Positions 1-64,000 of a stretch of DNA of 64,000 nucleotides are shown piece by piece. This DNA is from Streptomyces nymphaeiformis (lineage in GTDB: Bacteria > Actinomycetota > Actinomycetes > Streptomycetales > Streptomycetaceae): positions 186,001 through 250,000 of the forward strand of contig NZ_JACHJY010000011.1 of assembly GCF_014203895.1 (NCBI RefSeq), given 5' to 3'. Each line of letters starts with the position of its first letter. Position 1 is the stretch's first letter. A program made the translations under genes and the position numbers. The notes under the pieces are model-generated. The model searched no databases, was not told where the DNA came from, and saw only the letters and a program-made list of their open reading frames with translations.

Positions 1-85
1 GATCGGCGTCGGCGCGACCCTCGCCGTCGGCTCGGGCGCCTTCTGGGTGGTCCGCCGCCGCAAGACCGCCTCCCTGGAGGCCTGA
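1..85 (+). CDS. cbiM: Cobalt ECF transporter CbiM, C-terminal end (partial)
   Basis: Only the last 27 codons are present, entering from the left edge and stopping at TGA 83-85. The residues form a hydrophobic segment (IGVGATLAVGSGAFWVV) followed by a basic tail RRRKTASLEA, which is the typical last transmembrane helix and cytoplasmic tail of the CbiM/CbiN substrate-binding membrane component. The assignment rests mainly on context: cbiQ begins one nucleotide after the stop and cbiO follows, so this is the S component of an energy-coupling-factor cobalt importer. The fragment alone would not identify the family. Confidence 0.6.
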   Translation, partial: IGVGATLAVGSGAFWVVRRRKTASLEA

Positions 86-86
86 C

Positions 87-835
87 ATGGGAGCGGGGCA
101 CGCCCACAAGCTCTACCGGCAGGGGCACTCGCCGGTCCACGAGCTGCCTCCGCACACCAAGCTCGCCGCCGTCCTCGGCTTCGTCGTGGTCGTCGTCTCG
201 ACGCCCCGCGAGGCCGTCTGGGCCTTCGCCCTCTACGCCGTCCTCCTCGGGGCCGTCGCGGCGAAGGCCCGGATCCCGGCCGGCTTCCTGCTGAAGCGGC
301 TGCTCATCGAGATCCCGTTCGTCGCGTTCGCGCTGCTCATGCCCTTCGTGGTCCCCGGCGAGCAGACGACGGTCCTCGGGGTGCCGCTGAGCGTCCCCGG
401 CCTGTGGGGCGCCTGGAACGTCCTCGCCAAGGGCACCCTCGGCGTCGCCGCCTCCGTGCTCCTCGCCTCGACCACCGAACTGCGGGCCCTGGTCCTCGGC
501 CTCCAGCGGCTCAAGCTGCCGCCCCTGCTGGTCCAGATCGCCTCGTTCATGATCCGGTACGGCGACGTCATCACCGACGAGATGCGCCGCATGTCCGTCG
601 CCCGCCGCTCGCGCGGCTTCGAGGCGAAGGGCGTCCGCCACTGGGGCGTCCTCGCCAAGTCCGCCGGCGCCCTCTTCATCCGCTCGTACGAGCGCGGCGA
701 ACGCGTCCACCTCGCCATGGTCAGCCGCGGCTACGCCGGCACCATGCCGGTCATCGACGAGGTGACCGCCACCCGCGCCCAGTGGACGTACGCCGCCGCC
801 CTGCCGCTCACCGCACTCCTGATCTGCCTCCTGGG

Positions 836-848
<13 letters not shown>
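87..848 (+). CDS. cbiQ: Cobalt ECF transporter transmembrane component CbiQ
   Basis: This 253-residue integral membrane protein is the T (coupling) component of an ECF-type importer, linking the ATPase to the substrate-binding subunit. It has several hydrophobic segments (about residues 28-65, 70-90, 105-125, 230-250) and the cytoplasmic charged coupling region around residues 155-205 with MRRMSVARRSRGF followed by ERGERVHLAMVSRGY. The Ala-Arg-Gly-type coupling motifs of EcfT/CbiQ proteins lie here. The start codon follows the upstream stop by one base, so it is translationally coupled to cbiM, and its end overlaps the start of cbiO. Cobalt is inferred from the CbiMQO arrangement; nickel is an alternative substrate. 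Confidence 0.88.
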
Positions 849-1585
<737 letters not shown>

Positions 1586-1622
1586 CACCCCGGAATCGGA
1601 CCCCGGCCGTCCACGTTGCACC

Positions 1623-2828
1623 ATGGGAAGCCGGAAACACGAGCAGGAAGTGGTGGCACAGGTGGACGTCCAGGGCACGGTGGCGGCGGGCTGGGAGCCC
1701 GTCAGGGACGCGTTCCTGCGCAACTTCGAGCAGCGGGGCGAGCGCGGCGCGGCCGTCGCCGTCCACCGCGACGGCGTGAAGGTCGTCGACCTGTGGGCGG
1801 GAAGCCGCGACGCCGACGGCACGGACCCGTGGACGGCCGACACCGCGCAGGTGGTCCGCTCGGCCACCAAGGGCGTCGCCGCCGCCGTACCCCTCCTCCT
1901 GCACCAGCGCGGACTGCTCGACCTGGACGCCCCCGTCGCCTCGTACTGGCCCGACTTCAAGGCCCACGGCAAGGACCGGGTGACCGTACGGCAGCTCCTC
2001 GCGCACCGGGCGGGCGTCCCGGTCCTCGACCGGCCGCTCACCCTCGCCGAGGCGGTCGACCTCCCGACGGCGACGGGCGCGATAGCCGCCCAGGCCCCCG
2101 TCTGGGAGCCCGGCACCGCCCACGGCTACCACGCCCACACCTTCAGCTGGCTGCTCTCCGGCCTGGTCCACCGCGTCACCGGCCGCACCATCGGCCGCTG
2201 GGTCGCCGACGAGATCACCGGCCCCCTCGGCCTCGACCTGTGGATCGGCCTGCCCGACGCCGAGGCCCACCGCGTCGGCCGGCTCGGCCCCGTCGAGGAG
2301 ACCGCCCCGCCGGGCAGCGGGGAGCTCAAGCTCCGCCCCAAACGCTCCGTCACCGAGGCCTACCAGAACCCGGACTCCCTCACCCGGCGCGCCTTCGAGG
2401 TCATCGACCCCAGGCCCGACGAGAACGACCCCGTCTACCGTGCCGCCGAACTGCCCGGCTCGGCGGGCGTCGCCACCGCCCGCGCCCTCGCCCGCTTCTA
2501 CGCCGCCACCCTGGGCCCCGTCGGCGGCGCCGAGCGGCTCTTCGCCCCGGCGACCCTCACCCTGGCCCGTACCGAGGAGTCCGCGGGCACGGACCGGGTG
2601 CTGCTCGTCGGCACGCGCTTCGGCCTCGGCCACATGCTGCACGGCCCGGCGTCCCCGCTCCTCGGCCCGTCCTCCTTCGGCCATCCCGGCCGCGGCGGCT
2701 CGCTCGGCTTCGCCGACCCGGACGCCGGGATCGCCTTCGGGTACGTCACCAACGGCATGCGCAAGACGGTCACGGCCGACCCGCGCGCCCAGGCGCTGGT
2801 GCGCGCGGTGCGGTCGGTGACCGGCTGA
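1623..2828 (+). CDS. Serine hydrolase, class C beta-lactamase/esterase-like
   Basis: This is a 401-residue protein of the beta-lactamase-related (EstB-like) serine hydrolase family. The nucleophile motif S-A-T-K lies at residues 80-83, a YHAH segment near residue 168 occupies the place of the Y-x-N motif, and HPGRGGS near the C-terminus matches the H-x-G box of the class C/EstB family. There is no signal peptide, so it is probably cytoplasmic and an esterase or peptidase rather than an antibiotic-degrading enzyme. ATG 1623 is used; GTG codons a few residues downstream could be the true start. It lies 37 nt after cbiO and stops 4 nt before the convergent LysE gene. The physiological substrate cannot be read from sequence. 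Confidence 0.85.
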   Translation: MGSRKHEQEVVAQVDVQGTVAAGWEPVRDAFLRNFEQRGERGAAVAVHRDGVKVVDLWAGSRDADGTDPWTADTAQVVRSATKGVAAAVPLLLHQRGLLDLDAPVASYWPDFKAHGKDRVTVRQLLAHRAGVPVLDRPLTLAEAVDLPTATGAIAAQAPVWEPGTAHGYHAHTFSWLLSGLVHRVTGRTIGRWVADEITGPLGLDLWIGLPDAEAHRVGRLGPVEETAPPGSGELKLRPKRSVTEAYQNPDSLTRRAFEVIDPRPDENDPVYRAAELPGSAGVATARALARFYAATLGPVGGAERLFAPATLTLARTEESAGTDRVLLVGTRFGLGHMLHGPASPLLGPSSFGHPGRGGSLGFADPDAGIAFGYVTNGMRKTVTADPRAQALVRAVRSVTG

Positions 2829-2832
2829 CCCG

Positions 2833-3453
2833 TCAGGCCACGGCGGGCGTGAGCGCGAGCACCATCCCGAGCCCGACGAGCACGCTCCCGATGACCTTGT
2901 TCAGCACGGCCTGCTTCCGCAACAGCCGGGTCCGCAGGCTGGTGTGGGAGAAGAACACCGCGGCGAGACCGAACCACACCAGGTGCGCGAACGACATGAA
3001 CAGGCCGTAGCCGACCTGCTGGACGAGGGGCGTGTCGGCGCTGACGACCTGGGTGTAGGTGCTGAGCACGAAGAGCATGGTCTTCGGGTTGAGCGCGTTG
3101 GTCAGGAACCCGGTGCGCAGGGCCCCGGCCTTCGAAAGCCCGGTCTCGTCCGTCTGGTCCACGTCGACCCGGGTGGCCTTGGCGACGAACGTCTTGTACC
3201 CGATGTACACCAGGTACGCGGCGCCGATCAGCTTCATCGCGGTGAACAGCATCGGCGTCCGCGACACCAGCAGGCCCACGCCGAGCATGGTGTACGTGAC
3301 GTGGACGAGCACGCCCGCCGCGATCCCGACGGCCGCGAGGACGCCGGCGGTCCGCCCGTACAGGTAGCTGTTCCGGACGGTCATCGCGAAGTCCGCGCCG
3401 GGGCTGATGACGGCCAGGACGGTGATGACCGCGACGGCGATCAGTTGCCCCAT
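2833..3453 (-). CDS. LysE/RhtB family amino-acid exporter
   Basis: This 206-residue inner membrane protein has the LysE/RhtB architecture of six hydrophobic helices. The N-terminal family motif is visible as SPGADFAMTVRNS near residues 18-30, with GYKTF around residue 75 and a hydrophilic mid-loop. Members export basic or neutral amino acids or homoserine lactones; the substrate here is not predictable. ATG at 3453 is preceded by GGGGGG at a good distance; an in-frame TTG four codons upstream is less likely. It is convergent with the serine hydrolase and divergent from the SDR gene, so it is probably a single-gene transcript. Confidence 0.85.
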   Translation of the reverse strand: MGQLIAVAVITVLAVISPGADFAMTVRNSYLYGRTAGVLAAVGIAAGVLVHVTYTMLGVGLLVSRTPMLFTAMKLIGAAYLVYIGYKTFVAKATRVDVDQTDETGLSKAGALRTGFLTNALNPKTMLFVLSTYTQVVSADTPLVQQVGYGLFMSFAHLVWFGLAAVFFSHTSLRTRLLRKQAVLNKVIGSVLVGLGMVLALTPAVA

Positions 3454-3574
3454 GGGTCCCCCCAAGTCTCGACGAAAACTGCGAACCTAGCCGATCGCCG
3501 GCGGATGGCGCGAGGGCAAGGTGACGAAGTACGCGCACTGGTGCGGGCGGGCCGCAGGATGCTGTGATCGCCGC

Positions 3575-4357
3575 ATGGAACTCACCCGGCGGTTCGAGGG
3601 ATACGCGGTACTGATCACCGGCGCGGCGCGCGGCATCGGCGCGGCCACCGCCAGGCGGCTCACGGCCGAGGGCGCGCGGGTCCTCGTCACGGACGTCGAC
3701 GAGGCGGCGGCCCGCCGCACGGCCGGGGAGCTCCCCGGGGCGGAGGCCCTGCGCTGCGACGTCGGCGACCAGGCGTCGGTCGACGCGGCGGTCGCGTACG
3801 CGGTCGAGGCGTTCGGCCGCCTGGACGTCCTGGTCAACAACGCCCTGGCCCCGGTCGCCGCCGACCGGGACCGCTTCGAGGACGAGCCCGACGCGAACTG
3901 GACGGGCCAGCTGGACGTCACGCTCATGGGCGCCGTCCGCTGCTCCCGGGCGGCCATGCCGCACCTCGCGGAGGCCGGCGGGCGCGGGGCGATCGTCACG
4001 ATCGGCTCGGTCAACGCGGAGGCGGACTTCGGCAACCACGCGTACAGCGCGGCCAAGGCGGGCCTCGCGTCCCTCACCCGCACCCTGGCGGGGGACGCGG
4101 CGCCGCGCGGGGTGCGGGTCAACCAGATCAACCCGGGCACGATCGCGACGAGGGCGTGGGCGGGCAAGGAGTCGGAACTCAAGGCCCTGGCCACGCGCGT
4201 CTACCCCCTGGGCCGCGTGGGCACCCCCGAGGACGTGGCGGCGGCGGTGGCCTTCCTGGCCTCGCGGGACGCCTCCTGGATCACCGGCACGACCCTCCGC
4301 GTGGACGGCGGCCTGCTCGCGGTGAACACGCACTTCGCGGAGGTGCTGGCCGACTAG
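3575..4357 (+). CDS. SDR family oxidoreductase
   Basis: This classical short-chain dehydrogenase has 260 residues. The NAD(P)-binding motif TGAARGIG is near residue 13, the NNA motif (VNNALAP) near residue 90, the catalytic Ser in TIGSVN near residue 145, and the catalytic YSAAK near residue 157. The Asp at the end of beta2 (VTDVD) suggests preference for NAD(H). ATG 3575 begins MELTRRFEGYAVLITG; an in-frame ATG at 3521 would add 18 residues without homology character. The substrate is unknown. It is followed by an AraC-type regulator on the same strand 92 nt downstream. Confidence 0.88.
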   Translation: MELTRRFEGYAVLITGAARGIGAATARRLTAEGARVLVTDVDEAAARRTAGELPGAEALRCDVGDQASVDAAVAYAVEAFGRLDVLVNNALAPVAADRDRFEDEPDANWTGQLDVTLMGAVRCSRAAMPHLAEAGGRGAIVTIGSVNAEADFGNHAYSAAKAGLASLTRTLAGDAAPRGVRVNQINPGTIATRAWAGKESELKALATRVYPLGRVGTPEDVAAAVAFLASRDASWITGTTLRVDGGLLAVNTHFAEVLAD

Positions 4358-4449
4358 GGCCCGGACCCGACCGGAGCGGGCAGGGAATGTCGGGTCCGGC
4401 AGGCATGCTCCTTCCTAACGTCGGTGAGCGAAAGGGAAGGAGGCCGGGG

Positions 4450-5322
4450 TTGCTGGATCGACTGAACCAGGCCATGGAGCACATCGAGACCCGTCTCGAC
4501 GAGTCCATCGACGTCTCGGAGCTGGCCCGGATCACGCTCACGTCGGAGTACCACTTCCGGCGGCTGTTCTCGTCGCTGGCGGGGATGCCGCTGTCGGAGT
4601 ACGTCCGGCGCAGGCGGCTCACCGTCGCGGGGGCCGAAGTCCTCGCCGGGGAGCCGACCCTGCTGGAGATCGCGGTCCGCTACGGCTACACCTCGGGCGA
4701 GGCCTTCGCCCGGGCGTTCCGCGCCGTGCACGGCGTCGGTCCGGGCGAGGCCAGGCGCACCGGCGCGGCTCTGAACTCGCAGCCCCGGCTCTCCTTCCGC
4801 CTCACCGTCGAAGGGAACAGCACCATGCGGTACCGCATCGTGGAGAAGGAAGCATTCCGGGTCGTCGGCAAGAAGGCCCGCGTCCCGCTGATCTACCAGG
4901 GCGTCAACCCGCACATCGCCGACCACATCCGCGGCATCCCGCCGGAGACGATGCTGCGGATCGCCGGCCTGTCGGACCAGGACCCGGAGGGCGTGGTGTC
5001 GGCGACGGTCCGCCTCTCGGACGGCTTCGAGGAGGGCAGCGAACTCGACTACTACCACGCGGTGGTGACGAGCACCGCCGAGCTCCCCGAGGACCTCGAC
5101 GCCCTGGACTGCCCGGCCGGCACCTGGGCGGTGTTCGAGAACACGGGCCCGTTCCCGCAGGCCCTGCAGCAGATGTGGGGCGACGTGGCGGCCCGGTGGA
5201 TCCCGTCCAACCCGTACGAGTACCGCCCGGGCCCGGAGATCCTCCGCACCCGCCCGTCCCAGGAGGACCCGGCCCACTCCGACGCCCAGTTGTGGATCCC
5301 GGTGACCCGCACCACGGGCTGA
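4450..5322 (+). CDS. AraC-family regulator with GyrI-like effector domain
   Basis: This 290-residue transcription factor has an N-terminal AraC/XylS double helix-turn-helix domain (residues about 1-105, beginning LLDRLNQAMEHIETRLDESI) and a C-terminal GyrI-like/AraC effector-binding domain (about residues 118-290, starting MRYRIVEKEAFRVVGKKARV). Proteins of this Rob/BmrR-like plan bind small lipophilic compounds. The start is TTG 4450, chosen because AAGGAGG at 4437-4443 lies 6 nt upstream and because the protein then begins at the conserved family N-terminus; longer in-frame starts upstream overlap the SDR gene and add unrelated sequence. Confidence 0.88.
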   Translation: MLDRLNQAMEHIETRLDESIDVSELARITLTSEYHFRRLFSSLAGMPLSEYVRRRRLTVAGAEVLAGEPTLLEIAVRYGYTSGEAFARAFRAVHGVGPGEARRTGAALNSQPRLSFRLTVEGNSTMRYRIVEKEAFRVVGKKARVPLIYQGVNPHIADHIRGIPPETMLRIAGLSDQDPEGVVSATVRLSDGFEEGSELDYYHAVVTSTAELPEDLDALDCPAGTWAVFENTGPFPQALQQMWGDVAARWIPSNPYEYRPGPEILRTRPSQEDPAHSDAQLWIPVTRTTG

Positions 5323-5331
5323 GCGGGGCGC

Positions 5332-5517
5332 TCAGACGGCCAGGGCGGCGAGTCGCCGGAGGAGTTCCCTCAGGATCGTGTGCTCCTCCGGCGACAGGCA
5401 CTCCATCAGGCGGAGCCTCAGGGTTCCGACCCGCTCGGAGATCCGCCGGTGCGCCGTCCGGCCCTCGTCGGTCAGGGCCAGCACGTCGTCGCCGTTCCTC
5501 CGTGCCCAGCCGATCGA
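5332..5517 (-). pseudogene. MarR-family regulator remnant (C-terminal fragment)
   Basis: Read on the minus strand, these 61 codons ending at TGA match the C-terminal third of a MarR-type repressor: a wing strand region GWARRNGDDVLALTDEGR, then the dimerisation helices ERVGTLRLRLMECLSPEEH and TILRELLRRLAALAV. The DNA-recognition helix and everything N-terminal are missing. Upstream of about 5518 the same frame becomes an Arg/Pro-rich sequence without a start codon or ribosome binding site, while the plus strand (about 5515-5561) reads FVTSFAEVVPEAE then stop, like the tail of some other gene. The simplest reading is a deletion junction joining two gene remnants. Confidence 0.6.
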
Positions 5518-5586
5518 CGTTCGTGACCTCGTTCGCCGAGGTGGTCCCCGAGGCGGAATGAGCGTCCCGGCGTCCCCGCGCGAGGC

Positions 5587-6438
5587 TCACCCCGCGTGCA
5601 GCATCAGGCCGATCCCCACCACCATCAGGCCCGCCGCCGCGACCCTCGGGGCGCCGAAGCGCTCCTTGAAGAAGACCGCGCCGATGGCCGCGCCCACGAT
5701 GATCGACGACTCGCGCAGCGCGGCGATCGGAGCCAGCGGGGCCTTCGTCTGGGCCCACAGGACCAGGGCGTACGCCGCGACCGACAGGGCCGCGCCGAGG
5801 AGGCCGCGGGCCGCGTACGGGCGGAGCTGGGGGAGGAGGGCCGAGCGCCGCTTCCACAGGGCGTACGCCGGGATCGCCAGGCCCTCCAGGACCATCAGCC
5901 ACCCGATGTAGCCCAGCGGCGTGCCCGAGGCACGGACGCCGACGCCGTCCACGACCGTGTACAGGGCGATCGACAGGCCCGTCGCGCCCGCCGCGACCAG
6001 CGCCGGCCAGTCCGGCCGGCTCCCGCCGCCCCGGATGCCCCACAGCGCGAGGCCCGTCAGGCCCGCGCACGCCACCCCCACCCCGAGCAACTGCCAGCCG
6101 TCCGGCAGCTCGTGGACGAAGACCGCCGCGAGGACCGTCACGACCAGCGGGGCCGTACCGCGCGCGATCGGGTACATCTGGCCGAAGTCGCCGAGCGTGA
6201 ACGAGCGCATCAGCAGGACGTAGTAGGCGACGTGGAGGACCGCCGAGGCGATCAGGTACGGCCACGCCCCCGCCGCCGGCAGCGGCGCGAAGCAGGCCAC
6301 GATCGCGCCGATCAGTGCTCCGCCGCCGGCGATCAGGGTGAAGGACAGCAGCTGGTCCTTGATGCTCTTCGCCATCGCGTTCCAGCCGGCGTGCGTGACC
6401 GCCGCGACGAGGACCGCGAGCGTGACGAGCGGCGTCAC
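5587..6438 (-). CDS. EamA/DMT family transporter
   Basis: This 283-residue membrane protein has about ten hydrophobic helices arranged as two EamA repeats (residues about 5-135 and 150-280). The start helix contains the family-typical HAGWNAMAKS segment (compare HAxWN in DMT proteins). The start is GTG 6438, which overlaps the stop of the upstream YbaK gene by four nucleotides (GTGA), indicating translational coupling. Substrate unknown; relatives export amino acids, nucleosides or drugs. Confidence 0.85.
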   Translation of the reverse strand: MTPLVTLAVLVAAVTHAGWNAMAKSIKDQLLSFTLIAGGGALIGAIVACFAPLPAAGAWPYLIASAVLHVAYYVLLMRSFTLGDFGQMYPIARGTAPLVVTVLAAVFVHELPDGWQLLGVGVACAGLTGLALWGIRGGGSRPDWPALVAAGATGLSIALYTVVDGVGVRASGTPLGYIGWLMVLEGLAIPAYALWKRRSALLPQLRPYAARGLLGAALSVAAYALVLWAQTKAPLAPIAALRESSIIVGAAIGAVFFKERFGAPRVAAAGLMVVGIGLMLHAG

Positions 6439-6923
6439 GCCGAGAGCTCGCGGACGTCCACCAGCGCGCCGCCGGCATGCGCGACCAGCGTCTTCGGGTC
6501 CATCGCGAAGACCGTGTGCGGATTGCCCGCCGCCGCCCACACCACCGTGTGGTCGAGGATGCCCCGGTCGGCGAGGACCCGCGTCCTCGTCCGGTGCCCG
6601 AACGGCGGCACGCCCCCGATCGCGTACCCCGTCGTCTCCCGGACCGCCTTCGCGTCCGCCCGGGTCACCTTCTCCGCGCCCAGCTCCTGCCGCACCCGCT
6701 CGACGTCCACCCGCGAGGCGCCGTCCATCAGGACGAGGACCGGCACCCCGTCGGCCGCGAAGATCAGCGACTTCACGATCTCGGCGACCTCGCAGCCGAT
6801 GGCCTCGGCGGCCTGCCGGGCGGTCCGCGTCTCGTCCGGGAAGCGCCGGATTTCGACGTCGAGTCCCAAGTCCTGGAGGGCGGCGGCGAACTGGGGGTGG
6901 GCATCGGCGTGTGACGTCGTCAT
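6435..6923 (-). CDS. YbaK/EbsC family aminoacyl-tRNA deacylase
   Basis: This protein of 162 residues belongs to the YbaK/ProX superfamily, which hydrolyses mischarged aminoacyl-tRNAs in trans. Family features visible are TAxxAAEAIGCEVAEIVKSLIF near residues 35-56 with the conserved catalytic Lys in IVKSL, a VLMDGASRVD strand, and the GYAIGGVPPFGH glycine-rich motif near residue 105. ATG 6923 is preferred over the in-frame codon three residues upstream. It forms a two-gene operon with the EamA transporter (4-nt overlap). Which amino acid it edits is unknown. Confidence 0.88.
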   Translation of the reverse strand: MTTSHADAHPQFAAALQDLGLDVEIRRFPDETRTARQAAEAIGCEVAEIVKSLIFAADGVPVLVLMDGASRVDVERVRQELGAEKVTRADAKAVRETTGYAIGGVPPFGHRTRTRVLADRGILDHTVVWAAAGNPHTVFAMDPKTLVAHAGGALVDVRELSA

Positions 6924-6975
6924 GGCCCGCACGCTAGCGGTACGTGTAGGGGGCAGGCGACCCGGTTACGGGGAC

Positions 6976-8613
6976 TCACCCCGCCTTCAGGACCTGCGCC
7001 ACCACCGGGCCCGCCGCGTCGCCGCCGTGGCCGCCCGCCTGGACGACGGCCGCGGCCGCCAGGTCGCCGGAGTAGCCGGTGAACCAGCTGTTGGAGGCGG
7101 ACTGGCCGTCGAGCTCGGCCGAGCCGGTCTTCGCGCCCTTGGGGGAGGGGACCCCCGCCATCGCCTCGGCCGCGGTGCCGTTCGTCGCCGCGGCGTTCAT
7201 CATCCGGCGCAGGCCGGCGGCGATCTCGGACGGGAGGCGGTCGGCGGTGGCGAAGGGACGGTCGTCGAGCTCCCGCGCCACGAGGTACGGCTGGAGGAAG
7301 CCGCCGTTCTTCGCGGTCGCGGAGAGCGAGGCGACGTTCAGGGCACTCATCGTGATCTTGCCCTGGCCGATGTACGAGGCGGGGGTCTCGGCGCCCGCGG
7401 ACTCGGGCACGGAGCCGTCCGCGGCCTGGACGCCGATGTTCCACTCCTGGCCGATGCCGAAGGAGTCGCGGGCGGTCGCGCCGAGGGCGGTGTCCGCGAC
7501 GCCCTTGTCGCTGAGCTTGGTGATCGCCTTGATGAAGGCGGTGTTGCAGGAGCGGCGGAAGGCGTCGGTCAGGGTGCCGCCGGTGATGCTGAAGTCCTTG
7601 AGGTTGTGGAAGGTCCGGCCCCTCGACATGACGTCGGGCGGACACTCGACCCGGCTGCCGGGCATGGCCAGACCGTTCTTCATCATCATCGTCGCCGTGA
7701 CGATCTTCATCGTCGAGCCGGGCGCCTGCTGCCCCATGAGCGCGGTGTTGAACTCCTTGGCGGGATTGTTGGCGACCGCCCGTATCGCCCCCGTCGACGG
7801 CTCGATCGCGGCCACCGAGGCCGAGTCGAAGCTCTTGACCGCCTTCTCGGCCGCCGCCTGGACGCCCGCGTCGATGGTGGTCTCCAGGGTGCCGGGCCTC
7901 CCCTTCGACAGGACGAGGAGGGGGGTGTCGGCGACCCCCTCGCTGCCCGAGTCGATCCAGGTCTCGACGCCGGCGCTGCCGCCCGCCTTCGACCCGTACC
8001 GCCTGCGCAGTTCGGTCAGGACCGGCCCGAGCGAGGGGTACTTCTCCGCCGTCAGCTCGACCCCGTTGCGGTCGACGGCCTTGATGGCGGGCGTCTTCGC
8101 CTCGCCCGTCCGCAGCGACCCGGCGGCGGTGAGCTTCGGGTGGATCACGGTCGGCCGCCACTTCACGAGCGGCCGGCCGGTGGTCTGTCCGCGCACCACG
8201 GTGAGTTCGGAGGCGTACGACAGGTCCTTCGACACGCCCCCGTACGTGATGGTCGCCTTCACCGTGAAGGGCACCGTCGCCCCGGCGGGCGTCCCCGGCG
8301 TGATGACCGCCTTCGAGACGCTCGCGCCCTCCCGGTACGCGGCGACCGCCGGCCCCGCCGTGACCGGGTCGTCGGTCAGCTGGGCCGCCTTGTCCGACTC
8401 CCCGGCGGCCCAGGCCGCCAGGAAGTCCTTCGCGGTGGCCGTGACCTCGTCGGGGGTGACGGGCCCCGACTTCGGCGCGTCACCGGCGTTGACGCCCACG
8501 GAGGTCTCGCCGCCCGTGATCCCGTTCCAGAGGTTGTAGCCCCCGTACCCGACGCCGCTCGCCACGACGACGAACACGCCCCCGACGATCGCGATCTTCG
8601 CCCCACTGCGCAT
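6976..8613 (-). CDS. Penicillin-binding transpeptidase with NTF2-like N-domain
   Basis: This is a 545-residue class B-type penicillin-binding protein anchored by an N-terminal helix (IAIVGGVFVVVASGVGYGGY, residues about 7-27). An NTF2-like MecA_N domain (residues about 55-160) precedes the transpeptidase domain. The active-site motifs are STMK near residue 300 (nucleophile Ser), SCN near residue 352 and KTG near residue 493. It cross-links peptidoglycan outside the membrane and could have low beta-lactam affinity, as MecA_N-type proteins often do. ATG 8613 has the strong site GGGGAGGGGAGG upstream. A paralogue with the same domain order is at 46783-48387. It is divergent from the secreted repeat protein at 8824. 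Confidence 0.88.
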   Translation of the reverse strand: MRSGAKIAIVGGVFVVVASGVGYGGYNLWNGITGGETSVGVNAGDAPKSGPVTPDEVTATAKDFLAAWAAGESDKAAQLTDDPVTAGPAVAAYREGASVSKAVITPGTPAGATVPFTVKATITYGGVSKDLSYASELTVVRGQTTGRPLVKWRPTVIHPKLTAAGSLRTGEAKTPAIKAVDRNGVELTAEKYPSLGPVLTELRRRYGSKAGGSAGVETWIDSGSEGVADTPLLVLSKGRPGTLETTIDAGVQAAAEKAVKSFDSASVAAIEPSTGAIRAVANNPAKEFNTALMGQQAPGSTMKIVTATMMMKNGLAMPGSRVECPPDVMSRGRTFHNLKDFSITGGTLTDAFRRSCNTAFIKAITKLSDKGVADTALGATARDSFGIGQEWNIGVQAADGSVPESAGAETPASYIGQGKITMSALNVASLSATAKNGGFLQPYLVARELDDRPFATADRLPSEIAAGLRRMMNAAATNGTAAEAMAGVPSPKGAKTGSAELDGQSASNSWFTGYSGDLAAAAVVQAGGHGGDAAGPVVAQVLKAG

Positions 8614-8823
8614 GACTGCGCCTCCCCTCCCCAGGTGGACCGACGAGTCAAGCAGCCGTCACATGCGCGTGTCGAGCAACTTCCACGTCATCTGTCACAG
8701 CGGTCAGAAATCCACCGTGGATCACGTGCAACCATCCATGGAACACGCGTGTCCTACAGGTGAACATGAGGGCGGGTTGGCTCTTCCCGCTCTTGCAACT
8801 CACGTGAATCCGGGGGGATTTCC

Positions 8824-10149
8824 ATGACACGCATGCGTTCGGCAGTAGTGGTGGCGACGGCTCTCGTGGCCGGTATCGCACCGGTGGCGCTCGGGGGAGC
8901 GCAGGCCTTCGCCGTCACCGCACCGACCCGGGCCGCCGCGGCGGCCGGGGCCGAGGACCTCGGCTTCATCACCCAGCCGGGTGGCCGGCTGACGGTGCCC
9001 GCCGGGGCCGAGGGGCCCGTGACGCTCGACATCACGGCCTCGCTGATGCCCGACACGACGGGGCAGCTGAAGGCCCGCATCACCCTGCCCATCACCAACT
9101 GGCCGGTCGGCGGGTGGACCGACTACCGCACGGCCGCGCAGATCAAGTCCACCTGCTCGGTCGACGGCGCCGCCGCCGTGCCGTGCTCCTGGAAGGGCAC
9201 GAGCCTCGACGAGGACGGCCCGGCGCGCGTCGTCCTCGACCTGCCTGTGAAGCCGGCCGCGCCGCGGATCCATTACGCCGTGACGCTCGATCTGCCCGAC
9301 ACCCTCGCCTGGATCGGCTCCCTCGACGCGCCCGTCACCCTCACGGACGAGACCGGCAAGGTCGTCGCCGACGGCAAGGTCGGACTCGACGTCGTCCAGG
9401 GCACGCCGGACGCCTGGCGCCGCGCCGCGCTCCACGCCCGCGACAACGACGGCGTGCTGTGGCGGTACGAGGGCACGGGCAAGACCGGCAAGCCGTTCGC
9501 GACCCGTACCAAGGTCGGCGGCGGCTGGGGGGCCTACACGGCCGTCACCCCGGTCACGACCGCCACGGCGGACGGCCGGGGCGACCTCGTCGCCCGCGAC
9601 AAGGCAGGTGTCCTCTGGTACTACAAGGGCACCGGCAAGCCCTCCGCTCCCTTCGCGCCCCGCGTGCGTGTCGGCGGCGGCTGGAACGAGTACACCGCCC
9701 TCGTCGGCCGCGACGGCGACCTCGTCGCCCGTGACAAGGCCGGAGTCCTGTGGTTCTACAAGAAGACCGGTGACGTCACCAAGCCCTTCGCTGCCCGCGT
9801 CCGGGTCGGCGCCGGCTGGAACACCTACTCCGCGCTGACCCCCCAGGACGGCGGCGCCCTCGCCCGTGACACGGCCGGCGTGCTGTGGAAGTACGCCCCC
9901 AAGACCGTCACGGCGACGAACACCACGCAGCCGTACCAGCCGCGCCAGCGCGTCGGCGGCGGATGGAACACGTACACGGCGATCGCCGGCACCGCCGACC
10001 TCGGCGCGTACAGCGTCCCGGACGTCGTCGCCCGGGACGCCTCCGGCAAGCTCTACGCGTACGAGGGCGTCGTCAGGAACGGCACCGTGGTGCCGGACGG
10101 CCGTACGCTCGTCGGCGGTGGCTGGAACATCTACGACCTCATCTTCTGA
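8824..10149 (+). CDS. Secreted tandem-repeat (beta-propeller-like) protein
   Basis: This 441-residue protein carries a Sec signal peptide (MTRMRSAVVVATALVAGIAP, cleavage probably near AFA-VTA). Residues about 40-185 form an unassigned beta-rich domain starting after a GGRLTVPAGAEG segment. The C-terminal half (about 200-441) contains five or six repeats of about 45 residues with the core pattern L-x-A-R-D-x-x-G-V-L-W-x-Y-x-G-T-G followed by F-x-x-R-x-x-V-G-G-G-W-N-x-Y, reminiscent of FG-GAP/VCBS or tachylectin-type propellers. Function unknown; probably extracellular binding. GGGGGG lies 6 nt before ATG 8824. A paralogue is convergent at 10228-11577. Confidence 0.85.
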   Translation: MTRMRSAVVVATALVAGIAPVALGGAQAFAVTAPTRAAAAAGAEDLGFITQPGGRLTVPAGAEGPVTLDITASLMPDTTGQLKARITLPITNWPVGGWTDYRTAAQIKSTCSVDGAAAVPCSWKGTSLDEDGPARVVLDLPVKPAAPRIHYAVTLDLPDTLAWIGSLDAPVTLTDETGKVVADGKVGLDVVQGTPDAWRRAALHARDNDGVLWRYEGTGKTGKPFATRTKVGGGWGAYTAVTPVTTATADGRGDLVARDKAGVLWYYKGTGKPSAPFAPRVRVGGGWNEYTALVGRDGDLVARDKAGVLWFYKKTGDVTKPFAARVRVGAGWNTYSALTPQDGGALARDTAGVLWKYAPKTVTATNTTQPYQPRQRVGGGWNTYTAIAGTADLGAYSVPDVVARDASGKLYAYEGVVRNGTVVPDGRTLVGGGWNIYDLIF

Positions 10150-10171
10150 CGCTCTCGCAGACCTCCGTACG

Positions 10172-10220
10172 AAAGGCCGTGGGCACCGGGAATTCGCCTT
10201 CCCGGGGCCCACGGCCCTTT
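10172..10220. terminator. Bidirectional hairpin terminator between convergent paralogues
   Basis: Arms GGCCGTGGGC (10175-10184) and GCCCACGGCC (10207-10216) pair perfectly, with an inner CCGGGAA/TTCCCGG extension. On the plus strand the stem is followed by CTTTT; on the minus strand it is followed by TTTC. It lies between two genes that converge on it, so it can serve both. Confidence 0.75.
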
Positions 10221-10227
10221 TCGCGTC

Positions 10228-11577
10228 TCAGAACATCAGGTCGTAGGCGTTCCAGCCGCCGCCGACGAGGCTGCGGGTGGGGCCGGGAACCGCGGTGCCC
10301 CAGTGCGAGCCGGGCGTGAGCAGGGGCACGCCCTGGTAGAGCCAGAGCTTCCCGGCGGCGTCGCGGGCGACCAGGTCGGGATTCTCGTCACGTCCGAGTT
10401 CGGCCGTACCGGCGAAGGCGGTGTAGACGTTCCAGCCGCCACCGACGCGCAGCCTCGGCTCGAAGGGCGCACAAGGAGAGCAGCCCTGGCGTACGTACTT
10501 CCACAGCACGCCGTCCTTGTCACGGCTCAGAATCCCGTCGTACCCGCCCGACTTGGTGAAAGCGTTGTACGTGTTCCAGCCGCCGCCGACCCGCTGGCGC
10601 GGCGCGAACGGCCAGCTGTAGCCGTAGTAGCCGAAGTCGTTCCGCACGTACTCCCACAGCACGCCGTCCCTGTCCCGGGCGACCAGACCGCCCTCGCCGT
10701 CGCCGACGATGGCGGTGTAGACGTTCCAGCCGCCGCCGACCCGCTGGCGCGGCGCGAACGGGGCGGCGGGGTTGCCCGTCTCCCCGTAGTACCAGAGGAC
10801 ACCCGCCTTGTCGCGGGCCACCAGGTCGCCGCCTCCCGCCGCCGTGGGGCTCCTCAGCGGGGTCACGGCGGTGTACGCGTTCCAGCCGCCGCCGACGCGC
10901 TTGCGCGTCGCGAACGGCCGTGTGACGTCGCCGGTGCCCTCGTACCGCCACAGCACGCCGTACTTGTCCCGGGCGTGCAGCGCGCCGCGCCGGCTCGGAG
11001 GGGGCGTCCCGGGGACGAAGTCGAGGAGGACCGTCCCCTCGGCCACCACCGCTCCCGTGCCGTCCTTCAGCTCGACCCGGGCGTCCGGGTGGCCCAGCAC
11101 CAACGCGGTCCGGTCCGCGTCCATGGTGACGGCGTAGGCGAGGGTGCCCGCGGCCGTCACGGTCGGAAGGGCGAGGGACGGCGGGTCCTTCTCCTCGCCG
11201 GCGCGCACGAAGGGCATGTCCCACAGACACGCCCCGTACGCCACGCCGTTGACCTTGCAGGTCGAACGGATCACGTTCTCGCTCACCGGCGAGCCGCCCG
11301 CACTCGCGACCAGCACGTCGGGCAGGCGCAGGACCGCGGTCACCGGCCCCCGCACGCCCGCCGGCAGCGACGCCGTGAACCGCAGCGTCACCGCCCCTTC
11401 CTCACCCGCCGGAACGGTCAGCCGGCCGCCCTCCTGGACGACGGTCCCGGTCTCGGCGGTCGTCCCGACCGCGGCCGTCGTCGCGGGCGCGGCGACGGCC
11501 GCCGCTCCCCCGAACGTCACCGGCGCCAGGGCGGCGACCAACGCCGCCGCGACCACGGCCGCACGCACTCGTGCCAC
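10228..11577 (-). CDS. Secreted tandem-repeat (beta-propeller-like) protein
   Basis: This is a 449-residue paralogue of the protein at 8824-10149. It has a signal peptide (VARVRAAVVAAALVAALAP then an Ala-rich region), a N-terminal domain with the same GGRLTVPAGEEG entry, and C-terminal repeats of the type HARDKYGVLWRYEGTG and VGGGWNAYTAV. The start is GTG 11577, with GGAGG 5 nt upstream; the longer in-frame TTG at 11589 overlaps that site and is rejected. The two paralogues are convergent and share a terminator. A cell-surface or extracellular carbohydrate-binding role is plausible but not shown. Confidence 0.83.
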   Translation of the reverse strand: MARVRAAVVAAALVAALAPVTFGGAAAVAAPATTAAVGTTAETGTVVQEGGRLTVPAGEEGAVTLRFTASLPAGVRGPVTAVLRLPDVLVASAGGSPVSENVIRSTCKVNGVAYGACLWDMPFVRAGEEKDPPSLALPTVTAAGTLAYAVTMDADRTALVLGHPDARVELKDGTGAVVAEGTVLLDFVPGTPPPSRRGALHARDKYGVLWRYEGTGDVTRPFATRKRVGGGWNAYTAVTPLRSPTAAGGGDLVARDKAGVLWYYGETGNPAAPFAPRQRVGGGWNVYTAIVGDGEGGLVARDRDGVLWEYVRNDFGYYGYSWPFAPRQRVGGGWNTYNAFTKSGGYDGILSRDKDGVLWKYVRQGCSPCAPFEPRLRVGGGWNVYTAFAGTAELGRDENPDLVARDAAGKLWLYQGVPLLTPGSHWGTAVPGPTRSLVGGGWNAYDLMF

Positions 11578-11641
11578 GGAGTCCTCCAAGTCCTCGGATG
11601 CTGTTCACCCGTTCGACTTCCTGACGCCGTGAAGGGTTGTA

Positions 11642-13390
11642 CTAGACCCAGGTGTCGAGCCAGATCCGGTTCCGCCACTGGTCCATCGGAATGGGAGTGC
11701 CGGTGTACAGGGGCCAGAAGTAGATGAAATTCCAGACGATGAGCAGGACGAGGCATCCCGCCGCCACCGCGCCGAATGTGCGTCGCCTTTCCGATGAACC
11801 GCGGGGGCCGATGAGCGCGCCCAGCATCATGGCCACCGCCAGGCACAGGAAAGGCACGAAGACGACCGCGTAGAAAAGGAAGATGGTGCGTTCCTGGTAA
11901 AGGAACCAGGGGAGCCAGCCGGCCGCGATGCCACAGGCGATCGCGCCCGCGCGCCAGTCGCGGCGGAAGGCCCAGCGCCACAGGACGTACAGGATCGCGA
12001 AGCAGGCGGCCCACCACAGGAGCGGGGTGCCGAGGGCCAGGACCTCCTGGGCGCACTTCTCGGTCGCGGTCGCCGGGCAGCCGTTCGTGCCGGGGGCGGG
12101 GGACTCGTAGAAGTACGAGACGGGGCGGCCGAGGACGATCCACGACCAGGGGTTCGACTGGTAGGTGTGCGGCGAGGTGAGGCCGACGTGGAAGGTGTAC
12201 ACCTCGGACTCGTAGTGCCAGAGGCTGCGCAGCCAGTCGGGGAGCCAGCCCCAGGTGCCGCCGCCGACCGCCTTGTCGTGCTCCTCGGCCCAGTGCCGGA
12301 AGTAGCCCTTGTCGCTGACCAGCCATCCGGTCCAGGTCGCCAGGTACGTCGCGATCGCCACCGGCACGACCGACGCGAACGCCGGGACCAGGTCCTTCTT
12401 GATCACCGAGAGGTACGGGTGGACCGCGCCGGCCGTGCGGCGGGCGCCGACGTCCCACAGGACGGTGAGGAGACCGAAGGCGACCATCACGTACAGGCCG
12501 TTCCACTTGGTCGCCGACGCCAGGCCCAGGGACACGCCGGCCGCGATCCGCCACGGCCGCCAGCCCAGGCGCAGGGTCTCCGCGATGTCCGCGTCCGGGC
12601 GGAGGACCCCCTCCTCGTCCTCGGGGAGGGCCGCCGCGAGCCGCGCCCGCGTCCGGTCCCGGTCGAGGAGCAGGCAGCCGAAGGCGGCGAGCACGAAGAA
12701 CATCAGCACCTGGTCGAGCAGCGCGGTGCGGCTCATCACGAAGTGCAGTCCGTCGACGGCGAGCAGCAGGCCCGCCAGGCAGCCGAGGAATGTCGAGCGG
12801 AAGAGGCGGCGGCCGATCCGGCACAGCATCAGCACCGACAGCGTGCCGAGCAGCGCCACCATGAAGCGCCAGCCGAAGGGCTCGAAGCCGAAGAGCTTCT
12901 CGCCGACGCCGATCACCCATTTGCCCATCGGCGGGTGGACGACGTAGCCCGGGTCGGTCGGGATCAGGACCGACCCCGGGTCCTTCAGGATCGTCTTGTC
13001 GATGTCCTTCGGCCAGGCCCCCTCGTACCCCTGGTTGATCAGGGCCCAGGCGTCCTTGGCGTAGTACGTCTCGTCGAATATCACCGCGTGCGGCTTGCCC
13101 AGGTTCCAGAACCGCAGCACGCCCGCGACCGCCGTGACCAGGAGCGGACCGCCCCAGGCGAGGAGCCGCCACAGCCGCTCGGCGGGGCCGGGGCCGATGC
13201 CGAGGAGCGACCACGTCCGCGCGGAGGGCCGGGTGTACGGGGGGACGAGCCGCTCCCGCAGCCCGATCTGGTCTCCGGCGGGCGGCGCGTAGCCGAAGCG
13301 CCGCAGCCTGAGCTGCCACGAAGAGGACTCTGCCACGGGCGCCGCCACGGGGTGCTGGCCCTCCAGGGCCTCGGGTGCGGTACTGGTCAC
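11642..13390 (-). CDS. pmt: Protein O-mannosyltransferase (PMT family)
   Basis: This 582-residue polytopic membrane enzyme transfers mannose from polyprenyl-phosphate-mannose to Ser/Thr of secreted proteins. The N-terminal cytoplasmic tail is followed by a first membrane helix and the acidic loop with FDETYYAKDAW near residues 108-118, the catalytic Asp-Glu pair of PMT enzymes. Further marks are HPPMGKW and multiple helices to the C-terminus, including the PMT-type end IYFWPLYTG and a final WLDTWV. Start GTG 13390 is chosen because a -10-like TACGAT (13397-13402) sits 6 nt upstream, suggesting a leaderless transcript, and because the longer frame upstream is antisense to rsmI. Confidence 0.9.
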   Translation of the reverse strand: MTSTAPEALEGQHPVAAPVAESSSWQLRLRRFGYAPPAGDQIGLRERLVPPYTRPSARTWSLLGIGPGPAERLWRLLAWGGPLLVTAVAGVLRFWNLGKPHAVIFDETYYAKDAWALINQGYEGAWPKDIDKTILKDPGSVLIPTDPGYVVHPPMGKWVIGVGEKLFGFEPFGWRFMVALLGTLSVLMLCRIGRRLFRSTFLGCLAGLLLAVDGLHFVMSRTALLDQVLMFFVLAAFGCLLLDRDRTRARLAAALPEDEEGVLRPDADIAETLRLGWRPWRIAAGVSLGLASATKWNGLYVMVAFGLLTVLWDVGARRTAGAVHPYLSVIKKDLVPAFASVVPVAIATYLATWTGWLVSDKGYFRHWAEEHDKAVGGGTWGWLPDWLRSLWHYESEVYTFHVGLTSPHTYQSNPWSWIVLGRPVSYFYESPAPGTNGCPATATEKCAQEVLALGTPLLWWAACFAILYVLWRWAFRRDWRAGAIACGIAAGWLPWFLYQERTIFLFYAVVFVPFLCLAVAMMLGALIGPRGSSERRRTFGAVAAGCLVLLIVWNFIYFWPLYTGTPIPMDQWRNRIWLDTWV

Positions 13391-13396
13391 CGCGCC

Positions 13397-13402
13397 ATCG
13401 TA
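13397..13402 (-). promoter_or_regulatory. Candidate -10 box, leaderless pmt promoter
   Basis: On the minus strand TACGAT is followed by six bases and then the GTG start of pmt. This spacing would place the transcription start at or next to the start codon, a common situation in Streptomyces. No convincing -35 hexamer was identified. Confidence 0.4.
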
Positions 13403-13442
13403 GGGACTGCGCCTGTGCGCGTCGCCTGTCCGGGCTGGGAGG

Positions 13443-14330
13443 ATGGTCCGTGTGACAGGAACGCTGGTACTCGCAGGGACCCCCATCGGCGACATCGCGG
13501 ACGCGCCGCCCCGGCTCGCCACCGAACTGGAGGGCGCGGACATCGTGGCCGCCGAGGACACCCGGAGGCTGCGCGGCCTCACCCGGGCGCTCGGCATCCA
13601 CACCACGGGCAGGGTCGTCTCGTACTTCGAGGGCAACGAGTCCGCCCGTACGCCCGAACTGGTCGAGGCGCTGGTCGGCGGCGCGCGCGTGCTCCTGGTG
13701 ACCGACGCGGGCATGCCGTCCGTGTCGGACCCCGGCTACCGGCTCGTCGCCGCCGCCGTCGAGCAGGACATCAAGGTGACGGCCGTCCCCGGCCCGTCCG
13801 CCGTGCTCACCGCGCTCGCCCTCTCCGGCCTCCCCGTGGACCGCTTCTGCTTCGAGGGCTTCCTGCCGAGGAAGGCCGGCGAGCGCCTGGGCCGTCTGCG
13901 CGAGGTCGCCGACGAGCGACGGACCCTCGTCTACTTCGAGGCCCCGCACCGCCTCGACGACACCCTCGCCGCGATGGCCGACGTCTTCGGCGCCGAGCGC
14001 CGGGCCGCCGTCTGCCGCGAGCTGACCAAGACGTACGAGGAGGTCAAGCGCGGCCCGCTGGCCGAGCTCGCCGCCTGGGCCGCCGAGGGCGTACGGGGCG
14101 AGATCACCGTCGTCGTCGAGGGCGCCCCGGAGACCGGCCCCGCGGAACTCGACGCGGAGGAGCTGGTGCGCAGGGTGCGGGTGCGCGAGGAGGCGGGCGA
14201 GCGCCGCAAGGAGGCGATCGCCGCCGTCGCGGCGGAGGCGGGACTTCCCAAGCGGGAGGTGTTCGATGCGGTGGTCGCGGCAAAGAATGCGGACGCGTCG
14301 GGCCCCGGAAACGGTAAAGGACTAATCTGA
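13443..14330 (+). CDS. rsmI: 16S rRNA (cytidine-1402 2'-O) methyltransferase RsmI
   Basis: This 295-residue tetrapyrrole-methylase-fold enzyme methylates the 2'-OH of C1402 in 16S rRNA using SAM. The family N-terminus GTLVLAGTPIGDIADAP is clear, followed by AAEDTRR, LVTDAGMPSVSDPGYRLV and VPGPSAVLTALALSGLP, the canonical RsmI boxes, then GFLPRK and YFEAPHRL. ATG 13443 is listed; GTG 13452 (VTGTLVLAG) is an equally plausible start. It is divergent from pmt with only about 50 nt between them. Confidence 0.95.
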   Translation: MVRVTGTLVLAGTPIGDIADAPPRLATELEGADIVAAEDTRRLRGLTRALGIHTTGRVVSYFEGNESARTPELVEALVGGARVLLVTDAGMPSVSDPGYRLVAAAVEQDIKVTAVPGPSAVLTALALSGLPVDRFCFEGFLPRKAGERLGRLREVADERRTLVYFEAPHRLDDTLAAMADVFGAERRAAVCRELTKTYEEVKRGPLAELAAWAAEGVRGEITVVVEGAPETGPAELDAEELVRRVRVREEAGERRKEAIAAVAAEAGLPKREVFDAVVAAKNADASGPGNGKGLI

Positions 14331-14468
14331 AAGGCAAAGCCGAACCCGGCGCCGGGACTGTTCCCAGGGCGCTTGGCAAGGGAACGCCAAAGAGCCTTCC
14401 ATGGTTCGTCCCCCGCTGATGCGCTCCGGCCCGAAAAGGCGTCCACTGATCAGTGGAGAGGAGCTGGC

Positions 14469-14906
14469 ATGAGCGAGATCACCGGCACCGGCATATCCGT
14501 CGCCCATGAGGCGTACGCCTTCGCCTGCATGCGCTGTGGATACGGCTGGGAGCAGGCGTACGACATCGAGCACCACGTCGACGCCGCCGGCCAGGAACAC
14601 GTCGTCTACAAGGCCGGGGGAGAGCGGGTTCCGTCCCCGCTTTCCAGCCCCACCTGCATGAACTGCGGCGGACACGTCGTCCGGATCATGCGTGCGGGGC
14701 AGATATCGTCGGTGGTCGACATGATCGCCGTGACCGAGGGGCACCATCGGGGGGCGCGGGCGACGAGGCCGATCTCCACGACCGGGCCCATCGGTCAGGA
14801 GCTGACCGAGGACGTTCCCGAGGAGCCGCCGGTGCCGTCCGAGCCGCCCGTGCCGCACCACTGGCACCTGTCGGACCTCCTGCACCCGTTCCGGCGTCAC
14901 CAGTAG
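14469..14906 (+). CDS. Conserved hypothetical zinc-ribbon protein
   Basis: This 145-residue protein has two CxxC pairs, CMRCG near residue 18 and CMNCG near residue 67, which probably bind one zinc ion. Between them is a segment beginning WEQAYDIEHHVDAAGQEH. The C-terminus is acidic and Pro-rich and ends with HHWHLSDLLHPFRRHQ. ATG 14469 follows GAGGAG. I do not recognise a named family; similar short proteins are common in Streptomyces. It sits between rsmI and tatD on the same strand and could be involved in nucleic-acid binding, which is inference only. Confidence 0.75.
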   Translation: MSEITGTGISVAHEAYAFACMRCGYGWEQAYDIEHHVDAAGQEHVVYKAGGERVPSPLSSPTCMNCGGHVVRIMRAGQISSVVDMIAVTEGHHRGARATRPISTTGPIGQELTEDVPEEPPVPSEPPVPHHWHLSDLLHPFRRHQ

Positions 14907-14946
14907 TCCACACGCCGGCACTCATGGTCCTCGTACGATCGGGACC

Positions 14947-15816
14947 ATGAGTGCCAAGGACGCCCCGCCGCCGCTGCCCGAACCCCTCCTCGTGGAGGTC
15001 GCGGACTCGCACACCCACATGGACCTGCAGTCCGGGACCGTCGAGGAGGCCCTCGTCAAGGCCGCCGCCGTCGGCGTGACCACGGTCGTCCAGGTCGGCT
15101 GCGACGTGAAGGGCTCGCAGTGGGCCGCCGAGACGGCCGCCGCCCACGAGAACGTGCACGCCGCCGTGGCGCTGCACCCGAACGAGGCTCCGCGGATCGT
15201 CCTCGGGGACCCCGACGGCTGGTCCCGGCAGGGCGCCCGTCAGGGCGGCGGCGACTCCGCCCTCGACGACGCCCTCAACGAGATCGACCGGCTCGCCGCC
15301 CTGCCGCACGTCCTCGGCGTCGGCGAGACCGGCCTCGACTTCTTCCGTACGGGCCCCGAGGGCATCGCCGCGCAGGAGCGTTCCTTCCGCGCCCACATCG
15401 AGATCGCCAAGCGCCACGGCAAGACGCTCGTCATCCACGACCGCGAGGCCCACGCCGACGTGCTGCGCGTCCTCGACGAGGAGGGCGCCCCCGAGCGGAC
15501 CGTCTTCCACTGCTACTCCGGCGACGCCGCCATGGCCGAGATCTGCGCCGCCAAGGGCTACTACATGTCCTTCGCCGGCAACGTCACCTTCAAGAACGCC
15601 CAGCCGCTGCGCGACGCCCTCGCGATCGCCCCGCTGGAGCTCGTCCTCGTCGAGACGGACGCCCCCTTCCTCACCCCCGCGCCCTTCCGCGGCCGCCCGA
15701 ACGCCCCGTACCTGATCCCGGTCACCGTCCGGGCGATGGCGGAGGTCCGCGGCATCGGGGAGAACGAGCTGGCCGGGGCGATCGCCGTGAACACGGCCCG
15801 CGCCTTCGATTACTGA
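14947..15816 (+). CDS. tatD: TatD family metal-dependent hydrolase
   Basis: This 289-residue TIM-barrel metallohydrolase is of the TatD DNase family. Metal-site motifs are SHTHMDL near residue 21, GETGLDFFR near residue 125 (Glu ligand), IHDREAH near residue 162, FHCYSGD near residue 186, and ETDAPFLTP near residue 237. It acts as a 3'-5' exonuclease or deoxyribonuclease in characterised relatives. A -10-like TACGAT lies 7 nt before ATG 14947, so the message may be leaderless. It begins the tatD-rpfB-rsmA-ispE run on the plus strand, an arrangement widely conserved in actinobacteria. Confidence 0.92.
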   Translation: MSAKDAPPPLPEPLLVEVADSHTHMDLQSGTVEEALVKAAAVGVTTVVQVGCDVKGSQWAAETAAAHENVHAAVALHPNEAPRIVLGDPDGWSRQGARQGGGDSALDDALNEIDRLAALPHVLGVGETGLDFFRTGPEGIAAQERSFRAHIEIAKRHGKTLVIHDREAHADVLRVLDEEGAPERTVFHCYSGDAAMAEICAAKGYYMSFAGNVTFKNAQPLRDALAIAPLELVLVETDAPFLTPAPFRGRPNAPYLIPVTVRAMAEVRGIGENELAGAIAVNTARAFDY

Positions 15817-15889
15817 TCCATAACGGTTACGTCATGTAGTCGGGTCGCTCGGGAGCGTGACCGGGGCCGGGGCTTAGGGTCCCGGCCTC

Positions 15890-17197
15890 GTGAGCACTTC
15901 CCAGGGCAGTCACCGAGCCGGACGGCGGGCGGCGGGCGCGACCCTGCCCCTGCACGAGCAGCCGACGATGGCGGCGCCCCTCGTCGTACCGGGCACCGCC
16001 CCCGCCCCCGCCCCCGCCCCCGGCACCGTCCCCGGCCAGGGCTCCCGCGCCGGGGACCGCCGCGCCGCCCGCCGCCGCAAGGCCTCCGCGGGCCCCGGGG
16101 CCGCCGAAGGGCTCCGGAAGCTCGTCCCGCAGGCCCTCGTCGTCGCCTTCCTGGCCGGCGGCACCAGCGCCTTCGTCGCCGACGACAAGGCCGTCGAGCT
16201 CACCGTCGACGGCGTCCCGCGCACCCTCCACACCTTCGCCGACGACGTCCGCGAGCTCCTCGCCGACGAGGGCGTCGCCGTCGGCGAGCACGACATCGTC
16301 GCCCCCGGCCCCACCGAGGCCCTCGCCAGCGGCGACGAGATCGTCGTCCGGTACGGGCGGCCGGTCTCCCTCACCGTCGACGGGCGGCGCCACCGGATCT
16401 GGACCACCGCCGAGACCGTCGAGGGCGCCCTGCACCAGCTCGGGGTCCGCGCGGAGGGCGCCTACCTGTCGGTCTCCCGCGGCGCCGCGATCTCCCGCCA
16501 GGGCCTCTCCCTCGACGTCCGCACCGAGCGGGCCGTCACCTTCCTCGCCGACGGACGCGAGCGGACCGTCCGGACGAACGCCGCCACCGTCCGCGAGGCC
16601 CTCGCCGAGGCCGGGATCACGCTCTCCGGGCAGGACACCACCTCCGTACCGGCCGGGTCCTTCCCCCGCGACGGCCAGACCGTGAACGTCCTGCGGATCA
16701 CCGGCTCCCGGCAGGTGCGGGAGGAGTCCGTCCCGTACGCCGTGGAGCAGGTCCGCGACCCCGCGCTCTTCGCCGGCACCGAGGTCGTCGAACGCCAGGG
16801 CGTCCCGGGCGTCCGCCGCGTCACGTACAGCCTGCGCACGGTCAACGGCGTGAAGCAGCGGCCCCGCAGGACCGGCGAGGAGATCGTCCGCGAACCCGTC
16901 AGCCGCAAGGTGCGGATCGGCACCCGGCCGCTGCCCGCCTCCGTCACCGGCGCCGACGGCCTCGACTGGGGCGCGCTCGCCGCCTGCGAGTCCGGCGGCC
17001 GCCCGAACGCGGTCGACCCCTCGGGGACGTACGGCGGGCTCTACCAGTTCGACCCCGGCACCTGGCACGCCCTCGGCGGCAGCGGCACCGCCCAGAACGC
17101 GCCCGCCGCCGAGCAGACCTTCCGCGCGAAGAAGCTGTACGTGCAGCGGGGGGCGAGCCCGTGGCCCCACTGCGGGCGCCGGCTCACCCACGGGTAG
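15890..17197 (+). CDS. rpfB: Resuscitation-promoting factor RpfB-like lytic transglycosylase
   Basis: This 435-residue secreted or membrane-anchored peptidoglycan hydrolase has the RpfB plan. A long basic N-terminal tail (about 75 residues) precedes a hydrophobic segment VPQALVVAFLAGGTSAFVA. Three DUF348 repeats follow (about residues 97-270, each starting like VELTVDG, VSLTVDG, VTFLADG), then a G5 domain (about 275-345) and the C-terminal Rpf transglycosylase domain (about 358-435). The catalytic Glu is in AACESGG, at about residue 367. GTG 15890 is the start. The long N-terminal tail makes the signal peptide atypical. It promotes growth resumption by cell wall cleavage in related actinobacteria. 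Confidence 0.92.
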   Translation: MSTSQGSHRAGRRAAGATLPLHEQPTMAAPLVVPGTAPAPAPAPGTVPGQGSRAGDRRAARRRKASAGPGAAEGLRKLVPQALVVAFLAGGTSAFVADDKAVELTVDGVPRTLHTFADDVRELLADEGVAVGEHDIVAPGPTEALASGDEIVVRYGRPVSLTVDGRRHRIWTTAETVEGALHQLGVRAEGAYLSVSRGAAISRQGLSLDVRTERAVTFLADGRERTVRTNAATVREALAEAGITLSGQDTTSVPAGSFPRDGQTVNVLRITGSRQVREESVPYAVEQVRDPALFAGTEVVERQGVPGVRRVTYSLRTVNGVKQRPRRTGEEIVREPVSRKVRIGTRPLPASVTGADGLDWGALAACESGGRPNAVDPSGTYGGLYQFDPGTWHALGGSGTAQNAPAAEQTFRAKKLYVQRGASPWPHCGRRLTHG

Positions 17198-17257
17198 CCC
17201 GCCGCCCGGACCGGTGAGCCGTAGGTCGGCCCCACCGGCGCCCCGTACGCTGTACCG

Positions 17258-18133
17258 GTGAGCACCACCACCGGCCCCGAAAGCCCCGACGCCCTCCTCG
17301 GCCCCGCCGACATCCGTGAGCTGGCCGCCGCCCTCGGCGTGCGCCCCACGAAGCAGAAGGGCCAGAACTTCGTCATCGACGCCAACACCGTCCGGCGGAT
17401 CGTCCGCACGGCCGAGGTCCGGCCCGAGGACGTCGTCGTGGAGGTGGGTCCCGGACTCGGCTCCCTCACCCTGGCCCTCCTGGAGGCCGCCGACCGCGTG
17501 ACGGCCGTCGAGATCGACGACGTGCTCGCCGCCGCGCTGCCGTCGACGATCGCCGCCCGGATGCCCGGGAGGAAGGACCGCTTCGTGCTCGTCCACTCCG
17601 ACGCGATGCACGTCGAGGAGCTGCCGGGCCCGCCGCCGACCGCGCTCGTCGCGAACCTGCCGTACAACGTGGCCGTGCCCGTCCTGCTGCACATGCTGGA
17701 GCGGTTCCCGACCATCGAGCGGACCCTCGTCATGGTCCAGGCCGAGGTCGCCGACCGGCTCGCCGCGAAGCCGGGGAACAAGGTGTACGGGGTCCCCTCG
17801 GTCAAGGCCAACTGGTACGCGGAGGTCAAGCGCGCCGGGGCAATCGGCCGCAACGTCTTCTGGCCCGCGCCGAACGTGGACTCCGGGCTCGTCTCCCTCG
17901 TCCGCCGCACCGAGCCGCTCCCGACCAGCGCGAGCCGGCAGGAGGTCTTCGCGGTCGTCGACGCGGCCTTCGCGCAGCGCCGCAAGACCCTGCGCGCGGC
18001 CCTCGCCACGTGGGCGGGCTCGCCCGCGGCGGCCGAGGAGGCCCTGGTGAAGGCCGGGATCTCGCCGCAGGCGCGCGGCGAGTCGCTGACGGTCGAGGAG
18101 TTCGCACGGATCGCGGAGGCGAAGCAGCAGTGA
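17258..18133 (+). CDS. rsmA: 16S rRNA dimethyladenosine transferase RsmA (KsgA)
   Basis: This 291-residue Rossmann-fold enzyme dimethylates the two adjacent adenosines near the 3' end of 16S rRNA. Motifs are [10 protein letters not shown] near residue 30, [10 protein letters not shown] near residue 63 (SAM site), VEIDD, and NLPYN near residue 134 (catalytic motif IV). The start is GTG 17258, six nt after a -10-like TACGCT, so it may have its own leaderless promoter within the operon. Its stop overlaps the ispE start by four nt. Confidence 0.95.
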
Positions 18134-19023
18134 GCGTGACCGTACGCGTCCCCGCCAAGGTCAACGTGCAGCTCGCCGTCGGCGCCGCCCGGCCCGACGG
18201 CTTCCACGACCTGGCGAACGTCTTCCTCGCCGTCTCCCTGTACGACGAGGTGACCGCCACCCCCGCCGCCGAGCTCACGATCACCTGCGAGGGCCCGGAC
18301 GCCGACAAGGTGCCGCTGGACCGCACCAACCTGGCCGCGCGCGCCGCCGAGCTGCTCGCCGCCCGGCACGGCATCTCGCCGGACGTGCACCTGCACATCA
18401 AGAAGGACATCCCGGTCGCGGGCGGCATGGCCGGCGGCAGCGCGGACGGCGCGGGCGCGCTGCTCGCCTGCGACAGGCTCTGGGGGCTGGACACCCCGCG
18501 CGAGACGCTCCTCGACATCTGCGCCGAACTCGGCTCCGACGTGCCGTTCAGCCTCGTCGGCGGGGCCGCGCTCGGCACCGGGCGCGGCGAGAAGCTGACG
18601 GAGCTGCCGGTCGGCGGCACGTTCCACTGGGTGTTCGCCGTCGCGGACGGCGGTCTGTCGACCCCGGCGGTGTACGGCGAGTTCGACCGTCTCGCCGAAG
18701 GCGTCGACGTCCCGGAGCCGGCCGCCTCCCCGGCCCTCCTGGAGGCCCTGGCGACCGGCGACACCACCGCCCTCGCCGCCGCCCTCGCCAACGACCTCCA
18801 GGCCCCGGCGCTCTCCCTGCGCCCGTCGCTCGCCGCGACCCTGGCGGCGGGCACGGAGGCGGGTGCCCTCGCGGCGCTGGTCTCCGGCTCGGGCCCGACG
18901 ACGGCGTTCCTGGTGAAGGACGCGGAGACGGCCGCCACGGTCGCCGCCGCCCTCACCGCCTCGGGCACCTGCCGCACGGCACGGACGACGACGTCCCCGG
19001 CCCCGGGCGCGGTCGTTCTTTAG
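18130..19023 (+). CDS. ispE: 4-diphosphocytidyl-2-C-methyl-D-erythritol kinase
   Basis: This 297-residue GHMP kinase phosphorylates the 2-hydroxyl of CDP-methylerythritol in the non-mevalonate isoprenoid pathway. The N-terminus [16 protein letters not shown] is the IspE substrate-site signature; the ATP-binding loop [17 protein letters not shown] is near residues 96-112, and [13 protein letters not shown] near the C-terminus is the third GHMP motif. Start GTG 18130 shares GTGA with the rsmA stop; GTG 18136 is an alternative. It converges with the SMP-30-like gene, overlapping its stop by four nt. Confidence 0.94.
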
Positions 19024-19994
19024 AGCTTGTTCCTGGAGATGCGGGCGAGCAGCAGGTTCGGGTCCGGGTTCGTGGTGTCGAAGAAGGCCGCGCTGTTCAC
19101 GTAGACCGTCTTGGCGCGGACCGCCACCGAGGTCGGGTTGTCGAGGCCGTCCGCCGCCGTGAGGACGGTCCTGTGGGTGCCGTCCGCGCGGACGAGTTCC
19201 AGTTCGTTCACCGTGTTCAGCGCGGCGAGGACCGTGTCGCCGTGGCCCGTGAAGGTGAAGTCGTCGATGCCGGTCAGCCCGATGGCCCTCGTCTCGATCG
19301 GGCCGGCGGTCCGGTCCGGGCCGAACGGGATGCGGAGCAGGGTGCCCTGGGCCGTGTTGGAGACCCAGACGGCGCCGTCGTGGAGCTTGAGGCCGTTGGC
19401 GCCGAAGGGGAGCTGCGGGGAGGGCGCGAGGGCCGCACCCGAGGCCCAGACCGTGGGGGTTCCGCCGTTCAGCGGGATGCTCCACACCTCGCCCCGGTTC
19501 GAGTCGGCGGCGTAGAGGGTGTCGCAGTGCTCGTCGAGGGCGATGCCGTTGGGGAAGGCGTCGGCCGGGAGCTGGGCGATCTGCTCGGGGGTGCCGCCGC
19601 CGGGGGCGATCCGCCAGATGCCGGTCTCGGCGGTGCCGGTGGCGTAGGCGACGTAGAGGGTGCCGTCGTGGGCGCGGGCGATGCCGGCGGCGACGGCGGC
19701 GCCGAGGTTCGGGGTCTGCGGGTTCGCGACGTCGGGGAGCGCGGCGATGGTCTTCCAGACGCCCTGCTTGTTCACGCGGGCGACGGCGTGGGCGAAGGCG
19801 AAGGTGATGTCCGCGGAGCCGTCGGGTTCGAGGGCGATGTTCTCCGGCGTCTGGCCCTTGGCGAAGTCGAAGTGGGCGATGACGCGGGGATCGGACACCG
19901 TCGGGTCGACGGCCGACGCGGGGCCCCCGGCGAGCAGGGTGAGGGCGGTGGTGGCCAGGGCGACGGCGGCCAGGCGGGGGTGTCTCGACGACAT
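19020..19994 (-). CDS. Secreted SMP-30/gluconolactonase-like NHL propeller protein
   Basis: This 324-residue protein begins with a Sec signal peptide (MSSRHPRLAAVALATTALTL, cleavage near ASA-VDP). The mature part is a six-bladed propeller of the SMP-30/NHL kind with repeating GIALDE-, GANGLKLHDGAVWVSN- and GIDDFTFTG-type strands; DGTLYVAYAT and DTLYAADSNRGEVW are the best blade cores. No enzymatic residues can be assigned confidently, so lactonase activity is uncertain. ATG 19994 has GAGGAG 7 nt upstream. It is convergent with ispE. Confidence 0.85.
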   Translation of the reverse strand: MSSRHPRLAAVALATTALTLLAGGPASAVDPTVSDPRVIAHFDFAKGQTPENIALEPDGSADITFAFAHAVARVNKQGVWKTIAALPDVANPQTPNLGAAVAAGIARAHDGTLYVAYATGTAETGIWRIAPGGGTPEQIAQLPADAFPNGIALDEHCDTLYAADSNRGEVWSIPLNGGTPTVWASGAALAPSPQLPFGANGLKLHDGAVWVSNTAQGTLLRIPFGPDRTAGPIETRAIGLTGIDDFTFTGHGDTVLAALNTVNELELVRADGTHRTVLTAADGLDNPTSVAVRAKTVYVNSAAFFDTTNPDPNLLLARISRNKL

Positions 19995-20138
19995 GGGCTT
20001 CTCCTCGTGGGGGGTGTAGAGACCTGAGGAGAGGCTGTCGGGTGGCCGCCCGGGGAGTACGGCAGCCGTGGCCGGGAGGTCGCCCGCGTGGCCGAGGGCT
20101 TGGGACCGGTTGGCAGCGCGGGGCGCCGACGGCCGGGG

Positions 20139-20531
20139 TCAGTCGTCGAGGCGCTCGTCGTCGATGTCCACGGTCACGGTCCCCGGCGGGTAGAGGTCCG
20201 CGCGGTCCGTCAGGATCAGGTCCATGGTGGGGCGATGAGGTGCGGGAAGCGCGGTGTAGAGCGCGTGGCAGACGTCCGGTCCGCCGAAACCGCCGCGCAC
20301 CATCCGTGCCACGGTCACGGAAGCGACCGTGTCGAGCGGGACGACGTCGATGCCGGGCAGCGCGAGCGCCGCGTCGCCCGCGCCCTCGTCCTCGGTCTCG
20401 GCCTGGAGGAGGCAGAGGGCGGGTACCTGGAGGTGGCGGAACGGCGAAGCGGCCGCGTTGTCGGCGACACGCTGGAGCTTCCGGTGGCCGCGAGCGAGAG
20501 CCAGTACGGCGGAGGTGTCGAGGATGATCAC
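20139..20531 (-). CDS. PIN-domain toxin (VapC-like)
   Basis: This 130-residue protein has the PIN-domain layout: ILDTSAVLAL at the N-terminus with acidic residue D5, then E45 in LLQAE, D86 in GFGGPDVCHALYTA and D109 in LILTDRAD. These four acids would bind the catalytic metal of an RNase. Its ATG overlaps the stop of the upstream antitoxin gene by four nt (ATGA), the hallmark of a co-translated type II toxin-antitoxin pair. The middle of the protein diverges from textbook VapC, so target specificity is unknown. Confidence 0.82.
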   Translation of the reverse strand: MIILDTSAVLALARGHRKLQRVADNAAASPFRHLQVPALCLLQAETEDEGAGDAALALPGIDVVPLDTVASVTVARMVRGGFGGPDVCHALYTALPAPHRPTMDLILTDRADLYPPGTVTVDIDDERLDD

Positions 20532-20815
20532 GCCGCCGTGTCTCCGAGGGCCCTGCGGGCGTTCGCGGCGGCGATCTCGTAGACCTTGTCCAGCGCGTTC
20601 GGAGTCGCGTCGAACTCCTCGTCGGTGAGGGTGGAGTGCATCCGCTCGCGCATGATCCGCCGGCTCTCGGCCACCTTCTCCCGTGCCTGCGCGGCGGTGA
20701 GCTGGGTCGCGGCCAGTTCGGTGACGAGCGCTCCTATCGTGGTGCCCCGCTCACGGGCCAGCGAGGCGAGATGATCGCGAGTGGTGTCCGGCACCTTGAT
20801 GGTGGAGTCAGCCAT
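20528..20815 (-). CDS. Antitoxin, ribbon-helix-helix type (VapB-like)
   Basis: This 95-residue protein starts with a short beta strand STIKVPDTTRDHLASLARERG and helix region typical of ribbon-helix-helix (Arc/MetJ) DNA-binding antitoxins; the C-terminal part (about residues 50-95) would wrap the toxin. ATG 20815 is preferred; the in-frame codon at 20830 would lie inside the operator palindrome. It is the first gene of the pair and likely represses its own promoter through the repeats at 20824-20853. Confidence 0.82.
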   Translation of the reverse strand: MADSTIKVPDTTRDHLASLARERGTTIGALVTELAATQLTAAQAREKVAESRRIMRERMHSTLTDEEFDATPNALDKVYEIAAANARRALGDTAA

Positions 20816-20823
20816 ACGACGAT

Positions 20824-20853
20824 GGTACACCGCTGGTGTACCGGAGGTGTACC
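20824..20853. promoter_or_regulatory. Antitoxin operator: three phased half-sites
   Basis: GGTACACC (20824-20831) and GGTGTACC (20835-20842) form a perfect inverted repeat with a 3-nt spacer, and a second GGTGTACC follows at 20846-20853. The three half-sites are spaced exactly 11 bp, one helical turn, which suits cooperative binding of ribbon-helix-helix dimers. The element lies 9 nt upstream of the antitoxin ATG and upstream of the divergent ABC-F gene, so it may influence both. Confidence 0.7.
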
Positions 20854-20908
20854 GGCGGTGGCGCGACGTACCCTAGGACGTCGATCGATCCCCCGTACAG
20901 GAGTCAAC

Positions 20909-22714
<1,806 letters not shown>

Positions 22715-22754
22715 GCGTCGTTCGCGTCCGCGACGCATAACGAGGGCATCACAG

Positions 22755-22797
22755 GCCGGTCCTCCCTTGGGTACAAGGGGCGGACCGGTCGCTTTTG
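22755..22797 (+). terminator. Hairpin terminator after the ABC-F gene
   Basis: CCGGTCC (22756-22762) pairs with GGACCGG (22782-22788), with an inner CCCTTG/CAAGGG stem and GGTA loop, followed by GCTTTTGC. It lies 40 nt after the ABC-F stop and about 60 nt before the next gene. Confidence 0.7.
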
Positions 22798-22852
22798 CGC
22801 CATCGCGTGAGTGGTAGAAAGAAAACCCGTTCACGTCAAGGGGGAACCGCTG

Positions 22853-24700
22853 ATGACCCAGCCGCCCAGCAACCAGCCGCCGGGGGGCTTCGGAGCCCCT
22901 CAGGACCCGAACCAGGGCGCCGGCCAGGGCATGCCGCCCGTGCCGCCGGTCCCGCCGCAGGCTCCGCAGACGCCGCCCGCGCCGCAGACCCCGCCGGCGG
23001 CCGCGCCGGGACCGTACGGACAGGCGCCGCAGCCCGGTTACGGCTACCCGCAGCAGGGCCAGCCGGGCCCGTACGGCCAGCCGGGCCAGCCCGGCCAGCC
23101 CGGTCCCTACGGTCAGCCGGGTCAGCCCGGTCCGTACGGCCAGCAGCAGCCCTACGGCTACCCGCAGCAGGGCCAGCCCGGTCCGTACGGTCAGCAGCAG
23201 AACCCCTACGGCGGCTACCCCGCCCCGACCCCGCCGCCGGCCCCCGGCGGCGGCGGCCCGTTCAAGGGCCGGACCGGAATCGTCGCGGGCGTGGCAGCCG
23301 CGGCCGTCCTGGTCGCCGCCGTCACGACCTGGGCCGTCGTCGGCGGGGACGACGACAAGGACCCGGTCGCGAAGCCCACCTCCACCGCGACCGCCACCGG
23401 CGGGCCCAAGCCCACCGAGTCGGTGGACCAGGGCGACGGCTCGGGCGACGGCGCCAAGGACGGTGACGAGGACCTCAACGCGGGCCGTCAGGCCGGCGAG
23501 GCGAAGGTCGACTGGCTGCTGAAGAACGACGTCGACCTGCCCCGCAACGGCTCCGACGTCTTCGGCCCGTGGATCGTCGGCGACACCGTCGTGAAGGCGA
23601 TGTACAAGGGCATCGACGGCTTCGCCCTGGGCGACGGCACGCGCAAGTGGCACGTGGACGTGCCGTTCGAGCTGTGCGCCGTCCCGCCGGAGCCCGCCGC
23701 CGACGGCTCCATGGTCTTCGGGTACGCCGAGAGCGCCAAGGACGGCGCCAAGTGCACCAACCTGCAGAAGATCGACCTCAAGACCGGCAAGGCCGGCTGG
23801 AAGAAGGCCGTCCCGAAGGCCACGGGCCTCTTCGCCTTCGACGACAACACCCTGGCCATCAGCGGCAACACGGTCACCGCCGCCGGTTCCAGCAGCGCGT
23901 ACGGCTTCTCGCTCGCCGACGGCCACCAGCTCTTCAAGGGCGCCGACACCGGCTGCAAGCCCTTCGCGTACGCGGGCGGCAGCAAGCTGATCGCCGCCAT
24001 GAACTGCCCGTCGGGCAGCACGACCAAGAAGATCCAGGCGGTCGGCCAGGTCGACCCCAACACGGGCAAGCCGAAGTTCACCTTCCAGCTGGAGGCGAAC
24101 TGGGAGGTCGACAAGGTCTACTCGGTCGACCCGCTGGTCGTCTCGGCCACCCAGCGCGAGCAGAAGAAGTGGACGATCTTCTCGCTCGACGCCAACGGCC
24201 GGCTCCGCTCCACGATCCAGGGCGGCAACGACAAGTTCGCGCCCTCGTGCGGCGGCAGCTTCGTCATCTTCGGCAAGAACCTCCAGGGCTGCACGGGTGT
24301 CGCGGCCGACGCGAACACCTTCTACATGTCGACCGAGACCGACTACGGCAAGACGAACGAGGTCGTCGCCTACGACCTGAAGACCGGCAAGGCCAAGTGG
24401 CGTGCCAAGGCGCCCGAGGGGCGGAAGGTGACCCCGCTGCGCATGGAGGGCTCCGACGTCCTGCTGTACATGCAGACCACGTACGACAAGGGCGGTGCCG
24501 TCGCGACCCTCGCCCCGACCGGTGGCGCGCCGAAGATCCTGCTCCAGCACCCGGCCTCGACCTCCGAGATCGAGTCGAGCTTCTACAGCCCGGGTTACGC
24601 CTACGGCAGCGGCACCTTCGTGGTGGCGGCCGGGCGTGTGTCGGCGTCCAACGACAAGGAAGAGATGCAGGTCAAGACGATGATGGCCTTCAGCAAGTGA
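22853..24700 (+). CDS. Membrane protein with PQQ-type beta-propeller, Pro/Gln-rich tail
   Basis: This 615-residue protein begins with about 140 residues of low-complexity Pro/Gly/Gln/Tyr sequence (repeats of GQPGPYGQ, PQQGQPG). One transmembrane helix follows (TGIVAGVAAAAVLVAAVTTWAVV, about residues 142-165), and then a large extracytoplasmic domain with PQQ-type propeller strands such as GFALGDGTRKWHVDVPF, IDLKTGKAGWKKAVPK and AYDLKTGKAKWRAKAP. It has no catalytic signature. ATG 22853 follows AAGGGGGAAC. A similar gene starts 14 nt after its stop, so the two form an operon. A sensing or surface-scaffolding role is inference. Confidence 0.85.
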   Translation: MTQPPSNQPPGGFGAPQDPNQGAGQGMPPVPPVPPQAPQTPPAPQTPPAAAPGPYGQAPQPGYGYPQQGQPGPYGQPGQPGQPGPYGQPGQPGPYGQQQPYGYPQQGQPGPYGQQQNPYGGYPAPTPPPAPGGGGPFKGRTGIVAGVAAAAVLVAAVTTWAVVGGDDDKDPVAKPTSTATATGGPKPTESVDQGDGSGDGAKDGDEDLNAGRQAGEAKVDWLLKNDVDLPRNGSDVFGPWIVGDTVVKAMYKGIDGFALGDGTRKWHVDVPFELCAVPPEPAADGSMVFGYAESAKDGAKCTNLQKIDLKTGKAGWKKAVPKATGLFAFDDNTLAISGNTVTAAGSSSAYGFSLADGHQLFKGADTGCKPFAYAGGSKLIAAMNCPSGSTTKKIQAVGQVDPNTGKPKFTFQLEANWEVDKVYSVDPLVVSATQREQKKWTIFSLDANGRLRSTIQGGNDKFAPSCGGSFVIFGKNLQGCTGVAADANTFYMSTETDYGKTNEVVAYDLKTGKAKWRAKAPEGRKVTPLRMEGSDVLLYMQTTYDKGGAVATLAPTGGAPKILLQHPASTSEIESSFYSPGYAYGSGTFVVAAGRVSASNDKEEMQVKTMMAFSK

Positions 24701-24713
24701 GGTACGCGGACCG

Positions 24714-26528
24714 ATGACGCAGCCACCCCCGCCCCCGCCGAACCAGCCCCCGGACCCGAGGGGCGGATTCGGCGCGCCGACGCCCCCGCCGCCGCAGCAG
24801 CCGGAGCCGGGTTACGGATACCCGCAGCAGCCGCCGGCCGCCCCCCAGCCCGAGCCGGGGTACGGATACCCTCAGCAGGCGCCGCAGCAGCCGTACGGCT
24901 ACCCGACCGCGCCGCAGCAGCCGCAGCAGCCCCAGCAGTACGGCTACCCGGCCCAGCCACAGCAGCCGGGCCAGCCCCCGTACGGCTACCCGGCCCAGCC
25001 GCAGCAGCCCTACGGCCACCCGCAGCAGACCGTCGCGGCTCCGGCCGTGTCCGGCGGCAAGAAGCTGTCGGCGCAGCTGCAGATCGTCATCGCGGCGGTC
25101 GTCGCCGTCGTCCTGATCGTCGGCATCGGCATCTGGTACGCCAACTCCGGTGACGGCGGCGACGAGGCCAAGGGCACGGGCGGCACCTCGCAGGGCTCCA
25201 CCGGCGGCGACACCGGCGGCAAGGGCATCGGCGGCGGTGGCAAGGAGAAGGTCCCGGCGAACACCAAGGCGAAGGTGTCCTTCCTGGTCGGGGAGCCGAA
25301 GGTCGCGGACGTCACGGACGTCGCCGGTTCCTTCATCACCGACAAGGCGTTCGTGAAGCCGGGCGTGAACTCGCTCGTCGCCTACGACCTGGACAAGGGC
25401 AACGTCCTGTGGACGCTGCCGCTGACCGGTCAGATCTGCGGCACTTCGCGGCACGTCACCGCGGACAACAAGGCCCCGATCCTCTTCGAGGCCGCCAAGC
25501 GCGTCGCGCCGCGCTACTACCAGCAGTGCACCGAGGTCGGCGTCGTCGACCTGAACACCGGCAAGCTGCTGTGGTCGACCTCCGTCACCGGCGGTTCCGC
25601 GGGCGACGCGAAGGCCCGGTTCGGCGAGGTCACGCTCAGCGGGACGACCGTCGCGGCCGGCGGCACCGACGGCGGCGCCGCCTTCGACCTCGCCAACGGC
25701 AACCCGCGCTGGAAGCCGCAGGCCAACGACCAGAACTGCTACGACATGGGGTACGGCGGCGGCGAGGGCCTCGTCGCGGTCCGCAAGTGCGGTCAGTACG
25801 ACAACCCGAACGTGCTGATCCAGAACCTCAACCCGACGACGGGCGCCCCGCTCTCGCAGTTCAAGATGCCGCCCGGCGTGAAGTACGCCTCGGTCGTCTC
25901 CACGAAGCCGCTGGTCGTCGCGACCGACATCGGCGACAGCTCCGGTGACGGCAGCGGCATCACGGACTTCTTCTCGATCGACGAGAAGACCGGGAAGCTG
26001 AAGGCGAAGATCACGGCGGACCCGGAGCAGTACGCGGCCCGCTGCCGCCCGACCGAGGTCGAGTCCTGCCAGCAGGCGCTCGTCGGCAACGGCCGGCTGT
26101 ACCTGCCGACCGAGGAGCACGAGGGCAGCACCGGCGAGTACGGCGACGAGACGAACGAGATCATCGGCTTCGACCTGACCACCGGGCGCACGGTGCCGGA
26201 GAAGGCCGACGCCGGCGACAAGTACACGTTCGTCCCGCTGCGGATGGACGGCGGCAACCTCATCGCCTACAAGGAGCCCCCCTACAACCAGGGCGGCCGG
26301 ATCGTCTCGGTCGACGGCGGCACGATGAAGGAGACGCTCCTCCTGGAGAACCCGGCGAACAAGTCGCTGAACAACCCCGAGTCGAGCTTCAGCCTGAACG
26401 GCGCCGAACTCCTCTACCAGAACGGGCGGTTCTTCATCTCGGAGAACATGGTCAGCAAGCCGCGGGAGAACCCCGGGCCCAACGACATCAAGGAGTACCT
26501 GATCGCCTCCTGGTCCGTCGGGCACTGA
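24714..26528 (+). CDS. Membrane protein with PQQ-type beta-propeller, Pro/Gln-rich tail
   Basis: This 604-residue paralogue of the preceding gene has the same plan. A Pro/Gln/Tyr-rich cytoplasmic tail of about 110 residues with PYGYP and PQQP repeats precedes a transmembrane helix (QIVIAAVVAVVLIVGIGIWYA, about residues 122-142) and a Gly/Thr-rich linker with GGKGIGGGGKEK. The outer PQQ propeller contains AYDLDKGNVLWTLPL, VDLNTGKLLWSTSV and GFDLTTGRTVP. Cys residues in the propeller (ICGTS, QQCTE, QNCYD, KCGQY, RCRPTEVESC) could form disulfides outside the membrane. It is co-transcribed with the upstream gene and followed by a strong terminator. Confidence 0.85.
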   Translation: MTQPPPPPPNQPPDPRGGFGAPTPPPPQQPEPGYGYPQQPPAAPQPEPGYGYPQQAPQQPYGYPTAPQQPQQPQQYGYPAQPQQPGQPPYGYPAQPQQPYGHPQQTVAAPAVSGGKKLSAQLQIVIAAVVAVVLIVGIGIWYANSGDGGDEAKGTGGTSQGSTGGDTGGKGIGGGGKEKVPANTKAKVSFLVGEPKVADVTDVAGSFITDKAFVKPGVNSLVAYDLDKGNVLWTLPLTGQICGTSRHVTADNKAPILFEAAKRVAPRYYQQCTEVGVVDLNTGKLLWSTSVTGGSAGDAKARFGEVTLSGTTVAAGGTDGGAAFDLANGNPRWKPQANDQNCYDMGYGGGEGLVAVRKCGQYDNPNVLIQNLNPTTGAPLSQFKMPPGVKYASVVSTKPLVVATDIGDSSGDGSGITDFFSIDEKTGKLKAKITADPEQYAARCRPTEVESCQQALVGNGRLYLPTEEHEGSTGEYGDETNEIIGFDLTTGRTVPEKADAGDKYTFVPLRMDGGNLIAYKEPPYNQGGRIVSVDGGTMKETLLLENPANKSLNNPESSFSLNGAELLYQNGRFFISENMVSKPRENPGPNDIKEYLIASWSVGH

Positions 26529-26553
26529 CGCGCGCTGACGACCCGCACGACCC

Positions 26554-26587
26554 CGTGGGCCCCTCCGGTGATCCGGAGGGGCCCACG
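26554..26587 (+). terminator. Hairpin terminator after the PQQ-propeller operon
   Basis: A near-perfect palindrome with arms CGTGGGCCCCTCCGG and CCGGAGGGGCCCACG and a TGAT loop lies 26 nt after the stop at 26528. No long T run follows, as is usual in Streptomyces. Confidence 0.75.
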
Positions 26588-26671
26588 CGCATGTCGGCGG
26601 CCGGGGCGGGGGAGCGTGTAGCTTGCCGGTTTCAGGCCGCCGGGGCGTCCGGCCGGTCAGGAGGAGGGGGG

Positions 26672-27364
26672 ATGACCGGGATGGGCGTACGCCTCGTGGT
26701 GGTGGACGACCACCGCCTGCTCGCGGAGGCGCTCGCCTCGGCGCTGAAGCTGCGCGGGCACCGGGTGCTCGCGGCGGCCGCGCCGGTGGCGGGGGCCGCG
26801 GAGCTGGTGGTGAGCCGGGCGCCGGAGGTCTGTCTCCTGGGCACCGCGGCGCCGGACGCGCCGGGGACCTTCGACCCGGTCGTACGGATCAAACGGGAGC
26901 GGCCGCAGGTGGCCGTCGTGGTGCTCGGCCCGGTGCCGTCGCCGCGCGGGATCGCGGCGGCGTTCGCGGCCGGGGCCTCGGGGTACGTCCGGCACGACGA
27001 GCGCATCGAGGGCGTCGAGCGCGCCCTGGTGAAGGCGCGGGCGGGGGAGCCGGCGGTGGCGCCGCAGCTGCTCCAGGGGGCCTTCGCGGAGCTGCTGCAC
27101 CCCTCGGCGCAGCCGGACGACGAGGCGCAGCGCCTCCTGCGGCTGCTCACGCAGCGGGAGGTGGAGGTCCTCGTGCGGGTCGCGGAGGGCGAGGACACCC
27201 GGCTGATCGCGGCCGGGATGGGGATCGCGCCGAGCACGGCGCGGACGCACGTGCAGCGGGTCCTGATGAAGCTGGGGGTCGGTTCGCGCCTGGAGGCGGC
27301 GGCGCTCGCCGCGCGTACGGGGCTGCTCGACCGGGCGCTGCCGGGACCCCGCGGCCCGCACTGA
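26672..27364 (+). CDS. Orphan LuxR-type response regulator with degenerate receiver
   Basis: This 230-residue protein has an N-terminal receiver-like domain (residues about 5-125) and a C-terminal LuxR/NarL HTH (about 165-230, LTQREVEVLVRVAEG then STARTHVQRVLMKLG). The acidic pair DD at residues 12-13 is kept, but the phosphoacceptor Asp is replaced by Gly in VCLLGTAAP (about residue 57), the conserved Thr/Ser is Gly in VVVLGPV, and the conserved Lys is His in YVRHDE. It is therefore a pseudo-receiver, probably phosphorylation-independent. No histidine kinase is adjacent. ATG 26672 follows GGAGGGGGG. It sits immediately upstream of galTEK on the same strand. Confidence 0.85.
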   Translation: MTGMGVRLVVVDDHRLLAEALASALKLRGHRVLAAAAPVAGAAELVVSRAPEVCLLGTAAPDAPGTFDPVVRIKRERPQVAVVVLGPVPSPRGIAAAFAAGASGYVRHDERIEGVERALVKARAGEPAVAPQLLQGAFAELLHPSAQPDDEAQRLLRLLTQREVEVLVRVAEGEDTRLIAAGMGIAPSTARTHVQRVLMKLGVGSRLEAAALAARTGLLDRALPGPRGPH

Positions 27365-27383
27365 GGTCGAGGATGCTCGTCCG

Positions 27384-27412
27384 GCCGGCCCCGTCCGTGT
27401 GAGGGGGCCGGC
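27384..27412 (+). terminator. Candidate hairpin terminator before galT
   Basis: GCCGGCCCC (27384-27392) pairs with GGGGCCGGC (27404-27412) across an 11-nt loop, directly after the response regulator stop. It would separate that gene from the gal promoter region. Confidence 0.55.
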
Positions 27413-27417
27413 TTCGC

Positions 27418-27470
27418 CATTGACGGTGATGTTCGAATGTGGTTTTTTGTGCGTGGTTCTGTTTGGTTGG
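27418..27470 (+). promoter_or_regulatory. gal operon promoter/operator region with TGGTT repeats
   Basis: A relatively T-rich island in otherwise GC-rich DNA lies 22-75 nt before the galT GTG. It contains TTGACG (27420-27425) as a possible -35 and the pentamer TGGTT three times (27440-27444, 27454-27458, 27464-27468). In S. lividans/S. coelicolor the gal operon promoter galP1 is known to be galactose-regulated through repeated hexamers; whether these repeats are the same operator is inference. Confidence 0.45.
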
Positions 27471-27491
27471 TCCTGCCCGGAGGGCACCCCC

Positions 27492-28535
27492 GTGAAGAAG
27501 ACCGTCACCACGCTCGCCGACGGGCGCGAGCTGATCTACTACGACACGCGCGACGACCTCGTCCGCACCGCCGTCGACCCGCGCCCCCTCACCCCCGTCG
27601 TCTCCCGCTCCGAGATCCGGTACGACGAGCTCACCGGCGACCGCGTCGCCGTCGCCTCGCACCGGCAGGCCCGCACCTACCACCCGCCGGCCGACGCCTG
27701 CCCGCTCTGCCCCGCCCGGGACGGCCGCGAGAGCGAGGTCCCCGAGGAGAGCTACGAGGTCGTGGTCTTCGAGAACCGCTTCCCCTCCCTCTCCGGCGGC
27801 GTCGGCCGCTGCGAGGTCGTCTGCTTCACCGACGACCACACCGACTCCTTCGCCGACCTCACCGAGGAGCGCGCCGCGCTCGTCCTCGACGCCTGGACCG
27901 ACCGGACCGCCGCGCTCGCCGCCCTGCCCGGAGTCGAACAGGTCTACTGCTTCGAGAACCGCGGCGCGGAGATCGGCGTCACGCTGCCCCACGCGCACGG
28001 CCAGATCTACGCCTTCCCGTACGTCACGCCCCGCACGGCCGCCATGCGTCGCCGCGCCGACGAGCACCGCGCGGCGACCGGCCGGAACCTCTTCGACGAC
28101 GTCGTCGCCCGCGAACGCGCCGACGGCGAGCGGGTGGTCCTGGAGACCGAGCACTGGATCGCCTTCGTGCCGTACGCCGCCCACTGGCCGTACGAGGTCC
28201 ACCTCCACCCCAAGCGCCGGGTGCCCGACCTGCTCGCCCTCGACGCCGCCGCGCGCACAGAGTGCGCACAGGTCTACCTGGAACTCTTGAGGCGCTTCGA
28301 CCGGATCTTCGGCCCGGACGAGCCGCCGACGCCCTACATCGCCGCCTGGCACCAGGCGCCGTTCACGGACGAGCGGCGCGAGGACTTCGGACTGCACCTG
28401 GAGCTTTTCACCGTCCGACGGGCCTCTGGCAAGCTGAAGTTCCTCGCGGGCACCGAGTCCGGCATGGGTGCGTTCATGAACGACATCCGGCCGGAGGACG
28501 CGGCCCGACGACTCCGAGAGGTGGCAAGCGCATGA
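27492..28535 (+). CDS. galT: Galactose-1-phosphate uridylyltransferase
   Basis: This 347-residue HIT-superfamily enzyme exchanges UMP between UDP-glucose and galactose-1-phosphate in the Leloir pathway. The zinc/structural site CPLCPAR is near residue 71, and the nucleophile motif is [12 protein letters not shown] near residue 165, where the second His of HAH carries the [14 protein letters not shown] and [12 protein letters not shown] are further GalT signatures. GTG 27492 with GGAGG upstream is chosen; a longer in-frame version from 27429 would include the promoter region. galE overlaps its stop by four nt. Confidence 0.94.
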
Positions 28536-29500
28536 CACGGAAGTATCTGGTGACGGGAGGCGCCGGGTACGTGGGCAGCGTCGTCGCCGCCCACCTCCTG
28601 GAGCGGGGCCACCGGGTCACCGTCCTCGACGACCTCTCCACCGGCTTCGCCGAAGCCGTCCCCGAGGGCGCCGAGTTCATCGAGGGCCGCATCCAGGACG
28701 CCGGGCGGTGGCTGGACCCCACGTACGACGGCGTCCTGCACTTCGCCGCCTTCTCCCAGGTCGGCGAGTCCGTCGCCCGGCCCGAGAAGTACTGGGAGAA
28801 CAACGTCGGCGGCACCATGGCCCTGCTCGCCGCCATGCGGTCGGCCGGCGTCCGCAGGCTGGTCTTCTCGTCCACCGCCGCCACCTACGGCGAGCCGGAG
28901 AGCGTGCCGATCACCGAGACCGCGCCGACCGCGCCCACCAGCCCGTACGGCGCGAGCAAGCTGGCCGTCGACCACATGATCGGCGGGGAGTGCGCCGCCC
29001 ACGGCCTGGCCGCCGTCTCGCTGCGCTACTTCAACGTGGCCGGGGCGTACGGAGTGCTCGGCGAACGCCACGCGCCCGAGTCCCACCTGATCCCGCTCGT
29101 CCTCCAGGTCGCCCTCGGCCGCCGCGAGGCGATCTCCGTGTACGGCGAGGACTACCCGACCCCGGACGGCACCTGCGTCCGCGACTACATCCACGTCGCC
29201 GACCTCGCCGAGGCCCACCTCCTCGCGCTCGACGCCATGACGGCCGGCGAGCACCTGATCTGCAACCTCGGCAACGGCAACGGCTTCTCCGTCCGCGAGG
29301 TCGTCGAGACCGTCCGCAAGGTCACCGGCCACCCGATCCCGGAGATCACCGCCCCGCGCCGCCCCGGCGACCCCGCCGTCCTGGTCGCCTCCGCCGAGGC
29401 CGCCCGCGAGCGGCTCGGCTGGACGCCGTCCCGCCCGGACCTCGCGGACGTCGTCGCCGACGCCTGGGCCTTCGCCCGCCTCCGGGAGGAGGGCGCATGA
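28532..29500 (+). CDS. galE: UDP-glucose 4-epimerase
   Basis: This 322-residue extended SDR enzyme interconverts UDP-galactose and UDP-glucose with bound NAD. The NAD motif TGGAGYVGS is at residues 8-16, the catalytic Ser/Thr in FSSTAATYG near residue 116, and the YxxxK motif in SPYGASK near residue 143; [14 protein letters not shown] is a further family block. ATG 28532 overlaps the galT stop (ATGA) and its own stop overlaps galK in the same way, so the operon galT-galE-galK is translationally coupled throughout. Confidence 0.95.
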
Positions 29501-30636
29501 GCCTCGCCGCGGACTTCGAGGCGCTGTACGGCGCCGCGCCCGACGGCCTCTGGGCCGCCCCCGGGCGGGTCAACCTCATCGGGGAGTACACCGACTTCAA
29601 CGACGGCTTCGTGCTGCCGCTCGCCCTGCCGCACACCACCGTCGCCGCCGTCTCCCGCCGCGACGACGGCGTCCTGCGCCTGCACTCCGCCGACACCGAC
29701 GGCGGGATCGTCCAGCTGGCTACCGATGGCCTGGAGCCGCTCTCCGGCGGCGGCTGGGCCGCCTACCCGGCCGGTGTCGTCTGGGCGCTGCGGGAGGCCG
29801 GGCACCCGGTCGCCGGAGCCGACGTCCACCTCGCCTCGACCGTGCCCACCGGCGCCGGGCTCTCCTCCTCGGCGGCCCTGGAGGTCGTCGTCGCGCTCGC
29901 CCTGAACGACCTGTTCGGGCTCGGGCTCTCCCGCCCCGAGCTCGCCCGGATCGCCCAGCGCGCCGAGAACGCCTTCGTCGGCGTGCCCTGCGGGGTCATG
30001 GACCAGATGGCCTCCGCCTGCGCCGAGGAGGGCCACGCCCTCCATCTGGACACCCGGGACCTCTCGTACCGTCAGGTCCCCTTCGGCCTCGCGGGGGAGG
30101 GGCTGCGGCTGCTCGTCGTCGACACCCGCGTGAAGCACGCGCTCGGGGACGGCGCGTACGCCGAGCGGCGCGCCGGGTGTGAAGCGGGTGCGCGGGCGCT
30201 CGGGGTACGCGCCCTGCGCGAAGTCAGCGCCGCGCATCTGCCGGAATCACTCGCACGACTGAGCGACGAGACGATTCTGCGGTACGTGCGGCACGTCGTC
30301 ACCGACAACGCGCGGGTGGAGCGGACCATCGCCCTCCTCGACGCCGGCGCCACCCGGGAGGTCGGCCCGGTCCTCACCGAGGGCCACGCCTCCCTCCGGG
30401 ACGACCTGCGGGTCTCCTGCCCGGAGCTCGACCTCGTCGTCGAGGCGGCGAACGCGGCCGGGGCGCTCGGCGCCCGGATGACCGGCGGCGGCTTCGGCGG
30501 CTCCGCCGTGGTCCTGGTGGAGGCGGAGCGGGCGGAGGAGGTGTCCGCCGCCGTGGGGAAGGCCTTCGCCGCGGCCGGATACGCGCCCCCGGGGATCTTC
30601 CCCGCCGTGCCGTCGGCGGGCGCGCGCCGCGTCTGA
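29497..30636 (+). CDS. galK: Galactokinase
   Basis: This 379-residue GHMP kinase phosphorylates galactose at C1 with ATP. The galactokinase signature [19 protein letters not shown] is near residue 20, the ATP loop [14 protein letters not shown] near residues 111-124, [12 protein letters not shown] near residue 164 holds the catalytic Asp, and [13 protein letters not shown] near residue 330 is the third motif. ATG 29497 overlaps the galE stop. It is the last gene of the gal operon; the next gene starts about 250 nt downstream. Confidence 0.95.
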
Positions 30637-30888
30637 ACGGCGTCCCCGAACACCGCTCGCATTCCCACGACTTCGGACAGTTCCGCGAAACGGCCCCCAC
30701 CGCGCCGCCCCGCCCCTACTCTGAGGGGCAGCGCCGGTGGGGGCCGGTGCTGTTCAGGGGGCGAGACCCGTCGGGTACGGCGCCAGAAGCGGGGTAGCAG
30801 TCAACGCACGGCGGCGGCCGTGCCGTCGACGGCCCCGCCTCCGGCGCCGTACCCGCGTCGGTCCGTTCCTCGACACTTGGGAGTGTCC

Positions 30889-31659
30889 GTGGCACGCATC
30901 CGCGTCCTGGTGGTGGACGACCACCGCATCTTCGCCGAATCGCTGGCCGCCGCCCTCGCGGCGGAGCCCGATGTCGACGTCGCCGCCGCCGGCAGCGGCC
31001 CGGCGGCCCTGCGCTGCCTGGAGCGCGGCGCGGCGGAGGGCCGCAGGTTCGACGTGCTGCTCGTCGACGCCGAGCTGGGCGCGGGACCCGCCGGCGCGGC
31101 CGTGGCGCGCGCGGTGCCCGACGACGCCGAGGGCGCGGTCGACGGGATCTCGCTGGTCACGGGCGTACGACGGGTGCAGCCCGCGCTCCGTACGGTCGTC
31201 CTCGCCGAGAAGGACGATCCGCGCCGCGCCGCCCTCGCGCTCCAGGCGGGGGCCTCCGGCTGGGTCGCGAAGGACTGCTCGCTCCAGCGGCTGCTCGCGG
31301 TGGTCCGGGGCGTGCTGCGGGACGAGACGCATCTGCCGCCCGCGCTGCTCACGGGCGTGCTGCGGGAGCTGACGGAGGCGCGCAGGCACCGGACGGACAG
31401 CGAGCGGCTCGTGGAGTCGCTGACGCCGCGCGAGCGGGAGGTGCTGCGCTGCATGGTGGCGGGTCTGGGCCGCAAGGCGGTCGCCGAGCGCCTCTTCCTG
31501 TCCCCGCACACCGTCCGTACGCACATGCAGAACGTGCTGGGGAAGCTGGGCGTGCACTCGACGCTCGCGGCGGTGGCGCTGGCCCGCCGGGCGGGCGTGG
31601 GTCCCGCGGAGCCGGTGCTACCCGGGGACGTTGTCGAACGGGGCGGTCAGCCGGCGTAG
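30889..31659 (+). CDS. Orphan LuxR-type response regulator with receiver insertion
   Basis: This 256-residue regulator has a receiver domain (about residues 3-145) with the acidic pair in VVDDHR, the phosphoacceptor Asp in VLLVDAELG and the Lys in WVAKDC, so it may be phosphorylated. Between the Asp and DGISLV lies an insertion of about 20 residues (GAGPAGAAVARAVPDDAEGA) not found in ordinary receivers. The LuxR HTH is at about 180-240 (LTPREREVLRCMVAG, SPHTVRTHMQNVLGKLG). GTG 30889 with GGGAG upstream is chosen; GTG 30883 is close by. The last 14 codons overlap the convergent tamR gene by 42 nt. No cognate kinase is adjacent. Confidence 0.85.
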   Translation: MARIRVLVVDDHRIFAESLAAALAAEPDVDVAAAGSGPAALRCLERGAAEGRRFDVLLVDAELGAGPAGAAVARAVPDDAEGAVDGISLVTGVRRVQPALRTVVLAEKDDPRRAALALQAGASGWVAKDCSLQRLLAVVRGVLRDETHLPPALLTGVLRELTEARRHRTDSERLVESLTPREREVLRCMVAGLGRKAVAERLFLSPHTVRTHMQNVLGKLGVHSTLAAVALARRAGVGPAEPVLPGDVVERGGQPA

Positions 31660-32115
31660 CAGCGCGGCCAGTTCGCCGCGCTGGGCGCGGGAGAGCTGGG
31701 CCAGGATGGCGCGCTCCTGGGCGAGGAGTCCGGCGAGCGCCTCGTCGGCGCGGTCGCGGCCCTCGGGGGTGAGCCGGACCAGGACCCCGCGCCGGTCGCT
31801 GGGGTCGGGGAGCCGCTCGACGAGGCCCTTCTTGGTGAGCCGGTCGATGCGGTTGGTCATGGTGCCCGAGGTGACCAGCGTCTGGGTGAGGAGCTGGCCG
31901 GGGGAGAGCTGGTAGGGCGCTCCGGCGCGGCGCAGCGAGGTGAGGACGTCGAACTCCCAGGGCTCCAGCTGGTGCTCGGAGAAGGCGAGCCGACGGGCGC
32001 GGTCGAGGTGGCGGGCGAGCCGTGAGACGCGGCTGAGCACCTCGAGCGGTTCCACGTCGAGGTCGGGGCGCTCGCGGCGCCATGCTGCGACCAGTCGGTC
32101 GACCTCGTCCTCCAT
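31618..32115 (-). CDS. tamR: MarR-family regulator, TamR-like
   Basis: This 165-residue winged-helix regulator has the MarR fold, with the recognition region YQLSPGQLLTQTLVTSGTMTNRIDRLTKKG near residues 65-97, the wing RLPDPSDRRGVLVRLTPEG near 100-118, and an N-terminal extension (MEDEVDRLVAAWRRERPDLD). The extension and divergent position next to a trans-aconitate methyltransferase gene match TamR of S. coelicolor, which responds to trans-aconitate and citrate-type ligands and links the citric acid cycle with oxidative stress. It probably binds the three palindromes between the two genes. The name is inferred from family and synteny. Confidence 0.87.
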   Translation of the reverse strand: MEDEVDRLVAAWRRERPDLDVEPLEVLSRVSRLARHLDRARRLAFSEHQLEPWEFDVLTSLRRAGAPYQLSPGQLLTQTLVTSGTMTNRIDRLTKKGLVERLPDPSDRRGVLVRLTPEGRDRADEALAGLLAQERAILAQLSRAQRGELAALLRRLTAPFDNVPG

Positions 32116-32151
32116 GACGATCAGTGTAAAGGGTCTGTTGACATAAAGTCT

Positions 32152-32196
32152 CTTGTGTTCAAGCTTCTTGATCTCAAGTATCTTGGAGTCAAGATA
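32152..32196. promoter_or_regulatory. TamR-type operator: three 12-mers at 15-bp phase
   Basis: CTTGTGTTCAAG (32152-32163), CTTGATCTCAAG (32167-32178) and CTTGGAGTCAAG (32182-32193) are inverted repeats of the form CTTGNNNNCAAG, separated by exactly 3 nt so that their centres are 15 bp apart. The third extends to an 18-bp palindrome, TATCTTG-N4-CAAGATA (32179-32196). A possible -10 for tam, TATATT, is at 32195-32200. The block lies between the divergent tamR and tam starts. Confidence 0.78.
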
Positions 32197-32278
32197 TATT
32201 TCCCTGGACTATGGGGAAGGGACCCCGCCGGAACTCCGTTCCGCTTCGGCAACACCTGCCAGCAAGGGGGCTTCGAAC

Positions 32279-33112
32279 ATGCATTCCGTGGACACCGCCG
32301 CACCGACCTGGGATCCACAGCAGTACCTCCGACACTCCGGCCACCGCACCCGCCCGTTCCTCGATCTCCTCGCCCGAATACCCCAGCTGCCCGCCCGGCA
32401 GCGTCCCGCCCGCATCGCCGACCTCGGCTGCGGACCCGGCAATGTGACGGTCCTCCTCGCCGACCGGTGGACCGACGCCCACATCACCGGGTTCGACCTG
32501 TCGCCGGAGATGCTGGAACGTGCGGAGAAGGACTGGTCGGGAACCACCCGGGGCGGCGGCTGGCTCGACTTCCGGACCGCCGACGCCGCCCACTGGACCC
32601 CCGACGAGCCGTACGACCTGATCGTCTCCAACGCGGCCCTCCAGTGGGTGCCCAACCACCCCGAGTCCTTCGCCGCCTGGATCGAGGGACTCCGCCCCGG
32701 CGGCACCCTGGCCTTCCAGGTCCCCGGCAACTTCACCTCGCCCAGCCACGCCCTGCTCGGCGAGCTCTGCGAGACCCCCGAGTGGCGCTCCCGCCTCGGC
32801 GACCAGGGCCGCCGCTACGTCCACATCCTCGACACCGACGAGTACCTCACCCGCCTCACCGACCTCGGCTGCGAGGCGGACGTCTGGGAGACCACGTACT
32901 GCCAGCTGCTCCAGGGGGAGGACCCCGTCCTGGACTGGGTCAAGGGCACCGCGCTGCGGCCCGTCCTCACGACCCTGGGCGACGACCGGGAGGCGGTCGA
33001 CGCCTTCCTCGACCAGTACCGCCGGCTCCTGCGCGAGGCCTACCCGCCGGGCCCGCACGGCACGGTCTTCCCCTTCCGCCGGATCTTCGCCGTCGCCCGC
33101 AAGGGCTCGTGA
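32279..33112 (+). CDS. tam: Trans-aconitate 2-methyltransferase
   Basis: This 277-residue class I SAM-dependent methyltransferase methylates trans-aconitate, relieving inhibition of aconitase. SAM motif I is DLGCGPGNVT near residue 46, FDLSPEML follows as motif II, and IVSNAALQWVPNH near residue 120 is typical of Tam. WETTYCQLLQGEDPVLDWVKGTALRP is another Tam-family block. ATG 32279 follows AAGGGGG; the in-frame extension upstream would read through the operator. The partner tamR is divergent. Confidence 0.93.
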   Translation: MHSVDTAAPTWDPQQYLRHSGHRTRPFLDLLARIPQLPARQRPARIADLGCGPGNVTVLLADRWTDAHITGFDLSPEMLERAEKDWSGTTRGGGWLDFRTADAAHWTPDEPYDLIVSNAALQWVPNHPESFAAWIEGLRPGGTLAFQVPGNFTSPSHALLGELCETPEWRSRLGDQGRRYVHILDTDEYLTRLTDLGCEADVWETTYCQLLQGEDPVLDWVKGTALRPVLTTLGDDREAVDAFLDQYRRLLREAYPPGPHGTVFPFRRIFAVARKGS

Positions 33113-33119
33113 CACACGG

Positions 33120-33155
33120 GGGCGCCCCGCACCGGGGGTCCGGTGCGGGGCGCCC
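33120..33155. terminator. Bidirectional terminator between tam and FG-GAP gene
   Basis: Arms GGGCGCCCCGCACCG and CGGTGCGGGGCGCCC flank a GGGGTC loop. Very similar GC-rich hairpins end the two following FG-GAP genes at 35063-35097 and 36976-37007. Confidence 0.8.
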
Positions 33156-33172
33156 GCGAGGCACTCGGTCCG

Positions 33173-34873
33173 TTACTGGACGGAGTTGTAGATCCCCCAG
33201 CCGCCGCCGAGCTTGACGCGCGCGGTGAACTTGCCCGAGGTCGTGTTCAGGTAGCGGTAGAGGTCGCCGCCCGAGGTGATGCCGAGCAGGTCGCCCTTGC
33301 CGTCGGCGTTGAGGTCGCCGGGGGCGACGATCTTGGAGTACGTGTTCCAGCCGGTGCCGATCTTCAGACGGCTCTTGAACGGCGTGGTGGCGGTGCCGGT
33401 GCCGGCGTACAGGTACAGGTCGCCGGCGGAGGTGCGGGCCACGATGTCCGTGCGGCCGTCGCCCGTGTAGTCACCGGCGCCGACGATCTTGTTGTAGATG
33501 CCCCAGCCGGTGCCGACCTTGACGCGGGCGGCGAGGGCGGTGCCGGAGCCGTTGCCCTTGTACAGGTAGAGGTTGCCGGAGGCGTCGCGGGCGAGCAGGT
33601 CGCCCTTGCCGTCGCCGGACAGGTCACCGGGGGCGACCAGGGTGTTGTAGACGCCCCAGCCGCCGCCGAGGTCGTTGCCGTCGATCCACAGGTGGCCCTC
33701 GAACACGAAGCCGGTGTCGGACATGCCGTCCGCGTTCATCGAGGAGAAGTGGAGGGGGGCCGGACCGCCCGTCAGACCGCCGGCGCCGAGGATCTCCTCG
33801 CGCGGGTCCAGCTTGCCGGTGGTGCTGTTGTAGTACCAGTACCAGGCCCCGCCGGGCGTGGTGGCGAAGATGCCCTCCTTGCCCGTGTACGCGTTGTTGC
33901 CGGCGCCCGCGAACTGCTGGACGCCCGCCCAGCTGCCCGCGTCGCTGGCCTGCTGGCGCGAGGCCAGGGTGCCGTTGCCGTTGGCCGGGTAGTAGAACAG
34001 GGTGCCCGCGTTGTCCCGGGCGAGGAGGTCGCCGTCGCCGGCGGGCAGGATCTGGTTGTAGATGTTCCAGCCGCCGCCGACGGACTGGCGGGCGGCGAAC
34101 GGCTGGGTGGTGCTGCCCGTACCGGCGTAGAAGTACAGGGTGCCGGCGGTGTCGCGGGCGTAGAGGTCGCCCTTGCCGTCGCCGTTGCCGTCGCCGAGGC
34201 CCACGAGCTGGTCGTAGGCGCCCCAGCCGCCGCCGATGAGGACGCGGCCGCCGAACGGCGCGTCCAGGTTGCCGGTGGCCAGGTACAGGTACAGCTGGCC
34301 GTCCTTGGTGCGGGCGACCACGTCGGCGCGGCCGTCGCCGTTCACGTCGCCGGGCGAGGTGACCTTGTTGTAGACCTGCCAGCCGCCGCCGACCACGTGC
34401 TCGTACGGCGTACCGGTCGGGTCGACGTCCGCGTACAGCTTGAGCGTGCCGTTCTCCGAGACGACGAGGACCTCGGGCTCGGTGGTGTCACCGCCCTGCT
34501 GGCCGATCGGGATGATGTCCTTGGCGACGTCGTCTTCGCGGTAGAGCTCGAAGACGTCGTCGAGGCTGGTGGCCGTGCTCGAGAGCTCGCCCTCCACGCC
34601 CCGGAAGATGACGTCGTCGATGCCGTCGCCGTCCAGGTCGGACAGCGGCAGCGAGGAGGCCTCGCCGGCGGCGGCGACGCCGGCGCGGGCGGCGCCCTTC
34701 TTCGGGAGCGTCAGCTTCGGCGGGGTGAAGGAGGGCGCCTCCTTCTTGACGGACGGAAGCGGCGCCGGGGTGTCGGCGGCGGAGGCCGTGCCCGCGAGGA
34801 GCATGCCGGCGGAGAGAGCGAGAGCGGTGCAGGCCGCGACGCGGCGAGCGCGCTTGGAGTGCTGGAACAGCAA
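33173..34873 (-). CDS. Secreted FG-GAP/VCBS repeat protein
   Basis: This 566-residue protein has a Sec signal peptide (basic stretch KRARR then AACTALALSAGMLLAGTASA). An FG-GAP unit with calcium-type acidic loop DLDGDGIDD is near residue 100. The rest consists of roughly ten repeats of about 45-50 residues with GDxNGDGRAD and the core LYLYxGxGxxxxPFxxRxxVGxGWxxYN. It is the first of three tandem paralogues. The start is TTG 34873, conserved in all three copies and placed just after the GATCCC hairpin. Such proteins are usually extracellular binding or adhesion modules; function unknown. Confidence 0.85.
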   Translation of the reverse strand: MLFQHSKRARRVAACTALALSAGMLLAGTASAADTPAPLPSVKKEAPSFTPPKLTLPKKGAARAGVAAAGEASSLPLSDLDGDGIDDVIFRGVEGELSSTATSLDDVFELYREDDVAKDIIPIGQQGGDTTEPEVLVVSENGTLKLYADVDPTGTPYEHVVGGGWQVYNKVTSPGDVNGDGRADVVARTKDGQLYLYLATGNLDAPFGGRVLIGGGWGAYDQLVGLGDGNGDGKGDLYARDTAGTLYFYAGTGSTTQPFAARQSVGGGWNIYNQILPAGDGDLLARDNAGTLFYYPANGNGTLASRQQASDAGSWAGVQQFAGAGNNAYTGKEGIFATTPGGAWYWYYNSTTGKLDPREEILGAGGLTGGPAPLHFSSMNADGMSDTGFVFEGHLWIDGNDLGGGWGVYNTLVAPGDLSGDGKGDLLARDASGNLYLYKGNGSGTALAARVKVGTGWGIYNKIVGAGDYTGDGRTDIVARTSAGDLYLYAGTGTATTPFKSRLKIGTGWNTYSKIVAPGDLNADGKGDLLGITSGGDLYRYLNTTSGKFTARVKLGGGWGIYNSVQ

Positions 34874-35025
34874 GAGATCCCCCCCAGGGATCAGAGGTTC
34901 GACAGAACCAAACAGGGGGGCTCGTACGGCATCGAACGGCGTCAGCGCAGGCCAGTGGGCATGCGGAGACGACCTCGTTCGAAGGTCGGAACACCCCCCC
35001 GGATGTTGAACACGAGTCTACTCAC
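34874..35025 (-). repeat. Duplicated 5' leader, copy A
   Basis: This segment upstream of the gene at 33173-34873 is closely similar to 38749-38903 upstream of the third paralogue. It includes an identical 43-nt run (34983-35025 here, 38861-38903 there) containing seven Cs and, read on the minus strand, a TAGACT -10-like box (35014-35019). A GGTTC-GACA-GAACC hairpin near the coding end is also shared. It probably contains the promoter and 5' untranslated region. Confidence 0.7.
34876..34892 (-). promoter_or_regulatory. Hairpin covering the ribosome binding site
   Basis: On the minus strand GATCCC-TGGGG-GGGATC can fold into a six-base-pair stem whose 3' side and loop contain the G-run that acts as Shine-Dalgarno sequence for TTG 34873. 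The identical 17-nt element precedes the two other paralogues at 36820-36836 and 38752-38768. Confidence 0.6.
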
Positions 35026-35062
35026 GCTTGCGCCTGACGCCAGCGATCTACGGATGAACAAC

Positions 35063-35097
35063 AGGCGCCCCGCACCCGAGCCGGGTGCGGGGCGCCT
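35063..35097 (-). terminator. Hairpin terminator after second FG-GAP gene
   Basis: Arms AGGCGCCCCGCACCCG and CGGGTGCGGGGCGCCT form a perfect stem with a short AGC loop, 18 nt after the minus-strand stop at 35116. Confidence 0.78.
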
Positions 35098-35115
35098 TCG
35101 GGCCCTGGCGGATCG

Positions 35116-36816
35116 TCAGGACATGCTGTTGTAGATGCCGTAGCCGGTGCCGATCTTGGCGCGCGCGGCGAACTTGCCCGGGGTGGTGTTCAGGTAGCTG
35201 TAGAGGTCGCCGCCCGAGGTGACGCCGAGGAGGTCGCCCTTGCCGTCGGCGTTGAGGTCGCCGGGGGCGACGATCTTGGAGTACGTGTTCCAGCCGGTGC
35301 CGATCTTCACGCGGGCCTTGAACGGCGTGGTGGCGTTGCCGGTGCCGGCGTACAGGTACAGGTCGCCGGCGGAGGTGCGGGCCACGACGTCCGTGCGGCC
35401 GTCGCCCGTGTAGTCACCGGCGCCGACGATCTTGTTGTACGTCCCCCAGCCGGTGCCGACCTTGACGCGGGCGGCGAGGGCGGTGCCGGAGCCGTTGCCC
35501 TTGTAGAGGTAGAGGATTCCGGAGGCGTCGCGGGCCAGCAGGTCGCCCTTGCCGTCGCCGGACAGGTCACCCGCGCCGACGATCGTGTTGTAGACGCCCC
35601 AGCCGCCGCCGAGGTCGACGCCGTCGATGGAGAGGCGGCCCTGGTAGATCTCCGCGATGTCCGACGAGGCGTCCGCGTCCATCGAGGACAGGTGGGTGAA
35701 GTTGGCGCCGTTCCAGCCGCCGACGTCACCCGCCTGGCTGCGGGCGTTGAGACCACCGCCGGTCGAGGCGCGGTACCAGAACAGCGTGCCGCGGGTGTCC
35801 CGCGCGAGGACGTCCTCCTTCTCGCCGGCGACCGGGTTGTTGCCCGCCCCGGCGAACTGCGGGATGCCGGTCCAGCCGCCCGTGTCGCTGAGCTGCTGAC
35901 GGGCCGCGAGGGTGCCGTCGCCCTTGCCGGTGTAGTACCAGAGCGTGCCCTTCGAGTCGCGGGCGATCAGCTCGCCGTTGCCGTCGCCGTTGTCGTCGCC
36001 GACGGGCAGGATCTGGTTGTAGACGCCCCAGCCGGTGCCGATGGACCTGCGGGTGGCGAACGGCTTGGCCTTGTCGCCCGTACCGGCGTAGAACCACAGG
36101 TTCCCGGCGGTGTCGCGGCCGATCAGGTCCGCCCAGCCGTCGCCGTTGTTGTCGCCGATGCCGAGGAGCTGGTCGTAGATGTTGTAGCCGGTGCCGATCT
36201 TCACGCGCGACGCGAACGGCGCGGTGCGGACGCCGGTGGCGTAGTACAGCCACAGGTTGCCGTCGAGGTCGCGGGCGACCAGGTCCGCGCGGCCGTCGTC
36301 GTTGACGTCGCCGGGCGCGACGACCTTGTTGTAGATGTTCCAGCCGTTGCCCTGCCAGACGTAGCTCGCGCTGGTCGGCGTCGCGTCGGCGTACAGGCGG
36401 AGGGCGCCCTGCGAGGACAGCGTCAGGAGCTCGGGGCCGCTGGCGTTCCCGTCCTGGTTGCCGATCGGGATGATGTCCTTCGGCGGCGTGGTGATGGACG
36501 TGAACGCGTCCGCGGCGGCGGTCGTGTAGACCTTGCCGTCCCAGCCGCGGTAGATCAGGTCGCTGTAGCCGTCGCCGTCGAGGTCCGACAGCTGCGGCGA
36601 GGCGCCGACACCGGAGGCCGCCGTCGCGCCCTGACGGAGCGCGCCGCTCGTCGGCCGCGTCAGGGACGGCGGGGTGAAGTCCGCCGCCGGCTTCTCGACG
36701 GCCGGGCGCGGCGCCGGAGAGTCGGCGATCGCGGGGCTCGCGAGGAGCATGCCGGCGGAGAGGACGAGCGCGGTGCACGCGCCGAGGCGCGTACGCGTGA
36801 AGTGCACAGAACGCAA
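35116..36816 (-). CDS. Secreted FG-GAP/VCBS repeat protein
   Basis: This 566-residue paralogue has a signal peptide (MRSVHFTRTRLGACTALVLS then an AGMLLASPAIA cleavage region), an FG-GAP unit LSDLDGDGYSDLIYRGWDG near residue 75, and a series of 45-50-residue repeats with VARDLDGNLWLYYATG, KIGTGYNIYDQ and GDLNADGKGDLLG. Its 3' third is nearly identical in DNA sequence to the 3' third of the gene at 33173. TTG 36816 is the start, in the same position as in the other two paralogues. Secreted, function unknown. Confidence 0.85.
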   Translation of the reverse strand: MRSVHFTRTRLGACTALVLSAGMLLASPAIADSPAPRPAVEKPAADFTPPSLTRPTSGALRQGATAASGVGASPQLSDLDGDGYSDLIYRGWDGKVYTTAAADAFTSITTPPKDIIPIGNQDGNASGPELLTLSSQGALRLYADATPTSASYVWQGNGWNIYNKVVAPGDVNDDGRADLVARDLDGNLWLYYATGVRTAPFASRVKIGTGYNIYDQLLGIGDNNGDGWADLIGRDTAGNLWFYAGTGDKAKPFATRRSIGTGWGVYNQILPVGDDNGDGNGELIARDSKGTLWYYTGKGDGTLAARQQLSDTGGWTGIPQFAGAGNNPVAGEKEDVLARDTRGTLFWYRASTGGGLNARSQAGDVGGWNGANFTHLSSMDADASSDIAEIYQGRLSIDGVDLGGGWGVYNTIVGAGDLSGDGKGDLLARDASGILYLYKGNGSGTALAARVKVGTGWGTYNKIVGAGDYTGDGRTDVVARTSAGDLYLYAGTGNATTPFKARVKIGTGWNTYSKIVAPGDLNADGKGDLLGVTSGGDLYSYLNTTPGKFAARAKIGTGYGIYNSMS

Positions 36817-36819
36817 AGA

Positions 36820-36836
36820 GATCCCCCCCAGGGATC
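36820..36836 (-). promoter_or_regulatory. Hairpin covering the ribosome binding site
   Basis: The same 17-nt element (minus strand GATCCC-TGGGG-GGGATC) as at 34876 and 38752, here 3 nt before TTG 36816. Beyond it the leader of this gene diverges from the other two, so the hairpin is conserved beyond simple leader duplication. Confidence 0.6.
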
Positions 36837-36975
36837 AGAATGTCGTGGGACCGGAAACGGGTCCGCGGCGCCTCGCTACGGAGGAAACGCGTACGAAGGG
36901 CGAACCCCCCGGGTGTGGGGGGAGCATACCTCCCGGTCGTGACGGCTCTCCGACCCGCAGGAGGCGGACGCGGGA

Positions 36976-37007
36976 ACGCCCCGCACCGGGGAACCGGTGC
37001 GGGGCGT
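36976..37007 (-). terminator. Hairpin terminator after third FG-GAP gene
   Basis: ACGCCCCGCACCGG and CCGGTGCGGGGCGT pair around a GGAA loop, 22 nt after the minus-strand stop at 37030. Confidence 0.75.
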
Positions 37008-37029
37008 CCTGCGAGGTGCGCGGTACGAC

Positions 37030-38748
37030 TTAGTACAGACCGTTGTAGATCTGGTAGCCGGTGCCGATGGAGGCGCGCGGCTTGAAGACGTAGCCCGTGT
37101 CGCCGGTGCCGGAGTAGCGGAACAGCTCGCCGCCCGAGTTCACCGCGAGGAGGTCGGCCTTGCCGTCACCCGTGATGTCACCGGGCGCCACGATCTTCGC
37201 GTACGCGTTCCAGCCGCCGCCGATCTTCACGCGGGACTTGAACGCGTAGCCCGCCTGGCCGGTGCCCTGGTACAGGTACAGGGTGCCGTCCTTGGCGCGG
37301 GCGATCAGGTCGTTGAGGCCGTCGCCGCTGTAGTCGCCCGAGCCGACGATCCGGTCGTACGCGTTCCAGCCGCCGCCGATCTTGACGCGGGCGTGCAGGG
37401 CGTTGCCGTCGTAGTTGCTCCGGTAGAGCCACAGGACGCCGTCGCGGTCACGGGCCACGAAGTCGCCGGTGCCGTCGCCGTTCAGGTCGCCGGGGCCGGC
37501 GATCTGGTTGATCGCGCCCCAGCCGCCGCCGAAGTCGGTCTCGTTGCCGTAGAGGTGACCGTCGAAGATCTCCAGCGTGTCGGAGACCGCGTTCCGGCCG
37601 AGGGAGTTGACCTCGAACAGCGTCGCGCCGTACCAGCCGTTGTCGTCGCTGATCTGGATGCGGGGCGCGACCCGGCCGTTGTTCATCGAGTCGTACCAGA
37701 AGAGCGTGCCGCCCTTGGTGCGGGCGACCATGCCCTCCTTGCCGTGCGCCGGGACGTTGCCCGCGCCGGAGAACTGGTCCACGCCGTCCCAGGCGCCCAC
37801 GGAGCCGACCTGCTTGCGCGAGGTGTAGTAGCCGCGGCCGGTGCCGAAGTACTCGTACAGCGTGCCGTCGACGCCGCGCGCGAGGACGTCGGGGATCCCG
37901 TTCGCGTTGTCGTCGTCGATGCCGATGATCTGGTTGTACTGCTGCCAGCCCCGGCCGACCTCCTTGCGCGGCTTCAGCGTGTACGGGCTGTCGGAGCTCC
38001 CGTAGTAGAAGAGCACGCCGGAGGGCGTACGGGCGAGGAAGTCGCCCTTGCCGTCGCCGTCGCTGTCGCCGAGGCCGATCAGCTGGTCGTAGGCGTACCA
38101 GCCCTTGCCGACCAGCTTGCGCGCGTGGAACGGGGCGTTCGGGGTGCCGGTGGAGACGTACACGTACAGCTCGCCGGCGGGCGTACGGGCCAGCACGTCG
38201 GCGCGGCCGTCACCGCTGAGGTCGCCGGGCGAGAAGATCTTGTTGTAGATCTGCCAGCCCGCGCCGACCCAGCGGAGGCTGCCGTAGGACGTGGTGGCGT
38301 CGCCGTACACGCTCAGCGCGCCGAACTTCGAGAGCGTCAGGATCTCGGGACCGCTGCCGTTCTTGTCCTGGTCGCCGAGCGGGATGACGTCCTTGACGAA
38401 GGAGGTGTCACCGTCGTTGCGGATGAACTCGGCGCCCTCGGAGTTCGTCGTCGCCGTGCGCAGCGAGCCGTTGATGCGCATGATGAGGTCGGTCCGGCCG
38501 TCGCCGTCCAGGTCCGAGCGCGACGGCGGACGCTCCGCCGTGACGCCGGCGAGCCCGGCGCGGGCGCCGTCCGTCTGCGGGACGGTCCGCAGCGACGGGG
38601 CGGCGGGAGACTGCGCGGGCTTCTCGGTGGCCGCGTGCGGCGCCGGCGCGTCGGCCGACGCGGGGCCCGCGAGGAGCATGCCCGCAGAGAGGGCGAGGGC
38701 GGTGCAGCCCGCGAGGCGGCGGGCACGCTGGGAACGCATGAAGAACAA
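37030..38748 (-). CDS. Secreted FG-GAP/VCBS repeat protein
   Basis: This 572-residue paralogue has the signal peptide region RSQRARRLAGCTALALSAGM, an acidic SDLDGDGRTDLIMRI FG-GAP unit near residue 75, and repeats such as LARTPAGELYVYVSTG, VGKGWYAYDQLIG and GDLNGDGTGDFVARDRDGVLW. TTG 38748 is used because it matches the other two copies and its spacing from the G-run; ATG 38739 in frame is the alternative. It is the most diverged of the three and is transcribed first in the array, each gene having its own terminator. Confidence 0.85.
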   Translation of the reverse strand: MFFMRSQRARRLAGCTALALSAGMLLAGPASADAPAPHAATEKPAQSPAAPSLRTVPQTDGARAGLAGVTAERPPSRSDLDGDGRTDLIMRINGSLRTATTNSEGAEFIRNDGDTSFVKDVIPLGDQDKNGSGPEILTLSKFGALSVYGDATTSYGSLRWVGAGWQIYNKIFSPGDLSGDGRADVLARTPAGELYVYVSTGTPNAPFHARKLVGKGWYAYDQLIGLGDSDGDGKGDFLARTPSGVLFYYGSSDSPYTLKPRKEVGRGWQQYNQIIGIDDDNANGIPDVLARGVDGTLYEYFGTGRGYYTSRKQVGSVGAWDGVDQFSGAGNVPAHGKEGMVARTKGGTLFWYDSMNNGRVAPRIQISDDNGWYGATLFEVNSLGRNAVSDTLEIFDGHLYGNETDFGGGWGAINQIAGPGDLNGDGTGDFVARDRDGVLWLYRSNYDGNALHARVKIGGGWNAYDRIVGSGDYSGDGLNDLIARAKDGTLYLYQGTGQAGYAFKSRVKIGGGWNAYAKIVAPGDITGDGKADLLAVNSGGELFRYSGTGDTGYVFKPRASIGTGYQIYNGLY

Positions 38749-38903
38749 AAAGATCCCCCCCAGGGATCAGAGGTTCGACGGAACCAAACAGGGGGGCTCG
38801 AACAGGCGTCGAACGGCGTCAGCGCAGGGCGGAAAGCACGCGGAGACGACCTCGTAGGACGGTCGGAACACCCCCCCGGATGTTGAACACGAGTCTACTC
38901 ACG
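38749..38903 (-). repeat. Duplicated 5' leader, copy B
   Basis: Second copy of the leader described at 34874-35025. It shares the GATCCC hairpin (38752-38768), the GGTTC-GACG-GAACC hairpin, the AACGGCGTCAGCGCAG block and the 43-nt identical run ending at 38903 with the TAGACT box (minus strand, 38892-38897). Sequence identity stops sharply after 38903. Confidence 0.7.
38752..38768 (-). promoter_or_regulatory. Hairpin covering the ribosome binding site
   Basis: Third copy of the 17-nt GATCCC-TGGGG-GGGATC element, 3 nt before TTG 38748. Confidence 0.6.
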
Positions 38904-38993
38904 GCGCCGCCGATTACCAGATGTTTACCTCGCCGAATCCGACCGTCCGGTCGTTTCTCGCCTCCCGGCCCCCCGCCGGGCCCGGCGCCGGCG

Positions 38994-39686
38994 TCAGTTC
39001 TTCCGGTGCCCTATCAGCCGCGGCTTCTGCTCCAGACCGTCCAGACCGTGCCACGCCAGGTTCACCAGATGCGCCGCGACCTCCGACTTCTCCGGCTTGC
39101 GGACGTCCAGCCACCACTGACCCGTCAGCGCCACACTGCCCACCAGCGCCTGCGCGTACAGCGGCGCCAGCTTCGGGTCGAAGCCCCGCGCCTTGAACTC
39201 CAGGCCCAGGATGTCCTCCACCTGGGTGGCGATGTCACTGATCAGCGACGCGAACGTGCCCGTCGACTGCGCCACCGGCGAATCCCGCACGAGGATCCGG
39301 AACCCGTCCGTGTAGTTCTCGATGTAGTCGAGCAGCGCGAACGCCGCCTGCTCCAGGAGCTCCCGCGGATGCCCCGCCGTCAGCGCCCCCGTCACCCCGT
39401 CCAGGAGCTGCCGCATCTCCCGGTCGACGACGACCGCGTACAGCCCCTCCTTGCCGCCGAAGTGCTCGTACACCACCGGCTTGGACACCCCGGCCTTCGC
39501 CGCGATCTCCTCCACCGACGTGCCCTCGAAGCCCTTCTCCGCGAAGAGCGTGCGACCGATGTCGAGCAGCTGCTCCCGGCGCTCCGCGCCCGTCATCCGC
39601 ACCCGGCGCCCCCGCCGGGGCTTCTGCTCTCCGCCGCTGCTGCCGGTACCGCCGGTCCTGCCCTCGATCGCCACGTCTTCCATCAT
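38994..39686 (-). CDS. TetR-family transcriptional regulator
   Basis: This 230-residue repressor has its TetR HTH at about residues 32-80, with RREQLLDIGRTLFAEKGFEGTSVEEIAAKAGVSK partly visible as TSVEEIAAKAGVSK and VVYEHFGGKEGLY. The C-terminal helical ligand domain fills the rest. The N-terminus is basic and Gly-rich (KPRRGRRVRM). ATG 39686 or the adjacent ATG 39683 overlaps the stop of the desaturase gene, so the two are co-transcribed and coupled. It probably controls the desaturase promoter through the TACGN4CGTA repeats at 40725-40751, sensing acyl-CoA or membrane lipid state; that link is inference. Confidence 0.9.
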   Translation of the reverse strand: MMEDVAIEGRTGGTGSSGGEQKPRRGRRVRMTGAERREQLLDIGRTLFAEKGFEGTSVEEIAAKAGVSKPVVYEHFGGKEGLYAVVVDREMRQLLDGVTGALTAGHPRELLEQAAFALLDYIENYTDGFRILVRDSPVAQSTGTFASLISDIATQVEDILGLEFKARGFDPKLAPLYAQALVGSVALTGQWWLDVRKPEKSEVAAHLVNLAWHGLDGLEQKPRLIGHRKN

Positions 39687-40669
39687 GCCGCGTCTGCGGA
39701 CGCGGTCCGGCGCCGGGCTTCGATGCGGGACTTCGCCGGCCAGCGCACATCGCTCGCCCAGCCCAGCTGCTCGAACCAGCGGATCAGCCGCGCACTGGAG
39801 TCGACCTGCCCGCGCAGCACCCCGTGCCGCGCCGACGTCGGGTCCGCGTGGTGCAGGTTGTGCCAGGACTCGCCGCAGGACAGCACCGCCAGCCACCACA
39901 CGTTCCCCGAACGATCACGCGACTTGAACGGACGCTTGCCCACCGCGTGACAGATCGAGTTGATCGACCACGTGACGTGGTGCAGCAGCGCCACCCGCAC
40001 CAGCGAGCCCCAGAAGAACGCCGTGAACGCGCCCCACCACGACATCGTCACCAGACCGCCCACCACCGGCGGGATCGCGAGCGACACGACCGTCCACAGC
40101 ACGAACTGGCGCGAGATCGCCCGGATCGCCGGATCCTTGATCAGATCGGGCGCGTACTTGTGCTGCGGCGTCTGCTCCTCGTCGAACATCCAGCCGATGT
40201 GCGCCCACCACAGGCCCTTCATCAGCGCCGGAACCGTCTCGCCGAACCGCCACGGCGAGTGCGGGTCACCCTCCGCGTCCGAGAACTTGTGGTGCTTGCG
40301 GTGATCGGCCACCCACCGCACCAGCGGACCCTCCACCGCGAGCGACCCCATGATCGCCAGCGCGATCCGCAGCGGCCGCTTCGCCTTGAAGGAACCGTGC
40401 GTGAAGTACCGGTGGAAACCGATCGTGATCCCGTGGCAGCCGATGTAGTACATGACGACCATCAGCCCCAGATCCAGCCAGCTCACCCCCCAGCCCCACG
40501 CCAGCGGCACCGCCGCGAGCAGCGCCAGGAACGGCACCGTGATGAACAGCAGCAGGGTGATCTGCTCGATCGAACGCTTGCTGTCCCCGCCCAGCGTGGC
40601 GGAGGGCAGCGGCGCCTCGGCGGCGTCCGGCGCCTCGGACGCCGACGTCATCTCGGGGCTCATGGTCAT
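39683..40669 (-). CDS. Acyl-CoA/fatty acid desaturase
   Basis: This 328-residue membrane di-iron enzyme belongs to the delta-9 type acyl-CoA desaturase family. The three histidine boxes are present: HRYFTH near residue 92, HRKHH near residue 130, and HNLHH near residue 270, with an extra His in CHGITIGFH. Four hydrophobic segments lie around residues 36-75 and 180-225. It introduces a cis double bond into saturated acyl chains, adjusting membrane fluidity. ATG 40669 is chosen, with ATG 40663 as alternative; the 52-codon in-frame extension upstream spans the promoter. It is first in an operon with the TetR gene. Confidence 0.92.
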   Translation of the reverse strand: MTMSPEMTSASEAPDAAEAPLPSATLGGDSKRSIEQITLLLFITVPFLALLAAVPLAWGWGVSWLDLGLMVVMYYIGCHGITIGFHRYFTHGSFKAKRPLRIALAIMGSLAVEGPLVRWVADHRKHHKFSDAEGDPHSPWRFGETVPALMKGLWWAHIGWMFDEEQTPQHKYAPDLIKDPAIRAISRQFVLWTVVSLAIPPVVGGLVTMSWWGAFTAFFWGSLVRVALLHHVTWSINSICHAVGKRPFKSRDRSGNVWWLAVLSCGESWHNLHHADPTSARHGVLRGQVDSSARLIRWFEQLGWASDVRWPAKSRIEARRRTASADAA

Positions 40670-40724
40670 GGGTGTCCCTGGGGGGTGAGGGGAAGGGGAA
40701 ACGCGTCGAAGGACGGATCCGTGG

Positions 40725-40751
40725 CTACGCATCCGTAACCTACGGCGTCGT
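40725..40751. promoter_or_regulatory. Tandem palindromic operator of the desaturase-TetR operon
   Basis: TACGCATCCGTA (40725-40736) and TACGGCGTCGTA (40740-40751) are two inverted repeats of the form TACGN4CGTA separated by 3 nt, centres 15 bp apart. They lie 56-82 nt upstream of the desaturase start codon, overlapping probable -10 sequences on the minus strand (TAGGTT). This is a typical layout for two TetR dimers. Confidence 0.68.
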
Positions 40752-40909
40752 AAGTATGGCAGCGCCGTGGCGCGCGGCAAGAGGGCGCAAAGAAGGGGCC
40801 TGCCCGCCGCCCACCATGTGGACACCTATCCTGGGGGCGTCGGACAGCGCGGTCCGCAAGCCTCCAGAACCCCTCCAGACGTGCTCAAACACTGCAAGGA
40901 GCCGCACCT

Positions 40910-43639
<2,730 letters not shown>

Positions 43640-43655
43640 CGTCCTGCCCGTCCCC

Positions 43656-43697
43656 ATGACGATGCCCCCGTGGAAACCTCCACGGGGGCATCGTCAT
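43656..43697. terminator. Bidirectional terminator with perfect 18-bp stem
   Basis: The arm ATGACGATGCCCCCGTGG (43656-43673) and its exact complement (43680-43697) surround the six-nt loop AAACCT. It separates ppc from the convergent LPXTG-like gene and can stop transcription from both sides. Confidence 0.85.
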
Positions 43698-43724
43698 GAC
43701 GGCGTACGTCGGTGACGCGGGGCC

Positions 43725-44606
43725 TTAGTTCTGCTGGGCCTTGCGACGGCGGGTCACCAGGACCGCACCGGCGGCCGCGAGGGCCAGGGCGACGGCGGCG
43801 ATGATGCCGACGGGGGCGCTGGAGCCGGTCTCGGCCAGGTTGCCGTTCTCGTCCTTGACCTCGCCGCCGGTGGCGGAGCCGCCCGTGGCGGAGGTCTCGC
43901 CCGTGGCGGAACCACCGGTCGTGGAACCGCCGGTGGCGGAGGTCTCGCCGGAGGCGGAGCCGCCCGTGGCGGTCGTCTCACCGGTGGTGGAGCCACCCGT
44001 GGTGGTCTCGCCGGTGGTCGAACCGCCGGTGGTGGTCTCACCCGTGGTGGTCTCACCCGTGGTGGTCTCGCCGGTCGTCGTCTCACCGGTGGTGGAGCCG
44101 CCCGTGGTCTGCTCGCCCGTGGTGGAGCCGCCCGTGGTCTGCTCACCGGTGGTGGAGCCGCCCGTGGTCTGCTCGCCGGTCGTGCCGCCGGTGGTGGAGG
44201 TGGCCACGCAGGTGTGGGACAGGTTGAACCAGCCCTGCTTGATGACACCGTCGACGTCGGCCTCGGCCGACACCAGCTTCGCGCCCGGCTCGGAGGCCAC
44301 GTACGCGTGCTTGTCGGACGGCGGACCGAAGGAGGTGATGACCTGCTCGCCACCCGGCTCGAACGTCACCGTCAGCTTGACGAAGTTGACGCCGTTCGTG
44401 GGGATGACGAAGTGCCACCCGTCCTTGTCGGCCGGGATCGTCGGGCAGTCACCGTCGTGGGACGCCTCGGACGCCAGGATCGGCGTCGGCTGGTGGAGCG
44501 CGTAGTGGTGGGAGCCGTCCGACGCGAAGGCGGCGGGGGCCAGGGCCAGGGAAGAGCCCGCCATGGCCGCGACAAGAGCGGCTGCGGGTATGAAGGAGCG
44601 TCGCAT
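43725..44606 (-). CDS. LPXTG-like sortase-anchored surface protein with repeat stalk
   Basis: This 293-residue protein has a signal peptide (MRRSFIPAAALVAAMAGSSL, cleavage near AFA-SDG), a 120-residue globular head with two Cys (DGDCPTIP, SHTCVAT), and a Thr/Gly stalk of about 110 residues built from TTGGSTTGEQ and TTGET repeats. The C-terminal sorting signal is LAETG, a hydrophobic helix (VGIIAAVALALAAAGAVLV) and the tail TRRRKAQQN. LAxTG is the motif used by streptomycete class E sortases. It should be covalently linked to peptidoglycan. The Thr-rich stalk is a good candidate for O-mannosylation. ATG 44606 follows GAAGGAG. Confidence 0.88.
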   Translation of the reverse strand: MRRSFIPAAALVAAMAGSSLALAPAAFASDGSHHYALHQPTPILASEASHDGDCPTIPADKDGWHFVIPTNGVNFVKLTVTFEPGGEQVITSFGPPSDKHAYVASEPGAKLVSAEADVDGVIKQGWFNLSHTCVATSTTGGTTGEQTTGGSTTGEQTTGGSTTGEQTTGGSTTGETTTGETTTGETTTGETTTGGSTTGETTTGGSTTGETTATGGSASGETSATGGSTTGGSATGETSATGGSATGGEVKDENGNLAETGSSAPVGIIAAVALALAAAGAVLVTRRRKAQQN

Positions 44607-44734
44607 GTGCAGTCGTCCATCTGTGGGATGAGGATGCCGTGGGAGGTGGCTGGGGCAGCCTATCCATCGCCTTAAGTCGCCTTTAAGGCAGCAGTCCATA
44701 ACGATTGACCCGGGAACCGGGTGCAACCGGGGCA

Positions 44735-45178
44735 TCAGAGGGCGAAGAACGCCGCCACCAGCACCGCACCGCCGACCCCCGCCAGCGACCACGCCGTCCG
44801 CCGCAGCCGCAACCCACCGCCCACCAGAGGCGCCGCCAGAAGCAGCGCCCCGCCCAGCGGAAGCCACGCGTGCAACCCGCCGCCCCAGCCCGTCCGCACG
44901 CCCTCGTCCGTGCCCGGCTTCACCACCACCGGGATCGTCACGCCCTTCTCCGCCGCCACCGAACGCGCGATCGTCAGCGTCCGGCGCGTCGACGACGGAT
45001 CCTCCGGGGTGTAACGCCCACTGCACGTCTCGTCGTTGCAGTCGGTCACCGCCAGCGTCCCGTGCTCACGGCCCTTCGCGAGCAGGACGTGCTGGGCGGA
45101 GTTCCACGAGGACCACGCACCCGCGACGAGGAGGAGCAGGGCGACCAGGGCCACGGCGGCGTTACGGACGTGCGTCAT
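44735..45178 (-). CDS. Small membrane protein of unknown function
   Basis: This 147-residue protein has an N-terminal transmembrane helix (NAAVALVALLLLVAGAW, residues 6-22), an extracytoplasmic region with two Cys (DCNDETCSG), and two C-terminal hydrophobic helices (about 105-122 and 130-147). The outline resembles DUF3592-type proteins, but I cannot assign it firmly. It lies between pth and the surface protein on the minus strand. Confidence 0.72.
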   Translation of the reverse strand: MTHVRNAAVALVALLLLVAGAWSSWNSAQHVLLAKGREHGTLAVTDCNDETCSGRYTPEDPSSTRRTLTIARSVAAEKGVTIPVVVKPGTDEGVRTGWGGGLHAWLPLGGALLLAAPLVGGGLRLRRTAWSLAGVGGAVLVAAFFAL

Positions 45179-45218
45179 GACCCGCGATCGTACAGTCGTA
45201 CGTTCCCGGCGCCAGGCC

Positions 45219-45815
45219 CTACGAGTTGTACGCCGACTGGGCCCGCTCCAGGCCCTCCGCCACCAGGCACTCCACCGAGTCCGCCGCCCGGTCCACGAAC
45301 CAGTCCAGGTCCTTGCGCTCCGTCGACGAGAAGTCCTTCAGGACGAAGTCCGCGACCTGCATCCGGCCCGGCGGACGCCCGATCCCGCACCGCACCCGGT
45401 GGTAGTCCGCGCCCATCGCCTTCGTCATCGACTTCAGACCGTTGTGCCCGTTGTCGCCGCCGCCCAGCTTCAGCCGCAGCACCCCGTAGTCGATGTCCAG
45501 CTCGTCGTGGACCGCCACGACGTGCGCCGTCGGCACCTTGTAGAAGTCGCGCAGCGCCGTCACCGGACCGCCCGAGAGGTTCATGTACGACATCGGCTTC
45601 GCGAGGATCACCCGCCGGTTCTCAGGACCCGGAGGCCCCATCCGGCCCTCGACGACCTGCGCCTGCGCCTTCTGCGCCCGCTTGAACGAGCCGCGGATCC
45701 GGTCCGCGAGCAGGTCCACGACCATGAAACCGATGTTGTGCCGGTTGGCCGCGTACTCGGGCCCGGGGTTGCCGAGGCCGACGATCAGCCAGGGCGCGTT
45801 CGCGTCGTCCGTCAT
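45219..45815 (-). CDS. pth: Peptidyl-tRNA hydrolase
   Basis: This 198-residue enzyme recycles peptidyl-tRNA released from stalled ribosomes. [20 protein letters not shown] at the N-terminus contains the catalytic His26 and Asn16; [10 protein letters not shown] and HDELDIDYG near residue 100 (Asp) and GHNGLKSM are further Pth signatures. Its position just downstream of rplY is conserved in actinobacteria. A terminator at 45865-45899 separates the two genes, so it probably has its own promoter or relies on read-through. Confidence 0.95.
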
Positions 45816-45864
45816 GTGCGTCAGGTCTCCTCGTATCCGTGCACAGCGCGTCCGTACAAGAGAA

Positions 45865-45899
45865 ACGGGGTGACGGGCCCGTACGGCCCGTCACCCCGT
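45865..45899 (-). terminator. Hairpin terminator after rplY
   Basis: ACGGGGTGACGGGCC (45865-45879) pairs perfectly with GGCCCGTCACCCCGT (45885-45899) around a 5-nt loop. On the minus strand it is followed by TTTCTCTTG, a short U-rich tail. Confidence 0.8.
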
Positions 45900-45921
45900 C
45901 ACGTCAGGCAGAGCCTACGGC

Positions 45922-46509
45922 TCAGGCCTCGGCGCCCTCGGCGGCCTCGGCCTCGGCGGCCGGCTCCTCGGCCTGGGCGGCCAGGACCTGCAGGACGACG
46001 GCGTCGGCGTCGGTCACCAGGGTCGCGCCCTTCGGGAGGGTGATGTCCTTGGCGAGGACGGAGGCACCGGCCTCCAGGCCCTCCACGGAGACCGTGACGG
46101 CCTCGGGGAGGTGGGTGGCCTCGGCCTCGACGGAGAGGGTGCCGAGCACGTGCTCCAGCAGGTTGCCGCCGGCGGCGAGCTCACCCTCGGCCTGGACCGG
46201 GATCTCGACCGTGACCTTCTCGCCGCGCTTGACGAGGAGCAGGTCGACGTGGATCAGGAAGCCCTTGATGGCGTCACGCTGGACGGCCTTCGGGATCGCC
46301 AGCTCGTTCTTGCCGTCGATGTCCAGGGAGAGCAGGACGTTCGGCGTACGGAGCGCGAGACCGAGCTCGTGGGCCGGAAGGGTGATGTGGGCCGGCTCCG
46401 AGCCGTGGCCGTAGACGACCGCGGGGACCTGCGAGTCACGGCGGATCGCACGGGCGGCGCCCTTGCCGAACTCGGTGCGGACGGAAGCGGCGAGCTTGAC
46501 CTCGGACAT
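45922..46509 (-). CDS. rplY: 50S ribosomal protein L25 (Ctc form)
   Basis: This 195-residue protein binds 5S rRNA. Residues 1-95 are the L25 domain (MSEVKLAASVRTEFGKGAAR, VPAVVYGHG), and the rest is the TL5/Ctc C-terminal domain (VTVEIPVQAEGE, LPEAVTVSVEGLEAG), ending in an acidic Ala/Glu tail. ATG 46509 with GAGGAG upstream is preferred over an in-frame codon at 46548. A well-formed promoter lies about 140 nt upstream, giving a long leader. Confidence 0.95.
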   Translation of the reverse strand: MSEVKLAASVRTEFGKGAARAIRRDSQVPAVVYGHGSEPAHITLPAHELGLALRTPNVLLSLDIDGKNELAIPKAVQRDAIKGFLIHVDLLLVKRGEKVTVEIPVQAEGELAAGGNLLEHVLGTLSVEAEATHLPEAVTVSVEGLEAGASVLAKDITLPKGATLVTDADAVVLQVLAAQAEEPAAEAEAAEGAEA

Positions 46510-46645
46510 GGTGCACTCCTCGTAGAAGGTGACGAAAAAGGTGGTCACCCGGCCACGACTGGCGATGGCCTGCTACGAAGAGCGCGTCGATAACGGACCG
46601 CCGTGACCCTTACGGGCACGGCCTCCCTCGCCGAGCAACTACGGC

Positions 46646-46674
46646 AGTCTACCCGCCGCTCCGGACCACCCCAA
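46646..46674 (-). promoter_or_regulatory. rplY promoter
   Basis: On the minus strand TTGGGG (46669-46674) and TAGACT (46646-46651) are separated by 17 nt, a good match to the vegetative sigma consensus. The start site would be near 46639, leaving a leader of about 130 nt before the rplY ATG. The 273-nt gap between the PBP and rplY genes contains nothing else I can recognise. Confidence 0.55.
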
Positions 46675-46782
46675 ATGGATCAACCCACCGACCCCGACCC
46701 ACCCGGCCCGCCCGGCCCCACCCCCGGCCGGACCGGCAGGGCAGTGCCTCCGCCCCGCCGCCCCGGCCGCCAGGCCGGCCCG

Positions 46783-48387
46783 TCAGCCCGCCAGCTCGTT
46801 CAGCAGGTCCCGCAGCACCGGGCCCGCCGAGCCCGAGCCGCTCTCCGCCCCCTCCACCACGCACGCCACCGCGATCTCCCCGTCGTACGCCACCAGCCAG
46901 CCGTTGTTGTTCCCGTCCTCCGTCACCTCGGCCGTCCCCGTCTTCGCCCCCACCTCACCCGGCACCCCCGCCAGCACCTTCGCCGAACCGTCCGTCACCG
47001 TGTCCCGCATCAGCGACCGCAGCCCCGCCACCACCCCCGCGGGCAGCGGCTTCGTCGCCACCTCCGGCTGCTCCGTCCCCTTCACCAGCAGCGGCTGGTG
47101 GAACGTCCCCGACACCGCCGTCGCCGTCACCGACGCCATCGCCAGCGGATTCGTCCGCAGCCGCCCCTGCCCGAACAGCGACGCCGCCTTCTCCGGCTCG
47201 TCCGCCGGCACCGGCACCTCCGCGTCCACCGAACTCACACCCGTCTTCCACTCCGGACCGAGACCGAAGTACTCCTTCGCGAACACCGTCATCTCGTCGT
47301 TCGCGAGACGCCCCCGCAGCGCCACGAACGCCGTGTTGCACGACTGGATGAAGTCCTGCCGGAACGTGGCGTCCGGGATCTCCGACGTCTCCACGTTGTG
47401 GAACTGCTTCCCCACCGTCAGGTACTTCGGACAGTCCACCCGCGACCGAGGCGTCACCGCCCCCTTCGCCAGCAGCGCCGCACTCGTCACCACCTTCCAC
47501 GTCGACCCCGGCGCGTACGTCCCCTGGAACGCCCGGTTGAAGCCGCCCGACGGACCGTTCACCACCGCGACCACCTCACCGGTGTCGATCCGCAGCGCCA
47601 CCAGACCCGCACTCCGCCCCCGGGCGTGCCGCGCGAGCGCCTCCTCCGCCGCCCGCTGCGTCCGCGCGTCGATCGTCGTCCGCAGCGGACCCCCGCCCTT
47701 CCCCGGATCCGGCCCGAACCGCACCGCCGTCCCCTTCGCCTCCCCGGTGACCCGGTCCACCACCTGCACCTCGCCCCGCGGCGTCCCCCCGCCGAGACCC
47801 AGCACCGACACCAGCGACGGATGCTCCGCCGCCGAGATCGGCTTCCCGTCCCGGTCGACCGCCGCCAGCTCCTCCGACTCCTCCTGCACCAGCTTGAACC
47901 GCTGCTTGTCGTTCAACTGCGGATGGATCAGCGGCAGCTCCCACCGCACCCGCCACCCCGCATCCGTACGCGCCAACGCCAGCTCCGAGCCGTACGACCA
48001 CGTGCCGAGCCCCGCCACCGGCATCCTCGCCGCGAACGCGAGCCGCGCCCCCGCCTCACCCTCCGCCCGGGCCGCACCCGCCGTCAGCACCGGCTTCGCG
48101 ATCTCCAGACCCGCCGTGAAGTTCCGCAGCGTCTGCTCCGCCTTCTCCGGCGCATCCGTCAACCGCCCCGCCGCCGCCAGATCACCCGCGGCCCACCTGC
48201 CCAGAAACGCCTTCGCTGTCCGCACGGCCTCCGGATCCGCCACCACCGGCCCCTCCGCACCCGGCTTCAGCGGCCCGTACGCCACCGCCCACCCGGCGGC
48301 CCCCGCCACCAGCACCCCCGCCACCGCCACCGCCGGCCACCTGCGCCGACGGCCCCGGCCCCGTACCTGTCCCCGATGAGTCGTCAT
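46783..48387 (-). CDS. Penicillin-binding transpeptidase with NTF2-like N-domain
   Basis: This 534-residue paralogue of the PBP at 6976-8613 has a basic N-terminus (RGRGRRRRW), a membrane anchor (PAVAVAGVLVAGAAGWAVAYG, about residues 18-38), an NTF2-like MecA_N domain (about 50-165) and a transpeptidase domain. Active-site motifs are STWK near residue 295, SCN near residue 348 and KTG near residue 483. ATG 48387 is chosen; the longer frame upstream has no support. It is divergent from a LysR regulator, which in turn is coupled to a beta-lactamase-like gene, suggesting a cell-wall-related regulon. Confidence 0.88.
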   Translation of the reverse strand: MTTHRGQVRGRGRRRRWPAVAVAGVLVAGAAGWAVAYGPLKPGAEGPVVADPEAVRTAKAFLGRWAAGDLAAAGRLTDAPEKAEQTLRNFTAGLEIAKPVLTAGAARAEGEAGARLAFAARMPVAGLGTWSYGSELALARTDAGWRVRWELPLIHPQLNDKQRFKLVQEESEELAAVDRDGKPISAAEHPSLVSVLGLGGGTPRGEVQVVDRVTGEAKGTAVRFGPDPGKGGGPLRTTIDARTQRAAEEALARHARGRSAGLVALRIDTGEVVAVVNGPSGGFNRAFQGTYAPGSTWKVVTSAALLAKGAVTPRSRVDCPKYLTVGKQFHNVETSEIPDATFRQDFIQSCNTAFVALRGRLANDEMTVFAKEYFGLGPEWKTGVSSVDAEVPVPADEPEKAASLFGQGRLRTNPLAMASVTATAVSGTFHQPLLVKGTEQPEVATKPLPAGVVAGLRSLMRDTVTDGSAKVLAGVPGEVGAKTGTAEVTEDGNNNGWLVAYDGEIAVACVVEGAESGSGSAGPVLRDLLNELAG

Positions 48388-48447
48388 GCCAGGCAGCGAA
48401 ACAGACACCCGTACGACCAGTCCAAGACGCATATCAGGAACGAAGCC

Positions 48448-48463
48448 ATAGGCGAACACCTAT
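48448..48463. promoter_or_regulatory. Candidate LysR-binding palindrome
   Basis: ATAGG-CGAACA-CCTAT is an inverted repeat in the 87-nt region between the divergent PBP and LysR genes. It has the AT-ended dyad layout of LysR-type boxes and lies 12 nt upstream of the LysR start codon, where autoregulation is common. Confidence 0.5.
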
Positions 48464-48474
48464 CCTTGCTGCTC

Positions 48475-49422
48475 ATGGACCTGCTCCTGCACCTGCGGTA
48501 CTTCCGGACCGTCGCCGAGGAACAGCACTTCGGCCGCGCCGCCGCCCGCCTGCGCATGGCCCAGCCCTCCCTCTCCCAACGCATCCAGCGCCTCGAACGC
48601 GAACTCGGCGTCCGCCTCCTCGACCGCGGACCCCGCGGCGCCACCCTCACCCCCGCAGGACGCCTCGTCCTCGCCGACACCGAACACCTCCTCACCGCCG
48701 CCGACCGCCTCACCGCCACCGTCGCCCGCGTCCACAGCGGCGCCCTCGGCACCCTCCGCGCCGCCGTACCCCCCGGCCTCGGCGCCCCCGCCGTCGGCGC
48801 CCTCCTCACCGCCTTCCGCACCCGCTCACCCGGCGCCGACCTCGAACTCCGCGAACTCCCCACCACCGAACAGACCGCCGAACTCACCGCCGGCACCCTC
48901 GACGTCGGCATCGTCCGCCACCCCTGCCCCGCCCCCGGCCTCGCCTTCGGCCCCACCCTCCACCAGCCCCTCGGCGCCCTCCTCGCCGCCGACGACCCCC
49001 TCGCCGCACCCCCCGAACTCCCCACCGCCGCCCTCACCGGCCGCGACCTCGTCCTCTTCCCCCGCGCCGAAGCCCCCGCCCTCCACGACGAGACCCTCAC
49101 CGCCTGCGCCCGCCACGGCTGCACCCCCGCCACCGTCCACGAAGCCGCAGGACCCGACTTCACCCGCGGCCTCGTCCTCTCCGGCCACGCCATCGCCCTC
49201 GTCCCCCGCACCCCCGACGGCGCCGGCACCGTCTGGCGCCCCCTCCGCGGCAACCCCGTCACCTGGCGCACCTCCACCGCCTGGCCCGACGGCAAGGACG
49301 GACCCGCCGTCCGCCTCTTCGCCGACACCGCCCACGAGATCCTCCGCGAGCACGCCGACATGCGCCCCGCACCGTCCGCCAGGATGGTCTTCCCCCGCCC
49401 CGCATCGGAGTTCCCCCTGTGA
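48475..49422 (+). CDS. LysR-family transcriptional regulator
   Basis: This 315-residue LysR-type regulator has its winged HTH at residues 1-62 (LRYFRTVAEEQHFGRAAARL, then PSLSQRIQRLERELG) and a periplasmic-binding-like effector domain (about 90-300, with LELRELPTTEQ and GTLDVGIVRHP). ATG 48475 gives the standard LysR N-terminus. Its stop overlaps the GTG start of the following beta-lactamase-like gene, and a PBP gene is divergent, an arrangement similar to AmpR-controlled loci. The codon usage is extremely C-rich even for this chromosome. Confidence 0.9.
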   Translation: MDLLLHLRYFRTVAEEQHFGRAAARLRMAQPSLSQRIQRLERELGVRLLDRGPRGATLTPAGRLVLADTEHLLTAADRLTATVARVHSGALGTLRAAVPPGLGAPAVGALLTAFRTRSPGADLELRELPTTEQTAELTAGTLDVGIVRHPCPAPGLAFGPTLHQPLGALLAADDPLAAPPELPTAALTGRDLVLFPRAEAPALHDETLTACARHGCTPATVHEAAGPDFTRGLVLSGHAIALVPRTPDGAGTVWRPLRGNPVTWRTSTAWPDGKDGPAVRLFADTAHEILREHADMRPAPSARMVFPRPASEFPL

Positions 49423-50300
49423 CCCCCCACCCCGCCGCCCGCCGCATCACCGCGGCCTTCACCGACGCGGGCGTCACCGGCCGGCTCCACGCCACCGACA
49501 TCGACACCGGCGCCGCCCTCGGCGTCGGCTCCGACACCCCCGTACCGACCGCCAGCGTCCACAAGCTCTGCCTCGTCGCCACCCTCTACCGCCGGGCCCA
49601 CCTCGGCCTCGTCGACCCCACCCGCCCCGTCGACATCCCCGCCGAAGGCCGCGCCCCCGGCTCCACCGGCCTCTCCGTCATGCGCGACGCCGCCCGCCTC
49701 TCCCTCCGCGACCTCGCGAGCCTCGCCGTCGCCGTCAGCGACAACACCGCCGCCGACCTCCTCTGGGACGCCCTCGGCCTCGACACCGTCAACACGACCA
49801 TGGCCGAACTCGGACTCACCCACACCCGAGCCGTCCACACCATGCGCGAGCTGTACGAGACGATGCGCGAGGACGCCGCCGGCGACCCCGCCGCCTACAC
49901 CGACCCCGCCGCCGTCACCCGCCTCCGCGCCCTCGACCCCACCCGCACCAACCGCTCCACCCCCCGCGAGATCACCGCCCTCCTCGCCGCCGTCTGGCGC
50001 GACGAGGTCTGCCCCGGCGAGTACGGCGAAGAACTGCGGGCCCTCCTCGGCCTCCAGGCCTGGACCCACCGCCTCGCCGCCGGCTTCCCCTTCGACGACG
50101 TCCGCGTCAGCGGCAAGACCGGCTCCCTGCCCACCCTCCGCCACGAGGCCGGCGTCGTCGAATACCCCGACGGAGGCCGGTACGCCGTCGCCGTCTTCAC
50201 CCGGGCGGCCTCCACCGACGTCACCCTGCCGGCGGCGGACGCGGCGATCGGGAGGGCGGCGAGGATCGCGGTCGACGCACTGAGAACGCCCAGCGCATGA
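49419..50300 (+). CDS. Class A beta-lactamase-like serine hydrolase
   Basis: This 293-residue protein has the three motifs of class A serine beta-lactamases: S46-V-H-K49, S107-D-N109 and K233-T-G235 in SGKTGSLP. The omega-loop Glu (E166) motif is not evident; the corresponding stretch reads ALDPTRTNRSTPREI, so efficient deacylation of beta-lactams is doubtful. There is no signal peptide, which argues for a cytoplasmic role. GTG 49419 overlaps the LysR stop (GTGA). It may act on a cytoplasmic peptide or ester, with LysR control; this is inference. Confidence 0.83.
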   Translation: MTPHPAARRITAAFTDAGVTGRLHATDIDTGAALGVGSDTPVPTASVHKLCLVATLYRRAHLGLVDPTRPVDIPAEGRAPGSTGLSVMRDAARLSLRDLASLAVAVSDNTAADLLWDALGLDTVNTTMAELGLTHTRAVHTMRELYETMREDAAGDPAAYTDPAAVTRLRALDPTRTNRSTPREITALLAAVWRDEVCPGEYGEELRALLGLQAWTHRLAAGFPFDDVRVSGKTGSLPTLRHEAGVVEYPDGGRYAVAVFTRAASTDVTLPAADAAIGRAARIAVDALRTPSA

Positions 50301-50340
50301 AGAAGGGCCGCTTCCCCCAACCGGGGGAAACGGCCCTTCT
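50301..50340. terminator. Bidirectional terminator, beta-lactamase-like gene and prs
   Basis: Outer arms AGAAGGGCCG (50301-50310) and CGGCCCTTCT (50331-50340) pair perfectly, with an inner TTCCCCC/GGGGGAA stem. It lies between two convergent genes. Confidence 0.8.
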
Positions 50341-50357
50341 CAGCTACTCGGCGAGGC

Positions 50358-51332
50358 TCAGTGCTCCTCGAAGAGGCTCGTCACCGAACCGTCCTCGAAG
50401 ACCTCGCGCACCGCGCGGGCGATCGTCGGCGCGATCGACAGCACCGTGATCTTGTCCAGCTCGAGCGCGCCCGGAACCGGCAGCGTGTCCGTGAAGACGA
50501 ACTCGCTGACCTTGGAGTTCTTCAGGCGGTCCGCGGCCGGACCCGACAGGATGCCGTGCGTGGCCGTCACGATGACGTCCTCGGCACCGTGCGCGAACAG
50601 CGCGTCGGCGGCGGCGCAGATCGTGCCACCCGTGTCGACCATGTCGTCGACGAGGACACAGACGCGGCCCTTCACGTCACCGACGACCTCGTGCACGGTG
50701 ACCTGGTTGGCGACGTCCTTGTCACGACGCTTGTGCACGATCGCCAGCGGGGCGTCCAGACGGTCGCACCAGCGGTCGGCGACGCGCACGCGGCCGGCGT
50801 CCGGGGAGACGATCGTCAGCTTGTCGCGGTCGACCTTCGCACCCACGTAGTCCGCGAGGACCGGGAGGGCCGACAGGTGGTCCACCGGACCGTCGAAGAA
50901 GCCCTGGATCTGGTCCGTGTGCAGGTCCACGGTCAGGATGCGGTCGGCACCCGAGGTCTTCAGCAGGTCCGCCACCAGACGCGCCGAGATCGGCTCGCGG
51001 CCGCGGTGCTTCTTGTCCTGACGGGCGTAGCCGTACGACGGGATGATCACGGTGATGCTCCGGGCGGAGGCCCGCTTCAGAGCATCGATCATGATCAGCT
51101 GCTCCATGATCCACTTGTTGATCGGAGCCGTGTGGCTCTGGATCAGGAAGCAGTCCGCGCCGCGGGCCGACTCCTGGAAGCGGACGTAGATCTCACCGTT
51201 GGCGAAGTCGAACGCCTTGGTCGGAACGAGACCGACGCCCAGCTGGTGCGCGACCTCCTCGGCCAGCTCGGGGTGGGCGCGGCCGGAGAAGAGCATCAGC
51301 TTCTTCTCGCCGGTCGTCTTGATCCCGGTCAC
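50358..51332 (-). CDS. prs: Ribose-phosphate pyrophosphokinase
   Basis: This 324-residue enzyme makes PRPP from ribose-5-phosphate and ATP. The N-terminal family block LMLFSGRAHPELAEEVAHQLG is clear; FANGEIYVRFQESARG, the flexible loop YGYARQDKKHRGREPISA, the PRPP-binding VLVDDMVDTGGT and the histidine VDLHTDQIQGFF are all present. GTG 51332 is the start. It lies downstream of glmU on the same strand, a conserved pair supplying sugar-nucleotide and nucleotide precursors. Confidence 0.97.
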   Translation of the reverse strand: MTGIKTTGEKKLMLFSGRAHPELAEEVAHQLGVGLVPTKAFDFANGEIYVRFQESARGADCFLIQSHTAPINKWIMEQLIMIDALKRASARSITVIIPSYGYARQDKKHRGREPISARLVADLLKTSGADRILTVDLHTDQIQGFFDGPVDHLSALPVLADYVGAKVDRDKLTIVSPDAGRVRVADRWCDRLDAPLAIVHKRRDKDVANQVTVHEVVGDVKGRVCVLVDDMVDTGGTICAAADALFAHGAEDVIVTATHGILSGPAADRLKNSKVSEFVFTDTLPVPGALELDKITVLSIAPTIARAVREVFEDGSVTSLFEEH

Positions 51333-51453
51333 AGCACTGTCTCCTCAGACGTGTTCTCTGGCCGCGACCCCGCGTCTTCCGAGCGCATGTGCGTGCCAGC
51401 CGAATTTGTGTGCACGTATCACGGTACGCCGTGTTCGGCGTACCCGTTTCCGG

Positions 51454-52899
51454 TCAGCTTTCGCCGGCGGACTCCTCGGCGGCTGCCTGAGCGGCCTGCG
51501 CGGCAGCGCTGCCGGGCCGCTTCCGGGCCACCCAACCCTCGATATTCCGCTGCTGGCCCCGGGCCACGGCGAGCGAACCGGCCGGCACGTCCTTCGTGAT
51601 CACGGACCCCGCGGCGGTGTAGGCCCCGTCCCCGATGGTGATGGGAGCCACAAACATGTTGTCCGAACCCGTACGGCAGTGAGAGCCGATCGTGGTGTGG
51701 TGCTTCGCCTCGCCGTCGTAGTTCACGAAGACGCTCGCGGCACCGATGTTCGAGTACTCGCCGATGGTCGCGTCGCCCACGTACGACAGGTGCGGGACCT
51801 TCGTGCCCTCGCCGATCGTCGCGTTCTTCATCTCGACGTACGTGCCGGCCTTGGACTTCTTGCCGAGGTTCGTCCCCGGACGGAGGTACGCGAACGGGCC
51901 CACGGAGGCGCCCTCGCCGACGACGGCGGAGAAGGCGACGGTGTTGTCCACGCGGGCGCCCTTGCCGACGGTGACGTCCGTCAGGCGCGTGTTCGGCCCG
52001 ACCACGGCGTCCTCGGCGACGTGGGTGGCGCCGAGCAGCTGCGTGCCCGGCAGGATCACGGCGTCGGCCTCGAACGTCACGGTGACGTCCACGAAGACGG
52101 AGGCGGGGTCCTGGACGGTGACGCCGGCCATCATGGCCGCCTCGAGCAGCCGCTGGTTCAGCAGGGCGCGGGCCTCGGCGAGCTGGACGCGGTTGTTGAT
52201 CCCGAGGATCTCGCGGTGGTCGCCGGCGAGCGACGCGCCGACCCGGTGACCGGCCTCGCGGAGGATGGACAGCACGTCGGTGAGGTACTCCTCGCCCTGG
52301 CTGTTGTCCGTCCGGACCTGGCCGAGGGCCTCGGCGAGCAGCTTCCCGTCGAACGCGAACACGCCGGAGTTGATCTCCCGGATCGCGAGCTGGTCCGCGG
52401 AGGCGTCCTTGTGCTCGACGATCTCGGTCACGGCCCCGTCGGCGTCCCGCACGATCCGCCCGTAGCCGGTGGAGTCCGGAACCTCGGCGGTCAGCACGGT
52501 CACGGCGTTGCCGTCGGCGGCGTGCGTGCCGGCGAGGGCCTTGAGCGTCTCCCCGGACAGCAGCGGGGTGTCGCCGCACACGACGACGACGGTCCCGTCG
52601 GGGGTGGCGCCGAGCTCCTCCAGGGCCATCCGCACGGCGTGCCCGGTCCCGTTCTGCTCCTCCTGGACGGCGGTCCGGGTCCCGGCGTAGTGCTCGTCCA
52701 GATGCGCCTTGACCTGCTCGCGGGCGTGCCCGACGACCACGACGAGGTGCTCGGGCTCCAGCTCCCGGGCGGCGGACACGACATGCCCGACGAGCGAACG
52801 CCCGGCGATCTCGTGCAGGACCTTGGGGGTCTTCGACTTCATGCGGGTGCCCTCACCCGCTGCGAGGACGACGACGGCTGCCGGGCGGTTGGCGCTCAC
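51454..52899 (-). CDS. glmU: Bifunctional UDP-GlcNAc pyrophosphorylase/GlcN-1-P acetyltransferase
   Basis: This 481-residue enzyme makes UDP-GlcNAc for peptidoglycan. The N-terminal nucleotidyltransferase domain carries LAAGEGTRMKSKTPKVLHEI with the G-x-G-T-R-M loop and VCGDTPLL; the C-terminal part is a left-handed beta helix with hexapeptide repeats (VGPNTRLTDVTVGKGARVDN is one stretch) and the catalytic GDATIGEYSNIGA and VNYDGEAKHHT block. GTG 52899 is the start. The C-terminal tail is Ala-rich and probably disordered. It is followed by prs. Confidence 0.97.
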   Translation of the reverse strand: MSANRPAAVVVLAAGEGTRMKSKTPKVLHEIAGRSLVGHVVSAARELEPEHLVVVVGHAREQVKAHLDEHYAGTRTAVQEEQNGTGHAVRMALEELGATPDGTVVVVCGDTPLLSGETLKALAGTHAADGNAVTVLTAEVPDSTGYGRIVRDADGAVTEIVEHKDASADQLAIREINSGVFAFDGKLLAEALGQVRTDNSQGEEYLTDVLSILREAGHRVGASLAGDHREILGINNRVQLAEARALLNQRLLEAAMMAGVTVQDPASVFVDVTVTFEADAVILPGTQLLGATHVAEDAVVGPNTRLTDVTVGKGARVDNTVAFSAVVGEGASVGPFAYLRPGTNLGKKSKAGTYVEMKNATIGEGTKVPHLSYVGDATIGEYSNIGAASVFVNYDGEAKHHTTIGSHCRTGSDNMFVAPITIGDGAYTAAGSVITKDVPAGSLAVARGQQRNIEGWVARKRPGSAAAQAAQAAAEESAGES

Positions 52900-53008
52900 G
52901 GGAATGCCCTTCGGCTTTGGGTGGTGGACCCACGAAGGATACCGGGGGGCAAGAAGGCGGACATGAGTGCGGGTCCTGACCCGTGAGGGTAGGACCCGAA
53001 CCTGCGAG

Positions 53009-53079
53009 CTCCCGGGGGAGGACTCGAACCCCCATATGGAGAACCAAAATCTCCCGTCTTGCCCTTAGACGACCCGGGA
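53009..53079 (-). tRNA. tRNA-Gln (anticodon TTG)
   Basis: The minus strand folds into a complete cloverleaf of 71 nt: acceptor TCCCGGG/CCCGGGA with discriminator G, D-stem GTCT/AGAC, anticodon stem GGAGA/TCTCC with loop TTTTGGT (anticodon TTG, reading CAA/CAG), and T-stem GGGGG/CCTCC with loop TTCGAGT. CCA is not encoded. The gene begins only 6 nt after the stop codon of the protein gene at 53086-53958. Confidence 0.95.
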
Positions 53080-53085
53080 TTACCG

Positions 53086-53958
53086 CTATGTCCGATTCTC
53101 GTGATCGAGTGCGGTAGCCGCCCCTACTATGCCGTACCAGGCGCCCTCGATGCGACGGTACAGATCAGCGCTGCCGAGGATCTGGATCGCGAGACAGCCG
53201 TGATACTCGGCGTTCACGTTCTTGCGGTTGGTTCGCGGGTTGTGGCGCTTCACCGTCGTCTTGCCGAACTCGGAGGGGGCGACGCCGACGAGGTCGCCCC
53301 AGTACCGCTCGGCGCTGCCTGTGTCCGCGGTCTCGTGGATCATCACGTAGTACCTGCGTCGCTCGGGTTCGACGCCGAGGAGGTCGAGCCACGCGGTGAA
53401 GACGCGGATCATCCCGGGGTCGCTGTTCACGAAGGTCACGCGCTCGCGGCGGGCGTGCGGCTTGTCCTTCGTCCCTTCCGCCCAGTACAGGCCCACGCCC
53501 AGCAGGAAGAGTTCGCGCTCCGACATCGCTCCGATCTCCTCGGCCGCCGCGCGTTTGACCGACCGGCGGTTCTCCTCGCGGCGGCGCATCGTCGGCTCCC
53601 ACCCCCGCCGCGCGATCTCCGACGCCTCCTCGTGGGTCCGCTTCCGTTCCGGCTTCGGGAGGTCTCTTACCCACAGGGAGATCGAGCTCTTCGAGCAGCC
53701 CAGCTCGACCTGGATCCGGTCGTAGGTCCAGCCCTGGAGGCGCAGCTCGCGGGCGCGGTCGCGGAGGTCGTCCTTCGCGTTCGGGCGCTTCGTCCACTCC
53801 GGCGGCGGTTCGCCTTCGAGCAGGCGGTTGAGGATGTCGTTGTTGTCGACGTGGAGGCGGTCGCGGATCTGGCGTCGGCTGAGGCCCTCGCGGCGGAGGG
53901 CGACGGCCTGCTCGCGCAGGTTTTCGAAGTCCGCGTACTTGCTGGTGGCGGCTGTCAT
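53086..53958 (-). CDS. HTH protein with LAGLIDADG-like C-terminal domain
   Basis: This 290-residue protein has two predicted helix-turn-helix regions: residues about 12-46 (LREQAVALRREGLSRRQIRD) and 63-100 (LRDRARELRLQGWTYDRIQV, then CSKSSISLWVRDL). The C-terminal half contains LLGVGLYWAEGTK (residues 152-164), which resembles a LAGLIDADG helix with its acidic residue, followed by VTFVNSDPGMIRVFTAWL and a long beta-rich part. It may be a diverged homing-endonuclease-fold DNA-binding protein rather than an active nuclease, since only one such helix is evident. It ends 6 nt before tRNA-Gln on the same strand. Function unknown. Confidence 0.8.
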   Translation of the reverse strand: MTAATSKYADFENLREQAVALRREGLSRRQIRDRLHVDNNDILNRLLEGEPPPEWTKRPNAKDDLRDRARELRLQGWTYDRIQVELGCSKSSISLWVRDLPKPERKRTHEEASEIARRGWEPTMRRREENRRSVKRAAAEEIGAMSERELFLLGVGLYWAEGTKDKPHARRERVTFVNSDPGMIRVFTAWLDLLGVEPERRRYYVMIHETADTGSAERYWGDLVGVAPSEFGKTTVKRHNPRTNRKNVNAEYHGCLAIQILGSADLYRRIEGAWYGIVGAATALDHENRT

Positions 53959-54073
53959 ACGAACACCGTCGTCCGGAATCCGGACGTCCGGATCGAAAAT
54001 CTGGGCGATTCAACAGTTCGAGGGACTGGTGTGTTCGGGGTTGACGTGGGGTCCCACCCGTAGGGTGGTGGGT

Positions 54074-55384
54074 ATGACCACAACGGGGGCGGACCGGGAC
54101 GCCGAGCGCGTCAGGACTTGGTGGTGGTGGGGGAGACGGCGCAGCGCCGTGCTCGACGTGGGGCTCGCGCTGGTGTCCGCGCTGGAGTGCGCCGTCGAGG
54201 GCGTCGGGTTCGCCGACAAGGCCTCGCTGCCGGTGCCCGTGGGCGTGGTCTTCGGGCTGCTCGTCGGTTCCGTGCTGCTCTTCCGGCGCCGCTGGCCCAT
54301 CGCCGTCGTGCTCGTGTCGATCGCCGTCGCGCCCGCCGAGATGGCCTTCCTCATGGGGATCGTCGGGCTGTACTCGCTCGCCGCCTCCGACGTGCCCCGG
54401 CGGATCACCGCCGTCCTCGCCGGGATGTCGACCCTCGCGCTCTTCGTCGTGACCGTCGTGCGGATGAAGCAGGACCTCGCCCAGGCCGACGTCGGCCCGC
54501 CGGACATCGATCCCAGCGGCTGGTACGTGCCGAGCGTCTCCCTCTTCATGACGCTCGGGCTCAACGCCCCGCCCGTTCTCTTCGGCCTCTACATAGGGGC
54601 GCGGCGCCGGCTCATGGAGAGCCTGCGGGAGAGGGCGGACTCGCTGGAGCAGGAGCTGTCGCTGCTGGCCGACCGGGCCGAGCAGCGGGCGCAGTGGGCC
54701 CGGCAGGAGGAGCGGACGCGGATCGCGCGGGAGATGCACGACGTGGTCGCGCACCGGGTGTCGTTGATGGTGGTGCACGCGGCCGCGCTCCAGGCGGTGG
54801 CGCTGAAGGATCCGCAGAAGGCCGTGAAGAACGCGGCGCTGGTCGGGGACATGGGCCGGCAGGCCCTGACGGAGCTGCGGGAGATGCTGGGCGTGCTCCG
54901 GGAGGAGGCGGTTCCGGCCGGGCCCGCCGCGGTGCCGCTGGCGGCCGTGGGCCGGGCGGCGGCCGCCGCCGCCGAGGCCGCCGCGGACGACGGGCCGTGT
55001 CTGGACGCCCTGGAGGCCTTGTGCGAGCAGTCGCGGCTCGCGGGGGCGGCGGTGGAGTTCCTGGTGATCGGGGAGGTGCGTCCGTACGCCCCCGAGGTGG
55101 AGCGGACGGCGTACCGGGTGGTGCAGGAGGCGCTGACGAACGTCCACAAGCACGCGGCGGGCGCGAAGGTCGTGGTGCGTCTGGCGCACCGGGACGCGGA
55201 GGTCGCGATGCAGGTGGAGAACGGGCCTTCGGACGCGGCGGTGGCCGATGTGGGGCTGCCGAGCGGCGGGAACGGTCTGGTCGGCATGCGCGAGCGGGTG
55301 CTGCGGCTCGGCGGCGTGTTCGTGTCGGGCCCGACGGACGCGGGCGGCTTCAAGGTCTCGGCGGTCCTGCCGACGGGGGCGTAG
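54074..55384 (+). CDS. Sensor histidine kinase, HisKA_3/NarX type
   Basis: This 436-residue kinase has an N-terminal membrane domain with about four to five helices (residues 25-180), a coiled segment (LRERADSLEQELSLLADRAEQ), the dimerisation and phosphoacceptor region with REMHDVVAHRVSLM (His near residue 225), and a C-terminal HATPase domain with VQEALTNVHKHA (N box) and GLPSGGNGLVGMRERV (G box). ATG 54074 lies 7 nt after TAGGGT, suggesting a leaderless message; TTGACG at 54041-54046 is a possible -35 at short spacing. No response regulator gene is adjacent, so the partner is elsewhere; NarL-type regulators are expected. Confidence 0.9.
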   Translation: MTTTGADRDAERVRTWWWWGRRRSAVLDVGLALVSALECAVEGVGFADKASLPVPVGVVFGLLVGSVLLFRRRWPIAVVLVSIAVAPAEMAFLMGIVGLYSLAASDVPRRITAVLAGMSTLALFVVTVVRMKQDLAQADVGPPDIDPSGWYVPSVSLFMTLGLNAPPVLFGLYIGARRRLMESLRERADSLEQELSLLADRAEQRAQWARQEERTRIAREMHDVVAHRVSLMVVHAAALQAVALKDPQKAVKNAALVGDMGRQALTELREMLGVLREEAVPAGPAAVPLAAVGRAAAAAAEAAADDGPCLDALEALCEQSRLAGAAVEFLVIGEVRPYAPEVERTAYRVVQEALTNVHKHAAGAKVVVRLAHRDAEVAMQVENGPSDAAVADVGLPSGGNGLVGMRERVLRLGGVFVSGPTDAGGFKVSAVLPTGA

Positions 55385-55447
55385 CGGAGTCGCCGGGGCC
55401 TCGCCAGGGCTTCGCCGGGGCCGGTCCGTGGCCCCGGCCCCGCCCGC

Positions 55448-55939
55448 CTAGCCCGCCGTCAGGCGGACCGGCTGGGCTCCTGTGATCAGGGTCGACAGGG
55501 CCGCGTCGATGTCCTTGCCCAGGTACCAGTCGCCCGCGTGGTCGAGGCTGTAGACCCGGCCCTCGGCGTCCATCGCCAGGACGGCCTGGTGGTCGCCCTC
55601 CTCGCCGAGGGGGGCGAGTTCGGTGTCGAGGGCGCGGCCGAGGTCCGCGAGGGTGCGGGAGAGGTGGAGGCCCGCGAGCGGGTCGAAGCGGACGGCGGCG
55701 GGCGCTATCTGCCGGCCGTGGCCGGGCGCGGTGATCCGCAGGCCGCCGAACTCGGCCCAGGCCTCGACCGCGGCGGGGAAGACGCTGTGCCGGTGTCCGG
55801 CGGGCGAGATGTGGGCCCGGAGCGTGTCGGCCCACTCTTCGGCGAGCTTGATGTCCCAGCGGCCGGGCTGCCAGCCGGCCTCGCGGAGGGCGGCGTCGAC
55901 GTTGACCGGGAACCGGGTGGTGCTGAGGTGGTCGGGCAT
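55448..55939 (-). CDS. SUKH-3 family immunity-type protein
   Basis: This 163-residue protein matches the SUKH-3 group of SMI1/KNR4-like immunity proteins: ALREAGWQPGRW near residue 18, AVEAWAEFGGLRI near residue 58, FDPLAGLHLSRTLADLG near residue 85, LGEEGDHQAVLAMDAEGRVYSLD near residues 109-131 and WYLGKDIDAALSTLI near 137. SUKH proteins typically neutralise co-encoded nuclease or deaminase toxins. It lies 9 nt downstream of the YwqJ-like deaminase gene on the same strand, the expected order for a toxin-immunity pair. Whether it binds that deaminase is inference. Confidence 0.87.
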   Translation of the reverse strand: MPDHLSTTRFPVNVDAALREAGWQPGRWDIKLAEEWADTLRAHISPAGHRHSVFPAAVEAWAEFGGLRITAPGHGRQIAPAAVRFDPLAGLHLSRTLADLGRALDTELAPLGEEGDHQAVLAMDAEGRVYSLDHAGDWYLGKDIDAALSTLITGAQPVRLTAG

Positions 55940-55948
55940 GGGGTGCGG

Positions 55949-56461
55949 TCAGCCGTTCTCGACAGGCGTGGTGGGGTCGACGGCGCGGACTCCGAAGTGG
56001 GCGAGCATCGCCGTACAGGAGCGGCAGGGTGCCGCGTAACTGCCGTGGAGCGGGTCGCCGTCCTCGCGGATGCGCCGGGCGGTGAGTTTGGCCTGCTTGA
56101 GGGAGCGCCGGGCCTCGCTGTGGGTGAGCGGCTTGCGCTGGGCGCGCTTGGAGCGGCCGTTCTCGGTGGCGGCGAGGTGCCGGGAGAGCAGGATCGCCTC
56201 GGGGCAGCGGCCGGTGAAGCGTTCCCGCTGGCTGCTGGTGAGGGTGTCCAGGAAGTCCTGGACGAGGGCGTGCAGGACGGGCGGCCGGTCGCCGCGGCCC
56301 GCGGTGCACGTGAGGGTCTCGCCGCGGACGGAAAGGGCGGCTCCCACGGTGGGGAGGATTCCGTCGCGGCGGTGCCGCAGTGAGGGCGCGCGGGTGGCCT
56401 CGGCGCTGCTGCTCCAGTTGAGGCGTGGGTCACCCTGCGTGGGTGTCGTCGCTACGTGCAT
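55949..56461 (-). CDS. YwqJ-type deaminase-fold protein
   Basis: This 170-residue protein carries the zinc-site motifs of the YwqJ deaminase family: C86-P-E88 (in RFTGRCPEAILLSRHLA), where Glu is the proton shuttle, and C146-R-S-C149 (in YAAPCRSCTAMLAHFG). Related domains are toxin tips acting on nucleotides or nucleic acids. Here the domain is free-standing, with about 60 N-terminal residues of unassigned sequence and no signal peptide, WXG or RHS part. ATG 56461 has GGAGGGGAAG upstream at somewhat long spacing. It is followed by SUKH-3 and is divergent from the WHH-SUKH gene. Confidence 0.85.
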   Translation of the reverse strand: MHVATTPTQGDPRLNWSSSAEATRAPSLRHRRDGILPTVGAALSVRGETLTCTAGRGDRPPVLHALVQDFLDTLTSSQRERFTGRCPEAILLSRHLAATENGRSKRAQRKPLTHSEARRSLKQAKLTARRIREDGDPLHGSYAAPCRSCTAMLAHFGVRAVDPTTPVENG

Positions 56462-56740
56462 GGTGCTGGTCTTCCCCTCCTGCAATCCCCCGAGTTGCGT
56501 TGGACAGCCTGCCAAATAGGGAGCCATATGGGGAAGCTGGGGCGGCGAAACGCGCCTTCGGTGTGTCGGAATCATGGTGCACCTGTCATGGCGTCGTGAC
56601 AGTTGGTCACTCTCGGTCGCGGACGGATCGGGTCCGGTTCGGCCTCTTGTGGCAGCGCATAGGCTGTGCGGCATCAGTCGGCCGCAGCCGTCGGCTGTCG
56701 GTAGCAAGCAGTCAGCGACGCCATGCAGGGGGCAACCGCC

Positions 56741-57739
56741 ATGACGACAGGTCGGCTCGGGCAGGACACCGCGCCACCGAACGCGGCCTACGCCGGGCAG
56801 GTCGTGCATTTCCCGGATCCGGTACGTGCGTCCCGGCATCCCAGAGGGGTGCGGATGGACGAGCACGGCCACCCGGACTTCTCGCCGTACGCGCGCGCGG
56901 CGGCGGAGATCGCCGATCCGCCGGAGGGTTTCGGTGTCGACGAGCTGCGTCTGACGGACTACGTGTCGGCGAACGCGGCGCTCGCGGCGACGGGTCACGA
57001 GCTGTGGGACACGATCCCGTCGGTGGCGACCCCTCACGGCTGGACGTGGCACCACGTGGCGCGTTCGCGGCGGATGGAGCTGGTCCCGGTCGAGGTGAAG
57101 GCGCTGCTCCGTCACCACGGCGGGGTGGCGACGGCCGCCGTCGACCAGTCGAAGCGGGGTACGCGTCCGCTGCAGGAGACCCGGCCGGTGCACTTCGGGC
57201 TGCCGAAGGGCCTGGTGTCGGTGTCGGAGCAGCAGCTCCAGGGCGTCGAGGAGGATCTCGGCTACCGGCTGCCGGGGGCGTACCGCTCCTTCCTGAAGGC
57301 GGCGGGCGGCTGCGCTCCGGTGGGCGCGGCGCTCGACGCGGAGCTGGGACTCCTGGTCGACCAGCCGTTCTTCACGGTGCGCGAGGAGGCGGGGGTCAAC
57401 GACCTCGTCTACGTCAACAAGTGTCTGCGTGACCATCTGACGAAGGACTATCTGGGCGTCGCGTTCGTCCAGGGCGGTCTGATCGCGCTGAAGGTGCGGG
57501 GTGCGGCGGTCGGTTCGGTGTGGTTCTGCGCGTACGACGACGCGCGGGACTCCGGTGCGGCGGCGGCCGGCTGGACGGTGAACGAGCGGGTGGAGCGGCT
57601 GCTGCTGCCCTGCGGCGCGGACTTCGACGCGTTCCTCGGGCGTCTGGCGGGCAATCCGCCGGAGCTGGAGACGGTGGCGAACCTGATGGTGGACGGCGGC
57701 TTCGCGCGCGCCGTGCCCGTGGTCCCGGTGGGGGAGTGA
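56741..57739 (+). CDS. WHH nuclease-like domain fused to SMI1/KNR4 (SUKH) domain
   Basis: This 332-residue protein has two parts. Residues about 65-130 resemble the WHH group of HNH/Endo VII toxin nucleases: NAALAATGHELW, then HGWTWHHVARSRRMELVPVEV (W103, H104, H105), and LLRHHGGVA (H125, H126). Residues about 160-330 form a SUKH/SMI1-KNR4 domain with GVEEDLGYRLPGAYRSFLKAAGG and FVQGGLIALKVRG. Toxin-like and immunity-like domains therefore share one chain. No secretion signal is present. ATG 56741 follows GGGGG; ATG 56723 is an alternative. It is 7 nt from the next gene and co-transcribed with it. Confidence 0.82.
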   Translation: MTTGRLGQDTAPPNAAYAGQVVHFPDPVRASRHPRGVRMDEHGHPDFSPYARAAAEIADPPEGFGVDELRLTDYVSANAALAATGHELWDTIPSVATPHGWTWHHVARSRRMELVPVEVKALLRHHGGVATAAVDQSKRGTRPLQETRPVHFGLPKGLVSVSEQQLQGVEEDLGYRLPGAYRSFLKAAGGCAPVGAALDAELGLLVDQPFFTVREEAGVNDLVYVNKCLRDHLTKDYLGVAFVQGGLIALKVRGAAVGSVWFCAYDDARDSGAAAAGWTVNERVERLLLPCGADFDAFLGRLAGNPPELETVANLMVDGGFARAVPVVPVGE

Positions 57740-57746
57740 GCTGGCT

Positions 57747-60434
57747 GTGGTGACGTTCGCGCAGGCGCAGGAGCGCGCCGAGGAATGGATCAACGGCGAC
57801 CTGCCGGGGTACCAGCACCGCGAGGTGCGGGTGCGGGAGTTCGAGCTGGGCTTCGTGGTGTGGGCGGAGGACCGCGAGGGCGGTCCGACGTCGGACGGCG
57901 GGCGTCAGCGGCTCGTGATCGCGCGGGACAGCGGCGAGGCGACGCTGTGGCCGGGGCTGCCGGTGGGTGAGGTGATCCGGCGGTACGAGGAGGAGTACGG
58001 GGCGACGGAGGAGGTTCCCGCGCAGGCGGCGGTGCCGGCGGCGCGGATCGACCTCAACCAGACGTCGTTCCTGCTGAGTCCGCCGGAGTGGCTCCAGGAC
58101 GCGGCGGACAAGATCGGTCTGCCGCGGGAGGAGTCGCACGCCTCGCAGGAGAGCGCGAGTGCGTCGCCGCCGGTGGACGACGCGTCGGACGGGGTGGGCG
58201 CGGGGGTGTCGGGGCCTTCGGCTTCGGTGGCTTCGTCGGCCTCGGACGCCGTCTTTGAGGGGGCTTCTTCTTCGGCTTCTTCGGTTTCTTCGGCTTCTTC
58301 GGGTGCGGCTTCGTCCTCGGCTTCTTCTTCGCCTTCTTCTGCCGCTTCGGTGGCGTCCCCGGCGTCCTCCGCCTCCGAGGCCCCGACCGCTCCCGTCCCT
58401 GCCGCCGAGCCCGTCGCGGCTGCGGCTGCGGAGGCCGACGCGTACGAGCCGACGGCGATGGACGGCGTTCCGGCGACCCCGGCTCCGCCCGTACCCACGC
58501 CTGCTCCCGTACCTACTCCTGCTCCCGTACCCCCGCCGTCCAGCCCGTGGGTGGACGCGAACGCGAGTTCCGGGGGTGCCGACGGGGCGGTGCCGCTGCC
58601 CGCGACCGTCTTCGCGCCGCCGCTGTCGGGCACGGACGACGAGGACGCGCCGCCGCTGTCGGTGGGCGCGGACGCGCCGACCGCGCTGATGAAGGGCGGC
58701 AGCGCGCTGCCGCCGACCGCGATCGCCCCCCGTCTCGACCCGGCCGCCCCGGCCCCGGGCGCGGTCCCGCCGGCTCCGCCGACGCCGCCCGCCCCGCAGT
58801 CTTCGCCGCAGCCCGTGCCGGCTCCCGTGCCGCAGGCCGGTGCGGGTGCGCCGCCGCCTCCGCCGCCCGCGCCCTCGGCGCCGGGTGCCGGGGACATCGC
58901 GGATGCCGCGACCAGCAAGGCCTCCCTGCCGCCGAAGGCCGGGCGCGGTCCGACGCCGCCCCCGCCGCCGGGAGTTCCGGGTGTGCCGGGTGCCTCGTCG
59001 GGCGGCAACGCGTACATCCCCACGCAGTTGGTGTCGCAGCTCGGGCCGGAGGGGCTCCAGCCGCCGGCGCAGCCGGGTCCGCCCGGGCCGCCGCCCGCGC
59101 CGGGTGCCGTGACGCCGCCGCAGCCGGTGCACCACGCGGCGACGATGCTGGCGCATCCGAACCAGGGCGGTCCGGGCGCGCCTCCGCCGCCCCCGCCGCC
59201 GCCGGGTGTGCCCGGTGGCGGTACGCCCGCGGGCGGGATCGCGCACGCCGCGACGATGCTGGCGCAGCCCGGTCCTGGTGGTCTGGGTGGTCCGGGGGCC
59301 CCGCCGCCTCCGCCCGCTCCGGCGCCGCCGGTCGGCGGTCACACGCCGCCGCCCGCGCCCGGCCCCGTGCCTCCTGGTCCCATGGCTCCGGGGCCCGTGC
59401 CTCCCGGTCCCGTGCCCGGGGCGCCCGTGCCTCCGGCGTACGGCTATCCGCAGCCGACGGGTCAGCCGACGGTCGGTCCCGGCTACCAGGCGGTGCTGCG
59501 CTACCGGGCGCCCGACGGTTCCGAGGCGCAGATCATCCGGCGTTCGGCGCCGGGCACCCCGCACCCGGAGTGGCAGATCCTGCACGAGCTGCGCGCGATG
59601 AACGTGCCGCCGCAGCAGGTGCTCGAACTCCACACGGAGCTGGAGTCCTGCGAGCTGCCGGGCGGCTACTGCGCGCGGATGATCCGGGAGACGTGGCCGC
59701 AGGCGCGGATCACCAGCATCGCCCCGTACGGCCGTGATCACGCGGGCCGTCAGCAGGGCATGCGGCAGCTCCTGACCCATCAGGGCGAGCTGCACCAGGT
59801 CGCGGACGGTCCGGCGCGGCCGGCTCCGGTGCGGGCGCCGCTGCCGCAGGTGCAGCCGGCGCCGCCGATCCCCCCGGAGGGGATCGCGCAGGAGCTGGCG
59901 GGGGCGTTCGGTCCGGGGATCCTCCGGTTCGACCAGCGGGCGGTGTCCCGTCAGGGCGTGCCGGAGCTGGTCGCGCGCACGCTGGTGTGGGCGGGGCTCC
60001 CGGCGGACTTCGGTCCGTTCTTCTGGGCGCAGCCGGCGGTTCCGGTGGTGCCGACGCTGGCGGAGCTGGCGGCGCAGCGGCAGGTTCCGGTGGCGCCGGA
60101 CGCGAGCTCGTACCTGGTGCTCGGTTCGGACTTCGGTCGGGCGATCTGTGTCCAGTACGGGACCGCGCACATCGTGGCGGTGCCGGTGGAGGCCGGTCCG
60201 GGCGGGCAGTCGGTGCCGCCGCAGTTCGTGAACACGGGGCTGCCGGAGTTCGCGCGGTCGATGGCGCTGCTCGGCCGGATGTGGCGGCTGCGGTTCGGTC
60301 TGAACCCGGAGCAGGCGGGTCGCTGGACGGTCGACTTCCAGGCGCAGCTGGCGATGCTGGACCCGGCGGCGCTGTCGTCGCCGGAGAACTGGTGGTCGGT
60401 GCTGCTCGAGCAGATGTGGGACGGCCTTCTGTAG
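57747..60434 (+). CDS. YrhB - disordered linker - deaminase - SUKH-4 multidomain protein
   Basis: This 895-residue protein has four parts. Residues 1-95 match the YrhB/Imm35 immunity domain (QAQERAEEWINGDL, GVRQRLVIARDSGEA region, EVIRRYEEEYG). Residues about 140-570 are low-complexity Ser/Ala then Pro/Gly/Ala sequence. Residues about 578-660 form a deaminase-fold domain with H606-P-E608 (GTPHPEWQILHEL), C635 and C642 (ESCELPGGYC), followed by ETWPQARITSIAPYG. Residues about 705-895 are a SUKH-4 domain (SSYLVLGSDFGRAICV, FARSMALLGRMW, WWSVLLEQMWDGLL). GTG 57747 or 57750 is the start. No signal peptide. One enzymatic domain is bracketed by two immunity-type domains; biological role unknown. 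Confidence 0.83.
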   Translation: MVTFAQAQERAEEWINGDLPGYQHREVRVREFELGFVVWAEDREGGPTSDGGRQRLVIARDSGEATLWPGLPVGEVIRRYEEEYGATEEVPAQAAVPAARIDLNQTSFLLSPPEWLQDAADKIGLPREESHASQESASASPPVDDASDGVGAGVSGPSASVASSASDAVFEGASSSASSVSSASSGAASSSASSSPSSAASVASPASSASEAPTAPVPAAEPVAAAAAEADAYEPTAMDGVPATPAPPVPTPAPVPTPAPVPPPSSPWVDANASSGGADGAVPLPATVFAPPLSGTDDEDAPPLSVGADAPTALMKGGSALPPTAIAPRLDPAAPAPGAVPPAPPTPPAPQSSPQPVPAPVPQAGAGAPPPPPPAPSAPGAGDIADAATSKASLPPKAGRGPTPPPPPGVPGVPGASSGGNAYIPTQLVSQLGPEGLQPPAQPGPPGPPPAPGAVTPPQPVHHAATMLAHPNQGGPGAPPPPPPPPGVPGGGTPAGGIAHAATMLAQPGPGGLGGPGAPPPPPAPAPPVGGHTPPPAPGPVPPGPMAPGPVPPGPVPGAPVPPAYGYPQPTGQPTVGPGYQAVLRYRAPDGSEAQIIRRSAPGTPHPEWQILHELRAMNVPPQQVLELHTELESCELPGGYCARMIRETWPQARITSIAPYGRDHAGRQQGMRQLLTHQGELHQVADGPARPAPVRAPLPQVQPAPPIPPEGIAQELAGAFGPGILRFDQRAVSRQGVPELVARTLVWAGLPADFGPFFWAQPAVPVVPTLAELAAQRQVPVAPDASSYLVLGSDFGRAICVQYGTAHIVAVPVEAGPGGQSVPPQFVNTGLPEFARSMALLGRMWRLRFGLNPEQAGRWTVDFQAQLAMLDPAALSSPENWWSVLLEQMWDGLL
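58255..58345 (+). repeat. CTTCTTCGG-type simple repeat inside coding sequence
   Basis: Interrupted tandem repetition of (G/C)CTTCTTC(G/T)G units encodes a Ser/Ala tract in the multidomain toxin-immunity protein. It uses TCT and TCG serine codons, TCT being rare in this genome, and is locally much less GC-rich than its surroundings. Confidence 0.6.
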
Positions 60435-60457
60435 GCACTTCTGCAGGCGATGTGACG

Positions 60458-60495
60458 AAGGGCGCTCGACGTGTAGCCACGTTGGGCGCCTTTTG
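60458..60495 (+). terminator. Hairpin terminator after the toxin-immunity operon
   Basis: An imperfect stem formed by GGGCGCTCGACGTG and CACGTTGGGCGCC with a TAGC loop is followed by TTTTG, 24 nt after the stop at 60434. Confidence 0.65.
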
Positions 60496-60562
60496 TCCGT
60501 TCTGATGCCTCATTCTTTACGGGTCGGGCTTTATGGGTCGGGGTCACGGAGAGGCGTCACGG

Positions 60563-61534
60563 ATGGATTTCACAGTCGGGCGGGGGCGCGGTTACCGCCC
60601 CGAGCAGGTCGACCGCTACGTCGCCGGGCTCTCCGGGGAGCGCGACGCCGCCTGGGAGCGGGCGGCGCGGCTCACGGTCCTCGCGAAGGAGATGGAGACC
60701 GAGGCCGCCGGGCTCCGCCTCGCCGTCAAGCAGCTCGTTCCGCACCGGTACGAGGTGCTGGGCGAGAGTGCGCAGAAGATCCTGGAGCTGGCGGAGCGGG
60801 AGGACGAGAAGCTCGTCCGGGCCGCGGAGGCGGAGGCGCAGGCCCTCGCGGAGGCGGCCGAGGCGGCGGCCCGGGAGGCGGCGGAGGCCGCCGCGGCGTA
60901 CGCGGAGGGCGTCCGCGCGGCGGCGGACGCGGCGGCGCGGGCGACCCTGGAGGAGGCCCGCGCGCGGGCCGAGGAGATGGGCACGATCGCCCGCCGTGAC
61001 GCCGAGGGGGCCAGGGAGGCCGCGCGGGAGACCTTCGAGGAGACCGGGCGCCGGACGCAGGCGCTGCTCGCGGCGCAGCGGGAGGAGCACCGGACCGTAC
61101 GGGACGAGACGGAGCGCTCGGCCGAGGCGGAGGCGGCGGCTCTGGACGCCCGCCACGAGGAGCTGGTCGCGGCGGCGGAGGCGTCCCTCGCGGAGACGCA
61201 GCGGGCCCTCGCCGAGACGGAGGAGCAGGCCCGGCACGGCCAGGAGGACGCCGAGGCCCACGCGGAGGAACTGCTCGCCGAGGCGAGGATGAAGGCGGAG
61301 CGGGTCGAGCGCGAGACGGAGCGGGTGCTGCGGGAGCACGAGGAGGCGCGGGAGGAGATCCACTCCACCATGGAGCACATCCGCAACTCGCTCGCGGCCC
61401 TGACGGGCGGCCGCCCGAAGGCGCCGGAACCGAAGTCGGAACCGAAGTCGGAACCGAAGTCGGAACCGAAGTCGGAACCCGAGGGGAAGCAGGGGGACTT
61501 GGAGAGCGGGGAAGGCTCCGGGGAAGCCGACTAG
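60563..61534 (+). CDS. DivIVA-like coiled-coil protein
   Basis: This 323-residue protein starts with a short DivIVA-like module (MDFTVGRGRGYRPEQVDRYV, conserved Phe/Gly-rich start and helix), followed by a coiled coil of about 220 residues extremely rich in Ala, Glu and Arg (AEREDEKLVRAAEAEAQALA onward). The C-terminus is a low-complexity tail with PKSE repeated four times. Streptomyces proteins of this kind (often annotated cellulose-binding) are related to Scy/FilP cytoskeletal filaments. ATG 60563 is chosen over an in-frame start ten codons upstream. A cytoskeletal or scaffold role is inference. Confidence 0.82.
   Translation: MDFTVGRGRGYRPEQVDRYVAGLSGERDAAWERAARLTVLAKEMETEAAGLRLAVKQLVPHRYEVLGESAQKILELAEREDEKLVRAAEAEAQALAEAAEAAAREAAEAAAAYAEGVRAAADAAARATLEEARARAEEMGTIARRDAEGAREAARETFEETGRRTQALLAAQREEHRTVRDETERSAEAEAAALDARHEELVAAAEASLAETQRALAETEEQARHGQEDAEAHAEELLAEARMKAERVERETERVLREHEEAREEIHSTMEHIRNSLAALTGGRPKAPEPKSEPKSEPKSEPKSEPEGKQGDLESGEGSGEAD
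61428..61475 (+). repeat. Four perfect 12-bp tandem repeats (AACCGAAGTCGG)
   Basis: The unit AACCGAAGTCGG occurs four times without change and encodes four PKSE-type units in the tail of the coiled-coil protein. Copy number can change in frame. Confidence 0.9.
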
Positions 61535-61545
61535 GCTCCCGCCCC

Positions 61546-61920
61546 ATGCTCATGAAACTGACGGCGGTCACGCTCGACTGCGCCGACCCCATGGCCCTCG
61601 CCGCCTTCTACCAGCGGGCCACCGGGCTCCCGCTAGCCGACCGGTCCGACGACGAGTTCGCGGGACTGCGCGGGGCGGACGGCCTGTTCCTCGGCTTCCA
61701 GCGCGTCGAGGGCTACCGTCCCCCGTCCTGGCCGGGCCAGGAGGTCCCGCAGCAGCTGCACCTCGACTTCGACGTCGACGACCTCGACGAGGCCGCGGCC
61801 CGCCTGGTGGAGTGGGGTGCGACCGTCCCGGACGTCCAGCCCCGTCCGGACCGGTGGCGGGTGGTCCTCGACCCGGCGGGACACCCGTTCTGCCTGACGG
61901 TCCCGCGCGCGTCGGCCTAG
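61546..61920 (+). CDS. VOC/glyoxalase superfamily protein
   Basis: This 124-residue protein has the glyoxalase/VOC fold: LTAVTLDCADPMALAAFYQRATGLP at the N-terminus, LHLDFDVDDLDEAAARLVEWG in the middle and WRVVLDPAGHPFCL near the end. The usual metal ligands are partly present (the His in LHLDFDV and an Asp/Glu set), but catalysis cannot be predicted. TAGGCT lies 8 nt upstream of ATG 61546, a possible leaderless promoter overlapping the previous stop codon. It is convergent with the ArsR-like gene, overlapping its stop by 3 nt. Confidence 0.85.
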   Translation: MLMKLTAVTLDCADPMALAAFYQRATGLPLADRSDDEFAGLRGADGLFLGFQRVEGYRPPSWPGQEVPQQLHLDFDVDDLDEAAARLVEWGATVPDVQPRPDRWRVVLDPAGHPFCLTVPRASA

Positions 61921-62801
61921 GGTTTGTTCGGCGGATCAGGGTCGGACAGGCCCTGGGCGGCCGTCCGTCCCAGCAGCGCCCGGCCGAGTTCGCTCGCCCG
62001 GTAGTACACCTCGCGCCGGTACCGGTGCGAGGTCACCAGGCCCGCGTCCCGCAGCACCGCGAGGTGCTGCGAGACCGCGCCCACGCTGAGCCCGGTCTGC
62101 AGGGCGAGCCCGGTCGTGGTGGTCGGGGTGCTTGTACGCCCCAGGAGTCCCGCCCGGCTGCGCCCGAGGAGCCGCGCGAGTCCGTCCTCCGGCTCGGCGC
62201 GCCGCTCCCACAGGGTGCCGACGGCCCGCGCGGGATAGACGAGGCAGGGCGGGGGGCCGGAGGGGCGCCCCGGCAGCAGGACGCAGCGGGTCGTGAAGGC
62301 GCTCGGGGCGAGGGTGATCCCGCCGCCGTCCAGGGCGGGGCCCCGGGCCGGGAGGCCGGGCCCGGTGAGCCGGTCCTCCGCCCAGCGCAGGCTGGGGTGG
62401 AGGTGCGCGAAGACCTCCTGGATGCCGTCCTCGGTGAGCTGCCGCGTGCGGTACGCGAGGTCGGCCTCCAGGACGGCCCTGATCCGGGGCCAGTACGGCC
62501 GCACCCCGGCCGCCCACCAGCCGAGCAGGGCCTCCGCGAGGTCCGGCGGGCCCGCGAACAGGGCGAGCTCCTCCTCGATCTCGGCGAGCGGGCAGCGCGG
62601 CGGAGGAGCGAGCACTTCAAGGTCGGGCAGGTGCGGGAGCAGGCCGGTGCGCTCCCGGCCGACGGTCAACGCCGTTTTGATCCAGGGGAGATGGAGGGCG
62701 TGGCGCCCCGGGTCGGCGGAGGCCCGCAGCGCGGCGACGGACTCCCACAGGGGTGACACGGCGAACCGGAGCTGCGCCAGGTCGTCGACCCCGAACCGCA
62801 T
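61917..62801 (-). CDS. ArsR-like winged-helix regulator (DUF5937 type)
   Basis: This 294-residue protein has a long N-terminal helical domain (MRFGVDDLAQLRFAVSPLWE start, typical of DUF5937 regulators) and a C-terminal ArsR/GntR-like winged helix (residues about 230-290) with TTGLALQTGLSVGAVSQHLAVLRDAGLVTSHR in part. ATG 62801 is preceded by GGGAGA. It is divergent from an MFS exporter gene starting about 90 nt away, so control of that exporter is likely. Effector unknown. Confidence 0.87.
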   Translation of the reverse strand: MRFGVDDLAQLRFAVSPLWESVAALRASADPGRHALHLPWIKTALTVGRERTGLLPHLPDLEVLAPPPRCPLAEIEEELALFAGPPDLAEALLGWWAAGVRPYWPRIRAVLEADLAYRTRQLTEDGIQEVFAHLHPSLRWAEDRLTGPGLPARGPALDGGGITLAPSAFTTRCVLLPGRPSGPPPCLVYPARAVGTLWERRAEPEDGLARLLGRSRAGLLGRTSTPTTTTGLALQTGLSVGAVSQHLAVLRDAGLVTSHRYRREVYYRASELGRALLGRTAAQGLSDPDPPNKP

Positions 62802-62888
62802 CTCTCCCACCGGCACCCCCGCCCACGAGCTTTTCGCCCAGACTAAAACAATGGTCGGCCCCGGCCGGGGGTGATGGTGTTCGCCGAC

Positions 62889-64000
62889 ATGACCACCACC
62901 TCTCCCGTCCGTCCCTCCTCCCGTCCTCCCCGGCTCCACCGGCTGCCGGACTTCCGCCGGCTGTGGATCGGCGACACCGTCAGCCAGGCCGGCACCGCCG
63001 TCACCGTCCTCGCGCTCCCCCTCGTGGCGATCGGCCCGCTGCACGCGTCCCCGTTCCAGGCGGGACTCCTGGTGACGTGCGAGTTCCTCGGTTTCCTCCT
63101 GCTCGGGCTGCCCGCCGGGGCGTGGGTGGACCGGATGCGCCGCCGCCGCGTGATGATCGTGGGCGATCTGGGCCGGGCCGTGCTGCTCGCGAGCCTCCCG
63201 GTCGCGGCGTGGCTCGGCGTGCTGACGCTGCCTCAGCTGTACGGGGTGGCCTTCGGGTTGTCGGTCTGCACGGCCTTCTTCGACATCGCATACCAGAGCC
63301 ACCTGCCCGAACTCGTCGACGAGGACCGGCTGGTGGAGGCGAACGTGGCCCTGGAGGCGTCCCGTACGGTCACGGCCGCCGGCGGTCCCGGCGCGGGCGG
63401 CGCGCTCGTCGCGGCGGTGACGGCCCCGGTGGCGCTCGCCGTCGACGCCGTCAGCTACCTCGTCTCCGCGCTGCTCCTCTCCCGGATCCGCCGCCCCGAC
63501 CCGCGCCCGGCGCGGGCGGCGGGGGCCGGGCTGCGGGAGGAGATCGCCGAGGGGCTGAGGTTCGTGGCGCGCGACCGGCTGCTGCGGGCGCTGACGCTCG
63601 CCGCCACGATCTCCAACGCGTGCGGCACGGTCGGCGCCTCCATGCTCCTGGTGCTGCTCGCGGGGGACCTGGGCATGTCGCCGTTCCTGTGCGGGCTCGT
63701 GTTCACGGCGGAGGCGCTCGGCGGCTTCCTCGGCAGCCTCCTCGTCACCCGGGTCGCGGTCCGGCTCGGCGAAGGCCGCGCGATGATCGCCTCCGTGGCG
63801 GTCAGCGGGGTGCTGTGGCTGTTCGCGGTGCCGTTCTTCCACGCGGACGCGCGGTACGCGGTGGCGTGCCTGCTCCAGGGGCTTGGCTGGACCGCCTTCA
63901 TGACCTTCAAGATCAGTGCGGTGTCCCTCCGTCAGCGCCTCACCCCCGCCCCGCTCCTCGGCCGCGTGAACGCAACCTTCCGCTTCCTGGCGTGGGGCTC
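62889..64000 (+). CDS. MFS transporter (partial, runs off the right edge)
   Basis: The first 370 codons of a major facilitator exporter of the enterobactin-exporter/MefA-like (MFS_3) kind are present. The start region RLPDFRRLWIGDTVSQAGTAV and the loop LPAGAWVDRMRRRRVMI (residues about 78-95) are diagnostic, with about nine hydrophobic helices visible before the edge. ATG 62889 is used; ATG 62874 in frame would add five residues. It is divergent from the ArsR-like regulator. Drug or siderophore-type export is probable; the substrate is unknown. Confidence 0.88.
   Translation, partial: MTTTSPVRPSSRPPRLHRLPDFRRLWIGDTVSQAGTAVTVLALPLVAIGPLHASPFQAGLLVTCEFLGFLLLGLPAGAWVDRMRRRRVMIVGDLGRAVLLASLPVAAWLGVLTLPQLYGVAFGLSVCTAFFDIAYQSHLPELVDEDRLVEANVALEASRTVTAAGGPGAGGALVAAVTAPVALAVDAVSYLVSALLLSRIRRPDPRPARAAGAGLREEIAEGLRFVARDRLLRALTLAATISNACGTVGASMLLVLLAGDLGMSPFLCGLVFTAEALGGFLGSLLVTRVAVRLGEGRAMIASVAVSGVLWLFAVPFFHADARYAVACLLQGLGWTAFMTFKISAVSLRQRLTPAPLLGRVNATFRFLAWG

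Follow-up and report, generated by a model that had tools for sequence, protein, structure and literature searches.

A structured leader with an extended Shine-Dalgarno sequence in a hairpin beside UUG starts, a probable translation brake on Streptomyces FG-GAP genes

Introduction

In bacterial 5' leaders, SD-sequestering hairpins hold the Shine-Dalgarno (SD) sequence inside a stem that adjoins the start codon. The same arrangement is found before three FG-GAP genes of Streptomyces nymphaeiformis, and it differs from SD-sequestering hairpins in general by its association with a single gene family, an unusually extended match to 16S rRNA, a conserved UUG start and a larger body formed by a closing stem (P1) and an arm (P2). 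The dauA motif, a candidate Streptomyces riboswitch, is also described as a 5' leader with a putative SD in its structure, but it precedes STAS-protein genes and forms a three-stem junction (PMC11109978), a contrast between descriptions and not between compared alignments; the term 'FG-GAP' has 0 occurrences in the main text of that paper. In the openly available literature no description of the present leader was found. At the gathering cut-off, Rfam 15 returned only a tRNA at 53009-53079 from the whole window (the 64-kb stretch of DNA analysed), and relaxed thresholds over 34700-39100 gave four matches far below the cut-off, none of them relevant.

The genes and their TTG starts

The genes are tandem paralogues on the minus strand (copy 1, 37030..38748; copy 2, 35116..36816; copy 3, 33173..34873), whose open reading frames, read from TTG, encode 572, 566 and 566 amino acids, respectively. 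Pfam domains PF13517 and PF01839 (FG-GAP) are above cut-off in all three proteins, and the N-terminus of copy 1 is signal-peptide-like. The match to 8w20_C (E 1.8e-19 in alignment A1 and 2.9e-16 for copy 2, at the sequence level only) predicts a beta-propeller lectin-like domain; the chain of PDB 8w20/8w22 is named Secreted esterase, and we take it to be an UmbA. The repeats also have a remote sequence match to the PLL/PHL beta-propeller lectins of another organism, Photorhabdus. Beta-propeller repeats are the feature that the encoded proteins have in common with the UmbA lectin subunits of the Streptomyces umbrella toxins (PMC11062931, PMC13274773), a resemblance that concerns the protein and not the leader. 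UmbA is defined by a trypsin-like domain before the lectin (PMC11062931), and unlike UmbA the three proteins show no trypsin-like domain in Pfam with E values up to 0.001.

Relatives were collected from 77 loci, in 51 of which the starts were read and in 49 kept, the 26 others not being read by hand; L034 and L039 were regained through model matches, and L075 and L046_840 were dropped. The 83 distinct family starts are the remainder of 122 after duplicate removal and still include near-identical relatives. TTG is supported as the true start, since the gap from GGGATC to the start codon is 0 to 4 nt in the 63 leaders with GGGATC and the N-terminal frame is preserved among relatives. It is the start in 72 of the 83, against 7/148 background genes, a set whose canonical-SD selection and small TTG penalty favour the difference in TTG and in C-run/G-run counts, and 14/105 in a second control set, whose starts are those furthest upstream that have an SD; among the control starts some are surely wrong. 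In S. lividans, TTG represents 3.9% of the starts (PMC8079986). Outside the 83, candidate starts were found in 17 of 20 more distant loci (L191-L210), with TTG as the first candidate in 15, and at least 7 of the 17 carry ACCCCTGGGGGGG, which has just four C-G pairs and a different fold. A further paralogue, the next one in this genome, carries GTCCC-GGGA-GGGAC together with TTG, and the dropped L075 has TTG with an ordinary AGGAG-type site and no G-run hairpin.

The element and its hairpin H2

The element GATCCCTGGGGGGGATC has three exact sites in the window, all on the minus strand, at 38752-38768, 36820-36836 and 34876-34892, separated from TTG by 3, 3 and 2 nt; the first-pass annotation had reported an identical 17-nt element 2-3 nt before all three starts, and the exact matches in window and genome confirm it. 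No further site was found in the window with up to 3 mismatches allowed, and three matches were reached in 0/100 shuffles. The whole genome (9,223,807 bases) holds the same three exact sites and two others, elsewhere, with 2 mismatches, and CCCTGGGGGG-N1-8-TTG is confined to these three places. The search among other Streptomyces that the annotation had proposed bore fruit: in 150 genomes, 7/7 exact sites precede these FG-GAP genes, and 7 one-mismatch sites are located elsewhere. The stem GATCCC/GGGATC was also drawn correctly, RNAfold adding one U-G pair in the resulting hairpin H2 (GATCCC-TGGGG-GGGATC, -9.9 kcal/mol), which spans the exact sites of copies 1 (38752..38768), 2 (36820..36836) and 3 (34876..34892).

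Over the SD region, 79 of the 83 family starts and 27 of the 148 background genes have a stem of 5 bp or more; a C-run/G-run pair is present at 77/83 and 7/148, respectively. Folding energy alone was rejected as evidence for H2, as it differs only modestly from controls; folds of -8.5 kcal/mol or lower are also frequent in the GC-rich background (41/148 genes) and in the 105 controls (35%). L045 has no C-run/G-run element, and class C (4 loci), with other sequence at that position, buries the SD in a different hairpin.

Arm pairs were analysed in 78 leaders, after exclusion of 5/83 without a C-run/G-run pair. The base adjoining the C run pairs in 75/78, whereas pairing is lost in 27/78 at the second position outside the C/G runs and in 16/78 at the third, GTT opposite ATC alone making up 14 of the outer-pair failures. 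In class B the three outer pairs fail in 16/33 leaders, and in subclass B2 they are uncompensated; leaders with failed outer pairs have a longer C run and much the same stability (about -8.8 kcal/mol). The class-D leaders, L069 and L071 have joint changes in the two arms. Among 27 distinct arm pairs, the own partners were equalled by 0.75% of 2000 shuffles over the three positions adjoining the C/G runs; in a swap test 58/5000 were as good. These fractions are not independent probabilities, given the shared ancestry of the relatives. Position by position, the distinct arm pairs give a clear signal only at the innermost variable one (p 0.006, followed by 0.07, 0.29 and 0.41). The stem may be kept by compensatory change: the shuffle and swap tests point this way overall, the outer pairs in B2 do not. 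The initial proposal, common translational control read from the conservation of stem and weak start, is partly supported: this conservation holds across the gene family, apart from the drifting outer pairs of the stem. Arms varying without compensation, the pattern that had been set against the proposal, do occur in these outer pairs, although the leaders concerned are of similar stability.

The leader body

The hairpin is the 3' end of a longer leader, about 100-180 nt in aligned relatives. Through TTG, and on the minus strand, it covers 38746..38889 in copy 1 and 34870..35012 in copy 3, both of class A (161.2 and 176.5 bits with the class-A model R1, of which both are training members), and 36814..36922 in copy 2, of class B (89.9 bits with R2, of which it is a training member). 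In the class-A copies the strands of P1, as read from sequence and folds, are a 5' G run, GGGGGGGTGTTC (38866..38877 in copy 1, 34989..35000 in copy 3), and a C element, GAGCCCCCC (38791..38799 and 34915..34923); in copy 2 they are GGGTTCGC (36900..36907) and GCGGACCC (36859..36866), helix 1 of class B. The minimum-energy fold of copy 2 prefers a CCCCCC/GGGGGG 5' hairpin over P1. An alternative 5' hairpin of class B was discarded, having no covariation support. Folds also predict a small hairpin, P3 (GGTTC-CGTC-GAACC, 38772..38785 in copy 1); at this position L027 has other letters able to pair by eye (GTGCG..CGCAC). Putative -10 boxes were located by eye at 38892..38897 (TAGACT, copy 1), 36923..36928 (TATGCT, copy 2) and 35015..35020 (TAGACT, copy 3). 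By eye, some class-A leaders have a short upstream ORF with CTGCGCTGA at its end, but this candidate was rejected, its start being absent in L026 and L028.

Outside the element, the leader of copy 2 had been considered unrelated to the others. Its sequence does differ, but the class-B layout is the same, with closing stem P1 and arm P2, and R1 gives it 38.2 bits, a score that stems partly from the element itself. In class-B leaders P1 and P2 covary, with a score of 0.166 against 0.110 (sd 0.008) in shuffles, 0/500 of which were as high, and at most 0.100 in slid alignments. Class A alone, too invariant for this analysis, gave no covariation (76/500 shuffles as high), and APC-corrected mutual information was abandoned as a test, being dominated by the subclade split. 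Pairing of the G-run strand with the downstream region of the same leader (P1 plus part of P2) was equalled in 0/2000 swaps among the 70/83 leaders in which hand-made patterns located the 5' G run, the 13 others being excluded; within class, 5/5000 swaps did as well. As judged from these patterns of covariation, structural selection acts on the leader body, P1 around P2, in class B at least.

The 5' G run might have two partners, the C element in P1 or an upstream arm in an alternative hairpin, H1 (AACAUCC/GGGUGUU), so that the leader would be a two-state RNA switch. With H1 formed, the freed C element would pair with the SD and close it more tightly, the choice being made by a ligand, a protein or folding kinetics. 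This possibility is doubtful, yet it has points in its favour. One G run serves both H1 and P1, by eye H1 can be formed with each of the class-specific arms of A, C and D, forcing H1 made the C element pair with the SD in W3, L057 and L055 (3/5 leaders tested), and across classes only 12/2000 H1 swaps were as good. Against it, forcing H1 costs 2.5-8.2 kcal/mol in the five leaders, W1 and L036 show no such seal, the H1 swap test is weak within class (584/5000), the C element and the SD lack pairing specificity (1422/2000), and the alternative 5' hairpin of class B, as said, has no support from covariation. Only tentatively, then, could one speak of a new class of Streptomyces leader RNA in which the 5' G run decoys the C element off the extended SD, and a signal that favours H1 or P1 would set the translation of the secreted lectin-like proteins.

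The extended SD and its pairing with 16S rRNA

The 3' arm of H2, described initially as containing a G-rich SD, proved to be an extended one: GGGGGGGAUC is predicted to pair with the 16S tail GAUCACCUCC beyond the usual core. Because the predicted SD-16S duplex (about -15 kcal/mol) is stronger than the hairpin (about -10 kcal/mol), masking of the SD may be mild. The median duplex energy is -15.3 kcal/mol in the family and -9.5 in controls, and predicted duplexes of -13 kcal/mol or lower occur in 62/83 family members versus 9/105 controls. The ATC of the 3' arm is retained in 63/78 leaders, in 29 of them opposite 5' arms other than GAT. As GGGGGGGAUC persists where the outer 5'-arm bases drift uncompensated, the alignments indicate that the 3' arm is conserved also for 16S pairing.

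These energies and the retention of ATC would also be seen if the element were nothing more than an extended SD of great strength, with a 3' arm kept for 16S rRNA pairing and an incidental C run before it. Such a reading is unlikely, since the base adjoining the C run remains paired in 75/78 leaders, the class-D leaders, L069 and L071 have jointly altered arms, and in class C a different hairpin covers the SD; moreover, a strong SD leaves the UUG unexplained.

An SD-masking hairpin adjoining the start could also act as an RNA thermometer, heat melting it to expose the SD, and from 20 to 45 C a modest opening is predicted in L029 (unpaired G from 0.26 to 0.38) and L053 (0.18 to 0.31). However, in the energy model the window copies W3 and W2 stay at 0.39 to 0.40 unpaired G from 20 to at least 42 C, and a thermometer is very improbable. 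It is just as hard to see in the element an imperfect palindrome that serves as the DNA site of a regulator, such as the product of the TetR-family gene upstream: palindromic as it is, it is fixed at the start codon, keeps a long right-hand G run on one side only, and in relatives undergoes register shifts and changes of its arms. Most improbable is that recent duplication or gene conversion alone made the three copies identical, for although they are tandem paralogues and copies 1 and 3 share 90% identity in their leaders, copy 2 keeps the element exactly while differing outside it, and this reading is already disfavoured by relatives in other species with the same element, the leader models matching 23/392 Streptomyces genomes.

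Discussion

The evidence is best accommodated, with moderate confidence, by a family-specific structured leader that acts as a translation brake: its hairpin encloses a very strong SD, and the start next to it is a weak UUG. Each gene would be transcribed with a structured 5' leader, at whose 3' end the extended SD GGGGGGGAUC would fold against a short C run (GAUCCC). The 30S subunits would have to open this hairpin, directly 5' of the UUG start; the strong SD would enable them to do so, and the UUG would hold output low. In this way the hairpin would reduce translation, and the brake, instead of being simply constant, would be tuned or regulated. Across the family the aligned sequences retain hairpin, UUG and SD, with covariation of P1 and P2 in class B. 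Many related genes retain the design, for which reason it is probably a means of restraining or controlling their translation.

If the leader is indeed a brake, it would show a whole gene family combining a hairpin and a weak UUG with an extended, very strong SD. It is a small and clearly bounded class that is easily tested with reporters, and it adds a structured leader of which the literature searched gave no description. The genes concerned encode predicted secreted beta-propeller proteins resembling lectins that Streptomyces uses in competition.

Occurrence of the element

The first-pass annotation had placed a 17-nt element, GATCCC-TGGGG-GGGATC, 2-3 nt ahead of the TTG start of three minus-strand FG-GAP paralogues (copies 1, 2 and 3, at 37030..38748, 35116..36816 and 33173..34873). 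Both the sites and the spacing to TTG hold in all three ORFs, whose products are FG-GAP proteins, and in the 9.2 Mb genome of Streptomyces nymphaeiformis (GCF_014203895.1) exact copies are confined to these three genes. The proposed search of other Streptomyces was run, and in 150 genomes all seven exact elements (three in this genome, two in G004 and one each in G015 and G143) precede such FG-GAP genes; the seven one-mismatch sites all lie in other contexts. Two of the latter (loci L014 and L020) stand a few nt ahead of the apparent starts, GTG and ATG, of unrelated ORFs resembling membrane proteins, and may be coincidental or show that this start design has been adopted independently.

The Shine-Dalgarno hairpin in related genes

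Relatives were taken from the best 80 of 269 encoding stretches in a scan of named genomes, giving 77 loci. Their starts are variants of one design (GATCCC..GGGATC, TTCCCC-A-GGGGGGGATC, ATTCCC..GGGAAT, CAATCCC..GGGATTG and GTCC..GGAC), located immediately 5' of TTG, ATG or GTG; the next paralogue of S. nymphaeiformis carries GTCCC-GGGA-GGGAC and then TTG. At more distant loci the order C-run, G-run, TTG is seen again, but ACCCCTGGGGGGG, with just four C-G pairs, occurs at 7 of 17 candidate starts. The 83 distinct family starts, covariance-model copies included, comprise 72 TTG, seven ATG and four GTG, a count biased to the nearest codon because starts were chosen by hand and, for model matches, set at the first start codon past the hairpin. 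TTG is backed independently by a hairpin-to-start gap that ranges from 0 to 4 nt under a constant N-terminal frame. This codon starts 7/148 and 14/105 genes in two rough control sets, and 3.9% of genes in S. lividans, as stated in an excerpt of PMC8079986. At L175, several spaced GGTCAGACG-like repeats, possibly an operator array, precede the next FG-GAP paralogue, some 100-170 nt 5' of its TTG at 1902.

To gauge chance folding in GC-rich DNA, the family was compared with 148 control genes drawn from 400 kb of this genome: a stem of 5 bp or more spans the Shine-Dalgarno (SD) region in 79 of 83 family starts versus 27 of 148 controls. The contrast in fold energy is more modest, -8.5 kcal/mol or lower being reached by 70/83 family starts against 41/148 and 35% of 105 controls. 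In this hairpin (H2), the native arm combinations pair better than shuffled combinations (p 0.0075, three positions jointly, 27 distinct arm pairs); taken singly, the innermost position alone is clear, and a second own-versus-other-partner test gave 58/5000. The proposed conservation of the stem is supported overall in that the arms favour their own partner, but the outer pairs of subclass B2 (16 of 33 leaders of class B, the type of copy 2) are uncompensated; there, a longer C run holds stability near -8.8 kcal/mol all the same. Class C leaders (L062, L063, L072 and L078) start with TTG and lack the element; their SD, GGGAG, is held in another hairpin, GGUUUC.CCUG..CAGGGAGACC, as if its burial had been reached via a different sequence.

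Predicted pairing of the 3' arm with 16S rRNA

The 3' arm of the element is an extended SD, in which GGGGGGGAUC can pair, with one G-U and one mismatch, with the 16S tail, which we take to be GAUCACCUCC. The tail pattern is present in three of six genomes searched, one of them a Streptomyces; it was not found in the 32-contig draft of S. nymphaeiformis, whose rRNA operons are therefore probably unassembled. The predicted duplex amounts to -15.3 kcal/mol in the window copies, and -13 kcal/mol or lower is predicted for 62 of 83 family starts versus 9 of 105 controls. Of 78 leaders, 63 retain ATC past the G run, and in 29 of these the 5' arm is not GAT. From this retention together with the duplex, ribosome pairing also seems to maintain the outer part of the 3' arm.

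Architecture of the leader

Copies 1 and 3 have leaders of class A. By eye, these and the class-B leaders share a -10 box of sigma70 type, a 5' G run, the long arm P2, a C element and H2, the G run and C element forming a closing stem, P1, around P2. P1 (GGxGUUCGC/GCGGACxCC) and P2 covary in the 33 class-B leaders, in which P1, P2 and H2 jointly score 0.166, against 0.110 (sd 0.008) for shuffles, 0/500 being as high, and 0.100 for the best slid register. Nine pairs show double changes (two in P1, five in P2 and two in H2), and one P1 pair is broken in 21 of 28 class-B leaders. Class A, taken alone, is too invariant to give a covariation signal. Alignment-free swaps favour P1 plus part of P2 (0/2000; within class 5/5000); per class, of 3000 swaps, the counts are 24 for A, 73 for B1 and 393 for B2, and class D gives no signal.

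The same G run may instead form an alternative 5' hairpin, H1, and a two-state switch can be envisaged in which it chooses between H1 and P1 and the freed C element would seal the SD. This idea stems from folding with H1 forced, where the C element is predicted to seal the SD in three of five leaders, and swap tests lend H1 weak support (12/2000; within class 584/5000); however, C element and SD show no coevolution, and we consider the switch unlikely. For copy 2, the fold predicted to have the lowest energy contains a C6/G6 hairpin on the 5' side in place of P1.

Encoded proteins and distribution of the leader

The three proteins match the beta-propeller lectins PLL/PHL and one chain of PDB 8w20/8w22, entries that an excerpt of PMC11062931 assigns to the Streptomyces umbrella-toxin particle. 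Unlike in UmbA, no trypsin-like domain was found in them by Pfam, and for this reason they are termed putative lectin-like secreted propellers rather than UmbA.

The leader built on P1, P2 and the SD hairpin has no match in Rfam 15, nor did searches of the open PMC literature on Streptomyces FG-GAP/VCBS leaders or on SD hairpins with TTG/UUG bring up a description of it, an absence that is not proof because most subscription literature lies outside that scope. Over 392 Streptomyces genomes, searched with a filter that drops weak matches, covariance model R1 matches in at least 19, R2 in at least 22 and their union in at least 23. Behind the matches of the first search, 29 of 30 loci are clearly of FG-GAP type, with repeats and a signal sequence; the start of the exception, L142, is itself consistent with an FG-GAP gene. 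In the second search 12 of 13 checked genes are of this type. The exception, L161 (in G248), has an intact leader and an FG-GAP frame that stops at 89 aa, the gene being disrupted or the sequence in error. None of the checked matches preceded a gene of another family. The leaders of L049 and L068, in records titled Microtetraspora glauca NRRL B-3735, are those of L174 and L169 in G076, a genome placed in Streptomyces by the collection; the name on the record is probably outdated or wrong. At L037, tandem FG-GAP genes at 909, 2863 and 4765 carry leaders of class B2, A and B1, and the leader classes therefore look paralogue-specific and old.
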